Origin: Paramagnetospirillum caucaseum
GTDB taxonomy: Bacteria > Pseudomonadota > Alphaproteobacteria > Rhodospirillales > Magnetospirillaceae
Reading direction: 5' to 3'
NCBI RefSeq assembly: GCF_000342045.1
Contig: NZ_AONQ01000037.1
Location: 1 to 46,114, forward strand
DNA: 46,114 nucleotides
A program made the translations under genes and the position numbers. Shown here in pieces: positions 1 through 46,114 of this stretch (the stretch's first letter is position 1; the number at the start of each line of letters is the position of its first letter). The notes beneath the pieces were generated by a model. The model was not told the origin of the DNA. It did not search any database and worked only from the letters and a program-made list of their open reading frames with translations.

Positions 1-150
1 GGCGCGCTTGAACTCGGCGTAATTGCAGGCGCTGCACACGCCGTGCTCGTCAAAGGCAATGCGGGGCCGCTGGTTGGAAATCGTACACTTCTTGCAGAAC
101 TTGACCTCACGCGGCAGGTTATACTTCGTAATGATATCGTGCTTTTGCAT
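1..150 (-). CDS. wbpG: N-acetyl sugar amidotransferase (WbpG/PseA/LegA type), N-terminal fragment
   Basis: Only the first 50 residues are in the window; the gene runs off the left edge. The start MQKHDIITKYNLP is followed by two Cys pairs (C19/C22 and C39/C42) in the pattern CKKC-TISNQRPRI...GVCSAC. That pattern is the characteristic opening of the WbpG/PseA family, which converts an N-acetyl group on a sugar to an acetamidino group using ammonia. In Pseudomonas O-antigen clusters WbpG works with dedicated HisH and HisF paralogues that supply ammonia, and here those two genes lie directly upstream on the same strand (27-bp gap to hisH). The likely substrate, inferred from neighbours, is a legionaminic-type nonulosonate or its precursor. 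The family call is firm; the substrate is inferred. Confidence 0.85.
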   Translation of the reverse strand, partial: MQKHDIITKYNLPREVKFCKKCTISNQRPRIAFDEHGVCSACNYAEFKRA

Positions 151-176
151 GGGTTCTACTCTGTGGGACGGAATGG

Positions 177-836
177 TCAGGCCGAGACGAGTTTAGCCAG
201 GTTCCTGAAAATGGCGAGCCCGATGGGGCCGCTGCGCTCAGGGTGGAATTGGAAGGCGGCGATGTTGCCGTGCTGAACGGCGGAGCAATAGCTTTCCCCG
301 CCATAGGTGGTCAACGCCAATCTGGCCTGGGGATCGCTGGGCCGCACGTAGAAGGAATGCAGGAAATAGACGTAGGAATCCGGGGCGATGCCGTCGAGCA
401 GGTTGCCGGTCCACGTCTCGCCCTGCGATGGCCGGATGCGGTTCCACCCCACCTGCGGCACCTTGCTGCGCAAGCCTTCCTCACGGGTCTCGTCGAAGCG
501 GACCACGTCGCCCTTCAGCAGTCCCAGGCCGCCATGGGTGCCGAATTCCCGGCTTTCCTCGAACAGAAGCTGCATGCCCAGGCAGATGCCGACGAAGGGC
601 CGGCCCGAGGCGGCGGCCTTTTCGATGGGGGCGATCAGATTGCGGGCGCGGATCTCCTCCATGGCGGTGCCGAAGGCGCCGACCCCGGGCAGGATCACCG
701 CGCCGGCATCGGCGATGGCGCCGGCATCATGGGTGACCAGTGGCTCCAGTCCGACCCGCTGGCAGGCCTGGGCGATGCTGAACAGATTGCCATGGGCGCA
801 ATCGATGATGGCGATAGTGGGCCTGGCATCAGTCAT
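177..836 (-). CDS. hisH: HisH-like glutamine amidotransferase subunit (O-antigen type paralogue)
   Basis: 219 aa, the full length for a HisH glutaminase. The nucleophile elbow GICLGMQLLFE places the catalytic Cys at residue 85, and the C-terminal FQFHPERSG supplies the His-Glu of the triad. HisH releases ammonia from glutamine and passes it through its HisF partner. The gene overlaps the end of hisF by 8 bp and is followed by wbpG rather than by other histidine genes. This matches the hisH2-hisF2-wbpG arrangement that serves acetamidino-sugar synthesis. The family is certain; the role in glycan rather than histidine synthesis rests on this context, and a bona fide his-operon copy should exist elsewhere in the genome. 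Confidence 0.93.
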   Translation of the reverse strand: MTDARPTIAIIDCAHGNLFSIAQACQRVGLEPLVTHDAGAIADAGAVILPGVGAFGTAMEEIRARNLIAPIEKAAASGRPFVGICLGMQLLFEESREFGTHGGLGLLKGDVVRFDETREEGLRSKVPQVGWNRIRPSQGETWTGNLLDGIAPDSYVYFLHSFYVRPSDPQARLALTTYGGESYCSAVQHGNIAAFQFHPERSGPIGLAIFRNLAKLVSA

Positions 837-1674
837 GGTCGGTCACCGCGGGCCGGACGGGAATGTGCGCCGCCGCCATGGCCTGCTTGAGGCTGTCCAC
901 GGAATTGGGTTGGACGCCGCGCGCCGAGTGGCCGTAATGGGCGTGTGATGAACTGGTTCCCACATCGGTCACCTGGATGGTGTGGTAGTGCAGGATCGAG
1001 GCCACCGCCACCGCGTCGGCTCCGGCCGTGGTGACGGCCTCGCAGACATGGGCGGGGGTTCCGGCCCCGCCATGGGCGATCACCGGAATGGGCACGGCGG
1101 CGGCGATGGCGGCGATCAGTTCCAGGTCGAAGCCCTTGCCGGTCCCATCCCTGTCCACCGAGGTCAGCAAGATCTCGCCGGCACCGGAGGCGGCGACCTG
1201 TTTGGCCCAGGTGATGGCGTCGCGGCCGGTGAATTCGCGACCGCAATCGGTGAAGCACAGATGGCGACCGTCGGGCTGGCGGATGGCCTCGATGGCCACC
1301 ACGATGGTGGACGAGCCGAACATGTTGGCCGCCTCGGCGATGAATTCAGGGCGGTTGATGGCGGCGGTGTTGATGGACACCTTGTCGGCCCCCGATTGCA
1401 GCGCCACCCGGATGTCGTCCACGCTTCTGAGGCCGCCGCCGACGCACAACGGAATGAAAATCTCGCGCGAGGTGCGCTCGATGATGTCGAGCAGGCTGTT
1501 GCGTTCGTACAGCGAGGCGACAGCGTCCTGGTAGAACAGTTCGTCGATACCCTCCGCCGAATAGTGCCGCGCGAACAGCTCGGGCTTGCCCAGGACGCGC
1601 AGCCCCTCCAGCTGGATTCCCTTGACCAGGTTGGGGGCCTTGATGTCGAGGCGGGCGATCAGGCGGACGGTCAT
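829..1674 (-). CDS. hisF: HisF-like imidazole glycerol phosphate synthase cyclase paralogue
   Basis: 281 aa from the ATG at 1674; an open frame continues further upstream but overlaps the sulfotransferase in another frame and has no HisF homology. The (beta/alpha)8 signature motifs are present: LIARLDIK with the first catalytic Asp, VGGGLRS, SVDRDGTGKGFD and VIAHGGAGT. The C-terminus carries roughly 30 residues beyond the usual HisF end, as is common in O-antigen paralogues. The gene sits in hisF-hisH-wbpG order, so it most likely channels ammonia from HisH to the sugar amidotransferase rather than making IGP. The sulfotransferase upstream ends 13 bp away. Confidence 0.92.
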   Translation of the reverse strand: MTVRLIARLDIKAPNLVKGIQLEGLRVLGKPELFARHYSAEGIDELFYQDAVASLYERNSLLDIIERTSREIFIPLCVGGGLRSVDDIRVALQSGADKVSINTAAINRPEFIAEAANMFGSSTIVVAIEAIRQPDGRHLCFTDCGREFTGRDAITWAKQVAASGAGEILLTSVDRDGTGKGFDLELIAAIAAAVPIPVIAHGGAGTPAHVCEAVTTAGADAVAVASILHYHTIQVTDVGTSSSHAHYGHSARGVQPNSVDSLKQAMAAAHIPVRPAVTDHD

Positions 1675-1687
1675 GGCGGGTGGCTCG

Positions 1688-2611
1688 TCACGACTCTTTT
1701 GGTGCTGGGGCCTCGACCGCCCGAGCCATGGTGTCGGTGGGCGGCTCGATGATGAAGGAATCCAGGGACATTCCGGCCTCGGCCAGGATGGCGCGGCAGC
1801 GCGCCACGTCCTCGGGGGTGAAGACCGATTTCCACTGGCCGATTTCGCCCGACCGGGTGAAGAAGCCCTTGTAGCCGGGGCGCGAATGGATGGGGCCGGC
1901 GGCCTCCTCCTCCTTGCGCACCACCTTGATGTCGGAATCGCGCACGGCGCGGTCCAGCACGTCCACATCGACGGGAATGTTGAGATATTCCAGCAGCGGC
2001 CGGTAGGAGGCATGGGGATAGAGCATCATGTTCTCATAGGTGATGGAGAACATGTCGCGCTTGGCGCCGATGCGCTGCATGTCGGTGTAATGACGGATGT
2101 AATTGCCCAGGTCACCGTCGATGATCTCCTGGACCATGGCGAACTTGTCCGACAGCTCGGGGCGGTACTTGTATTGGTTGTAGAAAAACGAGACCAGGTA
2201 ATCGAGCGGATTACGGTAGACGAAGACCAGCTTGCCGTCGAAATACTCGAGGAAACGGGTGGTGTGGCAGTTGATGATGTCGTCATAGGGCAGACCCTTG
2301 AAGACATGTCGCCACTTGTCCCTGGGCTTGTAGTTGTCGGGATTGGCCAGATAGGCTTCGCGCGTATTGGGGATTATGTCGTCGGTCATGGCGTAGGTGA
2401 CCAGCGTGTCGCGATCCACGTAGTACTTGTACAGGTAATTGGCCAGGAAGATGCGCAGCTTGTTGGTTCCCGATTTGGGGATCGAGTTGCAGATGGCCAC
2501 GTGGCTGTCGATGCGCGGATGGATGACGGCGCGATAGAACGCCTGCTTCAAGAGCGGCTTGACCGGTCCCGCCAGCCGCGAGCCCGCCACGTAAAGGGGT
2601 TGAAACTTCAT
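1688..2611 (-). CDS. PAPS-dependent carbohydrate sulfotransferase
   Basis: 307 aa. Residues 44-50 (IPKSGTN) form the 5'-phosphosulfate loop. FVYRNPLDYLVSF is the 3'-phosphate binding motif with its conserved Arg and Ser region, and GEIGQWKSVFT near the C-terminus matches the RKGxxGxWK-type PAPS motif. The enzyme should transfer sulfate from PAPS to a hydroxyl or amine of a glycan or lipid, releasing PAP. It overlaps the preceding radical SAM gene by 4 bp (ATGA), so the two are co-translated. A cysQ gene for PAP removal lies at 35653 in the same cluster. No signal peptide is seen, so action is cytoplasmic. The acceptor is unknown. Confidence 0.85.
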   Translation of the reverse strand: MKFQPLYVAGSRLAGPVKPLLKQAFYRAVIHPRIDSHVAICNSIPKSGTNKLRIFLANYLYKYYVDRDTLVTYAMTDDIIPNTREAYLANPDNYKPRDKWRHVFKGLPYDDIINCHTTRFLEYFDGKLVFVYRNPLDYLVSFFYNQYKYRPELSDKFAMVQEIIDGDLGNYIRHYTDMQRIGAKRDMFSITYENMMLYPHASYRPLLEYLNIPVDVDVLDRAVRDSDIKVVRKEEEAAGPIHSRPGYKGFFTRSGEIGQWKSVFTPEDVARCRAILAEAGMSLDSFIIEPPTDTMARAVEAPAPKES

Positions 2612-3615
2612 GATTCTTCCTTCTGTGCGGGCTTGGAGCCAGCCTCAGGTGTCGCGAACAGGTCCATGTAATCCCAGCAATCCTTGCACACCGGCAATTC
2701 GTCGTGGCGCATGTCCACCAGCATCTCGCGGTACTTGGTGATGACCCGGTCGCTCCAGATCTCCGCCAAGGTCTGGGTCGCGGTGTCGCCCACCAGCATC
2801 AGATTGTCCGGATCATTGCAGCAGGCACTGACCGAACCGTCCCAGTTGATGGACAGCTTGTCGAAGATTTCGGGGCATTCCGGATGGTTCTTGACCAGGC
2901 TCTCGTGTTCCTTGAGCCAGCGCAGGCGCTCGACCTCGTGGGGCTTGAGACGGACGGCGTTGAGATCGACCAGATCCAGGATGGTGCGCCCGACGCTGAC
3001 CTTTTCCACCAGGCCGGTGACGCGCTTGGTGAAGGCCTCCACCTGCGCGGGTGTCTCGTAGGTGATGGTGGTCGAGATGTGCAGGTAGGGAAAGGCACGG
3101 TCGCCCCTGACCCGGGCCAGCATCTCGATGGTCTCCAGCAGGCCGTCGAAGAAGTCGGTATTGCGCATCTCCTCGTAGGATTTGCGGTCCACGCCCTGAA
3201 ACGAGAATTTCAGCGATTTCAGGCCGGCATCGATCAGCTGCCCGGCCAGTTCCTCGGTCAGCTTGCTGCCATTGGTGTTCATGTGGCTGACGATGCCTGC
3301 GCGCGAGCAGGCCTCGATAAAGTCCACCACCTTGGGATGGAGCAGCGGCTCGCCCCAGCGGATGAAGCGGATGGGGGTGCGGGTGGGGGCCAGCTGGTCG
3401 AGGACGCGGTAGAACACCTCCTCGCTCATCAGGCCCTTTTCCCTGCGCTGCGAGAAATTACCAGTCGGGCACATCAGGCAGCGGAAGTTACAGGTATTGG
3501 TCAGTTCCAGGTCCACCAGCCGGGGAAAGGCGGGCAGTCCGGCGTACTTCTCGGCCGAGTTGCCCTGGTTGCACAGGGCGTAAAGAGGATCGAGGGGATT
3601 GGCACGCTCGGTCAT
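2608..3615 (-). CDS. Radical SAM protein with SPASM-like C-terminus
   Basis: 335 aa from the ATG at 3615 (4 bp after the upstream gene's stop); a longer start at 3636 would add seven residues and overlap that gene. The [4Fe-4S]-SAM motif CNFRCLMC lies at residues 42-49, followed by the GEPLLHP strand and NTNG. The C-terminal region has CCND and CKDC cysteines typical of SPASM/twitch auxiliary cluster domains. It is probably cytoplasmic and may modify a sugar nucleotide or a peptide; the substrate cannot be read from sequence. It is co-translated with the sulfotransferase downstream and lies behind a B12-type radical SAM gene, so the three may act on one intermediate. Confidence 0.85.
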   Translation of the reverse strand: MTERANPLDPLYALCNQGNSAEKYAGLPAFPRLVDLELTNTCNFRCLMCPTGNFSQRREKGLMSEEVFYRVLDQLAPTRTPIRFIRWGEPLLHPKVVDFIEACSRAGIVSHMNTNGSKLTEELAGQLIDAGLKSLKFSFQGVDRKSYEEMRNTDFFDGLLETIEMLARVRGDRAFPYLHISTTITYETPAQVEAFTKRVTGLVEKVSVGRTILDLVDLNAVRLKPHEVERLRWLKEHESLVKNHPECPEIFDKLSINWDGSVSACCNDPDNLMLVGDTATQTLAEIWSDRVITKYREMLVDMRHDELPVCKDCWDYMDLFATPEAGSKPAQKEES

Positions 3616-3619
3616 GGCT

Positions 3620-5671
3620 CTATTCCGCGGCGACACGGGCCTTGACCCGCTCGCATTTCCGCCAGAAGAAGGTGATGTCGTAGTATTCCAGGATGCGCGG
3701 GATGGTCAGCGACATGTCCTTGCCGTACATGGACACGCCGGTGTTCAGGATGTCGCGGATCGACTTGGCGTCCCACCACAGGCGGTAGGTCACCTGGCCG
3801 GCATAGGTGACCAGCGGACCGCTTTCGTCGCGCCCGTTGTACCAGGACATGACGTCGAAGGCGAAGGGGACCTCTTCCTCGCCGGACTCCAGGCGACCGG
3901 CGAAGGCGTCGTGGGCCATGCGCACGGTGGTGGCCCAGCGCCGTGCCTCGCGCAGGCTTTCGGCCTGGTCGGCGGTGACGCGGCCCTCGGCCAGTTCCAG
4001 CAGGCATTCATAGGCGAAGTCGAGGGCGGCTACCGCCTGCTGGCTGAACACTTGGCCACGGAAGCGGCGGATCAGGTTGTCACCGATCTCGCCGTTGAGC
4101 AGACGTGCATGGTTCTCTGGGCGGGCATAGAATTCCTCGACGGCAGCCTGGGTGTCGAACAGTTCACCTTCGGACTGGCGCAGATATTCGGCGTAGATGC
4201 CGGCGACCGGGCTGTCGCCCTGGGCCGAGCGGCCCCAGATCTTCAGCATCAGGTCGTGCTGGGACAGGCCGAGTTCGCGCACATGGCGCCGCACGATGTC
4301 GAACTGGGGTTCGGAGAACACCGTGGAGATGAAGCCGAAGCCGCGGCATTCCAGATATTCGGCGAAGGACATGGTGCTGGTGGCAATGCAGACCTCTTCG
4401 ACCTCGAAACAGGTCTCGCCGTAATAGGTGCCGTGCTGACGGGCGACCAGGCGCCATTTGGTCTGCATGGCGTATTTCTCGCGGCAGGCCTTGGACGCCA
4501 TCTCGGTGCCCTTGAGCATGCACAGCGTGTTGGAGGAAATCCAGTCGATGCCGGCCTCGGTGTTCATGCGGTAGGCGTCGAAGAAGCTTTCCTTGGTCTC
4601 CAGCGGCATGGGCATGATCAGGTCCGAGGAGGACAGCATGCCGCGCTTCTTGATCTCCGAGTGCACCATGTGGAACTGCTCGGGCGTCATGTTCTTGCGC
4701 TTGACCACGTCCAGGGTATCCAGGTTCATGGATTGCAGCGCGGTCAGGATCTTGAAGCGGTTCTGCATCAGGTCGGAGACGTGCAGGATGCGCTCGTACT
4801 GGCTCTTGCCGGTGGTGAAGTCGAAGGCCATGGGCCAGTGGTAGGTGTCCTGGAGCTTGCGGATGTGCTCGGCGATCTCCACGTCACGCTTGAAGCTGCC
4901 AAAGTTGGAATCGGTGATGGCCAGGATCAGCTCGGGCTTGTCCTTGACCCGCTCGGCGATGAAGTCCAGTTCGGCGCGGATGCGGTCCAGGCTGAAGGCG
5001 GCGATCTTGTTGTACCAGTCCTGGGCTGCGTTGCAGAAGGTGCAGGAATAGGGGCAGCCGCGCGCCGTCTGGATCATGGGCGAATGCTCGCCGTCGAAGA
5101 ACTGGTCCATCAGGCCGTCGAGGAAGGGCGAGGGAATGACGTCGATGTCCATCAGGCGCGCCGGGCGCTCGCCCTTGAGCAGGTGACCGTCATGGACGGC
5201 CATCAGGCCTTCCTGCACCTCGGCCTTCAGCGTCGCCAGGGTATCGCCGGCCATCAGGCGACCGAGCAGCTTGGCGAAGGGGACCTCGCCCTCGCCATAG
5301 GCGAAGAAGTCGATTTCCGGGTGGCTGGACAGCAGCTCGATGCATTCCCCGTCATTGTCGGGGAATTCCGGCCCGCCGGCGATGCAGGTCACGTCCGGCA
5401 GCATGGCCTTGGCGTGGCGCATGGACAGATAGTTGAGCTCGGCGTTCCAGCAATAATGGGACATGCCCACCACGTCCGGCTTCCACTCGGCCACCAGCCG
5501 TTCGAACTCGTTGGGGTCCTCGACGATCCGGATGTCGAGGTTCTCGGGGCCGCAGACCTTGCGGCCATAGGCGGCGATATAGCCCAGCGCGATGGGCATG
5601 AAACTGGAATGGCGCCCCGAGGTGATGTGCTTGAGATGGCTCAACAGGATGCGCAACGGCTTGGTGGACAT
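3620..5671 (-). CDS. B12-binding-type radical SAM protein
   Basis: 683 aa. An N-terminal Rossmann-like B12-binding region (about residues 1-150, with KPDVVGMSHY and CIAGGPEF) precedes the radical SAM core, whose CPYSCTFC motif lies at residues 206-213. The C-terminal 250 residues are helical with no motif I recognise. Members of this class carry out methylations, rearrangements or C-C bond formation. No DxHxxG base-off motif is visible, which is usual for this group. Spacing to neighbours is a few base pairs, so it is part of the minus-strand operon. The 692-aa open frame on the other strand is its antisense shadow. Confidence 0.87.
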   Translation of the reverse strand: MSTKPLRILLSHLKHITSGRHSSFMPIALGYIAAYGRKVCGPENLDIRIVEDPNEFERLVAEWKPDVVGMSHYCWNAELNYLSMRHAKAMLPDVTCIAGGPEFPDNDGECIELLSSHPEIDFFAYGEGEVPFAKLLGRLMAGDTLATLKAEVQEGLMAVHDGHLLKGERPARLMDIDVIPSPFLDGLMDQFFDGEHSPMIQTARGCPYSCTFCNAAQDWYNKIAAFSLDRIRAELDFIAERVKDKPELILAITDSNFGSFKRDVEIAEHIRKLQDTYHWPMAFDFTTGKSQYERILHVSDLMQNRFKILTALQSMNLDTLDVVKRKNMTPEQFHMVHSEIKKRGMLSSSDLIMPMPLETKESFFDAYRMNTEAGIDWISSNTLCMLKGTEMASKACREKYAMQTKWRLVARQHGTYYGETCFEVEEVCIATSTMSFAEYLECRGFGFISTVFSEPQFDIVRRHVRELGLSQHDLMLKIWGRSAQGDSPVAGIYAEYLRQSEGELFDTQAAVEEFYARPENHARLLNGEIGDNLIRRFRGQVFSQQAVAALDFAYECLLELAEGRVTADQAESLREARRWATTVRMAHDAFAGRLESGEEEVPFAFDVMSWYNGRDESGPLVTYAGQVTYRLWWDAKSIRDILNTGVSMYGKDMSLTIPRILEYYDITFFWRKCERVKARVAAE

Positions 5672-5694
5672 CGGTAACCTCGTGGAGGGTCGGT

Positions 5695-6321
5695 TTAGAT
5701 CTGGCCGCGACCGCGCAGCACGCGCAGGGCCTCGGCCAGTTTGCGGGCGTCGGCGAGCGCGTCGTGGGCCGCCAGGTCACAGGTGAATCCCAGGACTGAA
5801 TCCAGCTGGCCGGTCACCAGCCGGGGCCTCGGAATGCCGGTACGCTCCACCAGGATGGGGCGCAGATTGGTGAAGGTGGCGTTGGCAAGCGGAAATTCAA
5901 GGCCGTACAGTTCGGCATTCTCGCGCATGATGACATCGTCGCCGCCATTGCTCGCCCCCCAGCCCTCAGGCGTCATGAAGGTGGCGAAGCGGTCCAGCGC
6001 CTCGGGCAGATCAAGCCCCTCGCGGTCCACCCGCGACTGCTTGATGCCGGTGAGATCCTTGAAATAATCCGACAGGACCGGATTGAAACGGGGCCGGACC
6101 ATCAGTTCCAGCCGGTCGGTTTCCTCCAGGGTCAAGGCATCCAGCTTGACCGCGCCCACCTGGACCAGTTCGCGGTATTCGCCCGGCCCCGACCAGTCGC
6201 GGGCCATGGATCCTTCCCAGGCCGTCCATTCGGTATCGAAGACGACGAATTCGGGGTCGTCGGAGAAACGCATTGGCGGGAAACTCAGGGTCTCCACAGC
6301 ACGGATGGTGTCCAGGGACAT
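5695..6321 (-). CDS. DEDDh 3'-5' exonuclease family protein (KapD-like), copy 1
   Basis: 208 aa from the ATG at 6321, which has a GGAAG ribosome site 4 bp upstream; a TTG start at 6336 is also open. VVFDTEWTAWEGS gives the first Asp/Glu pair, the DLTGIKQ segment is typical of the KapD/ERI-1-like branch, and HDALADA supplies the last His/Asp of DEDDh. The expected middle Asp lies in SNGGDD. The family degrades RNA or DNA 3' ends, which is unexpected in a glycan operon. A diverged second copy lies at 9045-9644. An inverted repeat resembling the cluster operator sits 27 bp upstream of the start. The family is well supported; its role here is unknown. Confidence 0.82.
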   Translation of the reverse strand: MSLDTIRAVETLSFPPMRFSDDPEFVVFDTEWTAWEGSMARDWSGPGEYRELVQVGAVKLDALTLEETDRLELMVRPRFNPVLSDYFKDLTGIKQSRVDREGLDLPEALDRFATFMTPEGWGASNGGDDVIMRENAELYGLEFPLANATFTNLRPILVERTGIPRPRLVTGQLDSVLGFTCDLAAHDALADARKLAEALRVLRGRGQI

Positions 6322-6374
6322 TCTGCTTCCGCTCAATCAAGGTGCATGTTCATCGCACGAACAGGCGGCAAGAA

Positions 6375-7247
6375 TCAAGGATGAGAGACGGGCCTGGGGC
6401 CGTCGTCAGGCTGCCGGCGGATCGCCAGCAGGCCGCCGGCGATGATCAGCACCGCTCCTGCCACGTCCGCCCCGCCGGGTGTCTCGCCGAAGAGCAGACT
6501 GCCGCCCAGCACCACCACCACGAAGGAGAGGTATTGCAAGGTGGCGACCAGAAAGGCCGGGATCCGCCGCAATGCCTCCAGGAAGAGGATCTGCGCCAGG
6601 TTGGCAATGGTTCCCACGGCCAGGTATCCGGCCAGTTCCAAGGCGGTGGGCTTTTGCCAGACCAGGGGCAGGACCAGGGCCGACAGACCCAGGCTGACCA
6701 GGGTGAACCACAGCAGGGTGGTCAGGCCGTCGTCGCTTCGACCGATCACCCGGGCCTGGACGGTGCACAAGGCCTCGAACACCGCCGAGGCCGCCGCCAG
6801 CAGGAACGGCCATGACGGCAGGCCCAGATCCGGGCGGGCGATCAGCACGATGCCGCAAAATCCCGCTCCGACGCCCAGCCAGCCGTTGCGTCCCGGCTGT
6901 TCGGCCAGCAGCGGCCAGGACAGTGCGGCCAGCAGCAGCGGCGACGTGAAGACCACCGCCGTGTAGGTGGCGGCGGTCATGTGGCCGATGGCGGCGAAGC
7001 CGGCCAGCATGGCGGCAAATCCCAGGATGGCCCGGACCAGCTGTTGTTTCGGCACCCGGCTCGGGACCAGCGGGCCGCGCAACCGGATGAGCAGCGCCAC
7101 CATGGGCAGGCCCAGCAGGAAGCGGAAGAACACCACCTCGGGGGCCGCATGGCTTCCTCCCAGCCACTTCAACAGCAGCAAGGTGGCGCCGCCCGCCATG
7201 GCGGCGCCCAGGGCCAGGGCGATTCCCGCCCGATGGACGGGTGTCAT
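6375..7247 (-). CDS. EamA/DMT-family inner-membrane transporter
   Basis: 290 aa, almost wholly hydrophobic, with about ten predicted membrane segments in two repeated EamA halves (residues about 8-140 and 150-285), the usual size for drug/metabolite transporters. It overlaps ptmE by 4 bp (ATGA), so it is translated with a nonulosonate gene. DMT proteins move small metabolites; in glycan clusters they can carry sugar nucleotides, lipid-linked sugars or precursors. Which applies here cannot be told from sequence. No signal peptide is needed because the first helix starts at residue 7. Confidence 0.85.
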   Translation of the reverse strand: MTPVHRAGIALALGAAMAGGATLLLLKWLGGSHAAPEVVFFRFLLGLPMVALLIRLRGPLVPSRVPKQQLVRAILGFAAMLAGFAAIGHMTAATYTAVVFTSPLLLAALSWPLLAEQPGRNGWLGVGAGFCGIVLIARPDLGLPSWPFLLAAASAVFEALCTVQARVIGRSDDGLTTLLWFTLVSLGLSALVLPLVWQKPTALELAGYLAVGTIANLAQILFLEALRRIPAFLVATLQYLSFVVVVLGGSLLFGETPGGADVAGAVLIIAGGLLAIRRQPDDGPRPVSHP

Positions 7248-8293
7248 TCCAGTCCGTTGACGAAGTCGGCGTTGGCCTTGACGAAATCGTCGGGCTGGCC
7301 GATGTCGAGCCAGTATTCCCGGATGGGGAAGGCCACCACCTTGCGTTCCGCGGCGATCAGGTCGGTCAGCAGGGTGGTCATGTCGTGATAGGTTCCCTGG
7401 GGCAGCAGGGCGAGCACGCTTGGCTCCAGCACGTAGATGCCGGCATTGACGAAGAACTTGTTGACCGGCTTCTCGTCGATGCCCCTGACCTGGTGGTCGT
7501 CCATGTTGACCACGCCGAAGGGAACCTCGAACTCGTATTCCCGCACGCCGATGGTGGCGTCGGCGCCGTTCTCCTGGTGGTATTCCAGCAGGCTTTCGAA
7601 ATTGACGCTGGTCAGCAGGTCGCCGTTCATCACCATCAGGGGGGAGGCCGGAGGCTCGGGGATCAGGCCCAGGGCGCCGGCGGTGCCCATGCGCTGGTCC
7701 TCCTCGATGTAGCGGATCTCGCAGCCCCAGCGCGAGCCGTCGCCGAAATGCTCCATCACCATTTTACGCTTGTAGTTCACCGCGAGGTAGAAGCGGTGGA
7801 ACCCGTGCTTGATGTAGCTTTCCAGGATGATTTCCAGCACCGGCTTGTTGCCGACGCGCAGGAGCGGCTTGGGCGTGCTCTGGGTCAGCGGGTGCAGTCT
7901 GGTGCCCAGTCCGCCGGCCATCAACACCACCCAATTGTCACGGGTGGAGGGGCCGCGCTCCAGTTCCTCGATGGTCTCGACGCCGACCACGATGCCTTCC
8001 GAATCCACCAGGGGAATCTGGCGGACCTTCAGCGTGTGCATCATGGTCAGGATATTCTCGCGCGAATCCTCGTTATTGGCGGTCTTGGGCGTCGGGTTCA
8101 TCACCTGGGCAACGCTGTCCTCCAGCCGATGCCCGCTGAGCAGGCCGCGGCGGACATCGCCATCGGTGACGGTGCCCAGCAATTTGCGCCGCGGGTCCAC
8201 CACCAGCAGGGTGCGGCCCGACACCTCGTCCAGGCGCCGCACCGTGTCGAGGATCGTCACGTCGGATGAGATAAGGCAATTCATCCACTTCAT
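7244..8293 (-). CDS. ptmE: CBS-domain nucleotidyltransferase, PtmE type (GDP-amino-sugar synthesis)
   Basis: 349 aa. Two CBS repeats fill residues about 5-115, followed by a full nucleotidyltransferase domain with the signature LMAGGLGTRLHPLT...KPLL (about residues 122-145), NGDLL and the EKP...NAGIY elements. This fusion is that of Campylobacter PtmE, which makes GDP-glucosamine from glucosamine-1-phosphate at the head of the GDP-linked legionaminic acid pathway. It overlaps neuD upstream and the DMT gene downstream by 4 bp each. Neighbouring legC, legG and legI homologues support the role. A different hexosamine-1-phosphate or NTP preference is possible. Confidence 0.87.
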   Translation of the reverse strand: MKWMNCLISSDVTILDTVRRLDEVSGRTLLVVDPRRKLLGTVTDGDVRRGLLSGHRLEDSVAQVMNPTPKTANNEDSRENILTMMHTLKVRQIPLVDSEGIVVGVETIEELERGPSTRDNWVVLMAGGLGTRLHPLTQSTPKPLLRVGNKPVLEIILESYIKHGFHRFYLAVNYKRKMVMEHFGDGSRWGCEIRYIEEDQRMGTAGALGLIPEPPASPLMVMNGDLLTSVNFESLLEYHQENGADATIGVREYEFEVPFGVVNMDDHQVRGIDEKPVNKFFVNAGIYVLEPSVLALLPQGTYHDMTTLLTDLIAAERKVVAFPIREYWLDIGQPDDFVKANADFVNGLE

Positions 8294-8940
8294 TTGAACG
8301 TCCCGATCTCCTTGGCGGGAATTCCGAGCGCCAGCTTGCCGGCGGCCACATCGCGCACCACGGCGGCCCCGGCGCCGATCACCGCCCCCGCTCCGATGCG
8401 GATGCCTTGTATCACACTTGCCCCGGCTCCGACATGGGCACCTTCACCGACGCTCACCTCGCCGGCCAGCACGGCGCCGGGGGCAATATGGGCATGGGCG
8501 CCGATCCGGCAATCGTGGTCGATGGCGGCGCGGGTGTTGACGATGGCCCCGTTGGCCAGGCGGCAGCCGGGTTGGATGACGGCACCCGCCATGACCTGGG
8601 CGCCGTCGGCCAGTTCAACCTCGCGACCGATCACCACCGAGGGGTGGATGATGGTGGCGAAGCGGTAGCCGAGGGCGGCGAAGGTGGCCTGGATTCCGGC
8701 CCGCGACGAGGAATCCCCGACCGAGCCGATGCCGTTGACCAGCATCACGTCGGCGCAGGCAAACGTACGGACCCAATCATCGCCACCGGTGACCGGGATT
8801 CCCAGCACCTTGGTGCCATGGCGCGAAGAATCGGCATCGGCAAGGCCAAGCACGCGGTGGCCGGTCGCCAGACAGGCATCCAGCACCACCTTGGCGTGGC
8901 CGCCGGCACCGATGATGATCAGGGGGAGATGGGAGGGCAT
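8290..8940 (-). CDS. neuD: NeuD/PglD-family sugar O/N-acyltransferase
   Basis: 216 aa. An N-terminal Rossmann-like PglD_N half (IIIGAGGHAKVVLDA) is followed by left-handed beta-helix hexapeptide repeats from about residue 90 onward. The IDHDCRIGAHAHIAPGA stretch holds the catalytic His expected from PglD. In this pathway the enzyme would acetylate the 4-amino group left by LegC (the LegH step), or O-acetylate the nonulosonate as NeuD does. No purine-rich ribosome site precedes the ATG; the region before it is C-rich and holds a 15-bp direct repeat and a mini-ORF. It is the first gene of a transcript with its own promoter at 9033-9062. Confidence 0.88.
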   Translation of the reverse strand: MPSHLPLIIIGAGGHAKVVLDACLATGHRVLGLADADSSRHGTKVLGIPVTGGDDWVRTFACADVMLVNGIGSVGDSSSRAGIQATFAALGYRFATIIHPSVVIGREVELADGAQVMAGAVIQPGCRLANGAIVNTRAAIDHDCRIGAHAHIAPGAVLAGEVSVGEGAHVGAGASVIQGIRIGAGAVIGAGAAVVRDVAAGKLALGIPAKEIGTFK

Positions 8941-8957
8941 GGGGGAGGATAAGGCAT
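8919..8957 (-). CDS. Possible proline-rich leader mini-ORF overlapping the neuD start
   Basis: Twelve codons, M-P-Y-P-P-P-C-P-P-I-S-P then TGA: seven of twelve residues are proline, including PPP. A GGAA lies about 10 bp before its ATG, whereas neuD itself has none. The frame enters neuD by 22 bases in a different register. It could act as a translation-coupled or stall-prone leader. Equally it may be a by-product of a C-rich duplicated segment that contains an ATG. This is seen directly in sequence; function is speculative. Confidence 0.25.
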   Translation of the reverse strand: MPYPPPCPPISP

Positions 8958-8967
8958 GGGGGAGGAT
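8936..8967. repeat. 15-bp direct repeat spanning the neuD start codon
   Basis: On the minus strand ATCCTCCCCCATGCC occurs at 8967-8953 and again at 8950-8936, with a 17-bp period. The second copy holds the neuD ATG, and the first gives the mini-ORF ATG. It looks like a small tandem duplication. Confidence 0.8.
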
Positions 8968-8972
8968 TCCGG

Positions 8973-8984
8973 CACGCTACCGCA
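8973..8984 (-). promoter_or_regulatory. ops-like antiterminator recruitment element in the neuD leader
   Basis: The minus strand reads TGCGGTAGCGTG, an 11/12 match to the enterobacterial ops element (GGCGGTAGCGTG as I recall it) that pauses RNA polymerase and recruits RfaH. It lies in the 5' leader, about 45 bases after the predicted transcription start and 33 before neuD, which is the normal ops setting. An RfaH/NusG paralogue is encoded at 31970-32470. Recognition by that protein is inferred. Confidence 0.5.
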
Positions 8985-9032
8985 GTCCGGGTGAGCCAAA
9001 ACAGGCCCGCCACGGCTGGGGAAACGGCGCGC

Positions 9033-9062
9033 AGCATAGTGCGTTCATGTCGTGAACGTCAA
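9033..9062 (-). promoter_or_regulatory. Sigma70-type promoter with internal operator, upstream of neuD
   Basis: TTGACG (9062-9057), an 18-bp spacer, then TATGCT (9038-9033). The spacer holds most of an inverted repeat CGTTCA-N5-TGAACG (9058-9042), a natural repressor site. The block GCTTGACGTTCA-N5-TGAACGC is repeated exactly, apart from the N5, at 33175-33152 in front of the MarR-like regulator gene. It lies over the last codons of the upstream exonuclease gene and should start a transcript near 9026, leaving an 86-base leader. Confidence 0.65.
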
Positions 9063-9644
9063 GCCGCACGGCGGCCCGAAGGCTCCGATCCGGGCCAGGG
9101 CGCCGGCCAGGGCACGGGCATCGTCAAGGGCATCGTGGCGGCGCCCGTCGGCGGGAGCGGCGGTGCCCATCAGGGCGGGGAGGTCGGCGCTGACCAGCTG
9201 GGCGCTGGGCAATCCGGTGCTGGCGATCAGCAGCGGATGGCCGTCCTGGAAGCGGTTTTCCTCCAGGGCCAGGGTCAGGCCTTCGAGGTGGCAATTCGCC
9301 TGCAGGATCGTTTCGTCGCCGCCATTGCTCCAGATGGCACCATCATCGCCGACGAAGCGGGTGAAGGCGTCCAGCGCCTGGGCCAGGGGCACGCCGCCGG
9401 CATCCAGCTCGGCCTGGGTGATGCCGGTCAGATCAATGAAATACGCGCTCAGGATGAAATTGATTCGGGGCCGAATCAAAAGGGACAGGGCGGCGGTTTC
9501 GGCCAGCCCGTTCGTGTCGCGCTCAAGGCGGATGGCGCCGATCTGCACCACCTCCATGGTCTCGCCCGGCCCGCTCCAGCCGCGTGCCTGGGCGCCTTCC
9601 CAGGTGGTCCATTCCATATCGAAAACGAAGATGGGGGGGGTCAT
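9045..9644 (-). CDS. DEDDh 3'-5' exonuclease family protein (KapD-like), copy 2
   Basis: 199 aa from the ATG at 9644, with AAAGG about 12 bp upstream; a TTG at 9653 is an alternative. FVFDMEWTTWEGA, DLTGITQAELD, SNGGDE and RRHDALDDA align in order with copy 1 at 5695, so the two are clear paralogues with the DEDDh residues retained. It lies between legI (155-bp gap) and neuD. Its stop codon overlaps the neuD promoter region. The function in a glycan cluster is unexplained. The fold and family are well supported; nuclease activity and substrate are unknown. Confidence 0.82.
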   Translation of the reverse strand: MTPPIFVFDMEWTTWEGAQARGWSGPGETMEVVQIGAIRLERDTNGLAETAALSLLIRPRINFILSAYFIDLTGITQAELDAGGVPLAQALDAFTRFVGDDGAIWSNGGDETILQANCHLEGLTLALEENRFQDGHPLLIASTGLPSAQLVSADLPALMGTAAPADGRRHDALDDARALAGALARIGAFGPPCGLTFTT

Positions 9645-9781
9645 ACCTGCCAACCTTTGAAGTGACTCGTTGACCGGTATCTGGCCGCCATTGCCCTTAG
9701 GTCCGGGCGGACCATGGTCCGCAGGGCGGCGGCGGCCAAGCGGGCGGAGGCCCGCGCCCGGCGAGGGACGAGGTCGGTCAT
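9641..9781 (-). CDS. Possible small Arg/Ala-rich ORF between neuB and exonuclease 2
   Basis: 46 codons from ATG at 9781 (MTDLVPRRARASARL...) ending with an ATGA overlap on the exonuclease start. It is rich in Arg and Ala with no recognisable domain and no clear ribosome site. Such frames arise easily by chance in GC-rich DNA. The ATGA junction is the only reason to list it. The stretch also holds a 12-bp palindrome GGACCATGGTCC at 9709-9720. Confidence 0.2.
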   Translation of the reverse strand: MTDLVPRRARASARLAAAALRTMVRPDLRAMAARYRSTSHFKGWQV

Positions 9782-9799
9782 TTCAATGGCCGACCGGTA

Positions 9800-10858
9800 T
9801 CATGGGTCGATCAACTCGTCGGTCCGGTAGCCGTGTCCGGCGACACGGCCCAGCATGTGCCAGTACAGCAGCGGCGAGAGGCCGGTGCCGGGGCGCTTCA
9901 CCGCCAGGTCCGCCTCGGTCAGCACGGTACCCGCCGCGATGGGCCGCGCGGCCACCAGGCTGGCGCGGGCCACCTTGGCCACCTGCAGCTCCGCCGGTGT
10001 GGGCGCCTTCTCGGCCACGCCCAGGGCCTGCTCGACCTCGCGGATGGCGCCGACCATGGCGGCCAGCTCGTCAGGCTCCAGCGAGGCCTTGTGGTCGGGG
10101 CCGGGCAGGGCGCGGTCCAGGGTGAAGTGCTTTTCCACCACCATGGCGCCACGCGCCGCCGCCGCCACGGTGACGGTGATACCCTGGGTGTGATCGGAAT
10201 AGCCCACCGGCAAGCCGAAATGGGCGGCCAGCCCATCCATGGCCCGCAGGTTGACCTGGTCGAGGGGGGCGGGATACTCGGTGGTGCAGTGAAGCAGGGT
10301 GACCCGCCCGGCCAGCGGAGCAAGGTCACGGGAGGCCAGGACGTCCTGGCTGGGGTTTCCCACGGGCTGGGTGACGCCGAAGGCCAACACCGCCAGGGCG
10401 CCTTCGATCTCGCCCATGGTGCTCATGCCGGTGGACAGGATGATGGGCAGGCCGGTGCGCGCCGCCGCCAGCAGCAGCGGCCCGTGCACCACGGCGCCCG
10501 ATGACAGCTTCAGCAGATCGATGCCCACTTCGTCCACCAGGAAGCGCAGGCTGCCCAGGTCGAAGGGTGTGGACAGGAAGCGGATGCCTCGGCTACGGCA
10601 GCGTTCCTGCAAAGCGGGATAGCACTCCTTGGGCAGCACCAGACGGCGCAGCATGTCCAGCTGGCTTTCACCGCTGCCGGTGGTGACCTTCTGGTACTCG
10701 GCCTTGCCGGCGGCACCGGTGGCCAGGGCCTCGGGCTCGAAGGTCTGGAACTTCACCGCGTCGGCTCCGGCCCTGGCGGCGGCGTCGATCAGCTCCAGCG
10801 CCAGGGCGGGATCGCCGTTATGGTTGACGCCGGCTTCGGCGATGATGAACACGCCCAT
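9800..10858 (-). CDS. legI: Nonulosonate synthase (LegI/NeuB), full length with SAF domain
   Basis: 352 aa, normal for NeuB. The TIM-barrel begins FIIAEAGVNHNGD, with VKFQTFEPEAL, STPFD, LLKLSSG, ILSTGMS, LHCTTEYP, GYSDHT and EKHFTLD all present. The C-terminal 65 residues form the antifreeze-like SAF domain (ARASLVAARPI...GTVLTEADL). It condenses PEP with a 2,4-diamino-trideoxy hexose to give legionaminic acid, the step after LegG. The gene is 3 bp downstream of legG on the same strand. Because legG and legC accompany it, legionaminate is more likely than N-acetylneuraminate. A second, shorter NeuB is encoded at 28723. Confidence 0.92.
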   Translation of the reverse strand: MGVFIIAEAGVNHNGDPALALELIDAAARAGADAVKFQTFEPEALATGAAGKAEYQKVTTGSGESQLDMLRRLVLPKECYPALQERCRSRGIRFLSTPFDLGSLRFLVDEVGIDLLKLSSGAVVHGPLLLAAARTGLPIILSTGMSTMGEIEGALAVLAFGVTQPVGNPSQDVLASRDLAPLAGRVTLLHCTTEYPAPLDQVNLRAMDGLAAHFGLPVGYSDHTQGITVTVAAAARGAMVVEKHFTLDRALPGPDHKASLEPDELAAMVGAIREVEQALGVAEKAPTPAELQVAKVARASLVAARPIAAGTVLTEADLAVKRPGTGLSPLLYWHMLGRVAGHGYRTDELIDP

Positions 10859-10861
10859 GGC

Positions 10862-12022
10862 TCAGACTCCCAGATCGCGGAACGGCTTGATGAGGCAAGG
10901 CTCGGCTTCGGCCAGGATGGCGGCGATGCGGGCCGCGCTGTCGCCCTGGCCATACAGGGACAGAGGGTTGGGCCAGCCGGCGCGGAACGCGGGGTCCAGC
11001 GCCCGGACGATGGCGTCCGTGATGGCACCGTCATCCTCGGCGCAGTCGATGATGCTGGCGGCGCGCAGGCGCCCACCCTGGCGCGGCCCGATATTGACCG
11101 TGGGTACGCCCAGTGCCGGCGCCTCGATGATGCCGCTGGACGAATTGCCCACCACCGCCGCCGCCAGGGCCATGGCGCTGAGATAATTGACCTGTCCCAG
11201 GCTGTCCTTGACCAGCACGTTGGCCCGTCCGGCGGAGAAGGCGGCGATACGCCCGGTGACCGCGTCGCGGCCCGCATCGGAATTGACGCCGGTGATGATG
11301 ACGCGGGCCTGGGGAAACCTGTCCAGCGCCCGCAGCAAGGCCTCGATCCCGGCCACCGAGGCGGTCGGGTCCATGGTCACCGGATGGTAGGTCGCCAGCA
11401 GAAGAGGACCCGGCTCCAGGGGGAAGCCCAGCTCGGCCCCCAGTTCGGGCGCGTCCTTGAGGCGCAAGTCGCGGATGGCGTCCAGGCCGGGCGCGCCGGT
11501 CATGTGAACGCGGGAAGGGTCCTCGCCCATCTGGATGATGCGGCGGGCATAAGGCTCGGCGGCGGCGAAATGGAGCTGGGCCATCTTGGTGATGGCATGA
11601 CGGACCATGTCGTCCACCGCGCCCTCGGTGGCTTCTCCGCCATGGATGTGGGCCAGCGGAATGCGCAGCAGCATGGCGGCCTGGGCGGCGCCCAGGATCT
11701 CGGTACGGTCGCCCAGCACCACCACCATGGCGGGCTTCAGGCGCTCGAAGGCCTCGGCCAGGCCGATGACGGCGCGACCGACGGAGCGGGCACTGGCCAG
11801 CTCGCTGTCCCCGTCCTCCAGGATGGGCACCCGCGCGGCGATGGCGAAGCCGTCGCGCTCGATGGCTTCGATTGTATGGCCGAAGCGGGGCTCGAGATGC
11901 ATGCCGGTCACCACCACCTGCAGCTCGATTCGGGGATCGGCGGCCAGCAGGCGCATCAGCCCGGCCAGCAGGCCGTATTCGGCCCGCGACCCGGTGACCA
12001 CGGCGATGCGCCGGCGATTCAT
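10862..12022 (-). CDS. legG: NDP-sugar 2-epimerase, hydrolysing (LegG/NeuC)
   Basis: 386 aa, typical NeuC length. The GT-B fold opening is RRIAVVTGSRAEYGLL, with VVVLGDRTEILGAAQAA, HIHGGEATEGAVDD, VHMTGAPGLD and the C-terminal GNSSSGIIEAPALGVPTVNIGPRQ present. The enzyme removes the nucleotide and inverts C2 of an NDP-diacetamido-trideoxyglucose to yield the manno sugar used by LegI. Overlap with legC is 4 bp. With a PtmE homologue nearby the nucleotide is probably GDP, as in Campylobacter, rather than UDP. Confidence 0.91.
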   Translation of the reverse strand: MNRRRIAVVTGSRAEYGLLAGLMRLLAADPRIELQVVVTGMHLEPRFGHTIEAIERDGFAIAARVPILEDGDSELASARSVGRAVIGLAEAFERLKPAMVVVLGDRTEILGAAQAAMLLRIPLAHIHGGEATEGAVDDMVRHAITKMAQLHFAAAEPYARRIIQMGEDPSRVHMTGAPGLDAIRDLRLKDAPELGAELGFPLEPGPLLLATYHPVTMDPTASVAGIEALLRALDRFPQARVIITGVNSDAGRDAVTGRIAAFSAGRANVLVKDSLGQVNYLSAMALAAAVVGNSSSGIIEAPALGVPTVNIGPRQGGRLRAASIIDCAEDDGAITDAIVRALDPAFRAGWPNPLSLYGQGDSAARIAAILAEAEPCLIKPFRDLGV

Positions 12023-13191
12023 GGCTCTCCGGCCATCTGGGGCGAGGACGGAATGTTGATCAGGCGGCCCGCCACGTCCTCTGTCGTGGACAGGTCCATG
12101 CGCGGGCAGCCTTCATGCATGGCCAGCAGATGCATGGGCCGCCAGGCCGGGCGGGTCTGCAACCCGGCGGCGTTGGTGGCGTCGAGCACCGGCTCCAGCA
12201 GGGCCGCGTCGTCCAGCAGCATGACGTTCAGCCAGTAATTGCTGCGTGCGAAGTCCGGCTCGGTCAGGAAGCGCAGGCCGGACAGGCCGGCCAAGGCGGC
12301 GGCATAGGATGCGGCCAGGGCGCGCTTGCGCTCCAGCTTGGAGGGCAATTGCTCGAGCTGGGCGCAGCCCATGGCGGCGTTGAGGTTGGGCAGGCGATAG
12401 TTGAAGCCCATCTCGTCGTGAACGAAATCCCACTTGTGCGGCTGCTTGGCGGTGGTGGTCAGGTGCTTGGCCCGGTCGGCCAGGGCCGGGTCGTTGGTCA
12501 GGATCGCCCCGCCGCCGCCGGTGGTGACGATCTTGTTGCCGTTGAAGCTGAGTGTCGAGATCAGGCCGTGATTGCCGGTGTGGCGGCCCTTGTAGAGGCT
12601 GCCCAGCGACTCGGCGGCATCCTCGATCAGCTTCAGGCCCCAGGCGGCGCACAGCTCCACCAGCGGGTCGAGATCCACCGGATGGCCGTAGGTGTGCATG
12701 CAGACCAGGGCGCGGATCACCCGCCCGGTCTCCCTGTTGACCACATGGCCGTTCTTGCGGATGGCCACCCGGTCGAGATGGGCGGCCAGCTTCGGGATGT
12801 CGAGGCCGAGATAATGGGGCTCGGCATCCATGAAATGGGGGATGGCGCCCAGGTAATGGGCGGCGTTGGCGGTGGCGACGAAGGTCAGCGAGGGCATCAG
12901 CACCTCGTCGCCCGCCCTGACGCCGGCCAGATGCAGGGCCACATGCAGGGCGGCGGTGCCGTTGACCACCGCCACGGCCCGCGCCGCGCCGGTATAGGTG
13001 GCCAGATCCTTCTCGATGCGGTCCACGTAGGAGCCCACCGATGAGACCCAGCCGGTATCCAGGCATTCCTTGACATAGGCCCATTCGTTGCCGGCGATCT
13101 CCGGCTCGTGCAGGCCGCAGCGCCCCGCCGGCAGGACCGAGCGCATGGCCGCCACGATGGCCTGGGGCAGGGCGGCGGGCAGGCTGCTCAT
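12019..13191 (-). CDS. legC: LegC-type PLP aminotransferase (DegT/DnrJ/EryC1/StrS)
   Basis: 390 aa. GRCGLHEPEIAGNEWAYVKECLDTGWVSSVG is the LegC-type opening. SFNGNKIVTTGGGGA contains the PLP-binding Lys, and EDAAESLGS precedes it. Members aminate the 4-keto group of an NDP-4-keto-6-deoxy-GlcNAc with glutamate as donor. The gene overlaps both neighbours by 4 bp (ATGA type), so SDR, legC and legG are translationally coupled. The family subtype is well supported by the G-x-P-E-I...W opening and the context. Confidence 0.9.
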   Translation of the reverse strand: MSSLPAALPQAIVAAMRSVLPAGRCGLHEPEIAGNEWAYVKECLDTGWVSSVGSYVDRIEKDLATYTGAARAVAVVNGTAALHVALHLAGVRAGDEVLMPSLTFVATANAAHYLGAIPHFMDAEPHYLGLDIPKLAAHLDRVAIRKNGHVVNRETGRVIRALVCMHTYGHPVDLDPLVELCAAWGLKLIEDAAESLGSLYKGRHTGNHGLISTLSFNGNKIVTTGGGGAILTNDPALADRAKHLTTTAKQPHKWDFVHDEMGFNYRLPNLNAAMGCAQLEQLPSKLERKRALAASYAAALAGLSGLRFLTEPDFARSNYWLNVMLLDDAALLEPVLDATNAAGLQTRPAWRPMHLLAMHEGCPRMDLSTTEDVAGRLINIPSSPQMAGEP

Positions 13192-14327
13192 GGATAGGCC
13201 AGTTCGTAATTGCCGTAGAAGGGCTTGTTGACCTCCACGTCGCTGAACAGGCCCTGGTTGAGGGCGCCCAGCAGCTCGGCGACGCCGTCACGCACGGTCA
13301 TGGCGGGCTCGAAATGCAGGACCCGCTTGATCTTGGCGAAATTGACCCGGTAATTGCGCGGGTCGGCGCCATGGGCCTGATAGCGCACCGGCGCCGCGGG
13401 CAGGAAGGCTTTGATGGTATCGACGATGGTCTGCTTGGTGGCGTTGTTGACGTCGCCGCCAGCGTTAAACACCTCGAAGGCGACGCGCTCGGGCGGGGCC
13501 TCGATCACCCGGCGGATGACCTCGGAGAAATCCTTGAGGTGGCAATAGGGCCGCCAGGTATGGGCGTCATAGACCAGCAGGTCCTCTGCGCGGAACATGG
13601 CGCGGGTGAACTCGCCCACCGTCAGGTCGAAGCGCATGCGGGGCGACAGGCCGAAGGCGGTGGCAAAGCGCAGCACGGTGGGCTGGTAATCCACCTTGCC
13701 CTTGAGCGCCATCAGCTTCTGCTCGGCGGCCACCTTGGACTTGGCGTAGAGCGACAGCGGCGTCAGCTCGAAATTCTCGTCGGCGGTGGCGTCTTCCGGG
13801 ATCAGGCCGTAATTGGAGCAGGTGGAGACGAAGATCACCCGGTTGAGACGGCGCCCGTTGCAGGCATCGATCAGGCGCAGGATGCCGTCATCATTGATGC
13901 GGCCCGAGGCCTCCGGGTACTTCTTGGTGATGGGATCGCCCACCAGCCCGGCCAGGATGACCACGTCGGTGATGCCGTCGAAGGCCTTCTCCAGGTGGGC
14001 GGGATCGGCCAGATCGCCCTTCATGAACTGGTAATCGGCGTGGTTGAGGTAGGGCGTGACGGTGACGCCGTTGCGGTACAGCAACAGGTCCGAGCAGCGC
14101 ACCTGATAGCCGGCATCCAGCAGCTTGCCCGTCAGCACCGAGCCGATATAGCCCGCCCCGCCCACCACCAGCACCTTGCGCCGGGCCAGGCCGCGGGGGG
14201 CCAGCACCTCCTTGGCGGCGCGCAGCTGCTCGGTCAGGATCTCGGCCTGATACTCCTCGGGCAGATGGGCGTTGACGGTGAAGGCGACCTGATCGGCCCG
14301 ACGGTACATGCTGGCGCTGATGGTCAC
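13188..14327 (-). CDS. Extended SDR, NAD(P)-dependent sugar epimerase/reductase with N-terminal extension
   Basis: 379 aa. The Rossmann motif GGAGYIGS does not appear until about residue 56, so there is an unusual N-terminal extension of about 48 residues. The catalytic Tyr-x3-Lys is SLYAKSK. The segment before it reads VSTCSNYG rather than the T-D/E-E motif of NDP-sugar 4,6-dehydratases. It occupies the place where legB would be expected, at the head of legC-legG-legI, but sequence favours an epimerase or C4 reductase. It is the first gene of the left minus-strand transcript. A hairpin (14347-14368) lies 20 bp upstream of its start. Confidence 0.82.
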   Translation of the reverse strand: MTISASMYRRADQVAFTVNAHLPEEYQAEILTEQLRAAKEVLAPRGLARRKVLVVGGAGYIGSVLTGKLLDAGYQVRCSDLLLYRNGVTVTPYLNHADYQFMKGDLADPAHLEKAFDGITDVVILAGLVGDPITKKYPEASGRINDDGILRLIDACNGRRLNRVIFVSTCSNYGLIPEDATADENFELTPLSLYAKSKVAAEQKLMALKGKVDYQPTVLRFATAFGLSPRMRFDLTVGEFTRAMFRAEDLLVYDAHTWRPYCHLKDFSEVIRRVIEAPPERVAFEVFNAGGDVNNATKQTIVDTIKAFLPAAPVRYQAHGADPRNYRVNFAKIKRVLHFEPAMTVRDGVAELLGALNQGLFSDVEVNKPFYGNYELAYP

Positions 14328-14346
14328 GCGGAACCCCTTCTTGCAG

Positions 14347-14368
14347 TGTCGGCCACCCAGGGCCGACA
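14347..14368. repeat. 8-bp inverted repeat in the leader of the SDR gene
   Basis: TGTCGGCC-acccag-GGCCGACA forms a perfect 8-bp stem with a six-base loop, 20 bp before the ATG at 14327. It could be an operator or an RNA hairpin near the ribosome site. No T-run follows on either strand, so it is not an obvious terminator. Confidence 0.5.
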
Positions 14369-14504
14369 GTTCGGATCATTATGACTGATACCTCATTCCC
14401 GTCCGGGCATGCTAGGGCCAAAACCCGGCAAGACCATAGATGCCGTGGGCGTGAACCACCGAATCCGGGCGATGAGATAATGGTGGAATAATGCCTCCAG
14501 GCAC

Positions 14505-14510
14505 TATAAT
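14505..14510 (+). promoter_or_regulatory. Candidate -10 box upstream of asnB1
   Basis: A perfect TATAAT lies 75 bp before the asnB1 ATG in the 257-bp divergent gap (14328-14584), which otherwise holds no gene. No good -35 is found at 16-18 bp, so this is weak evidence. For the opposite direction a CATAAT-like box lies near 14377-14382 on the minus strand. Confidence 0.3.
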
Positions 14511-14584
14511 CGTCGGCACATTGTGGTCTATGCCGGGACGGTTCATCGATCGCAATGGTCGATGGAACCTTGAGGGGCGGGTTC

Positions 14585-16351
14585 ATGTGCGGGATTGCCG
14601 GGACGGTACGATGGGACGGCCGTGATGATGAGGCCGTTGCCGGGCTTATGAGCCGTGCACTGGCACATCGCGGTCCCGACGCGGACGGATTGGCCCGGCG
14701 TGGCCCTGCCGTCCTTGCCCACCGCCGGCTGTCGATCATCGACACCGGCTCCGCCGCCAACCAGCCCATGGATCTGCCCGAGGCGGGGCTGACCATCGTC
14801 TTCAACGGCGAGATCTATAATTTTGCCGTTCTGCGGACAGTGCTGGAAGGGCGAGGGCATCACTTCCAGACTCACAGCGACACCGAAGTCCTGCTCCACG
14901 CCTTTGCCGAGTGGGGAACCGGTTGCCTGGAGCGTCTGGTGGGGATGTTCGCCTTCGCGGTGTGGGATCAGAGGCGCCGGGTCCTGACCCTGGCACGGGA
15001 TCGTCTGGGGAAAAAGCCACTGTTCTTTGCCCTGCGCGGGGAAGGCATCGCCTTCGCCTCGGAGCTGAAGGCCTTGCGGCTGCATCCTTTCGTGGACGGT
15101 TCCATCAGTTCCAGGGCCGTGTCGCAGTTTCTGTCGCTGGGATATGTGCTGGGGGATGCCTGTATTCTGGACGGCGTGGAAAAGCTTGGTCCGGGGGAAG
15201 TGCTGGAGGTGGGCGAAGCCCATGTGGAGCGCCGTTCATACTGGAATCTGGCGGCCCATTTCCAGGCCAAGCGCCGCTTTACCAGCCGGGACGCGGCCAT
15301 GGACGAACTGGGCGAACTGATCGACACCGCCGTGCGGGACCGGATGGTGAGCGATGTCCCACTTGGGGCCTTTCTGAGCGGGGGGCTGGATTCGGCGATG
15401 GCGGTCGAGGCCATGGCGCGGAGCGGTCGCCTGGGCGGAATCGAAACCTTCACCATCGGCTTCAGCGAGCGCGGCTATAGCGAGGCGGCGGAGGCGCGGA
15501 TTTCCGCCGATGCCCTGGGTGTGCGCAATCACGCCCATCACGTGGATGCGGCCATGGCGGGAATCCTGCCGGCCATGGTCCATGCCGCCGACGAACCCTT
15601 CGCCGATACCTCGATGATTCCGCTCTGGTTCCTGTCGGAATTCGCCAGACGCCACGTCACCGTCTGCCTGTCCGGCGACGGCGGGGACGAGGCTTTCGGC
15701 GGCTACGTCACCTATGCCGCCGACCGTATCCATCAGATGACCCGCTGGATTCCGGGCTGGGCCGCCGCCTCCGGGGGTAGGATTCTCGATGCCGTGGTGC
15801 CGGCTACCCACGCCAAGGTCGGCTGGGACTACAAGGCCCGGCAATTCCTGGCCGGCCATCCGCTTCCCTTTCCCCAGGCCCATTATTCCTGGCGAACCCT
15901 GTTCGAGGGAGACGCCAAGACGGCGCTGCTCCACCCTGACCGGCGGGCGGCGGTGTTGGCCTGCCGGCCTTTCGACAGCTTCGCCCGGCATTTCCAGGCG
16001 GTTGAGGGCTGCCATTACCTTGATCAGGCCATGTACGTGGACATCAAGACCTGGCTGGCTGACGACATCCTGGTCAAGGTCGACCGCATGACCATGGCCC
16101 ATTCGCTGGAGGCACGGGCTCCGCTGCTCGACCACCGGGTGGTGGAGTTCGCCGCCGCCCTGCCCGTCGACTGGAAGCTGCGCGGGCTGACGACCAAGTA
16201 TATCCTTAAGGAGGCTGCCCGCCGCCGCCTGCCGGCCCGGGTCATCGACCGCAGGAAGGCGGGATTTAATGCGCCCGTCGCCCACTGGCTGAACGGCGGA
16301 TTGGCCGAACTGGCCCGCGGCGTCACCTTGGGCGGGCCGCTGCTGGAATGA
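14585..16351 (+). CDS. asnB: AsnB-type glutamine-dependent amidotransferase 1, C-terminus cut by in-frame TGA
   Basis: 588 aa from MCGIAG at 14585; Cys2 must be N-terminal after Met removal, and GAGG lies upstream, so the earlier ATG at 14555 is rejected. The glutaminase domain has HRGPDADG, FNGEIYN and HSDTEV. The synthetase domain has FLSGGLDSAM, SGDGGDE and VDRMTMAHSLEARAPLLDH. Enzymes of this class amidate a carboxylate using glutamine and ATP; in glycan clusters they often amidate uronic acids. The frame stops at TGA 16349-16351, but the same frame continues for 46 codons with a typical family C-terminus. The protein is therefore truncated, read through, or the base is wrong. Confidence 0.9.
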   Translation: MCGIAGTVRWDGRDDEAVAGLMSRALAHRGPDADGLARRGPAVLAHRRLSIIDTGSAANQPMDLPEAGLTIVFNGEIYNFAVLRTVLEGRGHHFQTHSDTEVLLHAFAEWGTGCLERLVGMFAFAVWDQRRRVLTLARDRLGKKPLFFALRGEGIAFASELKALRLHPFVDGSISSRAVSQFLSLGYVLGDACILDGVEKLGPGEVLEVGEAHVERRSYWNLAAHFQAKRRFTSRDAAMDELGELIDTAVRDRMVSDVPLGAFLSGGLDSAMAVEAMARSGRLGGIETFTIGFSERGYSEAAEARISADALGVRNHAHHVDAAMAGILPAMVHAADEPFADTSMIPLWFLSEFARRHVTVCLSGDGGDEAFGGYVTYAADRIHQMTRWIPGWAAASGGRILDAVVPATHAKVGWDYKARQFLAGHPLPFPQAHYSWRTLFEGDAKTALLHPDRRAAVLACRPFDSFARHFQAVEGCHYLDQAMYVDIKTWLADDILVKVDRMTMAHSLEARAPLLDHRVVEFAAALPVDWKLRGLTTKYILKEAARRRLPARVIDRRKAGFNAPVAHWLNGGLAELARGVTLGGPLLE

Positions 16352-16492
16352 TGCGACCGGGCGGCGGTGGAACGACTGTGGCGCGAGCATGGCGAGCGTC
16401 GTGCAGACCACGGCTTCCGCCTGTTCGCGCTGACTTGCCTGGGCCTCTGGCTGGGCGAAGCCGATGGACTTGGGTCCGGCCTCGGCATATGA
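16349..16492 (+). pseudogene. In-frame continuation of asnB1 beyond the TGA
   Basis: Immediately after TGA (16349-16351) the same frame reads CDRAAVERLWREHGERR, then ADHGFRLFALTCLGLWLGE, ending at TGA 16490-16492. This matches the pattern of AsnB C-termini (an H-x-x-GRRD helix then LW-x-L-x-x-LE-x-W). With it the protein would be 635 aa, the usual family size. A single TGG-to-TGA change would explain the interruption. The remaining 50 bp to the GT2 gene hold its ribosome site. Confidence 0.75.
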
Positions 16493-16542
16493 TCGCCGCC
16501 GCTTTTGGGGCGGAGCCCCGCCTTGCAAACAGGGATCTCTGC

Positions 16543-17412
16543 ATGATTTCCGTCGTCATACCGGCCTATAACGAAGAGGGTGCCATCGCCGATACGGTCG
16601 AACGTGTCCGCGCCATTCTGGCCGGCATGGAGAGGGGCGGCGAGGTGATCGTCGTCGATGACGGTTCCCTGGATGACACCGCCGCCCTGGCCGAGAAGGC
16701 GGGAGCTGTACTGGTGCGCAAGCCGCACAACGTGGGTTACGGCCATTCCCTGAAGCTCGGCATCAAGGCGGCCACCCACGACACCATCGTCATCGTGGAT
16801 GCCGACGGCACCTATCCCATAGAGACTATCCCGGCGATGATTGAACGATATCGTCAGGGATTCGATCTGGTGGTCGCCGCCCGTACCGGCCCTCATTACC
16901 GCGAGTCGGCGCTCAAGCAGCCGTTGCGCCAATTGTTGAAATTCCTGGTGGAGTTCACTGCCGGGCGCACCATTCCCGACGTCAATTCCGGCCTGCGGGT
17001 GTTTTCCAAGGCGACGGTGACGTCCTATTTCCCGCATTTGTCCAACGGGTTCAGCTTCACCACGTCGCAGACCCTGGCCTACATGCTGTGCAGCAAGTAT
17101 GTGAATTACATGCCGGCGGACTACCACAAGCGAGTGGGGGGCACCAAGGTCAGGCTGTTCCGCGATTCGCTGCGCACCCTGCAATACATCGTCCAGGCGA
17201 TTCTGTTTTACAATCCGCTCAAGCTGTTTCTGGTTCTATGTGCGCTGACCGGGTTGCCCAGCCTGCTGCTGCTGGCGCTGAGCGCCGGGTTCGATGGTGA
17301 GACGGGCGTACTGATCGGTTTCCTGGGACTGATGACGACGGTGTTGATTTTCTGTTTCGGCCTGCTGGGTGAACTGCTCCGTCAGTTCCTGGTCGTGTCG
17401 AAGAACGAATGA
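16543..17412 (+). CDS. GT2 membrane glycosyltransferase (dolichyl-phosphate-mannose-synthase-like)
   Basis: 289 aa from the ATG at 16543 (AGGGA 10 bp upstream); an open frame extends 195 bp further upstream but overlaps the asnB1 tail and shows no GT2 features. MISVVIPAYNEEGAI, VVDDGSLDDTA, VDADGTYP and DVNSGLRVF are the GT2/DPMS landmarks. Two hydrophobic helices close the protein (about residues 225-280). It probably loads a sugar onto polyprenyl phosphate at the inner membrane. The methyltransferase starts 10 bp after its stop. Confidence 0.87.
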   Translation: MISVVIPAYNEEGAIADTVERVRAILAGMERGGEVIVVDDGSLDDTAALAEKAGAVLVRKPHNVGYGHSLKLGIKAATHDTIVIVDADGTYPIETIPAMIERYRQGFDLVVAARTGPHYRESALKQPLRQLLKFLVEFTAGRTIPDVNSGLRVFSKATVTSYFPHLSNGFSFTTSQTLAYMLCSKYVNYMPADYHKRVGGTKVRLFRDSLRTLQYIVQAILFYNPLKLFLVLCALTGLPSLLLLALSAGFDGETGVLIGFLGLMTTVLIFCFGLLGELLRQFLVVSKNE

Positions 17413-17422
17413 AGGGCGTGCC

Positions 17423-18031
17423 GTGAGTTCCCTGCTGCGCGAGTTTCACCGTCGCCATTTCACCACGCGCCGGGCCGAGGTGCTGGCGGCCAGGATCGCC
17501 GCCCTGCTGCCACAGGGGGCGTCGGTCCTGGATGTCGGCTGTGGCAACGGCCTGGTGGAAAGCCTCATGCTGCGCCGGCGGCCTGATCTGTCGGCCCAGG
17601 GCGTCGATATCAGGATTCGACCCGAATGCCTGATTCCGGCACGGGAATATGACGGCAAGACCATTCCTCTGGCCGATGACAGCGTCGACTACGCCATGAT
17701 CATCGACGTCCTGCATCATACCGACGACCCTGAGGTGTTGATGCGCGAAGCCTGCCGGGTGGCGCGCAAGGGTCTGGTGATCAAGGACCATCTCATCCAC
17801 GGCTTGTTCGCCGAATCAACGCTCAAGCTGATGGATTGGGCGGGTAATGCGCCCTATGGCACGGTGCTGACCTACAATTTCTGGGCCGAGGAACAGTGGC
17901 GTGCCGCTTGGCTCCGCCTGGGGCTTCGGGTCACGGACTGGCAGGGGGCCCTTGGAATCTACGGCTGGCCGCTTACATTGATGTGTGACCGGTCGCTGCA
18001 TTTTCTGGCCCGGTTGGACAAGGCGTCCTGA
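17423..18031 (+). CDS. Class I SAM-dependent methyltransferase
   Basis: 202 aa from a GTG at 17423, preceded by AAGGG; starting further upstream would overlap the GT2 gene. VLDVGCGNGLVES is motif I of the SAM pocket, IPLADDSVDYAMIIDVLHHTDDPEVLMREACRVARKGLVIKDH spans motifs II-III in the Methyltransf_11 style. The target could be a sugar hydroxyl or a lipid-linked sugar. It is in the same operon as the GT2 gene and lies 187 bp before the next gene. Confidence 0.82.
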   Translation: MSSLLREFHRRHFTTRRAEVLAARIAALLPQGASVLDVGCGNGLVESLMLRRRPDLSAQGVDIRIRPECLIPAREYDGKTIPLADDSVDYAMIIDVLHHTDDPEVLMREACRVARKGLVIKDHLIHGLFAESTLKLMDWAGNAPYGTVLTYNFWAEEQWRAAWLRLGLRVTDWQGALGIYGWPLTLMCDRSLHFLARLDKAS

Positions 18032-18218
18032 TTGGCGGCCGCAGGAGTTGACCGTGTTTTTGCTTCAGATAGCGGCTATTTTTGGGCCAAAGGCGGCGGG
18101 TGTCGGCGCATTCCGCTGGACTGTGATACGCCCACCGGCCCTAAGGGGCCATGGCGCCAACGCCCGCCATCCGCATTGAGTCCAAATCTCATCACCCTCT
18201 AACGCCCCGGATCACCAG

Positions 18219-19781
18219 ATGATGCCAATGAACCATGTGGCTCGCCCCACTCCCCAGCGGCTTTGGGACATCCCACGCACGCGGCCCATCCGCATCTTCT
18301 TCAGTACCGTGCCATACGATACGATGAAAATGGGGTACGGCATCAACACGAAGAAATCGAAGAAGAAGATTTACGGCTATACGCCCCCGTTGGGGCTGGG
18401 AATGCTGGCGAGGGTCGCCAAGGACTATGGTTGTGATGTGACCGTGAACGATGCCGGTCCTCTCGGTGATGATTTTGAAAGCCTGATTCGGAAAATTGTC
18501 GAATTCAAACCCGATATTGTCGGGTTCAGTGTTTTTACGGCCAACTTTGCCCAGGCCGTGGAATCCGTGCGGCTGGTTCGCGAGCATCCGGCTCTGCGCG
18601 ACACCTTGGTGGTGATTGGCGGCCCCCATGTCTATACATTCCGCGAGAAGACGCTGGCCGACATTCCGGCCGACGTGGCGGTGTATGGCGAGGCCGAAGC
18701 CGACCTGATCGAGTTGCTGGAGTTTTACGACGGTACCCGCGCCTCCCTGGAAGAGGTAAACGGGCTTTTCTTCCGGTCGGAACAGGGGATCGTTCAAACC
18801 CAGGAAACCCACTCCTCCCGCTCCCTGGATCACTTCGGCTTCCCCGACTGGGATCAGTTCGATTTCTCGCTGTACCGGAACATTCCCGGCCAGATCCGGC
18901 GCTATCCCATGACCAGCATGGTGACGTCCCGAGGCTGTCCGTTCCGATGCAATTTCTGCTTCCAGGCCGGACGCTTCGCCGACAAGTACCGTCGCTATTC
19001 GCCTGAATTGGTGATCGACGAGATCCAGCGCCTGCAGTCCAGGTATGGAATCCGGGAAATTCAATTCTGGGACGATATCTTCTTCATCAACAAGAAATGG
19101 GTGGAGACCTTCTGCCGCCTGATCCAGGAAAAGAAGATTGATATCACCTGGTCGGGCTATGCGCGTGTCGACCTGATCTCGCCTGAGCTGTTGCGCATGG
19201 CCCGCGATTCAGGTTGCTGGAACATCTTCTACGGGTTCGAGACCGGAACGCAGGAGATGCTCGATTTCCTCGAAAAGAAGGCAACCCTCGAACAGGCGGT
19301 CAATGCCAGCCGATGGACGCGGGAAGCGGGGATCATCTCGCGCGGGTCGTTCATGCTGGGCTTGCCCAACGAGACCCCGGAACTGGGCGAGAAGACCATC
19401 GATTTCGCCATTCAGCTGGATCCGGATTACGCTAATTTCAACATCTTCTTTCCCGAACCCGGAACCGGTCTCTATGATTTGGCGGTCCAATCGGGGCGAA
19501 TGCTGTCCGGTGAATACCTCGGTCGCTCCGTCCCCGTCTATCTGCCTGACGGCTACCAGTCCATCGACCAGATCCGTGATCTTCAAAAGAAAGCATTCCG
19601 GCGGTTTTATTTCAGGCCGTCCTATATCGCCAAGCGCATCAGCCGGATTCGCAGTTGGAGCGAGATCGGGCAATACGTGGACGGAGCGATGATGCTGCTG
19701 TCCATGAACAAGCCGAAGATCCCCTTTGCCTTTGCGACAGAGAGCTCCAAGACCGGCCAGAAGGGGCGGAATGTATTCTGA
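18219..19781 (+). CDS. B12-binding-type radical SAM protein
   Basis: 520 aa. An N-terminal B12-binding Rossmann region (about residues 20-170, with PPLGLGMLARVAKDYG, KPDIVGFSVF and VVIGGPHVYT) precedes the radical SAM motif CPFRCNFC at residues 240-247. FWDDIFFINKKW and YGFETGTQEML are typical of this class. The gene is noticeably richer in A+T and in Lys codons than its neighbours, especially its first 350 bp. The ATG at 18219 is followed by further ATGs at 18222 and 18228, and no strong ribosome site marks one of them. The 187-bp gap before it holds TTGACC (18045 area) but no good -10. Confidence 0.87.
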   Translation: MMPMNHVARPTPQRLWDIPRTRPIRIFFSTVPYDTMKMGYGINTKKSKKKIYGYTPPLGLGMLARVAKDYGCDVTVNDAGPLGDDFESLIRKIVEFKPDIVGFSVFTANFAQAVESVRLVREHPALRDTLVVIGGPHVYTFREKTLADIPADVAVYGEAEADLIELLEFYDGTRASLEEVNGLFFRSEQGIVQTQETHSSRSLDHFGFPDWDQFDFSLYRNIPGQIRRYPMTSMVTSRGCPFRCNFCFQAGRFADKYRRYSPELVIDEIQRLQSRYGIREIQFWDDIFFINKKWVETFCRLIQEKKIDITWSGYARVDLISPELLRMARDSGCWNIFYGFETGTQEMLDFLEKKATLEQAVNASRWTREAGIISRGSFMLGLPNETPELGEKTIDFAIQLDPDYANFNIFFPEPGTGLYDLAVQSGRMLSGEYLGRSVPVYLPDGYQSIDQIRDLQKKAFRRFYFRPSYIAKRISRIRSWSEIGQYVDGAMMLLSMNKPKIPFAFATESSKTGQKGRNVF

Positions 19782-19807
19782 CGTTGTTGATTCTGAGGGC
19801 TAGATTG

Positions 19808-21622
19808 ATGAATTCCATGATCGGTCACGGGAAGTCACCCTATCTGATGTTGGGGGCGGGCCTTTGGGCTGCCTGGGTCCTCCTGGTCTCGTGGTACTAT
19901 CCGGTCGGGGGCGACGAGCCGGGCTATTATTATTCCGCCCAGCAGATCGCCCTGGGCCGGTGGCCGGTCCTTGATTTCCTGATCCTGCAGGCACCTGGGT
20001 TCTACCTGCCCTATGCCCTGATCTCGAAATTCCTGTCGCCTTCCCTCGAAGCGGCCCGTCTGATCTCGGTGGCCTGCGTCATCCTGCTGGCGTGCATGTC
20101 CGGCTCCCTGGCAGCCCGCGCCTGGGGCCGCGCCTGGGGCGCCTTGGCCTTCGTCATGGTGGGGCTGTCGCATTTCATGTTCTATTGGAATGTCCAGGTC
20201 ATTCACTTCCCCCTGGCCAATATGACGGCGCTGGCTGCCGTGTGGTGCATCCTGAGTCGCCGTCCTTCCCTGGCTGTCGCCCTGACCGCAGGCTTCATCA
20301 CCGGCTGGATGGCCGATACCCGCCTGGTGCTCGGTCCGGTTGGCGGCGTCATCCTGTATCTGGCGCTCCGTCAGGGGAAGGCCGTGTACGGTGGCTGGGG
20401 CCCGGCCGCCAAGCGCATCGTGGCCCCCTTTATCCTGGCGGGTATTGTGGCCGGATTACCGCTCCTGGTTCTGCTGGTCGCGGATTTCCAGGCCACGCTG
20501 TTCAATCTGGTGGGCGCGCGCGCCCAGGCCGAGGTGGTGAATCGCTGGCAGGCGGATACCGCGCTGCAGGTGGTGCTGAATTTCCTCAGCATACGTTGGG
20601 AAACGCTGACGTCGTTCCTGGTGCGTGCGGACGGTTCGCCCAAGGCGTCCTTCGGCAACTGCATCGTCTTTGTTCCGCCTGTCCTGGCGGTGATCCTGGT
20701 GGCGAAGCAAAGGCGCCTGCGGGCCTGGTGGGCCGAGGTCAAGGTTGATTCCGTGGTGTCAGCCTCGGCCTGGATGGTTGCCGGAATTCTGGGCATTCAC
20801 TTCGTCACGGTAGTGTCCGGCGGTTCCTACATCCAATCGATCTTTCCCTTTCTGGTCCTGATCTCGGTGGGGGCGCTGGCGCACGCCACAAGGGGCTCAC
20901 CCTGCCCACGTCCGGCCAAGGTGGTTCTGGCCCTGGTATTGGCGGCTTACGGGCTTCACTTTTTCTTCTTCACGTTCTCCGCGCTGTTGCGTCGCAATGA
21001 ACCCAGCGACGGGCGCCCCGTTACGGCGGCCCGGGTGGCCTGCTGGCTGGAACGCTATACCGATCCGGGTGAGTTGCTCATGAATACAGGGGTACTGCCG
21101 GTGGCCATGGCGGTGCGTCGCCTGCCGGTCGGTTTCGAGTACAATAACGGCATCGCCTGGATGTTCTGGCGCCTGCACCTGGACGAAGCCGTCGCGCGTC
21201 GCTACCACATTTTCAGGGGCGAGGATTTCGAGGCGCTGATGGAATCGGGTGAAATCCGCGTTCTGGTGGATGATGCGCATCTGGACACAGAACTGGTGGA
21301 TGCGCCCCGCGTGCGGCCTCTGATCGCTCAGAACTACCGAACCCTGTGGAGTACGGGAGGGCCTTGGGCCTACGAGGTCAAGCTGCTGAAATCCGCCTGG
21401 CGCGACGATCTGCCCGTGGTGCGACCGGTGGCGGCAGGCGAAGTCACGCGGGCCAAGCTGGCGCGCAAGGGACAGGCCGAGGTGGTGCGTGCGACCGTCA
21501 TGGATTTCGGCAATTCGCTGCGAGCCTTACCGGCCGACCTCGGCGATACCTGGGCGCGCCTGACGCATGCGCCGTATGAGAGGCGCTGTGCCTCGACCTT
21601 GCGCGACATGACCGGTCCCTAA
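19808..21622 (+). CDS. GT39/ArnT-like polytopic membrane glycosyltransferase
   Basis: 604 aa from the ATG at 19808, 26 bp after the radical SAM gene; the upstream-extended frame overlaps that gene and is not homologous. A first helix leads to GDEPGYYYSAQQI, the Asp-Glu periplasmic loop motif of polyprenyl-phosphate-sugar-dependent GT-C transferases. About ten membrane segments follow to residue 400, then a soluble C-terminal domain of about 200 residues. It would use the lipid-linked sugar made by the GT2 enzyme to decorate a glycan or lipid at the periplasmic face. The acceptor is unknown. Confidence 0.82.
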   Translation: MNSMIGHGKSPYLMLGAGLWAAWVLLVSWYYPVGGDEPGYYYSAQQIALGRWPVLDFLILQAPGFYLPYALISKFLSPSLEAARLISVACVILLACMSGSLAARAWGRAWGALAFVMVGLSHFMFYWNVQVIHFPLANMTALAAVWCILSRRPSLAVALTAGFITGWMADTRLVLGPVGGVILYLALRQGKAVYGGWGPAAKRIVAPFILAGIVAGLPLLVLLVADFQATLFNLVGARAQAEVVNRWQADTALQVVLNFLSIRWETLTSFLVRADGSPKASFGNCIVFVPPVLAVILVAKQRRLRAWWAEVKVDSVVSASAWMVAGILGIHFVTVVSGGSYIQSIFPFLVLISVGALAHATRGSPCPRPAKVVLALVLAAYGLHFFFFTFSALLRRNEPSDGRPVTAARVACWLERYTDPGELLMNTGVLPVAMAVRRLPVGFEYNNGIAWMFWRLHLDEAVARRYHIFRGEDFEALMESGEIRVLVDDAHLDTELVDAPRVRPLIAQNYRTLWSTGGPWAYEVKLLKSAWRDDLPVVRPVAAGEVTRAKLARKGQAEVVRATVMDFGNSLRALPADLGDTWARLTHAPYERRCASTLRDMTGP

Positions 21623-21650
21623 CCCGGGACCGCGCCAGGGTCTCATACCA

Positions 21651-21832
21651 GATCCCAGTGATCGGAACCGATCACTGGGATCGCCCTCATGCGCCGGGCG
21701 GGCGCGAGCGCCCTTGGCTGTCGCCGCACCGCACGCGCAGGCGTGCTGCCGAGGTATTTGCCGGCGAAGCCGGCGTCGGCGCGGCCCGTTGGGCCTAGCC
21801 ATGTCCCAATGAGTCCATCTCATCGGGACATG
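21651..21832. repeat. Run of five inverted repeats between convergent operons
   Basis: The 213-bp gap between the ends of two operons contains, in order: a perfect 15-bp inverted repeat with AA centre (GATCCCAGTGATCGG arm, 21651-21682), GGGCGC-ga-GCGCCC (21700-21713), GCACGC-gcag-GCGTGC (21731-21746), GCCGGC-gaa-GCCGGC (21760-21774), and CATGTCCC(A)ATGAG-tccat-CTCATCGGGACATG (21800-21832, one mismatch). They likely end transcription from both sides, although T-runs are lacking. A 20-bp block (21681-21700) recurs at 38660-38679, marking a dispersed intergenic element. Confidence 0.7.
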
Positions 21833-21835
21833 GTC

Positions 21836-22987
21836 TCACCCGCTCATGGCCATGGCGTCGAGCACGATACTCCAATAGGGCCGCTCGGGCGAGCCGGGCC
21901 GCTTGACGTAGTCGCGCATGTACTGGCCATAGCGGCCACGGTCGAAGTCCAGCGCCCCGGACAGGTCCACCGAGGCCGGATCGTCGATGAAGCGGATGGG
22001 CTGGCCCAGGATGGCGGCGAAGGAGTCGAAATAGGGCTTCTGCTCCGGCGCTTCATAGCTGGTGCGGTGCGCCACCTGCATCACCGGCTTGCCGAAGATG
22101 ATGGCGAAGGCGATGGCCGTGGAGCGATGCGCCAGAACCAGGCGCGACTGCGCCACCAGCCGGGCGGTGGCGTGCTTCAAGACGGTGCGGGTCCCGAACA
22201 GGCCGGGCTTGTCGTCGTATTCGGCGCGCGGGCAGGCGGCGATCACCACTTCGAGGCCCAATTCTGCCTCGATACGGTCGAAGATCTCGCGCAGGCGGGC
22301 GTAGTAATAATCCGGCGGGGTCGGATGGGTGCCGCCCCTTCCGATCACATCGGGATGGAACGGGTGGTATTCGTCCAAAAAGACGGCGATGGGCCGTTCG
22401 GGCTGGCCCATCTCGGGCAGGGCGGCCTCGTAATCCATGGCGTGGGCCCAGACCTCGCGGGTCTCGGGGCCGACGAAGCGGTTGGCAATCTTGCTCTTCT
22501 CGCCGCCATGGACCACCCAGGCTGCCTTGGGGATGCCGGCCCAGGTGGGATCGATGCGAGCGGCGAGAGAATGCAGCGGGCGGAACGTCTTGAGGCGTTG
22601 GACCAGGCCCGACCCCTCGCTGCCGCCATATCCTGGAAAGGCGTTGGACGAGATCACCATGTAGGGCTGCCCGGATTTGGCGATAGCGCGGTAGACCGGA
22701 ATGGAGCGCGGGTCCAGCGCCCCGGTGCTGATCAGGCTGATGATGGCGTCGGCCTCGGACAGGGTTGGTGTCACGCGGGCCAGATCGCTCCAGCTGGACA
22801 CCACGTCAAGGCGGAAGGGCAGGGATTCGCCGTAACACGACCGGTCGCGCGGCACCTCGGGAAAGGTCAGGCCCGACAACTCGATCACATGGACGTCGAT
22901 CCCCTGGGCCAGCAGGGCGTCGATGCCGAAGCGCTGGCGGTTGCGGGGATTGGCCACATCCTCGATCAGATAGGTGATCTTCTTCAC
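21836..22987 (-). CDS. Unrecognised cytoplasmic protein, possibly GT-B-like
   Basis: 383 aa from a GTG at 22987 that overlaps the SDR stop by 4 bp (GTGA). I do not recognise the family. The N-terminus KKITYLIEDVANPRNRQRFG looks like a Rossmann strand-helix. The C-terminal third has LVLAHRSTAIAFAIIFGKPVMQV, reminiscent of the small-residue and Pro motif in the nucleotide-binding half of GT-B surface-polysaccharide enzymes. A charged central part holds FLDEYHPFHPDVIGRGG. There are no membrane segments or signal peptide. As last gene of the second nonulosonate operon it is a candidate transferase for that product. Confidence 0.8.
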   Translation of the reverse strand: MKKITYLIEDVANPRNRQRFGIDALLAQGIDVHVIELSGLTFPEVPRDRSCYGESLPFRLDVVSSWSDLARVTPTLSEADAIISLISTGALDPRSIPVYRAIAKSGQPYMVISSNAFPGYGGSEGSGLVQRLKTFRPLHSLAARIDPTWAGIPKAAWVVHGGEKSKIANRFVGPETREVWAHAMDYEAALPEMGQPERPIAVFLDEYHPFHPDVIGRGGTHPTPPDYYYARLREIFDRIEAELGLEVVIAACPRAEYDDKPGLFGTRTVLKHATARLVAQSRLVLAHRSTAIAFAIIFGKPVMQVAHRTSYEAPEQKPYFDSFAAILGQPIRFIDDPASVDLSGALDFDRGRYGQYMRDYVKRPGSPERPYWSIVLDAMAMSG

Positions 22988-23808
22988 CACGTGGTGCGCC
23001 CGCCATCCATGGATACCACCGCCCCGGTCATGTAGGACGAGGCGTCCGAGCACAGGAACTGCACGGCGCCCCGGTATTCGTCGCGCCTGGCCATGCGGCC
23101 CAGGGGAATCAGGGCGGCCAGCTTGGCGACGAAGGCGTCGGGCTGGTCCACATGGACGCCGCCCGGCGCCAGGGCGTTGCAGCGCACCCCCTGCTCGGCC
23201 CAGTAGGTGGCGAGATAGCGGGTCAGGCCGATCAGCCCGTGCTTGACCACCGAATAGGTCACCGGCTTGACCGGCTGGCATTCGGGCGCCACGTCGTCCT
23301 TGCGGTAGAGCCGCTGGTCGGGGGCGATGATTCCTAGATCCGAGGCGATGTTGAGAATGACGCCGCCACCCTTCTCCGCCATGTGGCTGCCGATCAGACG
23401 GGCGCAGAGGAAGGCGCCGGTCAGGCCGACGGCGATGTCCAGATCCCAGGCGGCGCGGGGAAACACTTCCAGGCGCGAGCCGGGAATGCCGCCGGCATCG
23501 TTGACCTTGGGATTGTTGGCGGCGTTGTTGATCAGGATGTGAATGCCGCCGGTTCGCTCCAGGGTCAGGCGCACCGCCTCTTCCACCTTGGCCTCGTCGG
23601 TGATGTCGACGCCCAGGCCGAAGGCCGGGACGTCCCATTCCCTGGCGATGGCCTCGGCGGTTTCCTGGGCGCGGCCCTGATCCAGATCCCACAGCACCGG
23701 AACGGCGCCCAGCTCGGCCAGGGCGCAAGCGTGCTCGACGCCTAGCAGCCCGGCCCCGCCGGTGACGATGGCCGTGCGGCCCTTGAGGGAAAAGCGTTCC
23801 GGGATCAT
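22984..23808 (-). CDS. Classical SDR oxidoreductase, PtmA-like
   Basis: 274 aa from the ATG at 23808. TAIVTGGAGLLG is the TGxxxGxG cofactor motif, followed by ILINNAANNP, NIASDLG and the catalytic YSVVKHG (Tyr-x3-Lys), ending SMDGGRTTW as in SDRs of this type. PtmA of Campylobacter flagellar glycan clusters has the same build but an unproven reaction. It overlaps the Gfo/Idh gene upstream and the unknown gene downstream by 4 bp each. A plausible job is oxidation of a hydroxyl on a nonulosonate or hexose before amination. Confidence 0.87.
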   Translation of the reverse strand: MIPERFSLKGRTAIVTGGAGLLGVEHACALAELGAVPVLWDLDQGRAQETAEAIAREWDVPAFGLGVDITDEAKVEEAVRLTLERTGGIHILINNAANNPKVNDAGGIPGSRLEVFPRAAWDLDIAVGLTGAFLCARLIGSHMAEKGGGVILNIASDLGIIAPDQRLYRKDDVAPECQPVKPVTYSVVKHGLIGLTRYLATYWAEQGVRCNALAPGGVHVDQPDAFVAKLAALIPLGRMARRDEYRGAVQFLCSDASSYMTGAVVSMDGGRTTW

Positions 23809-24827
23809 GGTTCCATTCCTTTGCGCACCTGGCGCAGCATTTCCGAGGCCAGGTCCTGTCCGGCCCGGCAGGCGGCCAGCGACGACAGCGGCTCGGCCCG
23901 GCGAGCCACGCAATCGAGGAAATGCGAAAGCTCGGCGAGGAACAGCTCGTTGCGGTCGAAATCGGGCAATTGCTCGGCCAGCGGCGGGCGGCCCGCCTCC
24001 TCGATGGTGATGGCAAGCTTGGGCAGTTCCATGGTCAGCCGGCCCTTGGAACCATTGACCACGAAGCGCCGGGCCGGCGGATTCTGCACGAAGGACAGGC
24101 TGACCGCCGCTGGGACACGGCGGCCCTCCACCTGGAATTCCATGATGGCGGCGACGCTGTCCTCCACATCGATGGCCCACTCGCCGGTGGTGCCGCCCAC
24201 CGCGTGAATGTTGGAGGCCGGGCCGAACAGCCAGCCCAGCAGGTCGAGCTCGTGGATCTCGGTCATCACCACGCCGCCGCCCAGGGCGCGCTGGCCGGCA
24301 TAGAACTCGCCCGGCTTCTCGTAGCCGTGCCAGGAGGGCATGTGGGAATGGACGGTGACTTCCAGCGACTGCACCCGCCCCACCCGTCCGGCGGCCAGCA
24401 GGGTGCGCAGGCGGGCCACCAGCGGGTTGAAGCGCTGCTGATAGGCCACCATCAGCGGCAGCCCGGCCTTGGCGGCGGCTTCTTCCAGGTGGGCATAGCC
24501 CTTCGAATCAGTGGCGGCGGGTTTTTCCACCATCACCGGCACGCCGGATTCCAGCAAAGCGAGGCAGTGCTCCACATGCAGGGCCGACGGCGTGGACACC
24601 ACCGCCAGATCGGGCGCCCAGGCCAGGCCGGTGGCCAGATCGGGCAGGGCCGTGACCCGGTACTTGTCCATCACATCGACGCTCTCGTCGATGGTGAGGT
24701 CGTTGTTGATCTCGAAGGCGCGACCCTTGGTCCGCACCGCCCGGATCTCCGCCTCGGGGTGGAGGCGGCGCAGGTTGCGCAGGTGGCGCTGGCCGACGCC
24801 GCCCAGGCCCAGGAACAGCGCCCGCAT
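23805..24827 (-). CDS. Gfo/Idh/MocA-family NAD(P)-dependent sugar dehydrogenase
   Basis: 340 aa. The N-terminal Rossmann motif is FLGLGGVGQRHLRNL, VVSTPSALHVEHC follows, and the family signature EKPAA holds the catalytic Lys. The C-terminal alpha/beta domain starts at about residue 130 and includes GGGVVMTEIHELDLLGWL. It should oxidise or reduce a sugar carbon using NAD(P). It shares one base with the aminotransferase gene (TGATG) and 4 bp with the SDR. Placed next to an aminotransferase, a ketone-forming role is the natural reading, though the position oxidised cannot be told. Confidence 0.88.
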   Translation of the reverse strand: MRALFLGLGGVGQRHLRNLRRLHPEAEIRAVRTKGRAFEINNDLTIDESVDVMDKYRVTALPDLATGLAWAPDLAVVSTPSALHVEHCLALLESGVPVMVEKPAATDSKGYAHLEEAAAKAGLPLMVAYQQRFNPLVARLRTLLAAGRVGRVQSLEVTVHSHMPSWHGYEKPGEFYAGQRALGGGVVMTEIHELDLLGWLFGPASNIHAVGGTTGEWAIDVEDSVAAIMEFQVEGRRVPAAVSLSFVQNPPARRFVVNGSKGRLTMELPKLAITIEEAGRPPLAEQLPDFDRNELFLAELSHFLDCVARRAEPLSSLAACRAGQDLASEMLRQVRKGMEP

Positions 24828-26164
24828 CAGCCGCGCTTCTTGGTGACGTAGGAATTGAAGTCGGCCACTTTCCGGAACACCGGCTTGACCGGCTCGCCCT
24901 CGATCAGCGGACGCAGGGACTGGCCCGAATCCACCACCTTCCGGAACAGGCCCAACACCTCGTCATAGGCCTCCAGGGTGTATTCGATGTCGTCCATGGA
25001 ATGCGACCAGCACAGCGCATGGTAGGCGGTCCACAGGATGCCGCGGCGGATCATCTCCTGCTGGAAGTAGGACTTCATCTCCAATTCGTCATAGCGGCCC
25101 TGGCCGGTGAACGAGATGATGGTGCGGCAGGGATAGCCGATGCAGGAGGTGAATTCCTCCAGCCCGTGGCTGGCGACCAGGGCGTTGTAGCCGTCCTTCA
25201 GCCGGGTGCCCACTGTCCACAGGTGATCGGGAACCTTTTCCCGCTTCAGCTTGGGAATGCAGGCCTTGGCGGCGGCCAGACCGATGCAGTCGCCGCCATA
25301 GGTGAAGGAGAAGAAGGTCTTCTCCAGCGCGAACATGTATTCTTTCTTGCCGACGATGGCCGACAGCGGAATGGCGTTGGAGATGGCCTTGGCGAAGGTG
25401 GCCAGATCGGGGGTGACGCCGGTCAGCGCCTGGGCGCCGCCGAAATGGAACCTGAAGCCGGTGATGATCTCGTCGAAGATCAGCAGCGCGCCGTAATGGT
25501 GCGCCATCTTCTTGACCTCGTGCAGGAAATTGTCCTTGGGCTCGAGGATGGTGAGCGGCTCCATGATGACGCAGGCCACCTGGCCGGGATGGGCCTTGAA
25601 GATGGCTTCCAGCGAATCCAGGTCGTTGTAGTTGAACGAGTGGCTGAGCTGCTTGGCGAATTCGGGAATGCCGGAATTCAGGTCGGTGTTGGCGATGTAC
25701 CAGTCGTGCCAGCCGTGATAGCCGCAATAGGCCACATGCTCGCGCCCGGTCACGGCGCGGGCCACGCGCACCGCCACCGTGGTGGCGTCGGCGCCGTTCT
25801 TGCCGAAGCGGGCGGCTTCCGCGCAGGGAATGGCGTCGATCAGCTGTTCGGTGACGTCCACCTCCAGCTCGTTCATCAGCGAGAAGGTGGAGCCCAGCTC
25901 CAGCTGCTCCATCACCGCGGCATTCACGTCCGGGTCGGCATAGCCCAGGATGATGGGATGGCAGGCCATGATGTAGTCGAGATAGTCGTTGCCATCCACG
26001 TCCCACACGCGCGAGCCCTTGCCGCGGTGCAGGTATTTGGGCGCGAAGCCCTCGACGAACTGGGTGACGCCCTTGGAGAAGGTCTGGCTGCCGGCGGGCA
26101 CCACCTTCTTGGCGCGCTCGTAGATCTCGTTGGAGCGGGTGATGACGGGCGTGCGGTGGATCAT
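24827..26164 (-). CDS. Class III PLP aminotransferase, glutamate-1-semialdehyde-aminomutase-like
   Basis: 445 aa. VPAGSQTFSKG, GNDYLDYIM, the PLP phosphate-binding segment NGADATTVAVRVARAVTG, YHGWHDWY, IFDEIITGFRFHFGGAQ, and the FAKAISNAIPLSAI region with the Schiff-base Lys are all present. It resembles GSA aminomutase but is not beside haem genes. It lies between a CMP-sugar synthetase and a sugar dehydrogenase with 4-bp and 1-bp overlaps. It probably installs an amino group on a keto sugar or keto-acid. True aminomutase activity is considered unlikely from context alone. Confidence 0.87.
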   Translation of the reverse strand: MIHRTPVITRSNEIYERAKKVVPAGSQTFSKGVTQFVEGFAPKYLHRGKGSRVWDVDGNDYLDYIMACHPIILGYADPDVNAAVMEQLELGSTFSLMNELEVDVTEQLIDAIPCAEAARFGKNGADATTVAVRVARAVTGREHVAYCGYHGWHDWYIANTDLNSGIPEFAKQLSHSFNYNDLDSLEAIFKAHPGQVACVIMEPLTILEPKDNFLHEVKKMAHHYGALLIFDEIITGFRFHFGGAQALTGVTPDLATFAKAISNAIPLSAIVGKKEYMFALEKTFFSFTYGGDCIGLAAAKACIPKLKREKVPDHLWTVGTRLKDGYNALVASHGLEEFTSCIGYPCRTIISFTGQGRYDELEMKSYFQQEMIRRGILWTAYHALCWSHSMDDIEYTLEAYDEVLGLFRKVVDSGQSLRPLIEGEPVKPVFRKVADFNSYVTKKRG

Positions 26165-26832
26165 CGGTTCTTCTCCGCCTGGAAACGCTGCCAGCGCTCC
26201 AGGTCCTCAGGGGTGTCCACTTCGATCAGGTTGCGGGCGGTGGCTTCGCTCAGGAAGACCGGCATTGTCGCCGACCCCACCAGCTCGCTGTTCAGCTGGT
26301 CCAGGATGCCGGCCCGGAAGCAGCAGGTATAATGGTAGGTCATCCAGGCCGGCGGCATGTCCTGGCGGCGGAAGAGATCGTTCTCGATGTACTGGGTGAG
26401 GGTGCCGCCATCCCATTGCCAGCAGGAATAGGGATGGGTCTTGGCCGGGATGAAGCTCATCACGCTGCGGGTGCCGGGCGTTTCGGCCACGGCGCGGGCG
26501 GTGGCGAAATCCTCGGCGTTCTTATAGAGCACCGGCAGGTAGAACAGCCAGAGCACATCGTCGGGCTCCACCGCCATGGCGGGGATCAGATCCTCGAACA
26601 TGGATTTGATGGACACCGCCGGCCCGGCCAGTGTGGCGGGGCGGTTACGGACCTCGTAGCCGCGTCCGCGCGCCTTGTCGGCCACCACCGGATCATCGGT
26701 GGAGACGATGGTGCGCCCGAACCAGCCCTCGGCATCGATGAAATTTGCGGTCGCGTCGAAAAACATGCGGTTCTTGCCGGGCAGGCCGACCGAGCCGGCA
26801 CGGGCGGGAATGACGGCGATGTGGCGGGTCAT
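26161..26832 (-). CDS. CMP-nonulosonate cytidylyltransferase (NeuA/LegF-like)
   Basis: 223 aa from the ATG at 26832; the longer open frame upstream is an out-of-frame shadow of the formyltransferase. IPARAGSVGLPGKN is the CMP-acid-sugar synthetase signature, with Val where most members have Lys (GSKG). VSTDDPVVADKARGRG and a C-terminal EVDTPEDLERW complete the fold. It activates a nonulosonic acid with CTP for transfer. It is the only such enzyme in the window, so it may serve this operon, the left-hand legionaminate pathway, or both. Confidence 0.87.
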   Translation of the reverse strand: MTRHIAVIPARAGSVGLPGKNRMFFDATANFIDAEGWFGRTIVSTDDPVVADKARGRGYEVRNRPATLAGPAVSIKSMFEDLIPAMAVEPDDVLWLFYLPVLYKNAEDFATARAVAETPGTRSVMSFIPAKTHPYSCWQWDGGTLTQYIENDLFRRQDMPPAWMTYHYTCCFRAGILDQLNSELVGSATMPVFLSEATARNLIEVDTPEDLERWQRFQAEKNR

Positions 26833-27896
26833 GGTTTGGTGCCTCCGGGAACGGCCATCTTGGAGGCGGCGATCACGGCGCTCCTGGCGCGGTGGAGAAT
26901 TTCCGGCGGGGTCGAGAACATATCGGTGATGCCGATCAGCTCGGCGGGCCGGCTTTCCTGCCAGTCCACCATCACCCGGCGGATGCGCAGGATGCCGCCA
27001 TTGGCGATCACCCGGACGGAGCCGTCCGACAGCCGGCTCAACACGCGACCGGCGGCGTAGGGGTGCCAGATCTGGCCGTCCGGCTCGATCTCGGCGTCGA
27101 GGACCGCGACCTTGGTCTCGCCGATGAAGGTGAAGGCGCCGGGATAGGGTGGGCCGAAGGCGCGAATGAAGCGCTCCAGTGCCTCGATGGGCCACGACCA
27201 GTCAATGGCGCCGTTGGTCTCGGTGTGCAGGCGGGGCAGGTAGGTGGCCTGGTCCTCGTCCTGGGGCCGGGCGGGCAGGGGCTGGCCGGCCTCGGCGGCA
27301 TCCAGGAAGTCCTCGATCAACTGAGCATAGACCCGGTTGGTGGCCGCCAGGAAGTGGTTGGGCAGGGGATAGGGGTGGTTCAGTTCGCCGGTGCGGGTGC
27401 TGAGTAGCAAGCCGGTGTCCACGCCCTCGTCGATCATGTGCAGGGTCGCCGACACCTCGTCGGAGCCGTTCATGATCCGCCAGGAGAAGGTGCCGCCGCC
27501 TCGCTCGAGCGGCAGACGCGACGGGTGCAGGTTGAAGACCAGCCCGCCAAAGGCGCGGATGAAATCGCCCCGGATGATGGAGCGGCAACTGCACGAAAAG
27601 GCGGCGGTGCAGCCCATGTCCGTGAGGCGGGCGATCAGGGCGCCATCGGTCAGTGTCTTGCTCTCGATGACCTCTACGCCCAATTCCGCCGCTACATCGA
27701 AGACATAGGAATAGACTTCCGGGTCGGTCAGCAATTGCCGGTCACGCTCATGGTCGGAGCGGGGATGGGTGACCACCACCGGGGCCGGAAAGCCGCGTTC
27801 GGTCAAGCGGCGCATCAGGGTGCACAGATGATGGCCATGGCCCAGCAGGGCCAGCTTCAGCTCGGACTTCGGCGGCAGGTGGATCTCGGTGGTCAT
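26829..27896 (-). CDS. Formyltransferase (methionyl-tRNA-formyltransferase fold), sugar N-formylase candidate
   Basis: 355 aa. The N10-formyl-THF-dependent catalytic residues are visible: Asn122 and His124 in FNLHPSRLP and Asp160 in IDEGVDTG. A C-terminal OB-like part follows from about residue 235. The N-terminal GHGHHLCTLMRRL differs from Fmt's usual opening, and the gene lies inside a nonulosonate operon between an isomerase and the CMP-synthetase (4-bp overlaps). Transfer of formyl to an amino sugar is therefore more likely than to Met-tRNA, with the amine presumably made by the class III aminotransferase. Confidence 0.86.
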   Translation of the reverse strand: MTTEIHLPPKSELKLALLGHGHHLCTLMRRLTERGFPAPVVVTHPRSDHERDRQLLTDPEVYSYVFDVAAELGVEVIESKTLTDGALIARLTDMGCTAAFSCSCRSIIRGDFIRAFGGLVFNLHPSRLPLERGGGTFSWRIMNGSDEVSATLHMIDEGVDTGLLLSTRTGELNHPYPLPNHFLAATNRVYAQLIEDFLDAAEAGQPLPARPQDEDQATYLPRLHTETNGAIDWSWPIEALERFIRAFGPPYPGAFTFIGETKVAVLDAEIEPDGQIWHPYAAGRVLSRLSDGSVRVIANGGILRIRRVMVDWQESRPAELIGITDMFSTPPEILHRARSAVIAASKMAVPGGTKP

Positions 27897-28714
27897 CCCG
27901 CCTTCTCCCGCAGCCAGGCCAGTTGGCGACCGAACACCTCGAGGCCTTCATCATCGCGGAAGGCCTGCATGATGACGGGGCCGGAAAAGCCCGCTTGCCG
28001 CATCAGGTCCAGCACCAGGGGGATGTCGGCATTGCCGCTGCCCAGGTCCACCGAACCGCCGCTCAGCACCCTATCCTTGATGTGGACATCGGAAATCCGG
28101 GGGCCATAGGCCGCCCATTCGGCGCGCGGGTCATAGCCCCAGGATGCCGAATTGCCGATGTCGTAATTGACGGTGACGCGAGGCGACGGCAGGCGGGCCA
28201 GCAATCCGGCAAAGCGGATTGGGTCGAGATCGGTTTCCAGCGACAGGTTGATGCCCAGGGCTTCGGCCTTGGGCAGGATTCGGGTGAGCGCCGCCACCAG
28301 GGAATCTTCCTGGTCGGCATCCTCCAGGCGGGAATGATCGACGCAGGGAATGACGATGTCGCCGATCCCCAATTCGCCGGCGCGGTCCAGCAGGAGGTCC
28401 AGGCAGGCGGCGGCTTCGTCCCGGCGCTCGCCCCGGTGCAGCGGTGCCTCCATGAAGTAATCGGCGCAGATGGAAGCCACCCGCACGCCGCTGGATTCCA
28501 TGGCGGCGCGCAAGGATTCGAGACCGCCTTCGGCCAGCAGGGGATTCTCGGCGGCATCCTCGTAATCGAGGATGAACTCGATCAGCTCCAGCCCGAAGCG
28601 GGCGGCCACCGGGAACTCGTCGGCCCAGTATCCCTTGGGATGCGCCTGGTAGCGGCCCTTGTACTTGGGCAAGAGCCGCCCTTCCATGACACCCAGGCGC
28701 CAGGGACCCAGCAT
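27893..28714 (-). CDS. Sugar phosphate isomerase/epimerase-like TIM-barrel protein
   Basis: 273 aa from the ATG at 28714 with AGG eight bases upstream. The AP-endonuclease-2 superfamily fold is suggested by LIEFILDYEDAAENPL, VASICADYFMEAPL, NLSLETDL, VNYDIGNSASWGYD and SDVHIKDR, which supply metal-binding Glu, Asp and His residues. Enzymes of this family interconvert keto and aldo sugars or epimerise next to a carbonyl. It lies 8 bp after neuB2 and overlaps the formyltransferase, so it probably prepares a substrate of the short NeuB or isomerises its product. Confidence 0.84.
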   Translation of the reverse strand: MLGPWRLGVMEGRLLPKYKGRYQAHPKGYWADEFPVAARFGLELIEFILDYEDAAENPLLAEGGLESLRAAMESSGVRVASICADYFMEAPLHRGERRDEAAACLDLLLDRAGELGIGDIVIPCVDHSRLEDADQEDSLVAALTRILPKAEALGINLSLETDLDPIRFAGLLARLPSPRVTVNYDIGNSASWGYDPRAEWAAYGPRISDVHIKDRVLSGGSVDLGSGNADIPLVLDLMRQAGFSGPVIMQAFRDDEGLEVFGRQLAWLREKAG

Positions 28715-28722
28715 GGTTAGAC

Positions 28723-29568
28723 CTACAGTCCCATGGCGGCGGGGGTGGGCTTCAGCTTCTCGAGGATCTTGGCCTCGGCCTCGCTGACCTTCTTGACGCC
28801 GTCGCCCATGGCGGTCTCGACGGCACGGACCATCTTGACCAGCTTCTCCAGGCCGACCAGTTCCACCGAGGCGGCCTGGTCCGAGCCGTACATGGCGCGA
28901 TCCAGCGTGATGTGGCGCTCGAGAGACGTAATCCCCATGGCGGCGGCGCCCACGGACACGGCCAGGCCGGTCTCGTGGCCGGAATAGCCCACGCCGCAGC
29001 CGTAGCGGGCGCGCAGCGTCTCGATGCACTTGAGGTTGGCGTCGGCCACCGCCATGGGATAGGTGCTGACGCAGTGCATCAGCTCATAGGGGCACTTGGC
29101 GGCCTTGAAGATTTCGACCACCGTGTCGATGTGCTCGAGCGAGTGCATGCCGGTGGAGATGAAGGTATGCTTGCCTTCCTCGGCGATCAGCTTCAAGAGC
29201 GGGAAGTTGCCCAGCATGGCCGAGGCCACCTTGTTGTACTTGCCGTCGAACTGGCGCAGGAACTTCTGGGCCTCCACGTCCCAGGCCGAGGCGAACCACT
29301 CGATGCCCAGCTGCTTGCAGTAGCGGTCGATCTCCTTGTATTCGGCGACACCGAATTCCAGGCCTTCCTTTTGCTGGCGCTGGGTGGTGCCCCAGGGGCT
29401 TTCGCGGGGCGAATCCAGCAATTCCTGGGAATAGACCAGATCGAGGGTGCGCTTCTGGAATTTGACGGCGTCGGCGCCGAACCTGTGGGCACCCTCGATC
29501 AGCTTCTTGGCGATGTCGAGGTCGCCGTTATGGTTGATGCCGATCTCGGCGATGATGAAAATGGACAT
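28723..29568 (-). CDS. neuB: Short NeuB/SpsE-family nonulosonate synthase lacking SAF domain
   Basis: 281 aa. The barrel motifs FIIAEIGINHNGD, VKFQKRTLDLVY, WFASAWD, FISTGMHS, MHCVSTYP, GYSGHE and LERHITLDRAM are clear, but the protein ends where the antifreeze-like SAF domain of the full-length paralogue at 9800 begins. Shorter NeuB proteins are known among synthases that use phosphorylated sugars, such as KDN-9-phosphate and sialic-acid-9-phosphate synthases. The KdsC-like phosphatase 5 bp upstream fits such a phosphorylated route. The product is therefore probably different from that of the left-hand pathway. Confidence 0.89.
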   Translation of the reverse strand: MSIFIIAEIGINHNGDLDIAKKLIEGAHRFGADAVKFQKRTLDLVYSQELLDSPRESPWGTTQRQQKEGLEFGVAEYKEIDRYCKQLGIEWFASAWDVEAQKFLRQFDGKYNKVASAMLGNFPLLKLIAEEGKHTFISTGMHSLEHIDTVVEIFKAAKCPYELMHCVSTYPMAVADANLKCIETLRARYGCGVGYSGHETGLAVSVGAAAMGITSLERHITLDRAMYGSDQAASVELVGLEKLVKMVRAVETAMGDGVKKVSEAEAKILEKLKPTPAAMGL

Positions 29569-29573
29569 GGGTG

Positions 29574-30077
29574 TCAGGCTCCTGCGGCGCAGAGGTAGTT
29601 TTCGACGAAATCGCGGATGACCCCTTCGCCACCCCGCGCTCGGGTAACGAAGACGGCCAGGGAAAGGATGGTGGGGTGGGCGTCGGCGGGGGCGATGGGC
29701 TGCCCTACCAGCCGCATGGCGGAAAGGTCGTTCAAGTCGTTGCCGATGAACACGGTATGGGCGGCATCGAAGCCGTTTTCGGCGAGATGGCGGGCCAGGA
29801 CCTCGCTCTTCTCCTCCAGACCCTGGAGCACCGGAATCTGCAGTTTGCGGGCGCGCGCCGCCACCACCGGATTGGTCTCGGTGGACAGGATGATCTGGGG
29901 AATGCCCAGCTTGCGAAGGGCCGCCACCGCCATGCCGTCGGCGCGGTTGACCAGCACGGCCTCATGCCCGGTCTCGTCCACCAGCACGCGGTTGTCGGTC
30001 ATCACGCCGTCGAAATCGTAGCAGACCAGATCGATGCGGCGGTTCGGGGTCCAGCCGAAGGTGGGGGAGACGGTCAT
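29574..30077 (-). CDS. KdsC-like HAD phosphatase
   Basis: 167 aa, the C0-type capless size of KdsC and KDN-9-phosphate phosphatase. CYDFDGVMTDN holds the nucleophile Asp21 and the acid/base Asp23; ILSTETN and IGNDLNDLSAM are motifs II and IV. It should dephosphorylate an 8- or 9-phosphorylated ulosonic acid. Its place directly before the short neuB argues for that enzyme's product as substrate rather than KDO-8-phosphate. The gap to the radical SAM gene upstream is 3 bp. Confidence 0.88.
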   Translation of the reverse strand: MTVSPTFGWTPNRRIDLVCYDFDGVMTDNRVLVDETGHEAVLVNRADGMAVAALRKLGIPQIILSTETNPVVAARARKLQIPVLQGLEEKSEVLARHLAENGFDAAHTVFIGNDLNDLSAMRLVGQPIAPADAHPTILSLAVFVTRARGGEGVIRDFVENYLCAAGA

Positions 30078-30080
30078 GGC

Positions 30081-31973
30081 TCAGCGCCCCTTGCGCAACG
30101 GGACCATGGCCGGGCTGTCCAGTCCCTCCAGGCTGGCGGTTTCCTCGACCAGCTTGCGCAGCGAGCGGTAGCTGCCCTCGTTCTGGGTTCTGGAGACGAA
30201 TCCCAGCTTGACGGCCAGCCATTCGCGCAACAGGCGCCAGGTCGGGCCGAGCCCGGATTCCCCCGCCACCTTGAGCAGTACGAGGAGCGGCAGGAAACGG
30301 CGCAGCCGGTAGGCGAGCTCCGGGTAGCAGATGACCGCCAGCCCCAGGTTGCGCTTGCGCAGCAGGCCGAACAGCGACGGCAGTTCGGGCGCCTCGCCCT
30401 CCAGTTCCATGGCGTCCTGGGTGCCGTGCAGCGAATCCACGGCCAGGCTGCGCTCCACCAGCTGCTTCGGATTGGCGAAGTAGCCGTCGATGGGGCGTTT
30501 GCGCTGGCGCTTGAAATAGTTGGTGTCGCCCAGCAGGACCTTACGGTAATGCTCCAGGCCGTACTTGGCCACGTAGGCGTGATTGACCTCGATAGTCACC
30601 AGGCTGCGCCATGTGCGCGCGGTCAGGACCGGCTGGTCGGTGAAATTCAGCGTCGAGGTCTCGTCATGGGCGTCGCGGTCGGAAATCTGCGACAGATAGC
30701 GCTCCTCGCCCTCCAGGCCGGCGGCAATCATTCCATGGCTGCGGGCGAAGTCGTAGAGCGGCGTGCCGGGCAGCGCCTGGGCATAATTGATGGACAGGTC
30801 GTTGGGGTTCTGGTGCGGCGCCAGGGTCATGGCGAACTTGCAGAACTCGATGGTCTCGCGGATGGTCTGGGTGGTCTCACCCGGCATGCCGACGACCAGC
30901 TGCACCACGGTGTAGAGACCGGCCTGCACGGTCCACTCCATGGCGTTGTAGTTGTCGGCCAGCTTGACCTTCTTCTCCATGACCTGGAGCATCTTCTCGC
31001 TGCCGGTCTCCATGCCGTACATCAGCGTGACGCAGCCGGCATCGCGCATCATGGAGATCAGCTCGGGATTGACACAGTTCACCCGCATGCCGGACACGCG
31101 CCACAGCATGTCCAGCGGCTTGATCTTGGCGCAGAACTCGGCCAGCCAGCGTTTATCGGTGCCGAAATTCTCGTCACCCACCACGAAGAAGCCGACGTCG
31201 TGATGCGCCTTGAGTTCCGTCAGGCGCGCCACCAGCAGGTCGACGGGAATGTAGCGGATGCCCTTGTCGAAGCGATGGCAGAAGGTGCAACGCGCCACGC
31301 AACCCTTGGAACAGCGGATGGTGGCCAATTTCTTGCCTCGGCGGTGTGGCTGGGAGGCACGGGGCTCGCGGGTCAGCCAGAATTCCTCCTCGCCGTCGCA
31401 CAGGGGATCGTAGACGTAGATGTCGAGAGTGCCGGCACCCTCCAGGTCGGACCAGCAGATGTCGAAGATCTGGCTGGCCGGCAGCGAGGGCGGATACCCC
31501 GTGTTGACCAGCTGGCCATCCTTGTTCAGGTAGACTAGGCCGGGAATATCCGTGTAATCGGCGGGATCGATGGTGCTCTCGGCGCGGCGAACCACCTCCA
31601 GGAAGCATTCCTCGCCCTCGCCGGTGGCGCACATGTCCACGCGCGAGCGGCGCAGCAGCACCTCGGCGCTGGCCGCCAGGTTGCCGCCCACCACGATCAG
31701 GCAATGGGGCAGGGCGGCCTTGACCGCGTCGGCCAGGCGCCTGGTATAGCTGAAGGCGGTGGAAACCACGGCACTGATGCCCAGAACGCGGGGGTTCTGA
31801 GCCACGATGTGGCGAACCGCCTCGTCGAAATCGGGGCGCAGGGCGTCGATGTGGTAGAAACCCACATCCTCGATGCCCTTCTTGCGCAGGTAGTTGAGGA
31901 TCGCAAGGCTGCCGAAGGGCGGCGTGCTGGTCGGCCTTGGCCGGATCGGGGTGGTGACGATCAAGGCCTTCAT
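30081..31973 (-). CDS. B12-binding-type radical SAM protein
   Basis: 630 aa from the ATG at 31973, which overlaps the antiterminator stop by 4 bp; a GTG at 31982 is also open. The N-terminal B12-binding region spans about residues 1-150 (VGGNLAASAEVLLRR, ATGEGEE). The radical SAM motif CVARCTFC is at residues 225-232, followed by FFVVGDENFGTDKRW and YGMETGSEKML. A long C-terminal region (about 190 residues) has no motif I can name. It is the first enzyme gene after the two regulators of this operon. The substrate is unknown. Confidence 0.87.
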   Translation of the reverse strand: MKALIVTTPIRPRPTSTPPFGSLAILNYLRKKGIEDVGFYHIDALRPDFDEAVRHIVAQNPRVLGISAVVSTAFSYTRRLADAVKAALPHCLIVVGGNLAASAEVLLRRSRVDMCATGEGEECFLEVVRRAESTIDPADYTDIPGLVYLNKDGQLVNTGYPPSLPASQIFDICWSDLEGAGTLDIYVYDPLCDGEEEFWLTREPRASQPHRRGKKLATIRCSKGCVARCTFCHRFDKGIRYIPVDLLVARLTELKAHHDVGFFVVGDENFGTDKRWLAEFCAKIKPLDMLWRVSGMRVNCVNPELISMMRDAGCVTLMYGMETGSEKMLQVMEKKVKLADNYNAMEWTVQAGLYTVVQLVVGMPGETTQTIRETIEFCKFAMTLAPHQNPNDLSINYAQALPGTPLYDFARSHGMIAAGLEGEERYLSQISDRDAHDETSTLNFTDQPVLTARTWRSLVTIEVNHAYVAKYGLEHYRKVLLGDTNYFKRQRKRPIDGYFANPKQLVERSLAVDSLHGTQDAMELEGEAPELPSLFGLLRKRNLGLAVICYPELAYRLRRFLPLLVLLKVAGESGLGPTWRLLREWLAVKLGFVSRTQNEGSYRSLRKLVEETASLEGLDSPAMVPLRKGR

Positions 31974-32470
31974 TGGGGGCACGCCCTGACCGCGTCACGG
32001 GGCAGATCGACCCGGACCTCTCCCTGCATCATGTTCATCAGCACCACGACTCTCTCGCTGTCTGTCAATTTCAGGAGGGTTCCGATCTGGTCGGCCAGGG
32101 GGCCGTCGATGACACGCACCTGCTCGCCCGGCTGCGGGGTGGGCGGCATCCCGTCCACGATCAGCCCGCCGACCTCGCGCGAGCGGATGGCTTCGATCAC
32201 CTCTTCAGGCACCGGCAGGGGCGTCTCGCCCTGACAGACCAGATGGCTGACCCCGATGGTGGAGCGGATGGCCCGCCAGCGGCTGCTCTCGCTGTCCATG
32301 GAGACGAACAGATAGCGGGGGAACAGCGGGCGCAGAACTTTTTCCTCCCGTCCGGCGTGCCGGCGGGTGCGGCTGAAATGCGGGCAATAGGAGGTGAAGC
32401 CCTGGCGCCCGAGATGGGTTTCGGCATTCCGTTCGGCATTGGGCTTGGTGTAGACCACGTACCAGCTCAT
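31970..32470 (-). CDS. NusG/RfaH-type transcription antitermination protein
   Basis: 166 aa, RfaH size. SWYVVYTKPNAERNAETHL begins the NGN domain, with LFPRYLFVSMD at about residue 50. The KOW region is PGEQVRVIDGPLADQIGTLLKL (about 112-133). It is a specialised paralogue rather than the housekeeping NusG, which lies with ribosomal genes. Such proteins bind elongating polymerase at operon leaders and allow it to read through long low-expression clusters. It overlaps the MarR-type gene and the radical SAM gene by 4 bp. Two leaders in the window (8973-8984, 35030-35041) carry ops-like sequences it might use. Confidence 0.89.
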   Translation of the reverse strand: MSWYVVYTKPNAERNAETHLGRQGFTSYCPHFSRTRRHAGREEKVLRPLFPRYLFVSMDSESSRWRAIRSTIGVSHLVCQGETPLPVPEEVIEAIRSREVGGLIVDGMPPTPQPGEQVRVIDGPLADQIGTLLKLTDSERVVVLMNMMQGEVRVDLPRDAVRACPQ

Positions 32471-33126
32471 GAGGGGCCATCCTCGGGGCTTGCGCCGCGG
32501 TTCACGTGCAGGACGTGAAGCGTGAAGATCCGCTGCTCGGGGAAGGTCCGCCGCGCCAGTTCATAGGCCGCCTGGGTCTCCGGCATGGCGGTGATCAGCA
32601 CCGCGTCCACCGGCGGCAGTTCCCCGAAATTCCGCGCCACCGGAGCGCCGCAATCACCGGCGATGCCGTTTTCATCCAGGATGGCCACCACCTTGATGCC
32701 GGCGGCATGGGACACCAGTTCCGCCACGTCGGCCAGATCGCCCCCACCCACCAGGGCGATGCGGGTCCAGCCGTTCTCCTTGCACTTGGCGAAGGCCTCC
32801 AGGCATTGCAGCCGGGCATATTTCAGCAGCTTGAACGATTGCGACAGGTATTCCGCGGTCAGGCGGCCCTTCTCGCTGAGGCCCTGGGGTGTCAGGTAGT
32901 AGCAATAGCGCCGGGCCGGAGCCTGGGTGACCTTGATCAGCCCCTTCTTCAAGCAGCGCTTGAGATAGGAATTGACCAGCCCCAGGGCCACGTCCAGCTG
33001 GCTGGCGATGGAGCGCTGGGTCAGCTGGGAATCGCCGTGGACCGCCGTCAGGAGCCCCAGCATGATCTGGGAATCCTGGTCGAAGCGGGAGGCCAGAACC
33101 TCGTTGGTGTTGCCTGAATCGCGCAT
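32467..33126 (-). CDS. MarR/EPS-type winged-helix regulator fused to a Rossmann-like domain
   Basis: 219 aa from the ATG at 33126; the frame stays open to 33225, but a promoter (33144-33173) lies inside that extension, which favours the shorter start. Residues about 12-85 form a winged helix (LTQRSIASQLDVALGLVNSYLKRCLKKGLIKV) like the EPS-associated MarR family. The C-terminal 85 residues are a Rossmann-like domain (RIALVGGGDLADVAELV, VVAILDEN) resembling the N-terminal half of PglD/NeuD. Small metabolite or nucleotide sensing by that domain is a reasonable guess. It is the first gene of the operon and probably controls it. Confidence 0.84.
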   Translation of the reverse strand: MRDSGNTNEVLASRFDQDSQIMLGLLTAVHGDSQLTQRSIASQLDVALGLVNSYLKRCLKKGLIKVTQAPARRYCYYLTPQGLSEKGRLTAEYLSQSFKLLKYARLQCLEAFAKCKENGWTRIALVGGGDLADVAELVSHAAGIKVVAILDENGIAGDCGAPVARNFGELPPVDAVLITAMPETQAAYELARRTFPEQRIFTLHVLHVNRGASPEDGPS

Positions 33127-33143
33127 GGGGTTCACGGCCCAAG

Positions 33144-33173
33144 CTTCTAGCGCGTTCACCCGATGAACGTCAA
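33144..33173 (-). promoter_or_regulatory. Promoter with internal operator for the regulator/antiterminator operon
   Basis: TTGACG (33173-33168), an 18-bp spacer, then TAGAAG (33149-33144). The inverted repeat CGTTCA-N5-TGAACG (33169-33153) lies between the boxes. Block and spacing match the neuD promoter at 9033-9062. Transcription would begin near 33137, leaving about 11 untranslated bases. Position in front of a winged-helix gene suggests autoregulation. Confidence 0.65.
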
Positions 33174-33185
33174 GCGATCCCGCCA

Positions 33186-33215
33186 TTGCTGACCGACGGA
33201 TTGAGGGGCTATAAC
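33186..33215 (+). promoter_or_regulatory. Candidate divergent promoter for asnB2
   Basis: TTGCTG (33186-33191), 18 bp, TATAAC (33210-33215) on the plus strand, with AGGA at 33236-33239 and the asnB2 ATG at 33252. The -35 is poor and the -10 good. It starts 13 bp from the operator-bearing minus-strand promoter, so one bound regulator could affect both directions. Confidence 0.4.
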
Positions 33216-33251
33216 CCTTCACCAAATCATTTGCCAGGATACGATCAAGCC

Positions 33252-35003
33252 ATGTGCGGCATCGCGGCCATCCTTGCCGGGTCGTCGGCCTCAGTTCCGG
33301 TGGACGGGGGCGAGCTGCTGCGCATGCGCGAGCGCATGATTGCGCGCGGCCCCGACGGGGCGGGGTTGTGGCTGTCGCCCCATGGGCTTGTGGGCCTGGC
33401 CCATCGCCGCCTGGCCATCCTGGATCTGTCCGAGGCCGGTGCCCAGCCGATGGCCTCGGAATGCGGGCGTTTCCGTCTGGTGTTCAACGGCGAGATCTAC
33501 AATCACCGGGAGCTGCGGGCGGGCCTGGAGGCCGAGGGCGCGCGCTTTCGTTCGCACAGCGACACCGAGGTGATCCTGGCGCTTTATGCCCGCCGGGGCC
33601 GCGCCATGCTGGATTCCCTGCGCGGCATGTTCGCCATCGCTCTGTGGGACGAGGAAAAGCAGGGCCTGCTGCTGGCGCGGGACCATTTCGGCATCAAGCC
33701 GCTCTATGTGGCCGATGACGGCAGGACGTTGCGGGCCGCCTCGCAGGTCAAGGCGCTGCTGGCCGGCGGGGGCATCGGCACCGCGCCCGATCCGGCGGGG
33801 CATGCCGGTTTCTTCCTGTGGGGGCATGTGCCCGAGCCCCATACCCTCTATCGCGCCATTCGTCCGCTGCCGGCGGGGTCGTGGCTGTGGGCCGGGGCTG
33901 ATGGACGCCGCGACGAGGGGCGGTTCTTCGATTTCCGCCGGGAACTGGCCGACGCAAGGGCTGGGCAAGGCGACCTGCGCGCCGCCCTGGCCGAGAGCGT
34001 GCGCCTGCATCTGGAGGCCGACGTGCCGGTGGGCGTGTTCCTGTCGGCGGGCCTGGATTCCACCACCCTGGCCGCCCTGGCCCGCGAGGCCGCACCGCTG
34101 GCGCCGCGCACCGTGACTCTGGGCTTCGCCGAGTTCGAGGGCTCGGCGCGGGACGAGGTGCCGCTGGCCGAGCTGGTGGCCGCCCATTACGGCACCGATC
34201 ACCAGACCCACCGGGTGACCGGGGCCGAGTTCGCCGCCTGCCGCGACCGGATTCTCGAGGACATGGACCAGCCCTCGGTGGACGGGGTCAACACCTGGTT
34301 CGTGGCCCGCGCCGCCGCCCGCGCCGGCTTGAAGGTGGCGCTGTCCGGCCTGGGCGGCGACGAGCTGTTCGCCGGCTACAATGATTTCACCGCCATCCCC
34401 AAGCTGGTGCGGACCTTCCGGCCCTTCCAGGCCTTGCCCGGATTGGGCCGTCTGCTGCGCCAGGCCGCCCGGCCCTGGATCGGCCGCGTCACCTCGCCCA
34501 AGGCGGCGGGACTGGCCGAGTATGGCGGCCAGTGGGCGGGGGCCTATCTGCTGCGGCGCGGGCTGGTGATGCCCTGGGAGCTGGATAAAGTGCTCGATCC
34601 CGACATGGCGCGGGCCGGACTGGACGCGCTGGCGCCGCTCACTGCCCTTGGAGCGGCCAGCGATGGCATCGGTTCGGACCGGCTCAAGATCACGGCGCTG
34701 GAAACCGCCTTCTACATGCGCAACCAGCTATTACGCGATTCCGACTGGGCGGGCATGGCCCATTCCCTGGAGATCCGCACGCCTTTGGTGGATATCGGCC
34801 TGTTCCGCGCCGTCCTGCCGCTGATCATGGGCGCCGACCCGCCGGGCAAGCGCCAGATGGCCTGTTCCGCCCGCCCGCCCTTGCCCGCCCCGGTGATGGA
34901 GCGGGCCAAGACCGGCTTCTTCGTGCCGGTGGCTCAATGGCTGGGCGAGAAGGATCTGCGCGGCTGGGCCGGGCGGGTCTACCGGGCCTTTGGCCAACCA
35001 TAG
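33252..35003 (+). CDS. asnB: AsnB-type glutamine-dependent amidotransferase 2
   Basis: 583 aa from MCGIAA at 33252 (Cys2 becomes N-terminal); a longer upstream frame is rejected for that reason. The glutaminase part has RGPDGAG, FNGEIYN and HSDTEV. The synthetase part has [10 protein letters not shown] (Ala in place of the first Gly of SGGxDS), [12 protein letters not shown] and [12 protein letters not shown]. The C-terminal helix present in the other two copies is shorter here. It probably amidates a uronic-acid-type carboxylate using glutamine. It starts a plus-strand group continuing with gmhA and cysQ. Confidence 0.9.
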
Positions 35004-35029
35004 AAATCTATTGCGCCGTTTCCCGCCCC

Positions 35030-35041
35030 GGAGGTAGCGTG
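35030..35041 (+). promoter_or_regulatory. Second ops-like element, in the gmhA leader
   Basis: GGAGGTAGCGTG, an 11/12 match to ops. GGTAGCGTGCCGG (35033-35045) is identical to the neuD leader element (8981-8969). The 12-mer GCGCCGTTTCCC precedes both (35013-35024; 9030-9019 on minus), with different spacing. The GGAGG could instead be a ribosome site for a GTG at 35039, so this call is weaker than the neuD one. Confidence 0.35.
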
Positions 35042-35077
35042 CCGGGCCTTGATTTTCCTGGAAAGAAGAGACCGACC

Positions 35078-35656
35078 GTGGACGCAGCCGCCTTTCTCGA
35101 CAACCAATTCGCCGAGCACCTGGATGCCGCCGCCGCCGCGCGCGCCGTGCTGGGGCCTGATTTCGCCCGCCTGTGCGATTCCTGCGTCGGCTCGCTCCGG
35201 GCCGGCGGCAAGATCATGCTGTTCGGCAATGGCGGCTCCGCCGCCGATGCCCAGCATCTGGCCGCCGAGTTGGTGATCCGCTACCGCTACAACCGCAAGG
35301 CCATCGCCGCCATCGCGCTGTCCACCGACACCTCGACGCTGACCGCCTGCGCCAACGACTTCTCCTACGAGGAGATCTTCTCGCGCCAGATCGAGGCGCT
35401 GCTCCGGCCCGGCGACGTGGCCTTGGGCATCACCACCTCGGGCCAGAGCCCCAACGTCATCAAGGCCCTGGAAGTGGCCCGCGAGATGGGCGGCATCGCC
35501 GCCGGCTTCGCCGGGCGCGACGGCGGCAAGATGAAGGGTCTGGCCGATCCTCTGCTGATCGTGCCGTCCAACGTCACCGCCCGCATCCAGGAAATGCACA
35601 TCCTGCTGGGCCATGCCCTGTGCGATGTCATCGAGCGGACCCTGACCCCGCAATGA
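35078..35656 (+). CDS. gmhA: Sedoheptulose-7-phosphate isomerase (GmhA)
   Basis: 192 aa from a GTG at 35078, exactly the usual GmhA length and alignment (GNGGS at residues 50-54). An in-frame GTG at 35039 with GGAGG upstream would add 13 residues. The SIS fold signatures [33 protein letters not shown] and [15 protein letters not shown] are present. It makes D-glycero-D-manno-heptose-7-phosphate, the first step to ADP- or GDP-heptose. It overlaps cysQ by 4 bp. A GT9 heptosyltransferase-type gene lies at 44640. Confidence 0.91.
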
Positions 35657-36417
35657 GCGCGCTCGACCAATCCGACATGGGCTTTCTCGTCGAGCTGGCC
35701 GACCGGGCCGGGGCCGAGATCATGGAGATCTATGCCGGCGACATCGCCGTGGCGGAAAAGGAAGACCGCTCGGTGGTGACCAAGGCCGACACCGCCGCCG
35801 AGGCGGTGATCCTGGCGGGCCTCGCCCAGCGCTTCGCCGCCATTCCCGTGGTGGCCGAGGAATCGGTGGCCGCCGGCAAGATCCCCGAGGTGGCCGACCG
35901 CTTCTTCCTGGTCGATCCCCTGGACGGCACCCGCGAGTTCATCTCGCGCAATGGCGAGTTCACCGTCAACATCGCCCTGGTGGAGAACGGCGTGCCGGTG
36001 GCCGGGGTGGTCACCCTGCCGGCGCTGGGCATCGCCTATTGGACGTCGGGCGACGGCACGGCCTGGCGCCGCGACAAGGACGGCACGCGGGCCGTTTCCT
36101 GCCGCGCCGTGCCGCCGGAGGGCGCCTCGGTGGTGGCCAGCCGCTCGCACCGCGATGCCGAGACCGATGCCTTCATCGCCACCATCAAGGTCAAGGAACT
36201 GGTCTCGGCGGGATCGTCCCTGAAGTTCTGCCGCGTCGCCGAGGGTTCCGCCGACGTCTATCCTCGCTTCGGCCGCACCATGGAATGGGACGTGGCCGCC
36301 GGCCATGCCGTCCTGGCCGCCGCCGGGGGAAGCGTGACCGGAGCGGACGGCTCGCCCTTCCGCTATGGCAAGCCGGGCTGGGACAACCGCGCCTTCATCG
36401 CCCGGGGGCGGGGTTAG
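35653..36417 (+). CDS. cysQ: 3'(2'),5'-bisphosphate nucleotidase (CysQ)
   Basis: 254 aa from the ATG at 35653, overlapping the gmhA stop. VTKADTAAE, the metal site [11 protein letters not shown] and the C-terminal [10 protein letters not shown] are hallmarks of the lithium-sensitive FIG-type phosphatases. CysQ removes the 3' phosphate of PAP, the by-product of PAPS-using sulfotransferases, and keeps it from inhibiting them. A sulfotransferase lies at 1688-2611, which gives a reason for cysQ in a glycan cluster. Related inositol monophosphatase activity is possible but REFIS after DGT favours CysQ. Confidence 0.9.
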
Positions 36418-36435
36418 CCCCCGTTTCCCAGCGCC

Positions 36436-37623
36436 ATGGCCGGACGCTCCGTCCTCATCCTCACCCAGCCGCCCTTCGAGGGCGGGGTGCCGGCCAAGAC
36501 CCGCATCCTCTGCCGCCATCTGCGTGCCCTGGGCCATGAGGTGAGGGTGGCGTGGTACGCCACCTTCGCCCATGACCCGGACCTCAATGTTCCGTCCTGG
36601 CGGTTGGGGCGCGGATGGCCGGCAAGCCGGGCGCAGACCTGCTTCGGCGATTTTCCCGGCATCGCGGTGGGGGCGTTCCTGCCCGAGCTGGAAGCGCCTT
36701 ATTACATTCCCAATGGCGAGTGGCGGCGGCTGATCGCCGCCCATGACCGCCACATCGCCGTGGGCGGCCCGCCGCTGGTTGGGAACCTGCTGGCGACCAC
36801 GGGAACACCGGGGCTGCTGTGGTGCGCCAGCGACCTCGAGTCCGACCGCAAGGACCGGGTGGCGGCCATGGGCCTGGGCCGCCGTCTGGTGCATGATCTG
36901 GTCACCAGGCCCTGGGTGCGGGCGCAGCAATCCAGGGTGCTCGGCACCTTGGGGCGGGTGATGGGGGTCAGTTCCTACACCATCGGGCAGTTGCAAGCCC
37001 ATGGCTGCCCGGCGGAGCGGCTGCGCCGCCTGCCCATTCCCGTGGACACTTCGGTCTTCGTCCCCCCCGCCGTCCCGCTGCCCTCGGGTGTGCTGGGCTT
37101 CGCCGCCCGCTTTGAGGACCCGCGCAAGAATCTTCCCCTGGCGCTGGAGAGTCTGGCGTGTCTGCGCCGTGACGGCGCCGACCTGCGTCTGCGCCTGGCC
37201 GGGGCGCGGCCTTCGGACTCCACCCTGGCCAGGGTGCGGGATCTGGGCCTCGAGGGGGCGGTGGAGTTCGTGGGCGAGTTGGGGCTCGATCAATTGCCGG
37301 CCTTCTACGCCGGCCTCGACCTGTTCGTGCTGCCCTCCCATCAGGAGGGCCTGTGCATCGCCGGGCTGGAGGCCATGGCCTGTGGCGTGCCGGTCATCTC
37401 CACCCGCTGCGGCGGACCGGAGGATTACGTGCGCGACGGCGAGACGGGATACTTGTGCGACGGCACGCCCCCCTCCATGGCCGCCGCCATCTCCCGCGCT
37501 CTGCCCGAGCGGCGGAGGTTGGGCGAGGGGGCACGGCTTGTGGCGGAAAGCGAATTCTCGCACACCGCCTTCGCCGCCGGGCTGGCCGAATCCTGGCGCG
37601 CCGTGTGGGGGGACCTGCCATGA
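36436..37623 (+). CDS. GT4-family glycosyltransferase
   Basis: 395 aa, GT-B fold. The N-terminal half has LTQPPFEGGVPAKTRIL with the Gly-rich acceptor loop. The C-terminal half has FAARFEDPRKNLPLALE and the nucleotide-sugar motif EGLCIAGLEAMACGVPVI (E-x7-E), followed by GGPEDYV. It adds a hexose or similar sugar in the cytoplasm; donor and acceptor are unknown. It overlaps the next gene by 4 bp. Confidence 0.88.
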   Translation: MAGRSVLILTQPPFEGGVPAKTRILCRHLRALGHEVRVAWYATFAHDPDLNVPSWRLGRGWPASRAQTCFGDFPGIAVGAFLPELEAPYYIPNGEWRRLIAAHDRHIAVGGPPLVGNLLATTGTPGLLWCASDLESDRKDRVAAMGLGRRLVHDLVTRPWVRAQQSRVLGTLGRVMGVSSYTIGQLQAHGCPAERLRRLPIPVDTSVFVPPAVPLPSGVLGFAARFEDPRKNLPLALESLACLRRDGADLRLRLAGARPSDSTLARVRDLGLEGAVEFVGELGLDQLPAFYAGLDLFVLPSHQEGLCIAGLEAMACGVPVISTRCGGPEDYVRDGETGYLCDGTPPSMAAAISRALPERRRLGEGARLVAESEFSHTAFAAGLAESWRAVWGDLP

Positions 37624-38645
37624 GGATCGTGCTGGTGGGCGAGGCCAACGAGGGCTCGCGCACGCCGCAGCGGCTGCGGGCGCTGCGCGACCTGGGCCAC
37701 GAGGTGACCATGGTGGCGACCACGCCGCCCGGCTGGCGCTACGAGACCAAACCGGGATTGCTGGAGCGGCTGCGCTATCGCCTGCGTCTGCCCGCCGATG
37801 CCGCCGGCGCCAATCAGGCCCTGCTGACTGCTGCCCAGGGGGCCGAATTGGTGATCCTCGACAATGCCCGTTCCATCCGCCCGGCCACGCTCCGCACCGT
37901 GCGCGAACGGGCGCCCGGAATCCGGCTGGTATGGTATTCCGAGGACGATTCCATGAATCCCATCCATCGCACCCGCTGGATGGAAGGCGCCATGGCGCTG
38001 TTCGACCTGTGGGTCACCACCAAGTCGTTCAACGCCGATCCGGGCGAAGTGCCGTCGCTGGGCGTGCGCCGGGTTCTGGTGGTGGACAATTCCTATTGCC
38101 CCCATGCCCATGCCCCCATCGATCCGGACGGGCGCTTCGCCGCCCAGGTCTCCTTCGTCGGCACCCATGAGGCGCCACGCGCCGCCGATCTGCTGGCCCT
38201 GGCCGAGGCGGGCATTCCGGTGCGGGTGTGGGGCAATGGCTGGGGCGGGCTGGCCGGGCGATCCCCCAATCTGCGTGTGGAGAACGCCCCGGTCTACGGC
38301 GACGATTACCGCCGGGTGGTGTGCTCGTCTTCCATCAACCTGTGCTTCCTGCGCAAGGGCAACCGCGACCGCCAGACCTGCCGCTCCCTGGAGATTCCCG
38401 CCATGGGCGGCTTCATGGCTCACGAGGACAGCGCCGAGGTGGCCCGCCTGCTGGCGCCCGACCGGGAAGCCGCCTATTTCGCCGATACGGCGGAATTGAT
38501 CGGCCAATGCCGCCGCTGGTTGGCCGATGACCAGGGCCGCCGGGCCGTGGCCGAGGCCGGTCGGCTCCGGGTCGAGGCCGATGGCCATTCCCATGCCCGG
38601 CGGTGGGCTCAGATCCTGGAAGAAGTCATACCGGCGAGCCACTGA
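37620..38645 (+). CDS. CgeB-like glycosyltransferase
   Basis: 341 aa from the ATG at 37620 (ATGA overlap); the longer frame upstream is an antiphase shadow of the GT4 gene. VSFVGTHEAPRAADLLALAEAG and RKGNRDRQTCRSLEIPAMGGFMAHEDS match the YkvP/CgeB-type glycosyltransferase C-terminal domain, where a conserved R...EI...GG segment binds the donor. WYSEDDSMNP sits in the N-terminal half. It is the last gene of this plus-strand group, with an inverted repeat 90 bp downstream. Confidence 0.82.
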   Translation: MRIVLVGEANEGSRTPQRLRALRDLGHEVTMVATTPPGWRYETKPGLLERLRYRLRLPADAAGANQALLTAAQGAELVILDNARSIRPATLRTVRERAPGIRLVWYSEDDSMNPIHRTRWMEGAMALFDLWVTTKSFNADPGEVPSLGVRRVLVVDNSYCPHAHAPIDPDGRFAAQVSFVGTHEAPRAADLLALAEAGIPVRVWGNGWGGLAGRSPNLRVENAPVYGDDYRRVVCSSSINLCFLRKGNRDRQTCRSLEIPAMGGFMAHEDSAEVARLLAPDREAAYFADTAELIGQCRRWLADDQGRRAVAEAGRLRVEADGHSHARRWAQILEEVIPASH

Positions 38646-38659
38646 TGTGCCTCGCCTTA

Positions 38660-38763
38660 TCGCCCTCAGTCGCCGGGCGCTCGCGCTCGGGCTTTCGCGG
38701 CATAAGCCGCGGCGGGCCTTGCCCTTGCCTTCTCACCGTCGAACTGAGAATTCAGTTCGACGG
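38660..38763. repeat. Intergenic repeat and bidirectional hairpins between convergent genes
   Basis: TCGCCCTCA-N2-CGCCGGGCG (38660-38679) is an 18/20 copy of the block at 21681-21700. CGCGGC-ataa-GCCGCG follows (38696-38711). Then comes a 12-bp perfect stem CCGTCGAACTGA-gaat-TCAGTTCGACGG (38736-38763) that overlaps the last codons of the minus-strand gene. This looks like a shared terminator region. Confidence 0.65.
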
Positions 38764-39953
38764 TTCGGCGGTATCACCTGCTCGAACACCTCTTCCAGCA
38801 AGGCGGCCTGCCCGTCCCAGCCATAGGCGGCAAGGCGTTCACCATCGGCGGGCACGGGGGCCTGGCGCCTGTCCCAGGCCTGGGACAGGGCGCGGGCCAG
38901 ATCCTCGGGCGTGGCGCAGCCGGTGAAATCCCCCGTCACCTGCCGGGCGATGGAATCGGCCTCCGGCCCGTCGGGCGGCAGGCAGAGGATGGGCCTGCCC
39001 ACGCATAACAGCTCGATCAGCTTGGAATGGAAGCGGTCATGATCGCCGATGCAGCAATAGAGATTGGCGAAGGAGGGCCGCTGCAGCGCCACCAGCTCGT
39101 CCTGGGGAAGCTGTCCCCGGATGTCCACGGCGCAGGGCAGGGAACGGGCCGCTTCCGCCACCTGCCGATGATCGGTTCCGGCATAGGTGAAGATGGTGCC
39201 GGGCCGCACCGCGCCCGCGATACCCGCCATCACCGCCGACAGGGTGGCGGGGGAATAGGTGCTGCCCGAAAGCGTCAGGCGGTCTTCCGCCGCGCCATGG
39301 GCGGGTTGGTCCAAGAGAGCCTGGGACACGCCGCTGTAGATCACCGTTCCGGGACAGGAAAAGCGCGGCCTCACATGGTCGAGATAGGAGCGCGCCAGGG
39401 CGGTCAGCCGGGCGGCATCGTTGAACCGCCAGGCGAGATAGGCGCGCAACGGCGCCGGGATGAAGACATCCCACTTGTCCTTGACGTCCATGACCCAGGG
39501 ACAGCCCGCCCGCCGGGCCAGGGAGCGGGCGATGATCCAGGCATCGGTATTGCCGAAGGTGCCCCACACCGCCTGGGGCCGGAAGTGTCCGGCCAGCACC
39601 GGCAGCAATGGCGCCACCCCCAGGCTCCAGTCGGGAAACACTCCACCGCGCGCGAGGTAAAGACCGGCGATGACCAGGGCGCGCAAGGGCCGGGGCAATC
39701 GTCCCTGGCGCAGCGCGTCCAGCAGAGGCACTCGCCGGGCTCGCGTGGAAACCATCAAGGGCCGGGTCCAGTCATGCTCCGCCAGACGCGCGACCAGGGT
39801 GGCGGGCTCGTCCCCTTCTCTCCCGGCTATGGCTTCGGTCAGCAGCACCACGTGGTGGCCGCGCCGGGCCAGGGCATGGGCGAATTCCCGCAGGCGGGCG
39901 GCGCCCACCAGGGGGGAATCGGGATGCAGGTGATTGACCAGCGCCAGCCTCAC
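38733..39953 (-). CDS. GT-B glycosyltransferase (GT4-like)
   Basis: 406 aa from a GTG at 39953 that overlaps the asnB3 stop (GTGA). VRLALVNHLHPDSPLVGAARL opens the acceptor half. VMDVKDKWDVFIPAPL, VIYSGVSQALLD and HDRFHSKLIELLCVGRPILCLPP are in the positions of GT4 donor-half motifs, with KLIE replacing the usual E-x7-E. The last residues (RRTEFSVRR) are encoded by the terminator stem and may be an extension of little importance. It probably acts with asnB3 on one branch of the glycan. Confidence 0.82.
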   Translation of the reverse strand: MRLALVNHLHPDSPLVGAARLREFAHALARRGHHVVLLTEAIAGREGDEPATLVARLAEHDWTRPLMVSTRARRVPLLDALRQGRLPRPLRALVIAGLYLARGGVFPDWSLGVAPLLPVLAGHFRPQAVWGTFGNTDAWIIARSLARRAGCPWVMDVKDKWDVFIPAPLRAYLAWRFNDAARLTALARSYLDHVRPRFSCPGTVIYSGVSQALLDQPAHGAAEDRLTLSGSTYSPATLSAVMAGIAGAVRPGTIFTYAGTDHRQVAEAARSLPCAVDIRGQLPQDELVALQRPSFANLYCCIGDHDRFHSKLIELLCVGRPILCLPPDGPEADSIARQVTGDFTGCATPEDLARALSQAWDRRQAPVPADGERLAAYGWDGQAALLEEVFEQVIPPNRRTEFSVRR

Positions 39954-41848
39954 GGCAGAACTCCCGGCACAGACGGCTCGGCATTGATCCGGCCCAGGAA
40001 ATGGCGGCGCCAGCCCTCGATCATCAAGGGCCGCCACAGCATCCAGGCCAGATGGCCCTCGCCGGAACGCAGGCGCTTCACCGCGCTTTTCCACCAGCCG
40101 ACGTTCCAACACCCGGCGGCGGCGAAGGACGGGTCCTCGATCACCCGTTCGGCCTCCTCGGCCAGGCCTTGGGTGAACCACAACTCCTGGGGCGGCAGGA
40201 AGCCCTGCTTGTTCCAGCGGCTGCGCACCGGCTCGGGCAGGATGCCCTTCATGGCTTCGCGCAGCAGCCTTTTGGTCTGGGCATCGCCCATCAGCAGGCG
40301 GGGATCCAGGGACAGGGCGAATTCGGCGATGCGGTGGTCGCAGAACGGCAACCGCACCTCGCGCGAATGGGCCATGGAATTGCGGTCGCCATAGCGCAGC
40401 AGCACCGGCAGATGGGTGGCAAAGGAATCGCGGGCCAGTTCGGCGGACAATGGCGGCCAGTTTTCGGGCACCGGCGGCTCGGCATTGGCAAGCGCCACCT
40501 GGGCGGCCAGATCGGCGGTCAGGCCGAACAGCAGGTCGCTGCCGCGTCCGCTGACCCTGGCCAGCCAGTGGCGCAGGCGCGGCGGCAAGGCCTTGGACAG
40601 GGCCTGCCTGGGATTGTCGAGCGCGCCGGGATAGCGGGCGCGGATGGCCCGCTCCTCATCCGCCCTTTCCGTCTCGGGCCGACCGGCGAGATAGCGGGCG
40701 AAGTACTGCTCGTAGCCGCCCAGGATCTCGTCGGCGCCCTGGCCGTCCAGCAGCACGGTGACGCCCATCTCCTTGGCAAGACGGAAGACGCAGTACTGGG
40801 CGTACTGGCTGGCGCTGCCCACCGGCAACTCGTTGGCCCACAGGAAATCCGGAAGGTCGGCCAGCAAGCCGGCGGCGCCCGGCTCCACCTGATGCACAAT
40901 GGCGCCCGCCGCCAGGGCGGTGTGGCGGGCAACCTCCCACTCATCGGCCTTGGTGCCGGGAAAGCGCCCGGTGAAGACGTGATAGGGCACGCCGTCTCCC
41001 AGCAGGCGCCGGGCCAGCATGATGATGGAGCCGGAATCCAGTCCGCCCGACAGGCACGATCCCACGGCAACGTCCGAGCGCAGGCGCAGGCGGACCGAAT
41101 CGGTGAGCAGATCGCGGAAGCGTTCCGCCGCCTCGTCAATGCCGAGACCGGCGAGACCCTGATCTCGCCTCAGGGTCCAGTAGCGGTCTATGCGGTGCTC
41201 CAGGCTGTCCAGGTCGAGGATCAGCCTTTCGCCCGGCAGCAATTGGGAGATGGCTGGAAAGACCGTGGCGCGCTGGTCGTCCAGGCCGGTGGCCGGGCGA
41301 TGGGCGAAACGCAGCAGCGGCAGCAGCTCGAAATCCCGGCTGACCTCGGACAGCGCCAGCAGCGCCTTATATTCCGAGGCGAAGGCGAACAGGCCGGGAC
41401 GCGCGGCGAACAGGAAGGGCTTCTCGCCGAAGCGGTCGCGCGCGCAGACCAGCCGGTTGCGGGGCTGATCCAGGATGGCCAGGGCGAACATGCCGTTGAA
41501 GCGGGCAAAGCAATCTGTCCCCCAGCGGCCATAGGCGGCCAGGATCACCTCGGTATCGCTCTGGGTGGCGAAGGTCTCGCCCAGTTCCGCCAGTTCCGTC
41601 CGCAATTCGACGAAATTGTAGATCTCGCCATTGAACACGGTGACCAGATCATCGCGCGCCATGGGCTGGTGCCCGGCCATGGAGGTGTCGAGAATGGACA
41701 GCCGCCGGTGGCCGAGTGCCGCCTTGCCGTCGCCCGAGCGCCACAGACCCTGGTCGTCGGGGCCGCGATGGGCCAGTTTCCGGGTCATGGCCTCGACGGC
41801 CTGGGGATTGACCGGCCTCTTGGCGATGATCCCCGCGATACCGCACAT
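39950..41848 (-). CDS. asnB: AsnB-type glutamine-dependent amidotransferase 3
   Basis: 632 aa from MCGIAG at 41848, preceded by AGGGGGAAAG; a longer upstream frame is rejected because Cys2 must be exposed. Glutaminase motifs are RGPDDQGLW, FNGEIYN and QSDTEV. Synthetase motifs are CLSGGLDSGS, DGQGADEILGGYEQYF and AHSREVRLPFCDH. The C-terminus is intact (HLAWMLWRPLMIEGW), a useful comparison for asnB1's interrupted tail. It may amidate a uronic acid from the dehydrogenase at 45604. It is transcribed away from rsmB across a 102-bp gap. Confidence 0.9.
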   Translation of the reverse strand: MCGIAGIIAKRPVNPQAVEAMTRKLAHRGPDDQGLWRSGDGKAALGHRRLSILDTSMAGHQPMARDDLVTVFNGEIYNFVELRTELAELGETFATQSDTEVILAAYGRWGTDCFARFNGMFALAILDQPRNRLVCARDRFGEKPFLFAARPGLFAFASEYKALLALSEVSRDFELLPLLRFAHRPATGLDDQRATVFPAISQLLPGERLILDLDSLEHRIDRYWTLRRDQGLAGLGIDEAAERFRDLLTDSVRLRLRSDVAVGSCLSGGLDSGSIIMLARRLLGDGVPYHVFTGRFPGTKADEWEVARHTALAAGAIVHQVEPGAAGLLADLPDFLWANELPVGSASQYAQYCVFRLAKEMGVTVLLDGQGADEILGGYEQYFARYLAGRPETERADEERAIRARYPGALDNPRQALSKALPPRLRHWLARVSGRGSDLLFGLTADLAAQVALANAEPPVPENWPPLSAELARDSFATHLPVLLRYGDRNSMAHSREVRLPFCDHRIAEFALSLDPRLLMGDAQTKRLLREAMKGILPEPVRSRWNKQGFLPPQELWFTQGLAEEAERVIEDPSFAAAGCWNVGWWKSAVKRLRSGEGHLAWMLWRPLMIEGWRRHFLGRINAEPSVPGVLP

Positions 41849-41950
41849 GTCGTGCTTTCCCCCTGGTGACGGTTCGATGTACCCCAGCCGGGGCAGGGGC
41901 GCAAGCGGTCCCCATTTGCCCTTGGTCCCCGGATCGGGTAAGGGTTCCCC

Positions 41951-43243
41951 ATGAAGCACGCCAGACCCTCCTCACCCCGCCATATCGCCGTCGATCTGCT
42001 GTCCATGGTGCTCGACAAGGGCCGCCTGCTGGACGACGTGCTGGACGATTCCCGCCTTAAGGACCTGGACGAGCGCGACCGGGGCTTCGTGCGCATGCTG
42101 CTGGGCACCACGCTCAGGCGCCTGGGCCAGATCGATGCCCTGATCGCCCATTGCGTGGACAAGCCCATGCGCGCCGGCGCCGCCTGGGCCGAGCACGCGC
42201 TGCGGCTGGGCATCTGCCAGCTCATGTTTCTGGATGTGCCGCCGCATGCCGCCATCTCCACCAGTGTGGATCTGGTCAAGGGCGGCTCGCAGGCCGGTTT
42301 CGCCAAGCTCTTGAACGCCGTGCTGCGCCGCCTCGACCGCGACGGCCGCGAGATGGTGGCGGCCCAGGATGCCGGCCTGCTCAATACGCCGGAATGGCTG
42401 TGGCGCTCGTGGGGCAGAGCCTATGGAGAGGATGTGGCGCGGGCCATCGCCAGCGCCCATCTGGCCGAGGCGCCGATGGACATCACGGTCGCAGCCGATC
42501 CCCAGGGCTGGGCCGAACGCCTCGAGGCCGAGATCCTGCCCACCGGCAGCTTGCGCCGTTCAGGCGGCGGCGCGGTGGCCGGGCTGCCCGGCTTCGACGA
42601 GGGAAAATGGTGGGTGCAAGATGCCGCCGCCGCCTTGCCTGCCCTCCTGCTGGGTGATGTGAAGGGCAAGGCCGTTGCCGATCTGTGCGCCGCGCCCGGC
42701 GGCAAGGCGCTGCAACTGGCCGCCGCCGGAGCCGATCTCACCGCGCTGGACCGTTCGGCCAAGCGGCTGGTGCGCTTCACCGATAATCTGCGCCGTCTGG
42801 GTCTGACCGCGAACGTTGTTGAGGCGGATGCCGGGGCCTGGGTTCCTCCGCAGCCCTTCGATGCCATCCTGCTCGATGCTCCGTGCTCGGCCACCGGCAC
42901 GCTGCGGCGCCACCCCGACGTGGCGCGGCACAAGAACCCGGCCGAGGTGATGAAACTGGCGGGGGTGCAGGCCCGCCTGCTGCGGGCTGCGGTAGGCATG
43001 CTGAAGCCCGGTGGATTGCTGGTCTATTGCACCTGCTCGCTGGAGCCCGAGGAGGGGCCGGAGCAGATCGCCGCCCTGCTGGCCGAAGGCGCCCCGCTGG
43101 AACGCCTGCCCATCGTTGCCGAAGAGGTGGGGGGCTTGTCCGAACTGATCACGCCCGAGGGCGATCTGCGCACCCTGCCCTGCCATCTGGGGGACAGGGG
43201 CGGCATGGACGCCTTCTTTGCCGCGCGGTTGCGGAAAGTCTGA
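41951..43243 (+). CDS. rsmB: 16S rRNA m5C967 methyltransferase RsmB
   Basis: 430 aa, with AAGGG nine bases upstream. The N-terminal NusB-like RNA-binding domain spans about residues 10-140. The SAM domain has DLCAAPGGKALQL, LLDAPCSATGTLRRHPD (catalytic Cys), and YCTCSLEPEEGPEQI (second Cys). It methylates C967 of 16S rRNA. It is a housekeeping gene inside or at the edge of the glycan cluster, and it appears to share a transcript with the glycosyltransferase 7 bp downstream. Confidence 0.93.
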   Translation: MKHARPSSPRHIAVDLLSMVLDKGRLLDDVLDDSRLKDLDERDRGFVRMLLGTTLRRLGQIDALIAHCVDKPMRAGAAWAEHALRLGICQLMFLDVPPHAAISTSVDLVKGGSQAGFAKLLNAVLRRLDRDGREMVAAQDAGLLNTPEWLWRSWGRAYGEDVARAIASAHLAEAPMDITVAADPQGWAERLEAEILPTGSLRRSGGGAVAGLPGFDEGKWWVQDAAAALPALLLGDVKGKAVADLCAAPGGKALQLAAAGADLTALDRSAKRLVRFTDNLRRLGLTANVVEADAGAWVPPQPFDAILLDAPCSATGTLRRHPDVARHKNPAEVMKLAGVQARLLRAAVGMLKPGGLLVYCTCSLEPEEGPEQIAALLAEGAPLERLPIVAEEVGGLSELITPEGDLRTLPCHLGDRGGMDAFFAARLRKV

Positions 43244-43250
43244 CCCCCCG

Positions 43251-44507
43251 ATGCGCATCCTGTTCCTCACCGAGAACTATCCCCCCGAAACCAACGCCGC
43301 CGCGACAAGGGTGTCCGAGCGCGCCGCCTATTGGCTGAGGGACGGCCATGAGGTGACGGTGCTGACCTGCGCCCCCAACTTTCCCGGTGGCAAGCTGTTC
43401 GACGGCTGGGAGAACCGCTGGCGGCAGGTGTCGGACATGGGCGGCGTGCGGGTGGTCCGGGTCAAGACCTACATCGCCCCCAACGAGGGCTTCGCCAAAC
43501 GCATCGCCGATTTCGTGACCTTCATGGTTATGGCGGTGATCATGGGGCTGTTCGAGAAGAAGCCGGACGTGGTCGTCTCCACCAGCCCGCAATTCTTCGC
43601 CGCCGTCGGCGGCTGGATGCTGGCGGGTCTGCGCGGCGTGCCCTTCGTGTTCGAACTGGGCGATCTGTGGCCGCGCTCCATCACCGCCGTGGGCGCCATG
43701 AAGGACAGCCTGGCGATCCGCTGGCTGGAAAAGCTGGAACTGTTCCTCTATCGCCGTTCCGCCGCCGTGGTGGCGCTGACGCGGGCCTTCAAGGCCGATC
43801 TCGCGGCGCGCGGCATCCCGCCGGAAAAGATCGCCGTGGTGATCAACGGCGTCGATCTGCCGCGTTATGCGCCGCGCCCCCGCGACGAGGCGCTGGAAGC
43901 CGAATGGGGCCTCAAGGACAAGTTCGTCATCGGTTATGTGGGCACCCACGGCATGGCCCATGGCCTGATCAACGTTCTGGATGCCGCCGAGCGCCTGCGG
44001 GGTGACGAGCGCATCCGCTTCCTGCTGGTGGGCAACGGCGCCGAGCGCCAGATGCTCAAGGACGAAGCGGCCCGGCGCGGGCTGGTCAACGTGGTGTTCG
44101 GCCCGCCCCAGCCCAAGGAGCGCATGCCCGCCGTGTGGTCGCTGTGCGACGTGGCGCTGATCCATCTCAAGGATTCGCCCGCCTTCGCCGAGGTGATCCC
44201 GTCCAAGATGTTCGAGGCCATGGGCATGGGGCTGCCCTTGCTGCTGGTGGCGCCCCGTGGCGAGGCCTCGCACATCGTCGAGGCCGACAAGGCGGGGCTG
44301 TTCGTCCCCGCCGCCGATTCCCAGGGTCTGGCGGATGCGGCACGGCGTCTGGAGAGCGATGTCGGTTTCCGCAGGCAGCTGGCCGCCGACAGTCTGGCCG
44401 CCGCCTCCAGCCATACCCGCGAGCGTCAGGCCGAGCTGTTCATTCAGGCCCTGACCCTGGTGGTCAAGGGCGAGGGGCCGCTCAAGGCGGGGAGTGTCGA
44501 GGGGTGA
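43251..44507 (+). CDS. GT4-family glycosyltransferase, WbuB/WcaI-like
   Basis: 418 aa from the ATG at 43251. ILFLTENYPPETNAAATRVSE and VTVLTCAPNFPGGKLFDGWENRW match the WbuB/WcaI group of GT4 enzymes, with FVFELGDLWPRSI, VVINGVDL, IGYVGTHGMAHGL and the donor site EVIPSKMFEAMGMGLPLLLV. WbuB-type proteins commonly transfer an amino sugar or its 6-deoxy form to a lipid-linked oligosaccharide. It directly follows rsmB; strong hairpins follow its stop. Confidence 0.89.
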   Translation: MRILFLTENYPPETNAAATRVSERAAYWLRDGHEVTVLTCAPNFPGGKLFDGWENRWRQVSDMGGVRVVRVKTYIAPNEGFAKRIADFVTFMVMAVIMGLFEKKPDVVVSTSPQFFAAVGGWMLAGLRGVPFVFELGDLWPRSITAVGAMKDSLAIRWLEKLELFLYRRSAAVVALTRAFKADLAARGIPPEKIAVVINGVDLPRYAPRPRDEALEAEWGLKDKFVIGYVGTHGMAHGLINVLDAAERLRGDERIRFLLVGNGAERQMLKDEAARRGLVNVVFGPPQPKERMPAVWSLCDVALIHLKDSPAFAEVIPSKMFEAMGMGLPLLLVAPRGEASHIVEADKAGLFVPAADSQGLADAARRLESDVGFRRQLAADSLAAASSHTRERQAELFIQALTLVVKGEGPLKAGSVEG

Positions 44508-44532
44508 TGCGGGGCGCCGCCCCGGTCCCCGC

Positions 44533-44624
44533 CTGGAGGCTCTCGCCTCCAGACCTCCTCCTGATTTATCGATAGAATCAAAAGGGTCTGGGGCATGCCC
44601 CAGATGGGTGCGGGCGATAGCCCG
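44533..44624. terminator. Hairpin series after the WbuB-like gene
   Basis: CTGGAGGC-tctc-GCCTCCAG (44533-44552), an 18-bp perfect palindrome TCTGGGGCATGCCCCAGA (44587-44604), and CGGGC-gata-GCCCG (44611-44624) lie in the 132-bp gap between convergent genes. No long T-run follows, so termination is inferred from position and stem strength. Confidence 0.55.
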
Positions 44625-44639
44625 TTCGCGAAGCGATTA

Positions 44640-45590
44640 TTACTTCACCCTGCGCCGCCACAGCGCCTCGGCGGCTTCGGCGACTTTGTCCACCTCCAGG
44701 TCGAGCATCATGCAGGCTTTGCTGCGATGGTCGAAATCAGGGGCGTGGCAGATGTCCTCGAAGCTGCGCGGCCCCCGGACCGTTGCCGTCCGTTCGCCGC
44801 ACGGGCCGTAGAACACTTCCGACGACGGGCCGAACAGCCCCAGGGTCGGGACACCGGCGGCGGCGGCCATGTGCATCAGCCCGGAATCATTGCCGATATA
44901 AAGGGTGGCGCGCTCCAGGCAGGCGGCGGCGGTGGCCAGCCCGCAGGTGCCCAGCAGGTCGATGCGCTGCTCTTGTGGAATCGACTGGATCAGGGGCAGA
45001 ACGGATTCCCGCTCGCCCGCCGCGCCGAACAGCGCCACCGAGGCACCCTCGAGAATTCCACCGGGGCCGATCAGCCGCCGCACCAAATCGGCGAAGCGTT
45101 CCGCCGGCCATTGCTTGGCGCCCCAATTGGCGGTGGGGCCCAGGGCCAGGATGGGCCGTCCTTCGGGCAGCAGGCGGGCAGCCTCGCCCCGCCGCTCGGG
45201 CGTGGTCCACAGGACGGGAATCTGGGCGGGAATGCCCAGGACCGAGGCGATGTGGATGGTGCGGTGCTTGGGCTCCCACGAGGATTTCAGCACCCGGCGG
45301 CGCAGCGTGGGCACCACCCAGGCCAGGGCCGAGCCGCGCAGATCCACCACCATGTGCCACCATGTGCCGCTTGTGGCCCGCCACAGGTCCAGCCAATGAC
45401 CGGCCCGCTTGCGCTTGACCATGGGGATCACCCGCTCGACCCGCGGCGCCCCTTCGAACAGCGGCGCCGTCGCCTGCCCGCAGGCCACCGTGAAGCTGGC
45501 CTGGGGATAGGTGCGGGCCAGCCAGTCGAGCAAGCCGGAGGACAGGACGGCGTCGCCGATGCGGCTGGCGGTGATGAACAGGATGCGCAA
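44640..45590 (-). CDS. GT9 heptosyltransferase-family glycosyltransferase
   Basis: 316 aa from a TTG at 45590 (LRILFITASRIGDAVLSSGLL), with AAGGACGG upstream and 13 bp after the dehydrogenase stop; no ATG fits the conserved N-terminus. LALGPTANWGAKQWPAERFADLV and YIGNDSGLMHMAAAAGVPTLGLFGPSSE are the WaaC/WaaF donor-site motifs. It would transfer heptose or a related sugar in the cytoplasm. gmhA at 35078 supports a heptose donor, but GT9 members using other sugars exist. Confidence 0.87.
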   Translation of the reverse strand: MRILFITASRIGDAVLSSGLLDWLARTYPQASFTVACGQATAPLFEGAPRVERVIPMVKRKRAGHWLDLWRATSGTWWHMVVDLRGSALAWVVPTLRRRVLKSSWEPKHRTIHIASVLGIPAQIPVLWTTPERRGEAARLLPEGRPILALGPTANWGAKQWPAERFADLVRRLIGPGGILEGASVALFGAAGERESVLPLIQSIPQEQRIDLLGTCGLATAAACLERATLYIGNDSGLMHMAAAAGVPTLGLFGPSSEVFYGPCGERTATVRGPRSFEDICHAPDFDHRSKACMMLDLEVDKVAEAAEALWRRRVK

Positions 45591-45603
45591 GGCTATTCCG
45601 TCC

Positions 45604-46114
45604 TTACAGCCGCCAGATGCGGAGGGTATCCGGGATGTCCATGGCGCGCCACATGCCCTTGACGTCGGCGACCAATCCGCCGGGGCGGAGCAGGGTTTCG
45701 AAGCTTTCGGCGGAAAAGCCGAGATAGGGCGCATGGGGCACGGCGCCGATCAGGCAATCATAGCCGCCGGCCCCGTCGAGCGACGGCATCAGGGTCTCGG
45801 AATATTCGCCCATGGCCTCTGCGGGATCGGCGAAGGGATCGTGGACATCGACCTGGTGGCCCAGGCGGCGCAGTTCGGCGATGACGTCCACCACCTTGGA
45901 GTTGCGCAGGTCAGGCACGTTCTCCTTGAAGGTCAGGCCCAGCACCAGCACCTTGGAGGCCGGGGCCAGACCCGCCGCGATCCGTCCGGCGATCCACGGA
46001 CCCATCTGGTCGTTGATCCGGCGTCCGGCCAGGATGATCTCCGGATGGTGGCCCCTGTCCTGGGCGCAGCGCGCCAGATAGAACGGGTCCACCCCGATGC
46101 AGTGGCCGCCCACC
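45604..46114 (-). CDS. UDP-sugar 6-dehydrogenase (WbpA/TviB/WecC type), C-terminal fragment
   Basis: Only the last 170 or so residues are in the window; the 5' part lies beyond the right edge. GGHCIGVDPFYL is the WbpA/TviB/WecC-type active-site loop that follows the catalytic Cys region. VLVLGLTFKENVPDLRNSKVVDVI is the C-terminal UDP-binding domain with the FK-x-N-x-x-D-x-R signature. The enzyme oxidises C6 of a UDP-HexNAc to a uronic acid, a natural carboxylate substrate for the asnB-type amidotransferases in this cluster. Stop codon TAA at 45606-45604. Confidence 0.9.
   Translation of the reverse strand, partial: VGGHCIGVDPFYLARCAQDRGHHPEIILAGRRINDQMGPWIAGRIAAGLAPASKVLVLGLTFKENVPDLRNSKVVDVIAELRRLGHQVDVHDPFADPAEAMGEYSETLMPSLDGAGGYDCLIGAVPHAPYLGFSAESFETLLRPGGLVADVKGMWRAMDIPDTLRIWRL

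Follow-up and report, generated by a model that had tools for sequence, protein, structure and literature searches.

Introduction

One of the closest described counterparts of the locus analyzed here is the RfaH/ops system of Escherichia coli, for which the available part of PMC5995543 sets out the RfaH residues that read ops DNA, four of which contact bases (R73 included), and those of the T6 pocket. A stem-loop of the JUMPstart sequence lies upstream of ops, according to the portion of PMC2864571 available. In the accessible sections of Wang et al. 2020 (PMC7593976), the detailed mode of recruitment is described as known only for E. coli RfaH, and how specialised NusG paralogues find their operons outside E. 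coli is stated as open. 'Monomorphic' RfaH homologues showed ops-independent activity in an E. coli assay, as reported in the accessible part of a preprint (PMC13015549). The literature searched contained no description of an alphaproteobacterial ops element, with most subscription journals outside the reach of that search.

An earlier note on a stretch of 46,114 nucleotides from Paramagnetospirillum caucaseum (hereafter the window) had placed an ops-like word before neuD and an RfaH paralogue in the same cluster. We computed the element, its conservation, the covariation of its hairpin, its co-occurrence with rfaH-like genes, and a palindrome that the promoters have in common. In our view, the leader of neuD very probably contains an ops-type element of an alphaproteobacterial kind, on which an RfaH-like protein would act in trans, with a putative MarR operator at the promoter.

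Results

The neuD leader contains an ops core

The core TGCGGTAGCGTG (8984-8973, minus strand) is identical to GGCGGTAGCGTG at 11 of 12 positions and retains C3, G4-G8, T11, and G12 of that type of core, which include the C3:G8 pair and the TG pause bases; 32 nt separate it from the neuD ATG at 8940. Upstream, a consensus scan identified a sigma-70-like promoter, TTGACG-18-TATGCT (9033-9062, minus strand), that reaches into the 3' end of the preceding exonuclease gene (9045-9644). The first gene behind the element is neuD itself (8290-8940, minus strand), encoding a NeuD/PglD-type sugar acetyltransferase (TIGR03570, 222.1 bits; cut-off 160.8) and being one of 5 among the 43 called genes before which the gene caller found no Shine-Dalgarno sequence. 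It is followed by a gene for a ptmE-like nucleotidyltransferase with a CBS domain (7244-8293, minus strand; we keep the name ptmE from the earlier note) and by the remainder of the run (177-7247, minus strand), which encodes an EamA transporter, an RNase_T exonuclease, two radical SAM proteins, and sulfotransferase, His_biosynth-type, and glutamine amidotransferase proteins. The minus-strand run is unbroken from 8940 to 177, with gaps of at most 53 nt. Like ops, the core lies downstream of a promoter-like site, in what is predicted to be the leader of a long polysaccharide operon. As judged from the sequence, the ops-like word that had been noted in the neuD leader after a promoter is real and the observation is confirmed.

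Two RNase_T-type exonuclease genes (PF00929; 9045-9644 and 5695-6321) make an odd pair for a glycan cluster: the former ends in the neuD promoter and the latter lies behind the third palindrome described below. The window also contains two genes for NeuB-type synthases (9800-10858 and 28723-29568) in addition to NeuD and epimerase genes, and seems to encode more than one nonulosonic acid pathway.

The exact 11-mer GCGGTAGCGTG is unique in the 4.86-Mb genome, the copy in the neuD leader being the only one. When up to one mismatch was allowed, 69 sites were found in the genome (the neuD site counted) versus 280 for the reversed control, and the 12-mer with up to two mismatches was not enriched in the window, with 11 matches versus 7.75 expected; the loose 12-mer is not specific. 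Since words of the GCGGTAGCGTG type contain TAG, their rarity in coding frames is to be expected. At this level of comparison the core word alone is weak evidence, and it is the extended element that carries the proof.

A second word, GGAGGTAGCGTG, is located on the plus strand at 35030-35041, between asnB and a gmhA-like gene, and has GGTAGCGTGCCGG in common with the neuD site. It was rejected as a second ops, scoring only 6.3 bits (E 3.6) with the covariance model R2 described below and having A in place of ops C3; a functional element is not supported at this site and is unlikely there. Of the four genomic copies of GGTAGCGTGC, two are inside the window; of the remaining pair, one precedes a topoisomerase gene and one an ORF that has no Pfam match, and both are absent among the R2 matches listed. 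In the genome of the window, the former copy (L063, around 1501) precedes the gene for topoisomerase subunit A by about 125 nt, and in a relative, G010, in which no rfaH-like gene was detected, GGTAGCGTG (L110, around 1501) precedes a gene of similar size by 126 nt. The occurrence of GGTAGCGTGC/GGTAGCGTG at this place is apparently conserved, yet different from the hairpin-ops element.

The core is part of a conserved hairpin-ops element

With models R1 and R2, the core was recognized as the downstream part of an extended ops element (8968-9025, minus strand), a leader hairpin followed by TGCGGTAGCGTG. The 3' arm of the hairpin, TCACCCGGAC (8994-8985, minus strand), directly abuts the core, giving an element that consists of the hairpin with this arm and then T-GCGGTAGC-N-TG. 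CACC was invariant in 66 of 66 distinct copies of the element, only GCGGTAGC having been selected for, and the TG positions of the ops pause were T in 89% and G in 82% of the same copies. In 11 of 11 loci (L068-L078), GCGGTAGC forms part of (T/G)CACCCG-NNNN-GCGGTAGC and follows the rfaH-like stop at a distance of 43-62 nt.

The upstream arms co-vary with the TCACCCGGAC-type arm, for example CTCCGGGTGA with TCACCCGGAG and CTCGGGGTGA with TCACCCCGAG. For the arm combinations that actually occur, hairpin energies added up to -999, versus -864 (standard deviation 15) for permuted ones, and none of 300 permutations reached this sum, although this test is inflated by the relatedness of the copies. 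Pair counting on the model-fitted alignment supported the hairpin on three of five measures, among them the share of hairpin cells that pair (55.1% versus 51.4% after shuffling) and covariation (0.135 versus 0.088); neither value was reached by any of 500 shuffles. On the two other measures there was no excess, neither in pairs changed on both sides (6 versus 5.8 shuffled) nor in pair types (16 versus 16.4 shuffled). Rfam searches with seven source sequences returned no match at the gathering score, JUMPstart RNA RF01707 included, and nothing relevant was returned at E ≤ 5 for five source sequences.

The training set of model R1 held the window element and elements of several genomes of the family; R1 scored the window site at 39.3 bits, its sole match in the genome at E ≤ 0.1. 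To remove this circularity, model R2 was built from 46 copies without the window and without the listed family genomes. R2 scored the window site at 36.9 bits (E 1.4e-8 within the window; match 8968-9030), with the next best match at 9.5 bits, and recovered 11 of 11 rfaH loci L068-L078 at 25.1 bits or more, while missing the distant rfaH loci L080 (13.2 bits) and L081 (10.3 bits). The maximum among 60 control loci, selected because they contain GGTAGCGTG or GCGGTAGCGTG with one mismatch, was 18.4 bits. These controls were 60 of the 64 loci L001-L030, L063-L066, and L083-L112; the three window loci were left out, as was L111, which is an rfaH locus with an element. In 5 of 29 class-survey loci checked, the element was identical to a training copy.

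In three distant loci (L080-L082, from G076, G077, and G078), GCGGTAGC is found at or behind the rfaH-like 3' end in another setting, without TG; two of the three have CCGCCAGTGCGGTAGC, and in L082 GCGGTAGC falls inside the reading frame. This arrangement is possibly a further variant of the element. Locus L079 ends within the rfaH-like gene.

The element co-occurs with rfaH-like genes

We scanned GTDB genome contigs for relatives of the RfaH-like protein and kept the best 80 of 492 loci, of which 70 carry alphaproteobacterial names (including Bradyrhizobium and M. fulvum), 9 are named only as Proteobacteria, and 1 as Chloroflexi. Within 200 nt behind the rfaH-like stop, GCGGTAGC was present in 59 of these 80 loci, the word itself being what picked the 59, versus 0.37 matches expected from the remainder of the same DNA. 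Five more of the best 80 have the element elsewhere in the locus (L203, L205, L200, L186, and L212; none of these copies was in model training), one has a weak variant (L199), and 15 have no element in the DNA scanned, some of their contigs ending soon. The same-strand run behind the element had a median of 8 genes and 9.8 kb among the 45 loci with at least 8 kb downstream, 26 of these runs reaching the end of the locus.

Across 387 genomes of the window's class (its own included), the element (R1, E ≤ 1e-4 plus strict filters) was found in 44, an RfaH-like protein (E ≤ 1e-15) in 94, and both in 42 (Fisher 2e-27); that is, the protein was present in 42 of 44 genomes with the element versus 52 of 343 others. 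Conversely, the element was missing at E ≤ 1e-4 from 52 of the 94 genomes with the protein, and only 2 of 293 rfaH-like-negative genomes have one. These two (G105 and G267) encode only NusG-looking proteins, apart from a 39-residue fragment in G267. The 42 genomes with both hold 44 elements, of which 24 lie within 300 nt behind rfaH, 12 elsewhere on the same contig (1.4 to 647 kb away), and 8 on other contigs.

Within the family, 15 of 55 genomes (own included) have RfaH-like protein matches at E ≤ 1e-10. R1 detected the element at E ≤ 1e-5 in 13 of these 15, a count that is circular as most are R1 training members, and in none of the 40 negative genomes, which are unaffected by this; at E ≤ 0.1, five negative genomes give weak R1 matches (E 0.019 to 0.099). 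In the phylum survey, the element was found in 12 of 397 genomes, four of which represent one family in another class; in three of its four loci (L289, L291, L295, and L298) the element lies within 300 nt behind the rfaH-like gene.

The window encodes an RfaH-like NusG paralogue

A 166-aa NusG/RfaH-type open reading frame is present at 31970-32470 (minus strand), as had been claimed, with Pfam NusG and KOW matches; only one further gene of the NusG family was found in the genome. The downstream gene (30081-31973) overlaps the stop of the rfaH-like gene, so that the window lacks the stretch behind rfaH in which the element usually lies. Among six families compared, the protein matches TIGR01955 best (139 bits, under the cut-off of 144.5); it scores 91.6 bits against UpxY (cut-off 100) and 54.3 bits against LoaP (cut-off 125). 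Of the residues with which E. coli RfaH reads ops, K10, H20, R23, and Q24 are kept and R73 is replaced by I72; of the autoinhibition residues, E48 is replaced by R47 and F130 by L, and I93 is kept. The equivalent of E. coli RfaH F56 is F55.

The proteins of the 59 element-bearing loci among the best 80 of 492 follow a similar pattern, with the T6-pocket residues Q24 in 59 and R23 in 53, H20 in 32 (N in 25), T72 and G74 in 59 each, R73 in 1, and E48 in none. The R73 position is hydrophobic in 58 of 59, and at the K10 position 54 of 59 proteins carry Q, H, or R. Proteins of the 15 element-less loci in the same set look alike at these residues.

In the AlphaFold2 model of the window protein (pTM 0.66), the C-terminal domain (CTD) is predicted to be all beta with a pLDDT of 91.4, and a beta-barrel CTD was predicted for the 67 window and locus proteins modelled. 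When the N-terminal domain of the model was compared by Foldseek, polymerase-bound RfaH (8pen_P) matched with a TM-score of 0.88 (target length) and an rmsd of 1.9 over 99 columns, and matches include polymerase-bound RfaH and NusG; the model thus predicts an RNA polymerase-binding NGN domain. Of the proposed RfaH paralogue, the RfaH-like part stands and the canonical part does not: because the protein is under the TIGR01955 cut-off, is without R73 and E48, and has a predicted beta-barrel KOW domain, sequence and model mark it as an RfaH-like relative rather than canonical RfaH.

The neuD and marR-rfaH promoters share a palindrome

The rfaH-like gene is overlapped by 4 nt by a gene for a MarR/HTH_24 regulator (32467-33126, minus strand). 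Its match to TIGR04176 (MarR_EPS; E 4.8e-16, 58.7 bits) is below the cut-off of 88, and six relatives score 55.5-68.7 bits. A palindrome that the earlier note missed is common to the neuD and marR-rfaH promoters, which have the same layout, TTGAC-GTTCANNNNNTGAAC. At neuD, the putative MarR operator GTTCACGACATGAAC (9043-9057) overlaps two parts of the promoter, the -35 hexamer and the spacer, as well as the final codons of the exonuclease gene; at marR-rfaH, the putative operator GTTCATCGGGTGAAC (33154-33168) lies directly behind TTGAC. A third, imperfect operator-like palindrome, GTTCGTGCGATGAAC (6348-6362), between the EamA gene and the exonuclease gene 5695-6321, is perhaps part of an internal neuD-operon promoter under the same regulator.

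The pattern GTTC(A/G)N5(T/C)GAAC has nine genomic occurrences, versus six for the reversed control, and is not rare by design genome-wide. Three of the nine fall within the 46-kb window (0.057 expected; P 3e-5). Of the six outside, five are inside genes and the sixth precedes a sugar epimerase/dehydratase-like gene. This only intergenic palindrome outside the window (L243, around 1501; G000:C16:68894-68908) has TTGACG nearby, and the gene behind it is a possible distant member of the regulon.

Among the relatives, the palindrome lies 600-900 nt upstream of rfaH, before a MarR-type gene, in 68 of 78 loci, with 129 matches in this interval versus 0.35 expected. Of the 25 known elements away from rfaH (20 from the class survey and 5 from the GTDB loci), 17 were evaluated, L262 being left out as its sequence extends only 90 nt upstream of the core; 15 of the 17, the window included, have the palindrome within 250 nt upstream of the element, and L258 and L259 have none in that interval. 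The palindromes of L205 and L249 lie between the element and divergent marR-rfaH genes and may serve those genes instead. From the position of the palindrome, we infer that it is bound by the MarR protein, which probably represses the neuD promoter.

Discussion

The RfaH-type circuit proposed for this alphaproteobacterium gains comparative support from the 59 of the best 80 of 492 loci, the co-occurrence across 387 genomes, and the hairpin. The neuD operon is probably under double control, of initiation by the MarR protein and of elongation by the RfaH-like protein, which would act in trans because its gene sits in its own marR-rfaH operon 23 kb away. Transcription of neuD would start at the promoter whose -35 region carries the palindromic MarR operator, and the nascent leader would first pass the hairpin with its TCACCCGGAC arm. 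The later steps are modelled on E. coli with regard to pausing, recruitment, and antitermination: polymerase would pause at GCGGTAGCGTG, the GGTA loop of the non-template strand, which the C3:G8 pair closes, would recruit the RfaH-like protein, and the bound protein would exclude NusG/Rho, keeping polymerase, perhaps with the ribosome, processive through the neuD operon. By the same analogy, the element probably lets polymerase read long surface-sugar operons to the end.

Because the hairpin is conserved with compensating arm changes, and since in E. coli the annotated ncRNA rirA covers the same waaQ leader, the hairpin and GCGGUAGC could instead form mainly an RNA leader signal, to which the RfaH-like protein or some other factor binds as RNA, with the likeness to DNA ops being secondary. 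We regard this as improbable, given that GCGGTAGC-N-TG retains the bases recognized in DNA by E. coli RfaH (PMC5995543, in the part available) and that the hairpin arms vary and the core does not; this invariance is partly by construction because the core was the selection criterion. The site could also be a mere consensus pause or attenuator for housekeeping NusG/Rho and the rfaH-like gene a bystander in glycan clusters, as the accessible portions of two papers would allow: ops itself is a consensus pause (PMC5995543), and rfaH-like and polysaccharide genes are clustered anyway (PMC7593976). We give this very little credence, since 291 of 293 rfaH-like-negative genomes lack the element and elements on other contigs or up to 647 kb from rfaH still co-occur with it. 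NusG is, to our knowledge, near universal. That a short GC-rich word matches by chance in a leader without any element would agree with the lack of enrichment of the loose 12-mer in the window and with the presence of GGTAGCGTGC before the topoisomerase gene and of GGTAGCGTG before the like-sized gene of an rfaH-like-less relative. This explanation is hardly credible, being already contradicted by the R2 scores, 36.9 bits for the window site versus at most 18.4 in the 60 loci selected for carrying this word unchanged or with one mismatch; L063, L066, and L110 are absent among the R2 matches listed.

For an ops-type element served by the RfaH-like protein, a broader reading carries about even chances in our estimate: that Alphaproteobacteria and at least one other class retain an ancient RfaH/ops system predating R73 and fold-switching autoinhibition, in which a monomorphic RfaH-like protein reads hairpin-ops, a MarR-type repressor encoded in the same operon governs the promoters, and a portable operator-hairpin-ops cassette marks the regulon. 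If this is true, fold switching may have arisen later than ops recognition. A conserved element beside genes for NusG paralogues also makes the question of operon finding directly testable, and poses a puzzle, as proteins without the autoinhibition residues, of a kind reported as ops-independent in the accessible part of PMC13015549, are found beside an ops-type site. In practice, the element could be used to predict, for Bradyrhizobium, Magnetospirillum, and many uncultured Alphaproteobacteria, which surface-glycan operons are part of regulons of this kind.

The locus shares with E. coli RfaH/ops the core G-C-G-G-T-A-G-C-N-T-G, which in both lies in the leader of a long polysaccharide operon, an upstream hairpin (in the waaQ leader, a hairpin is predicted in the same place before GCGGTAGCGTG), and a NusG paralogue with the H20/R23/Q24 pocket. 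It differs in that the window protein is without R73 and E48 and has a CTD predicted as a beta-barrel, that the RfaH-like gene is often paired with a MarR gene beside the target, and that the arm sequence TCACCCGGA(C/G) is unlike that of JUMPstart, with no match given by Rfam. UpxY, LoaP, and TaA are likewise NusG paralogues dedicated to particular long clusters (PMC7593976, available sections), although the window protein scores lower against UpxY and LoaP (91.6 versus a cut-off of 100 and 54.3 versus 125). The RfaH cluster CL4 of Wang et al. 2020, in the sections of PMC7593976 available, comprises RfaH-like proteins with an HTH regulator and envelope genes, and the window protein would belong there by these features; to that description we add the ops-type element and the palindrome common to the two promoters. 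The 'monomorphic' cis-encoded RfaH homologues of PMC13015549, as described in its accessible part, resemble the window protein in their predicted NusG-like CTD, in the position of the gene beside a long operon, and in the absence of some ops-binding residues, with the difference that a protein of that look is tied here to a conserved ops-type element.
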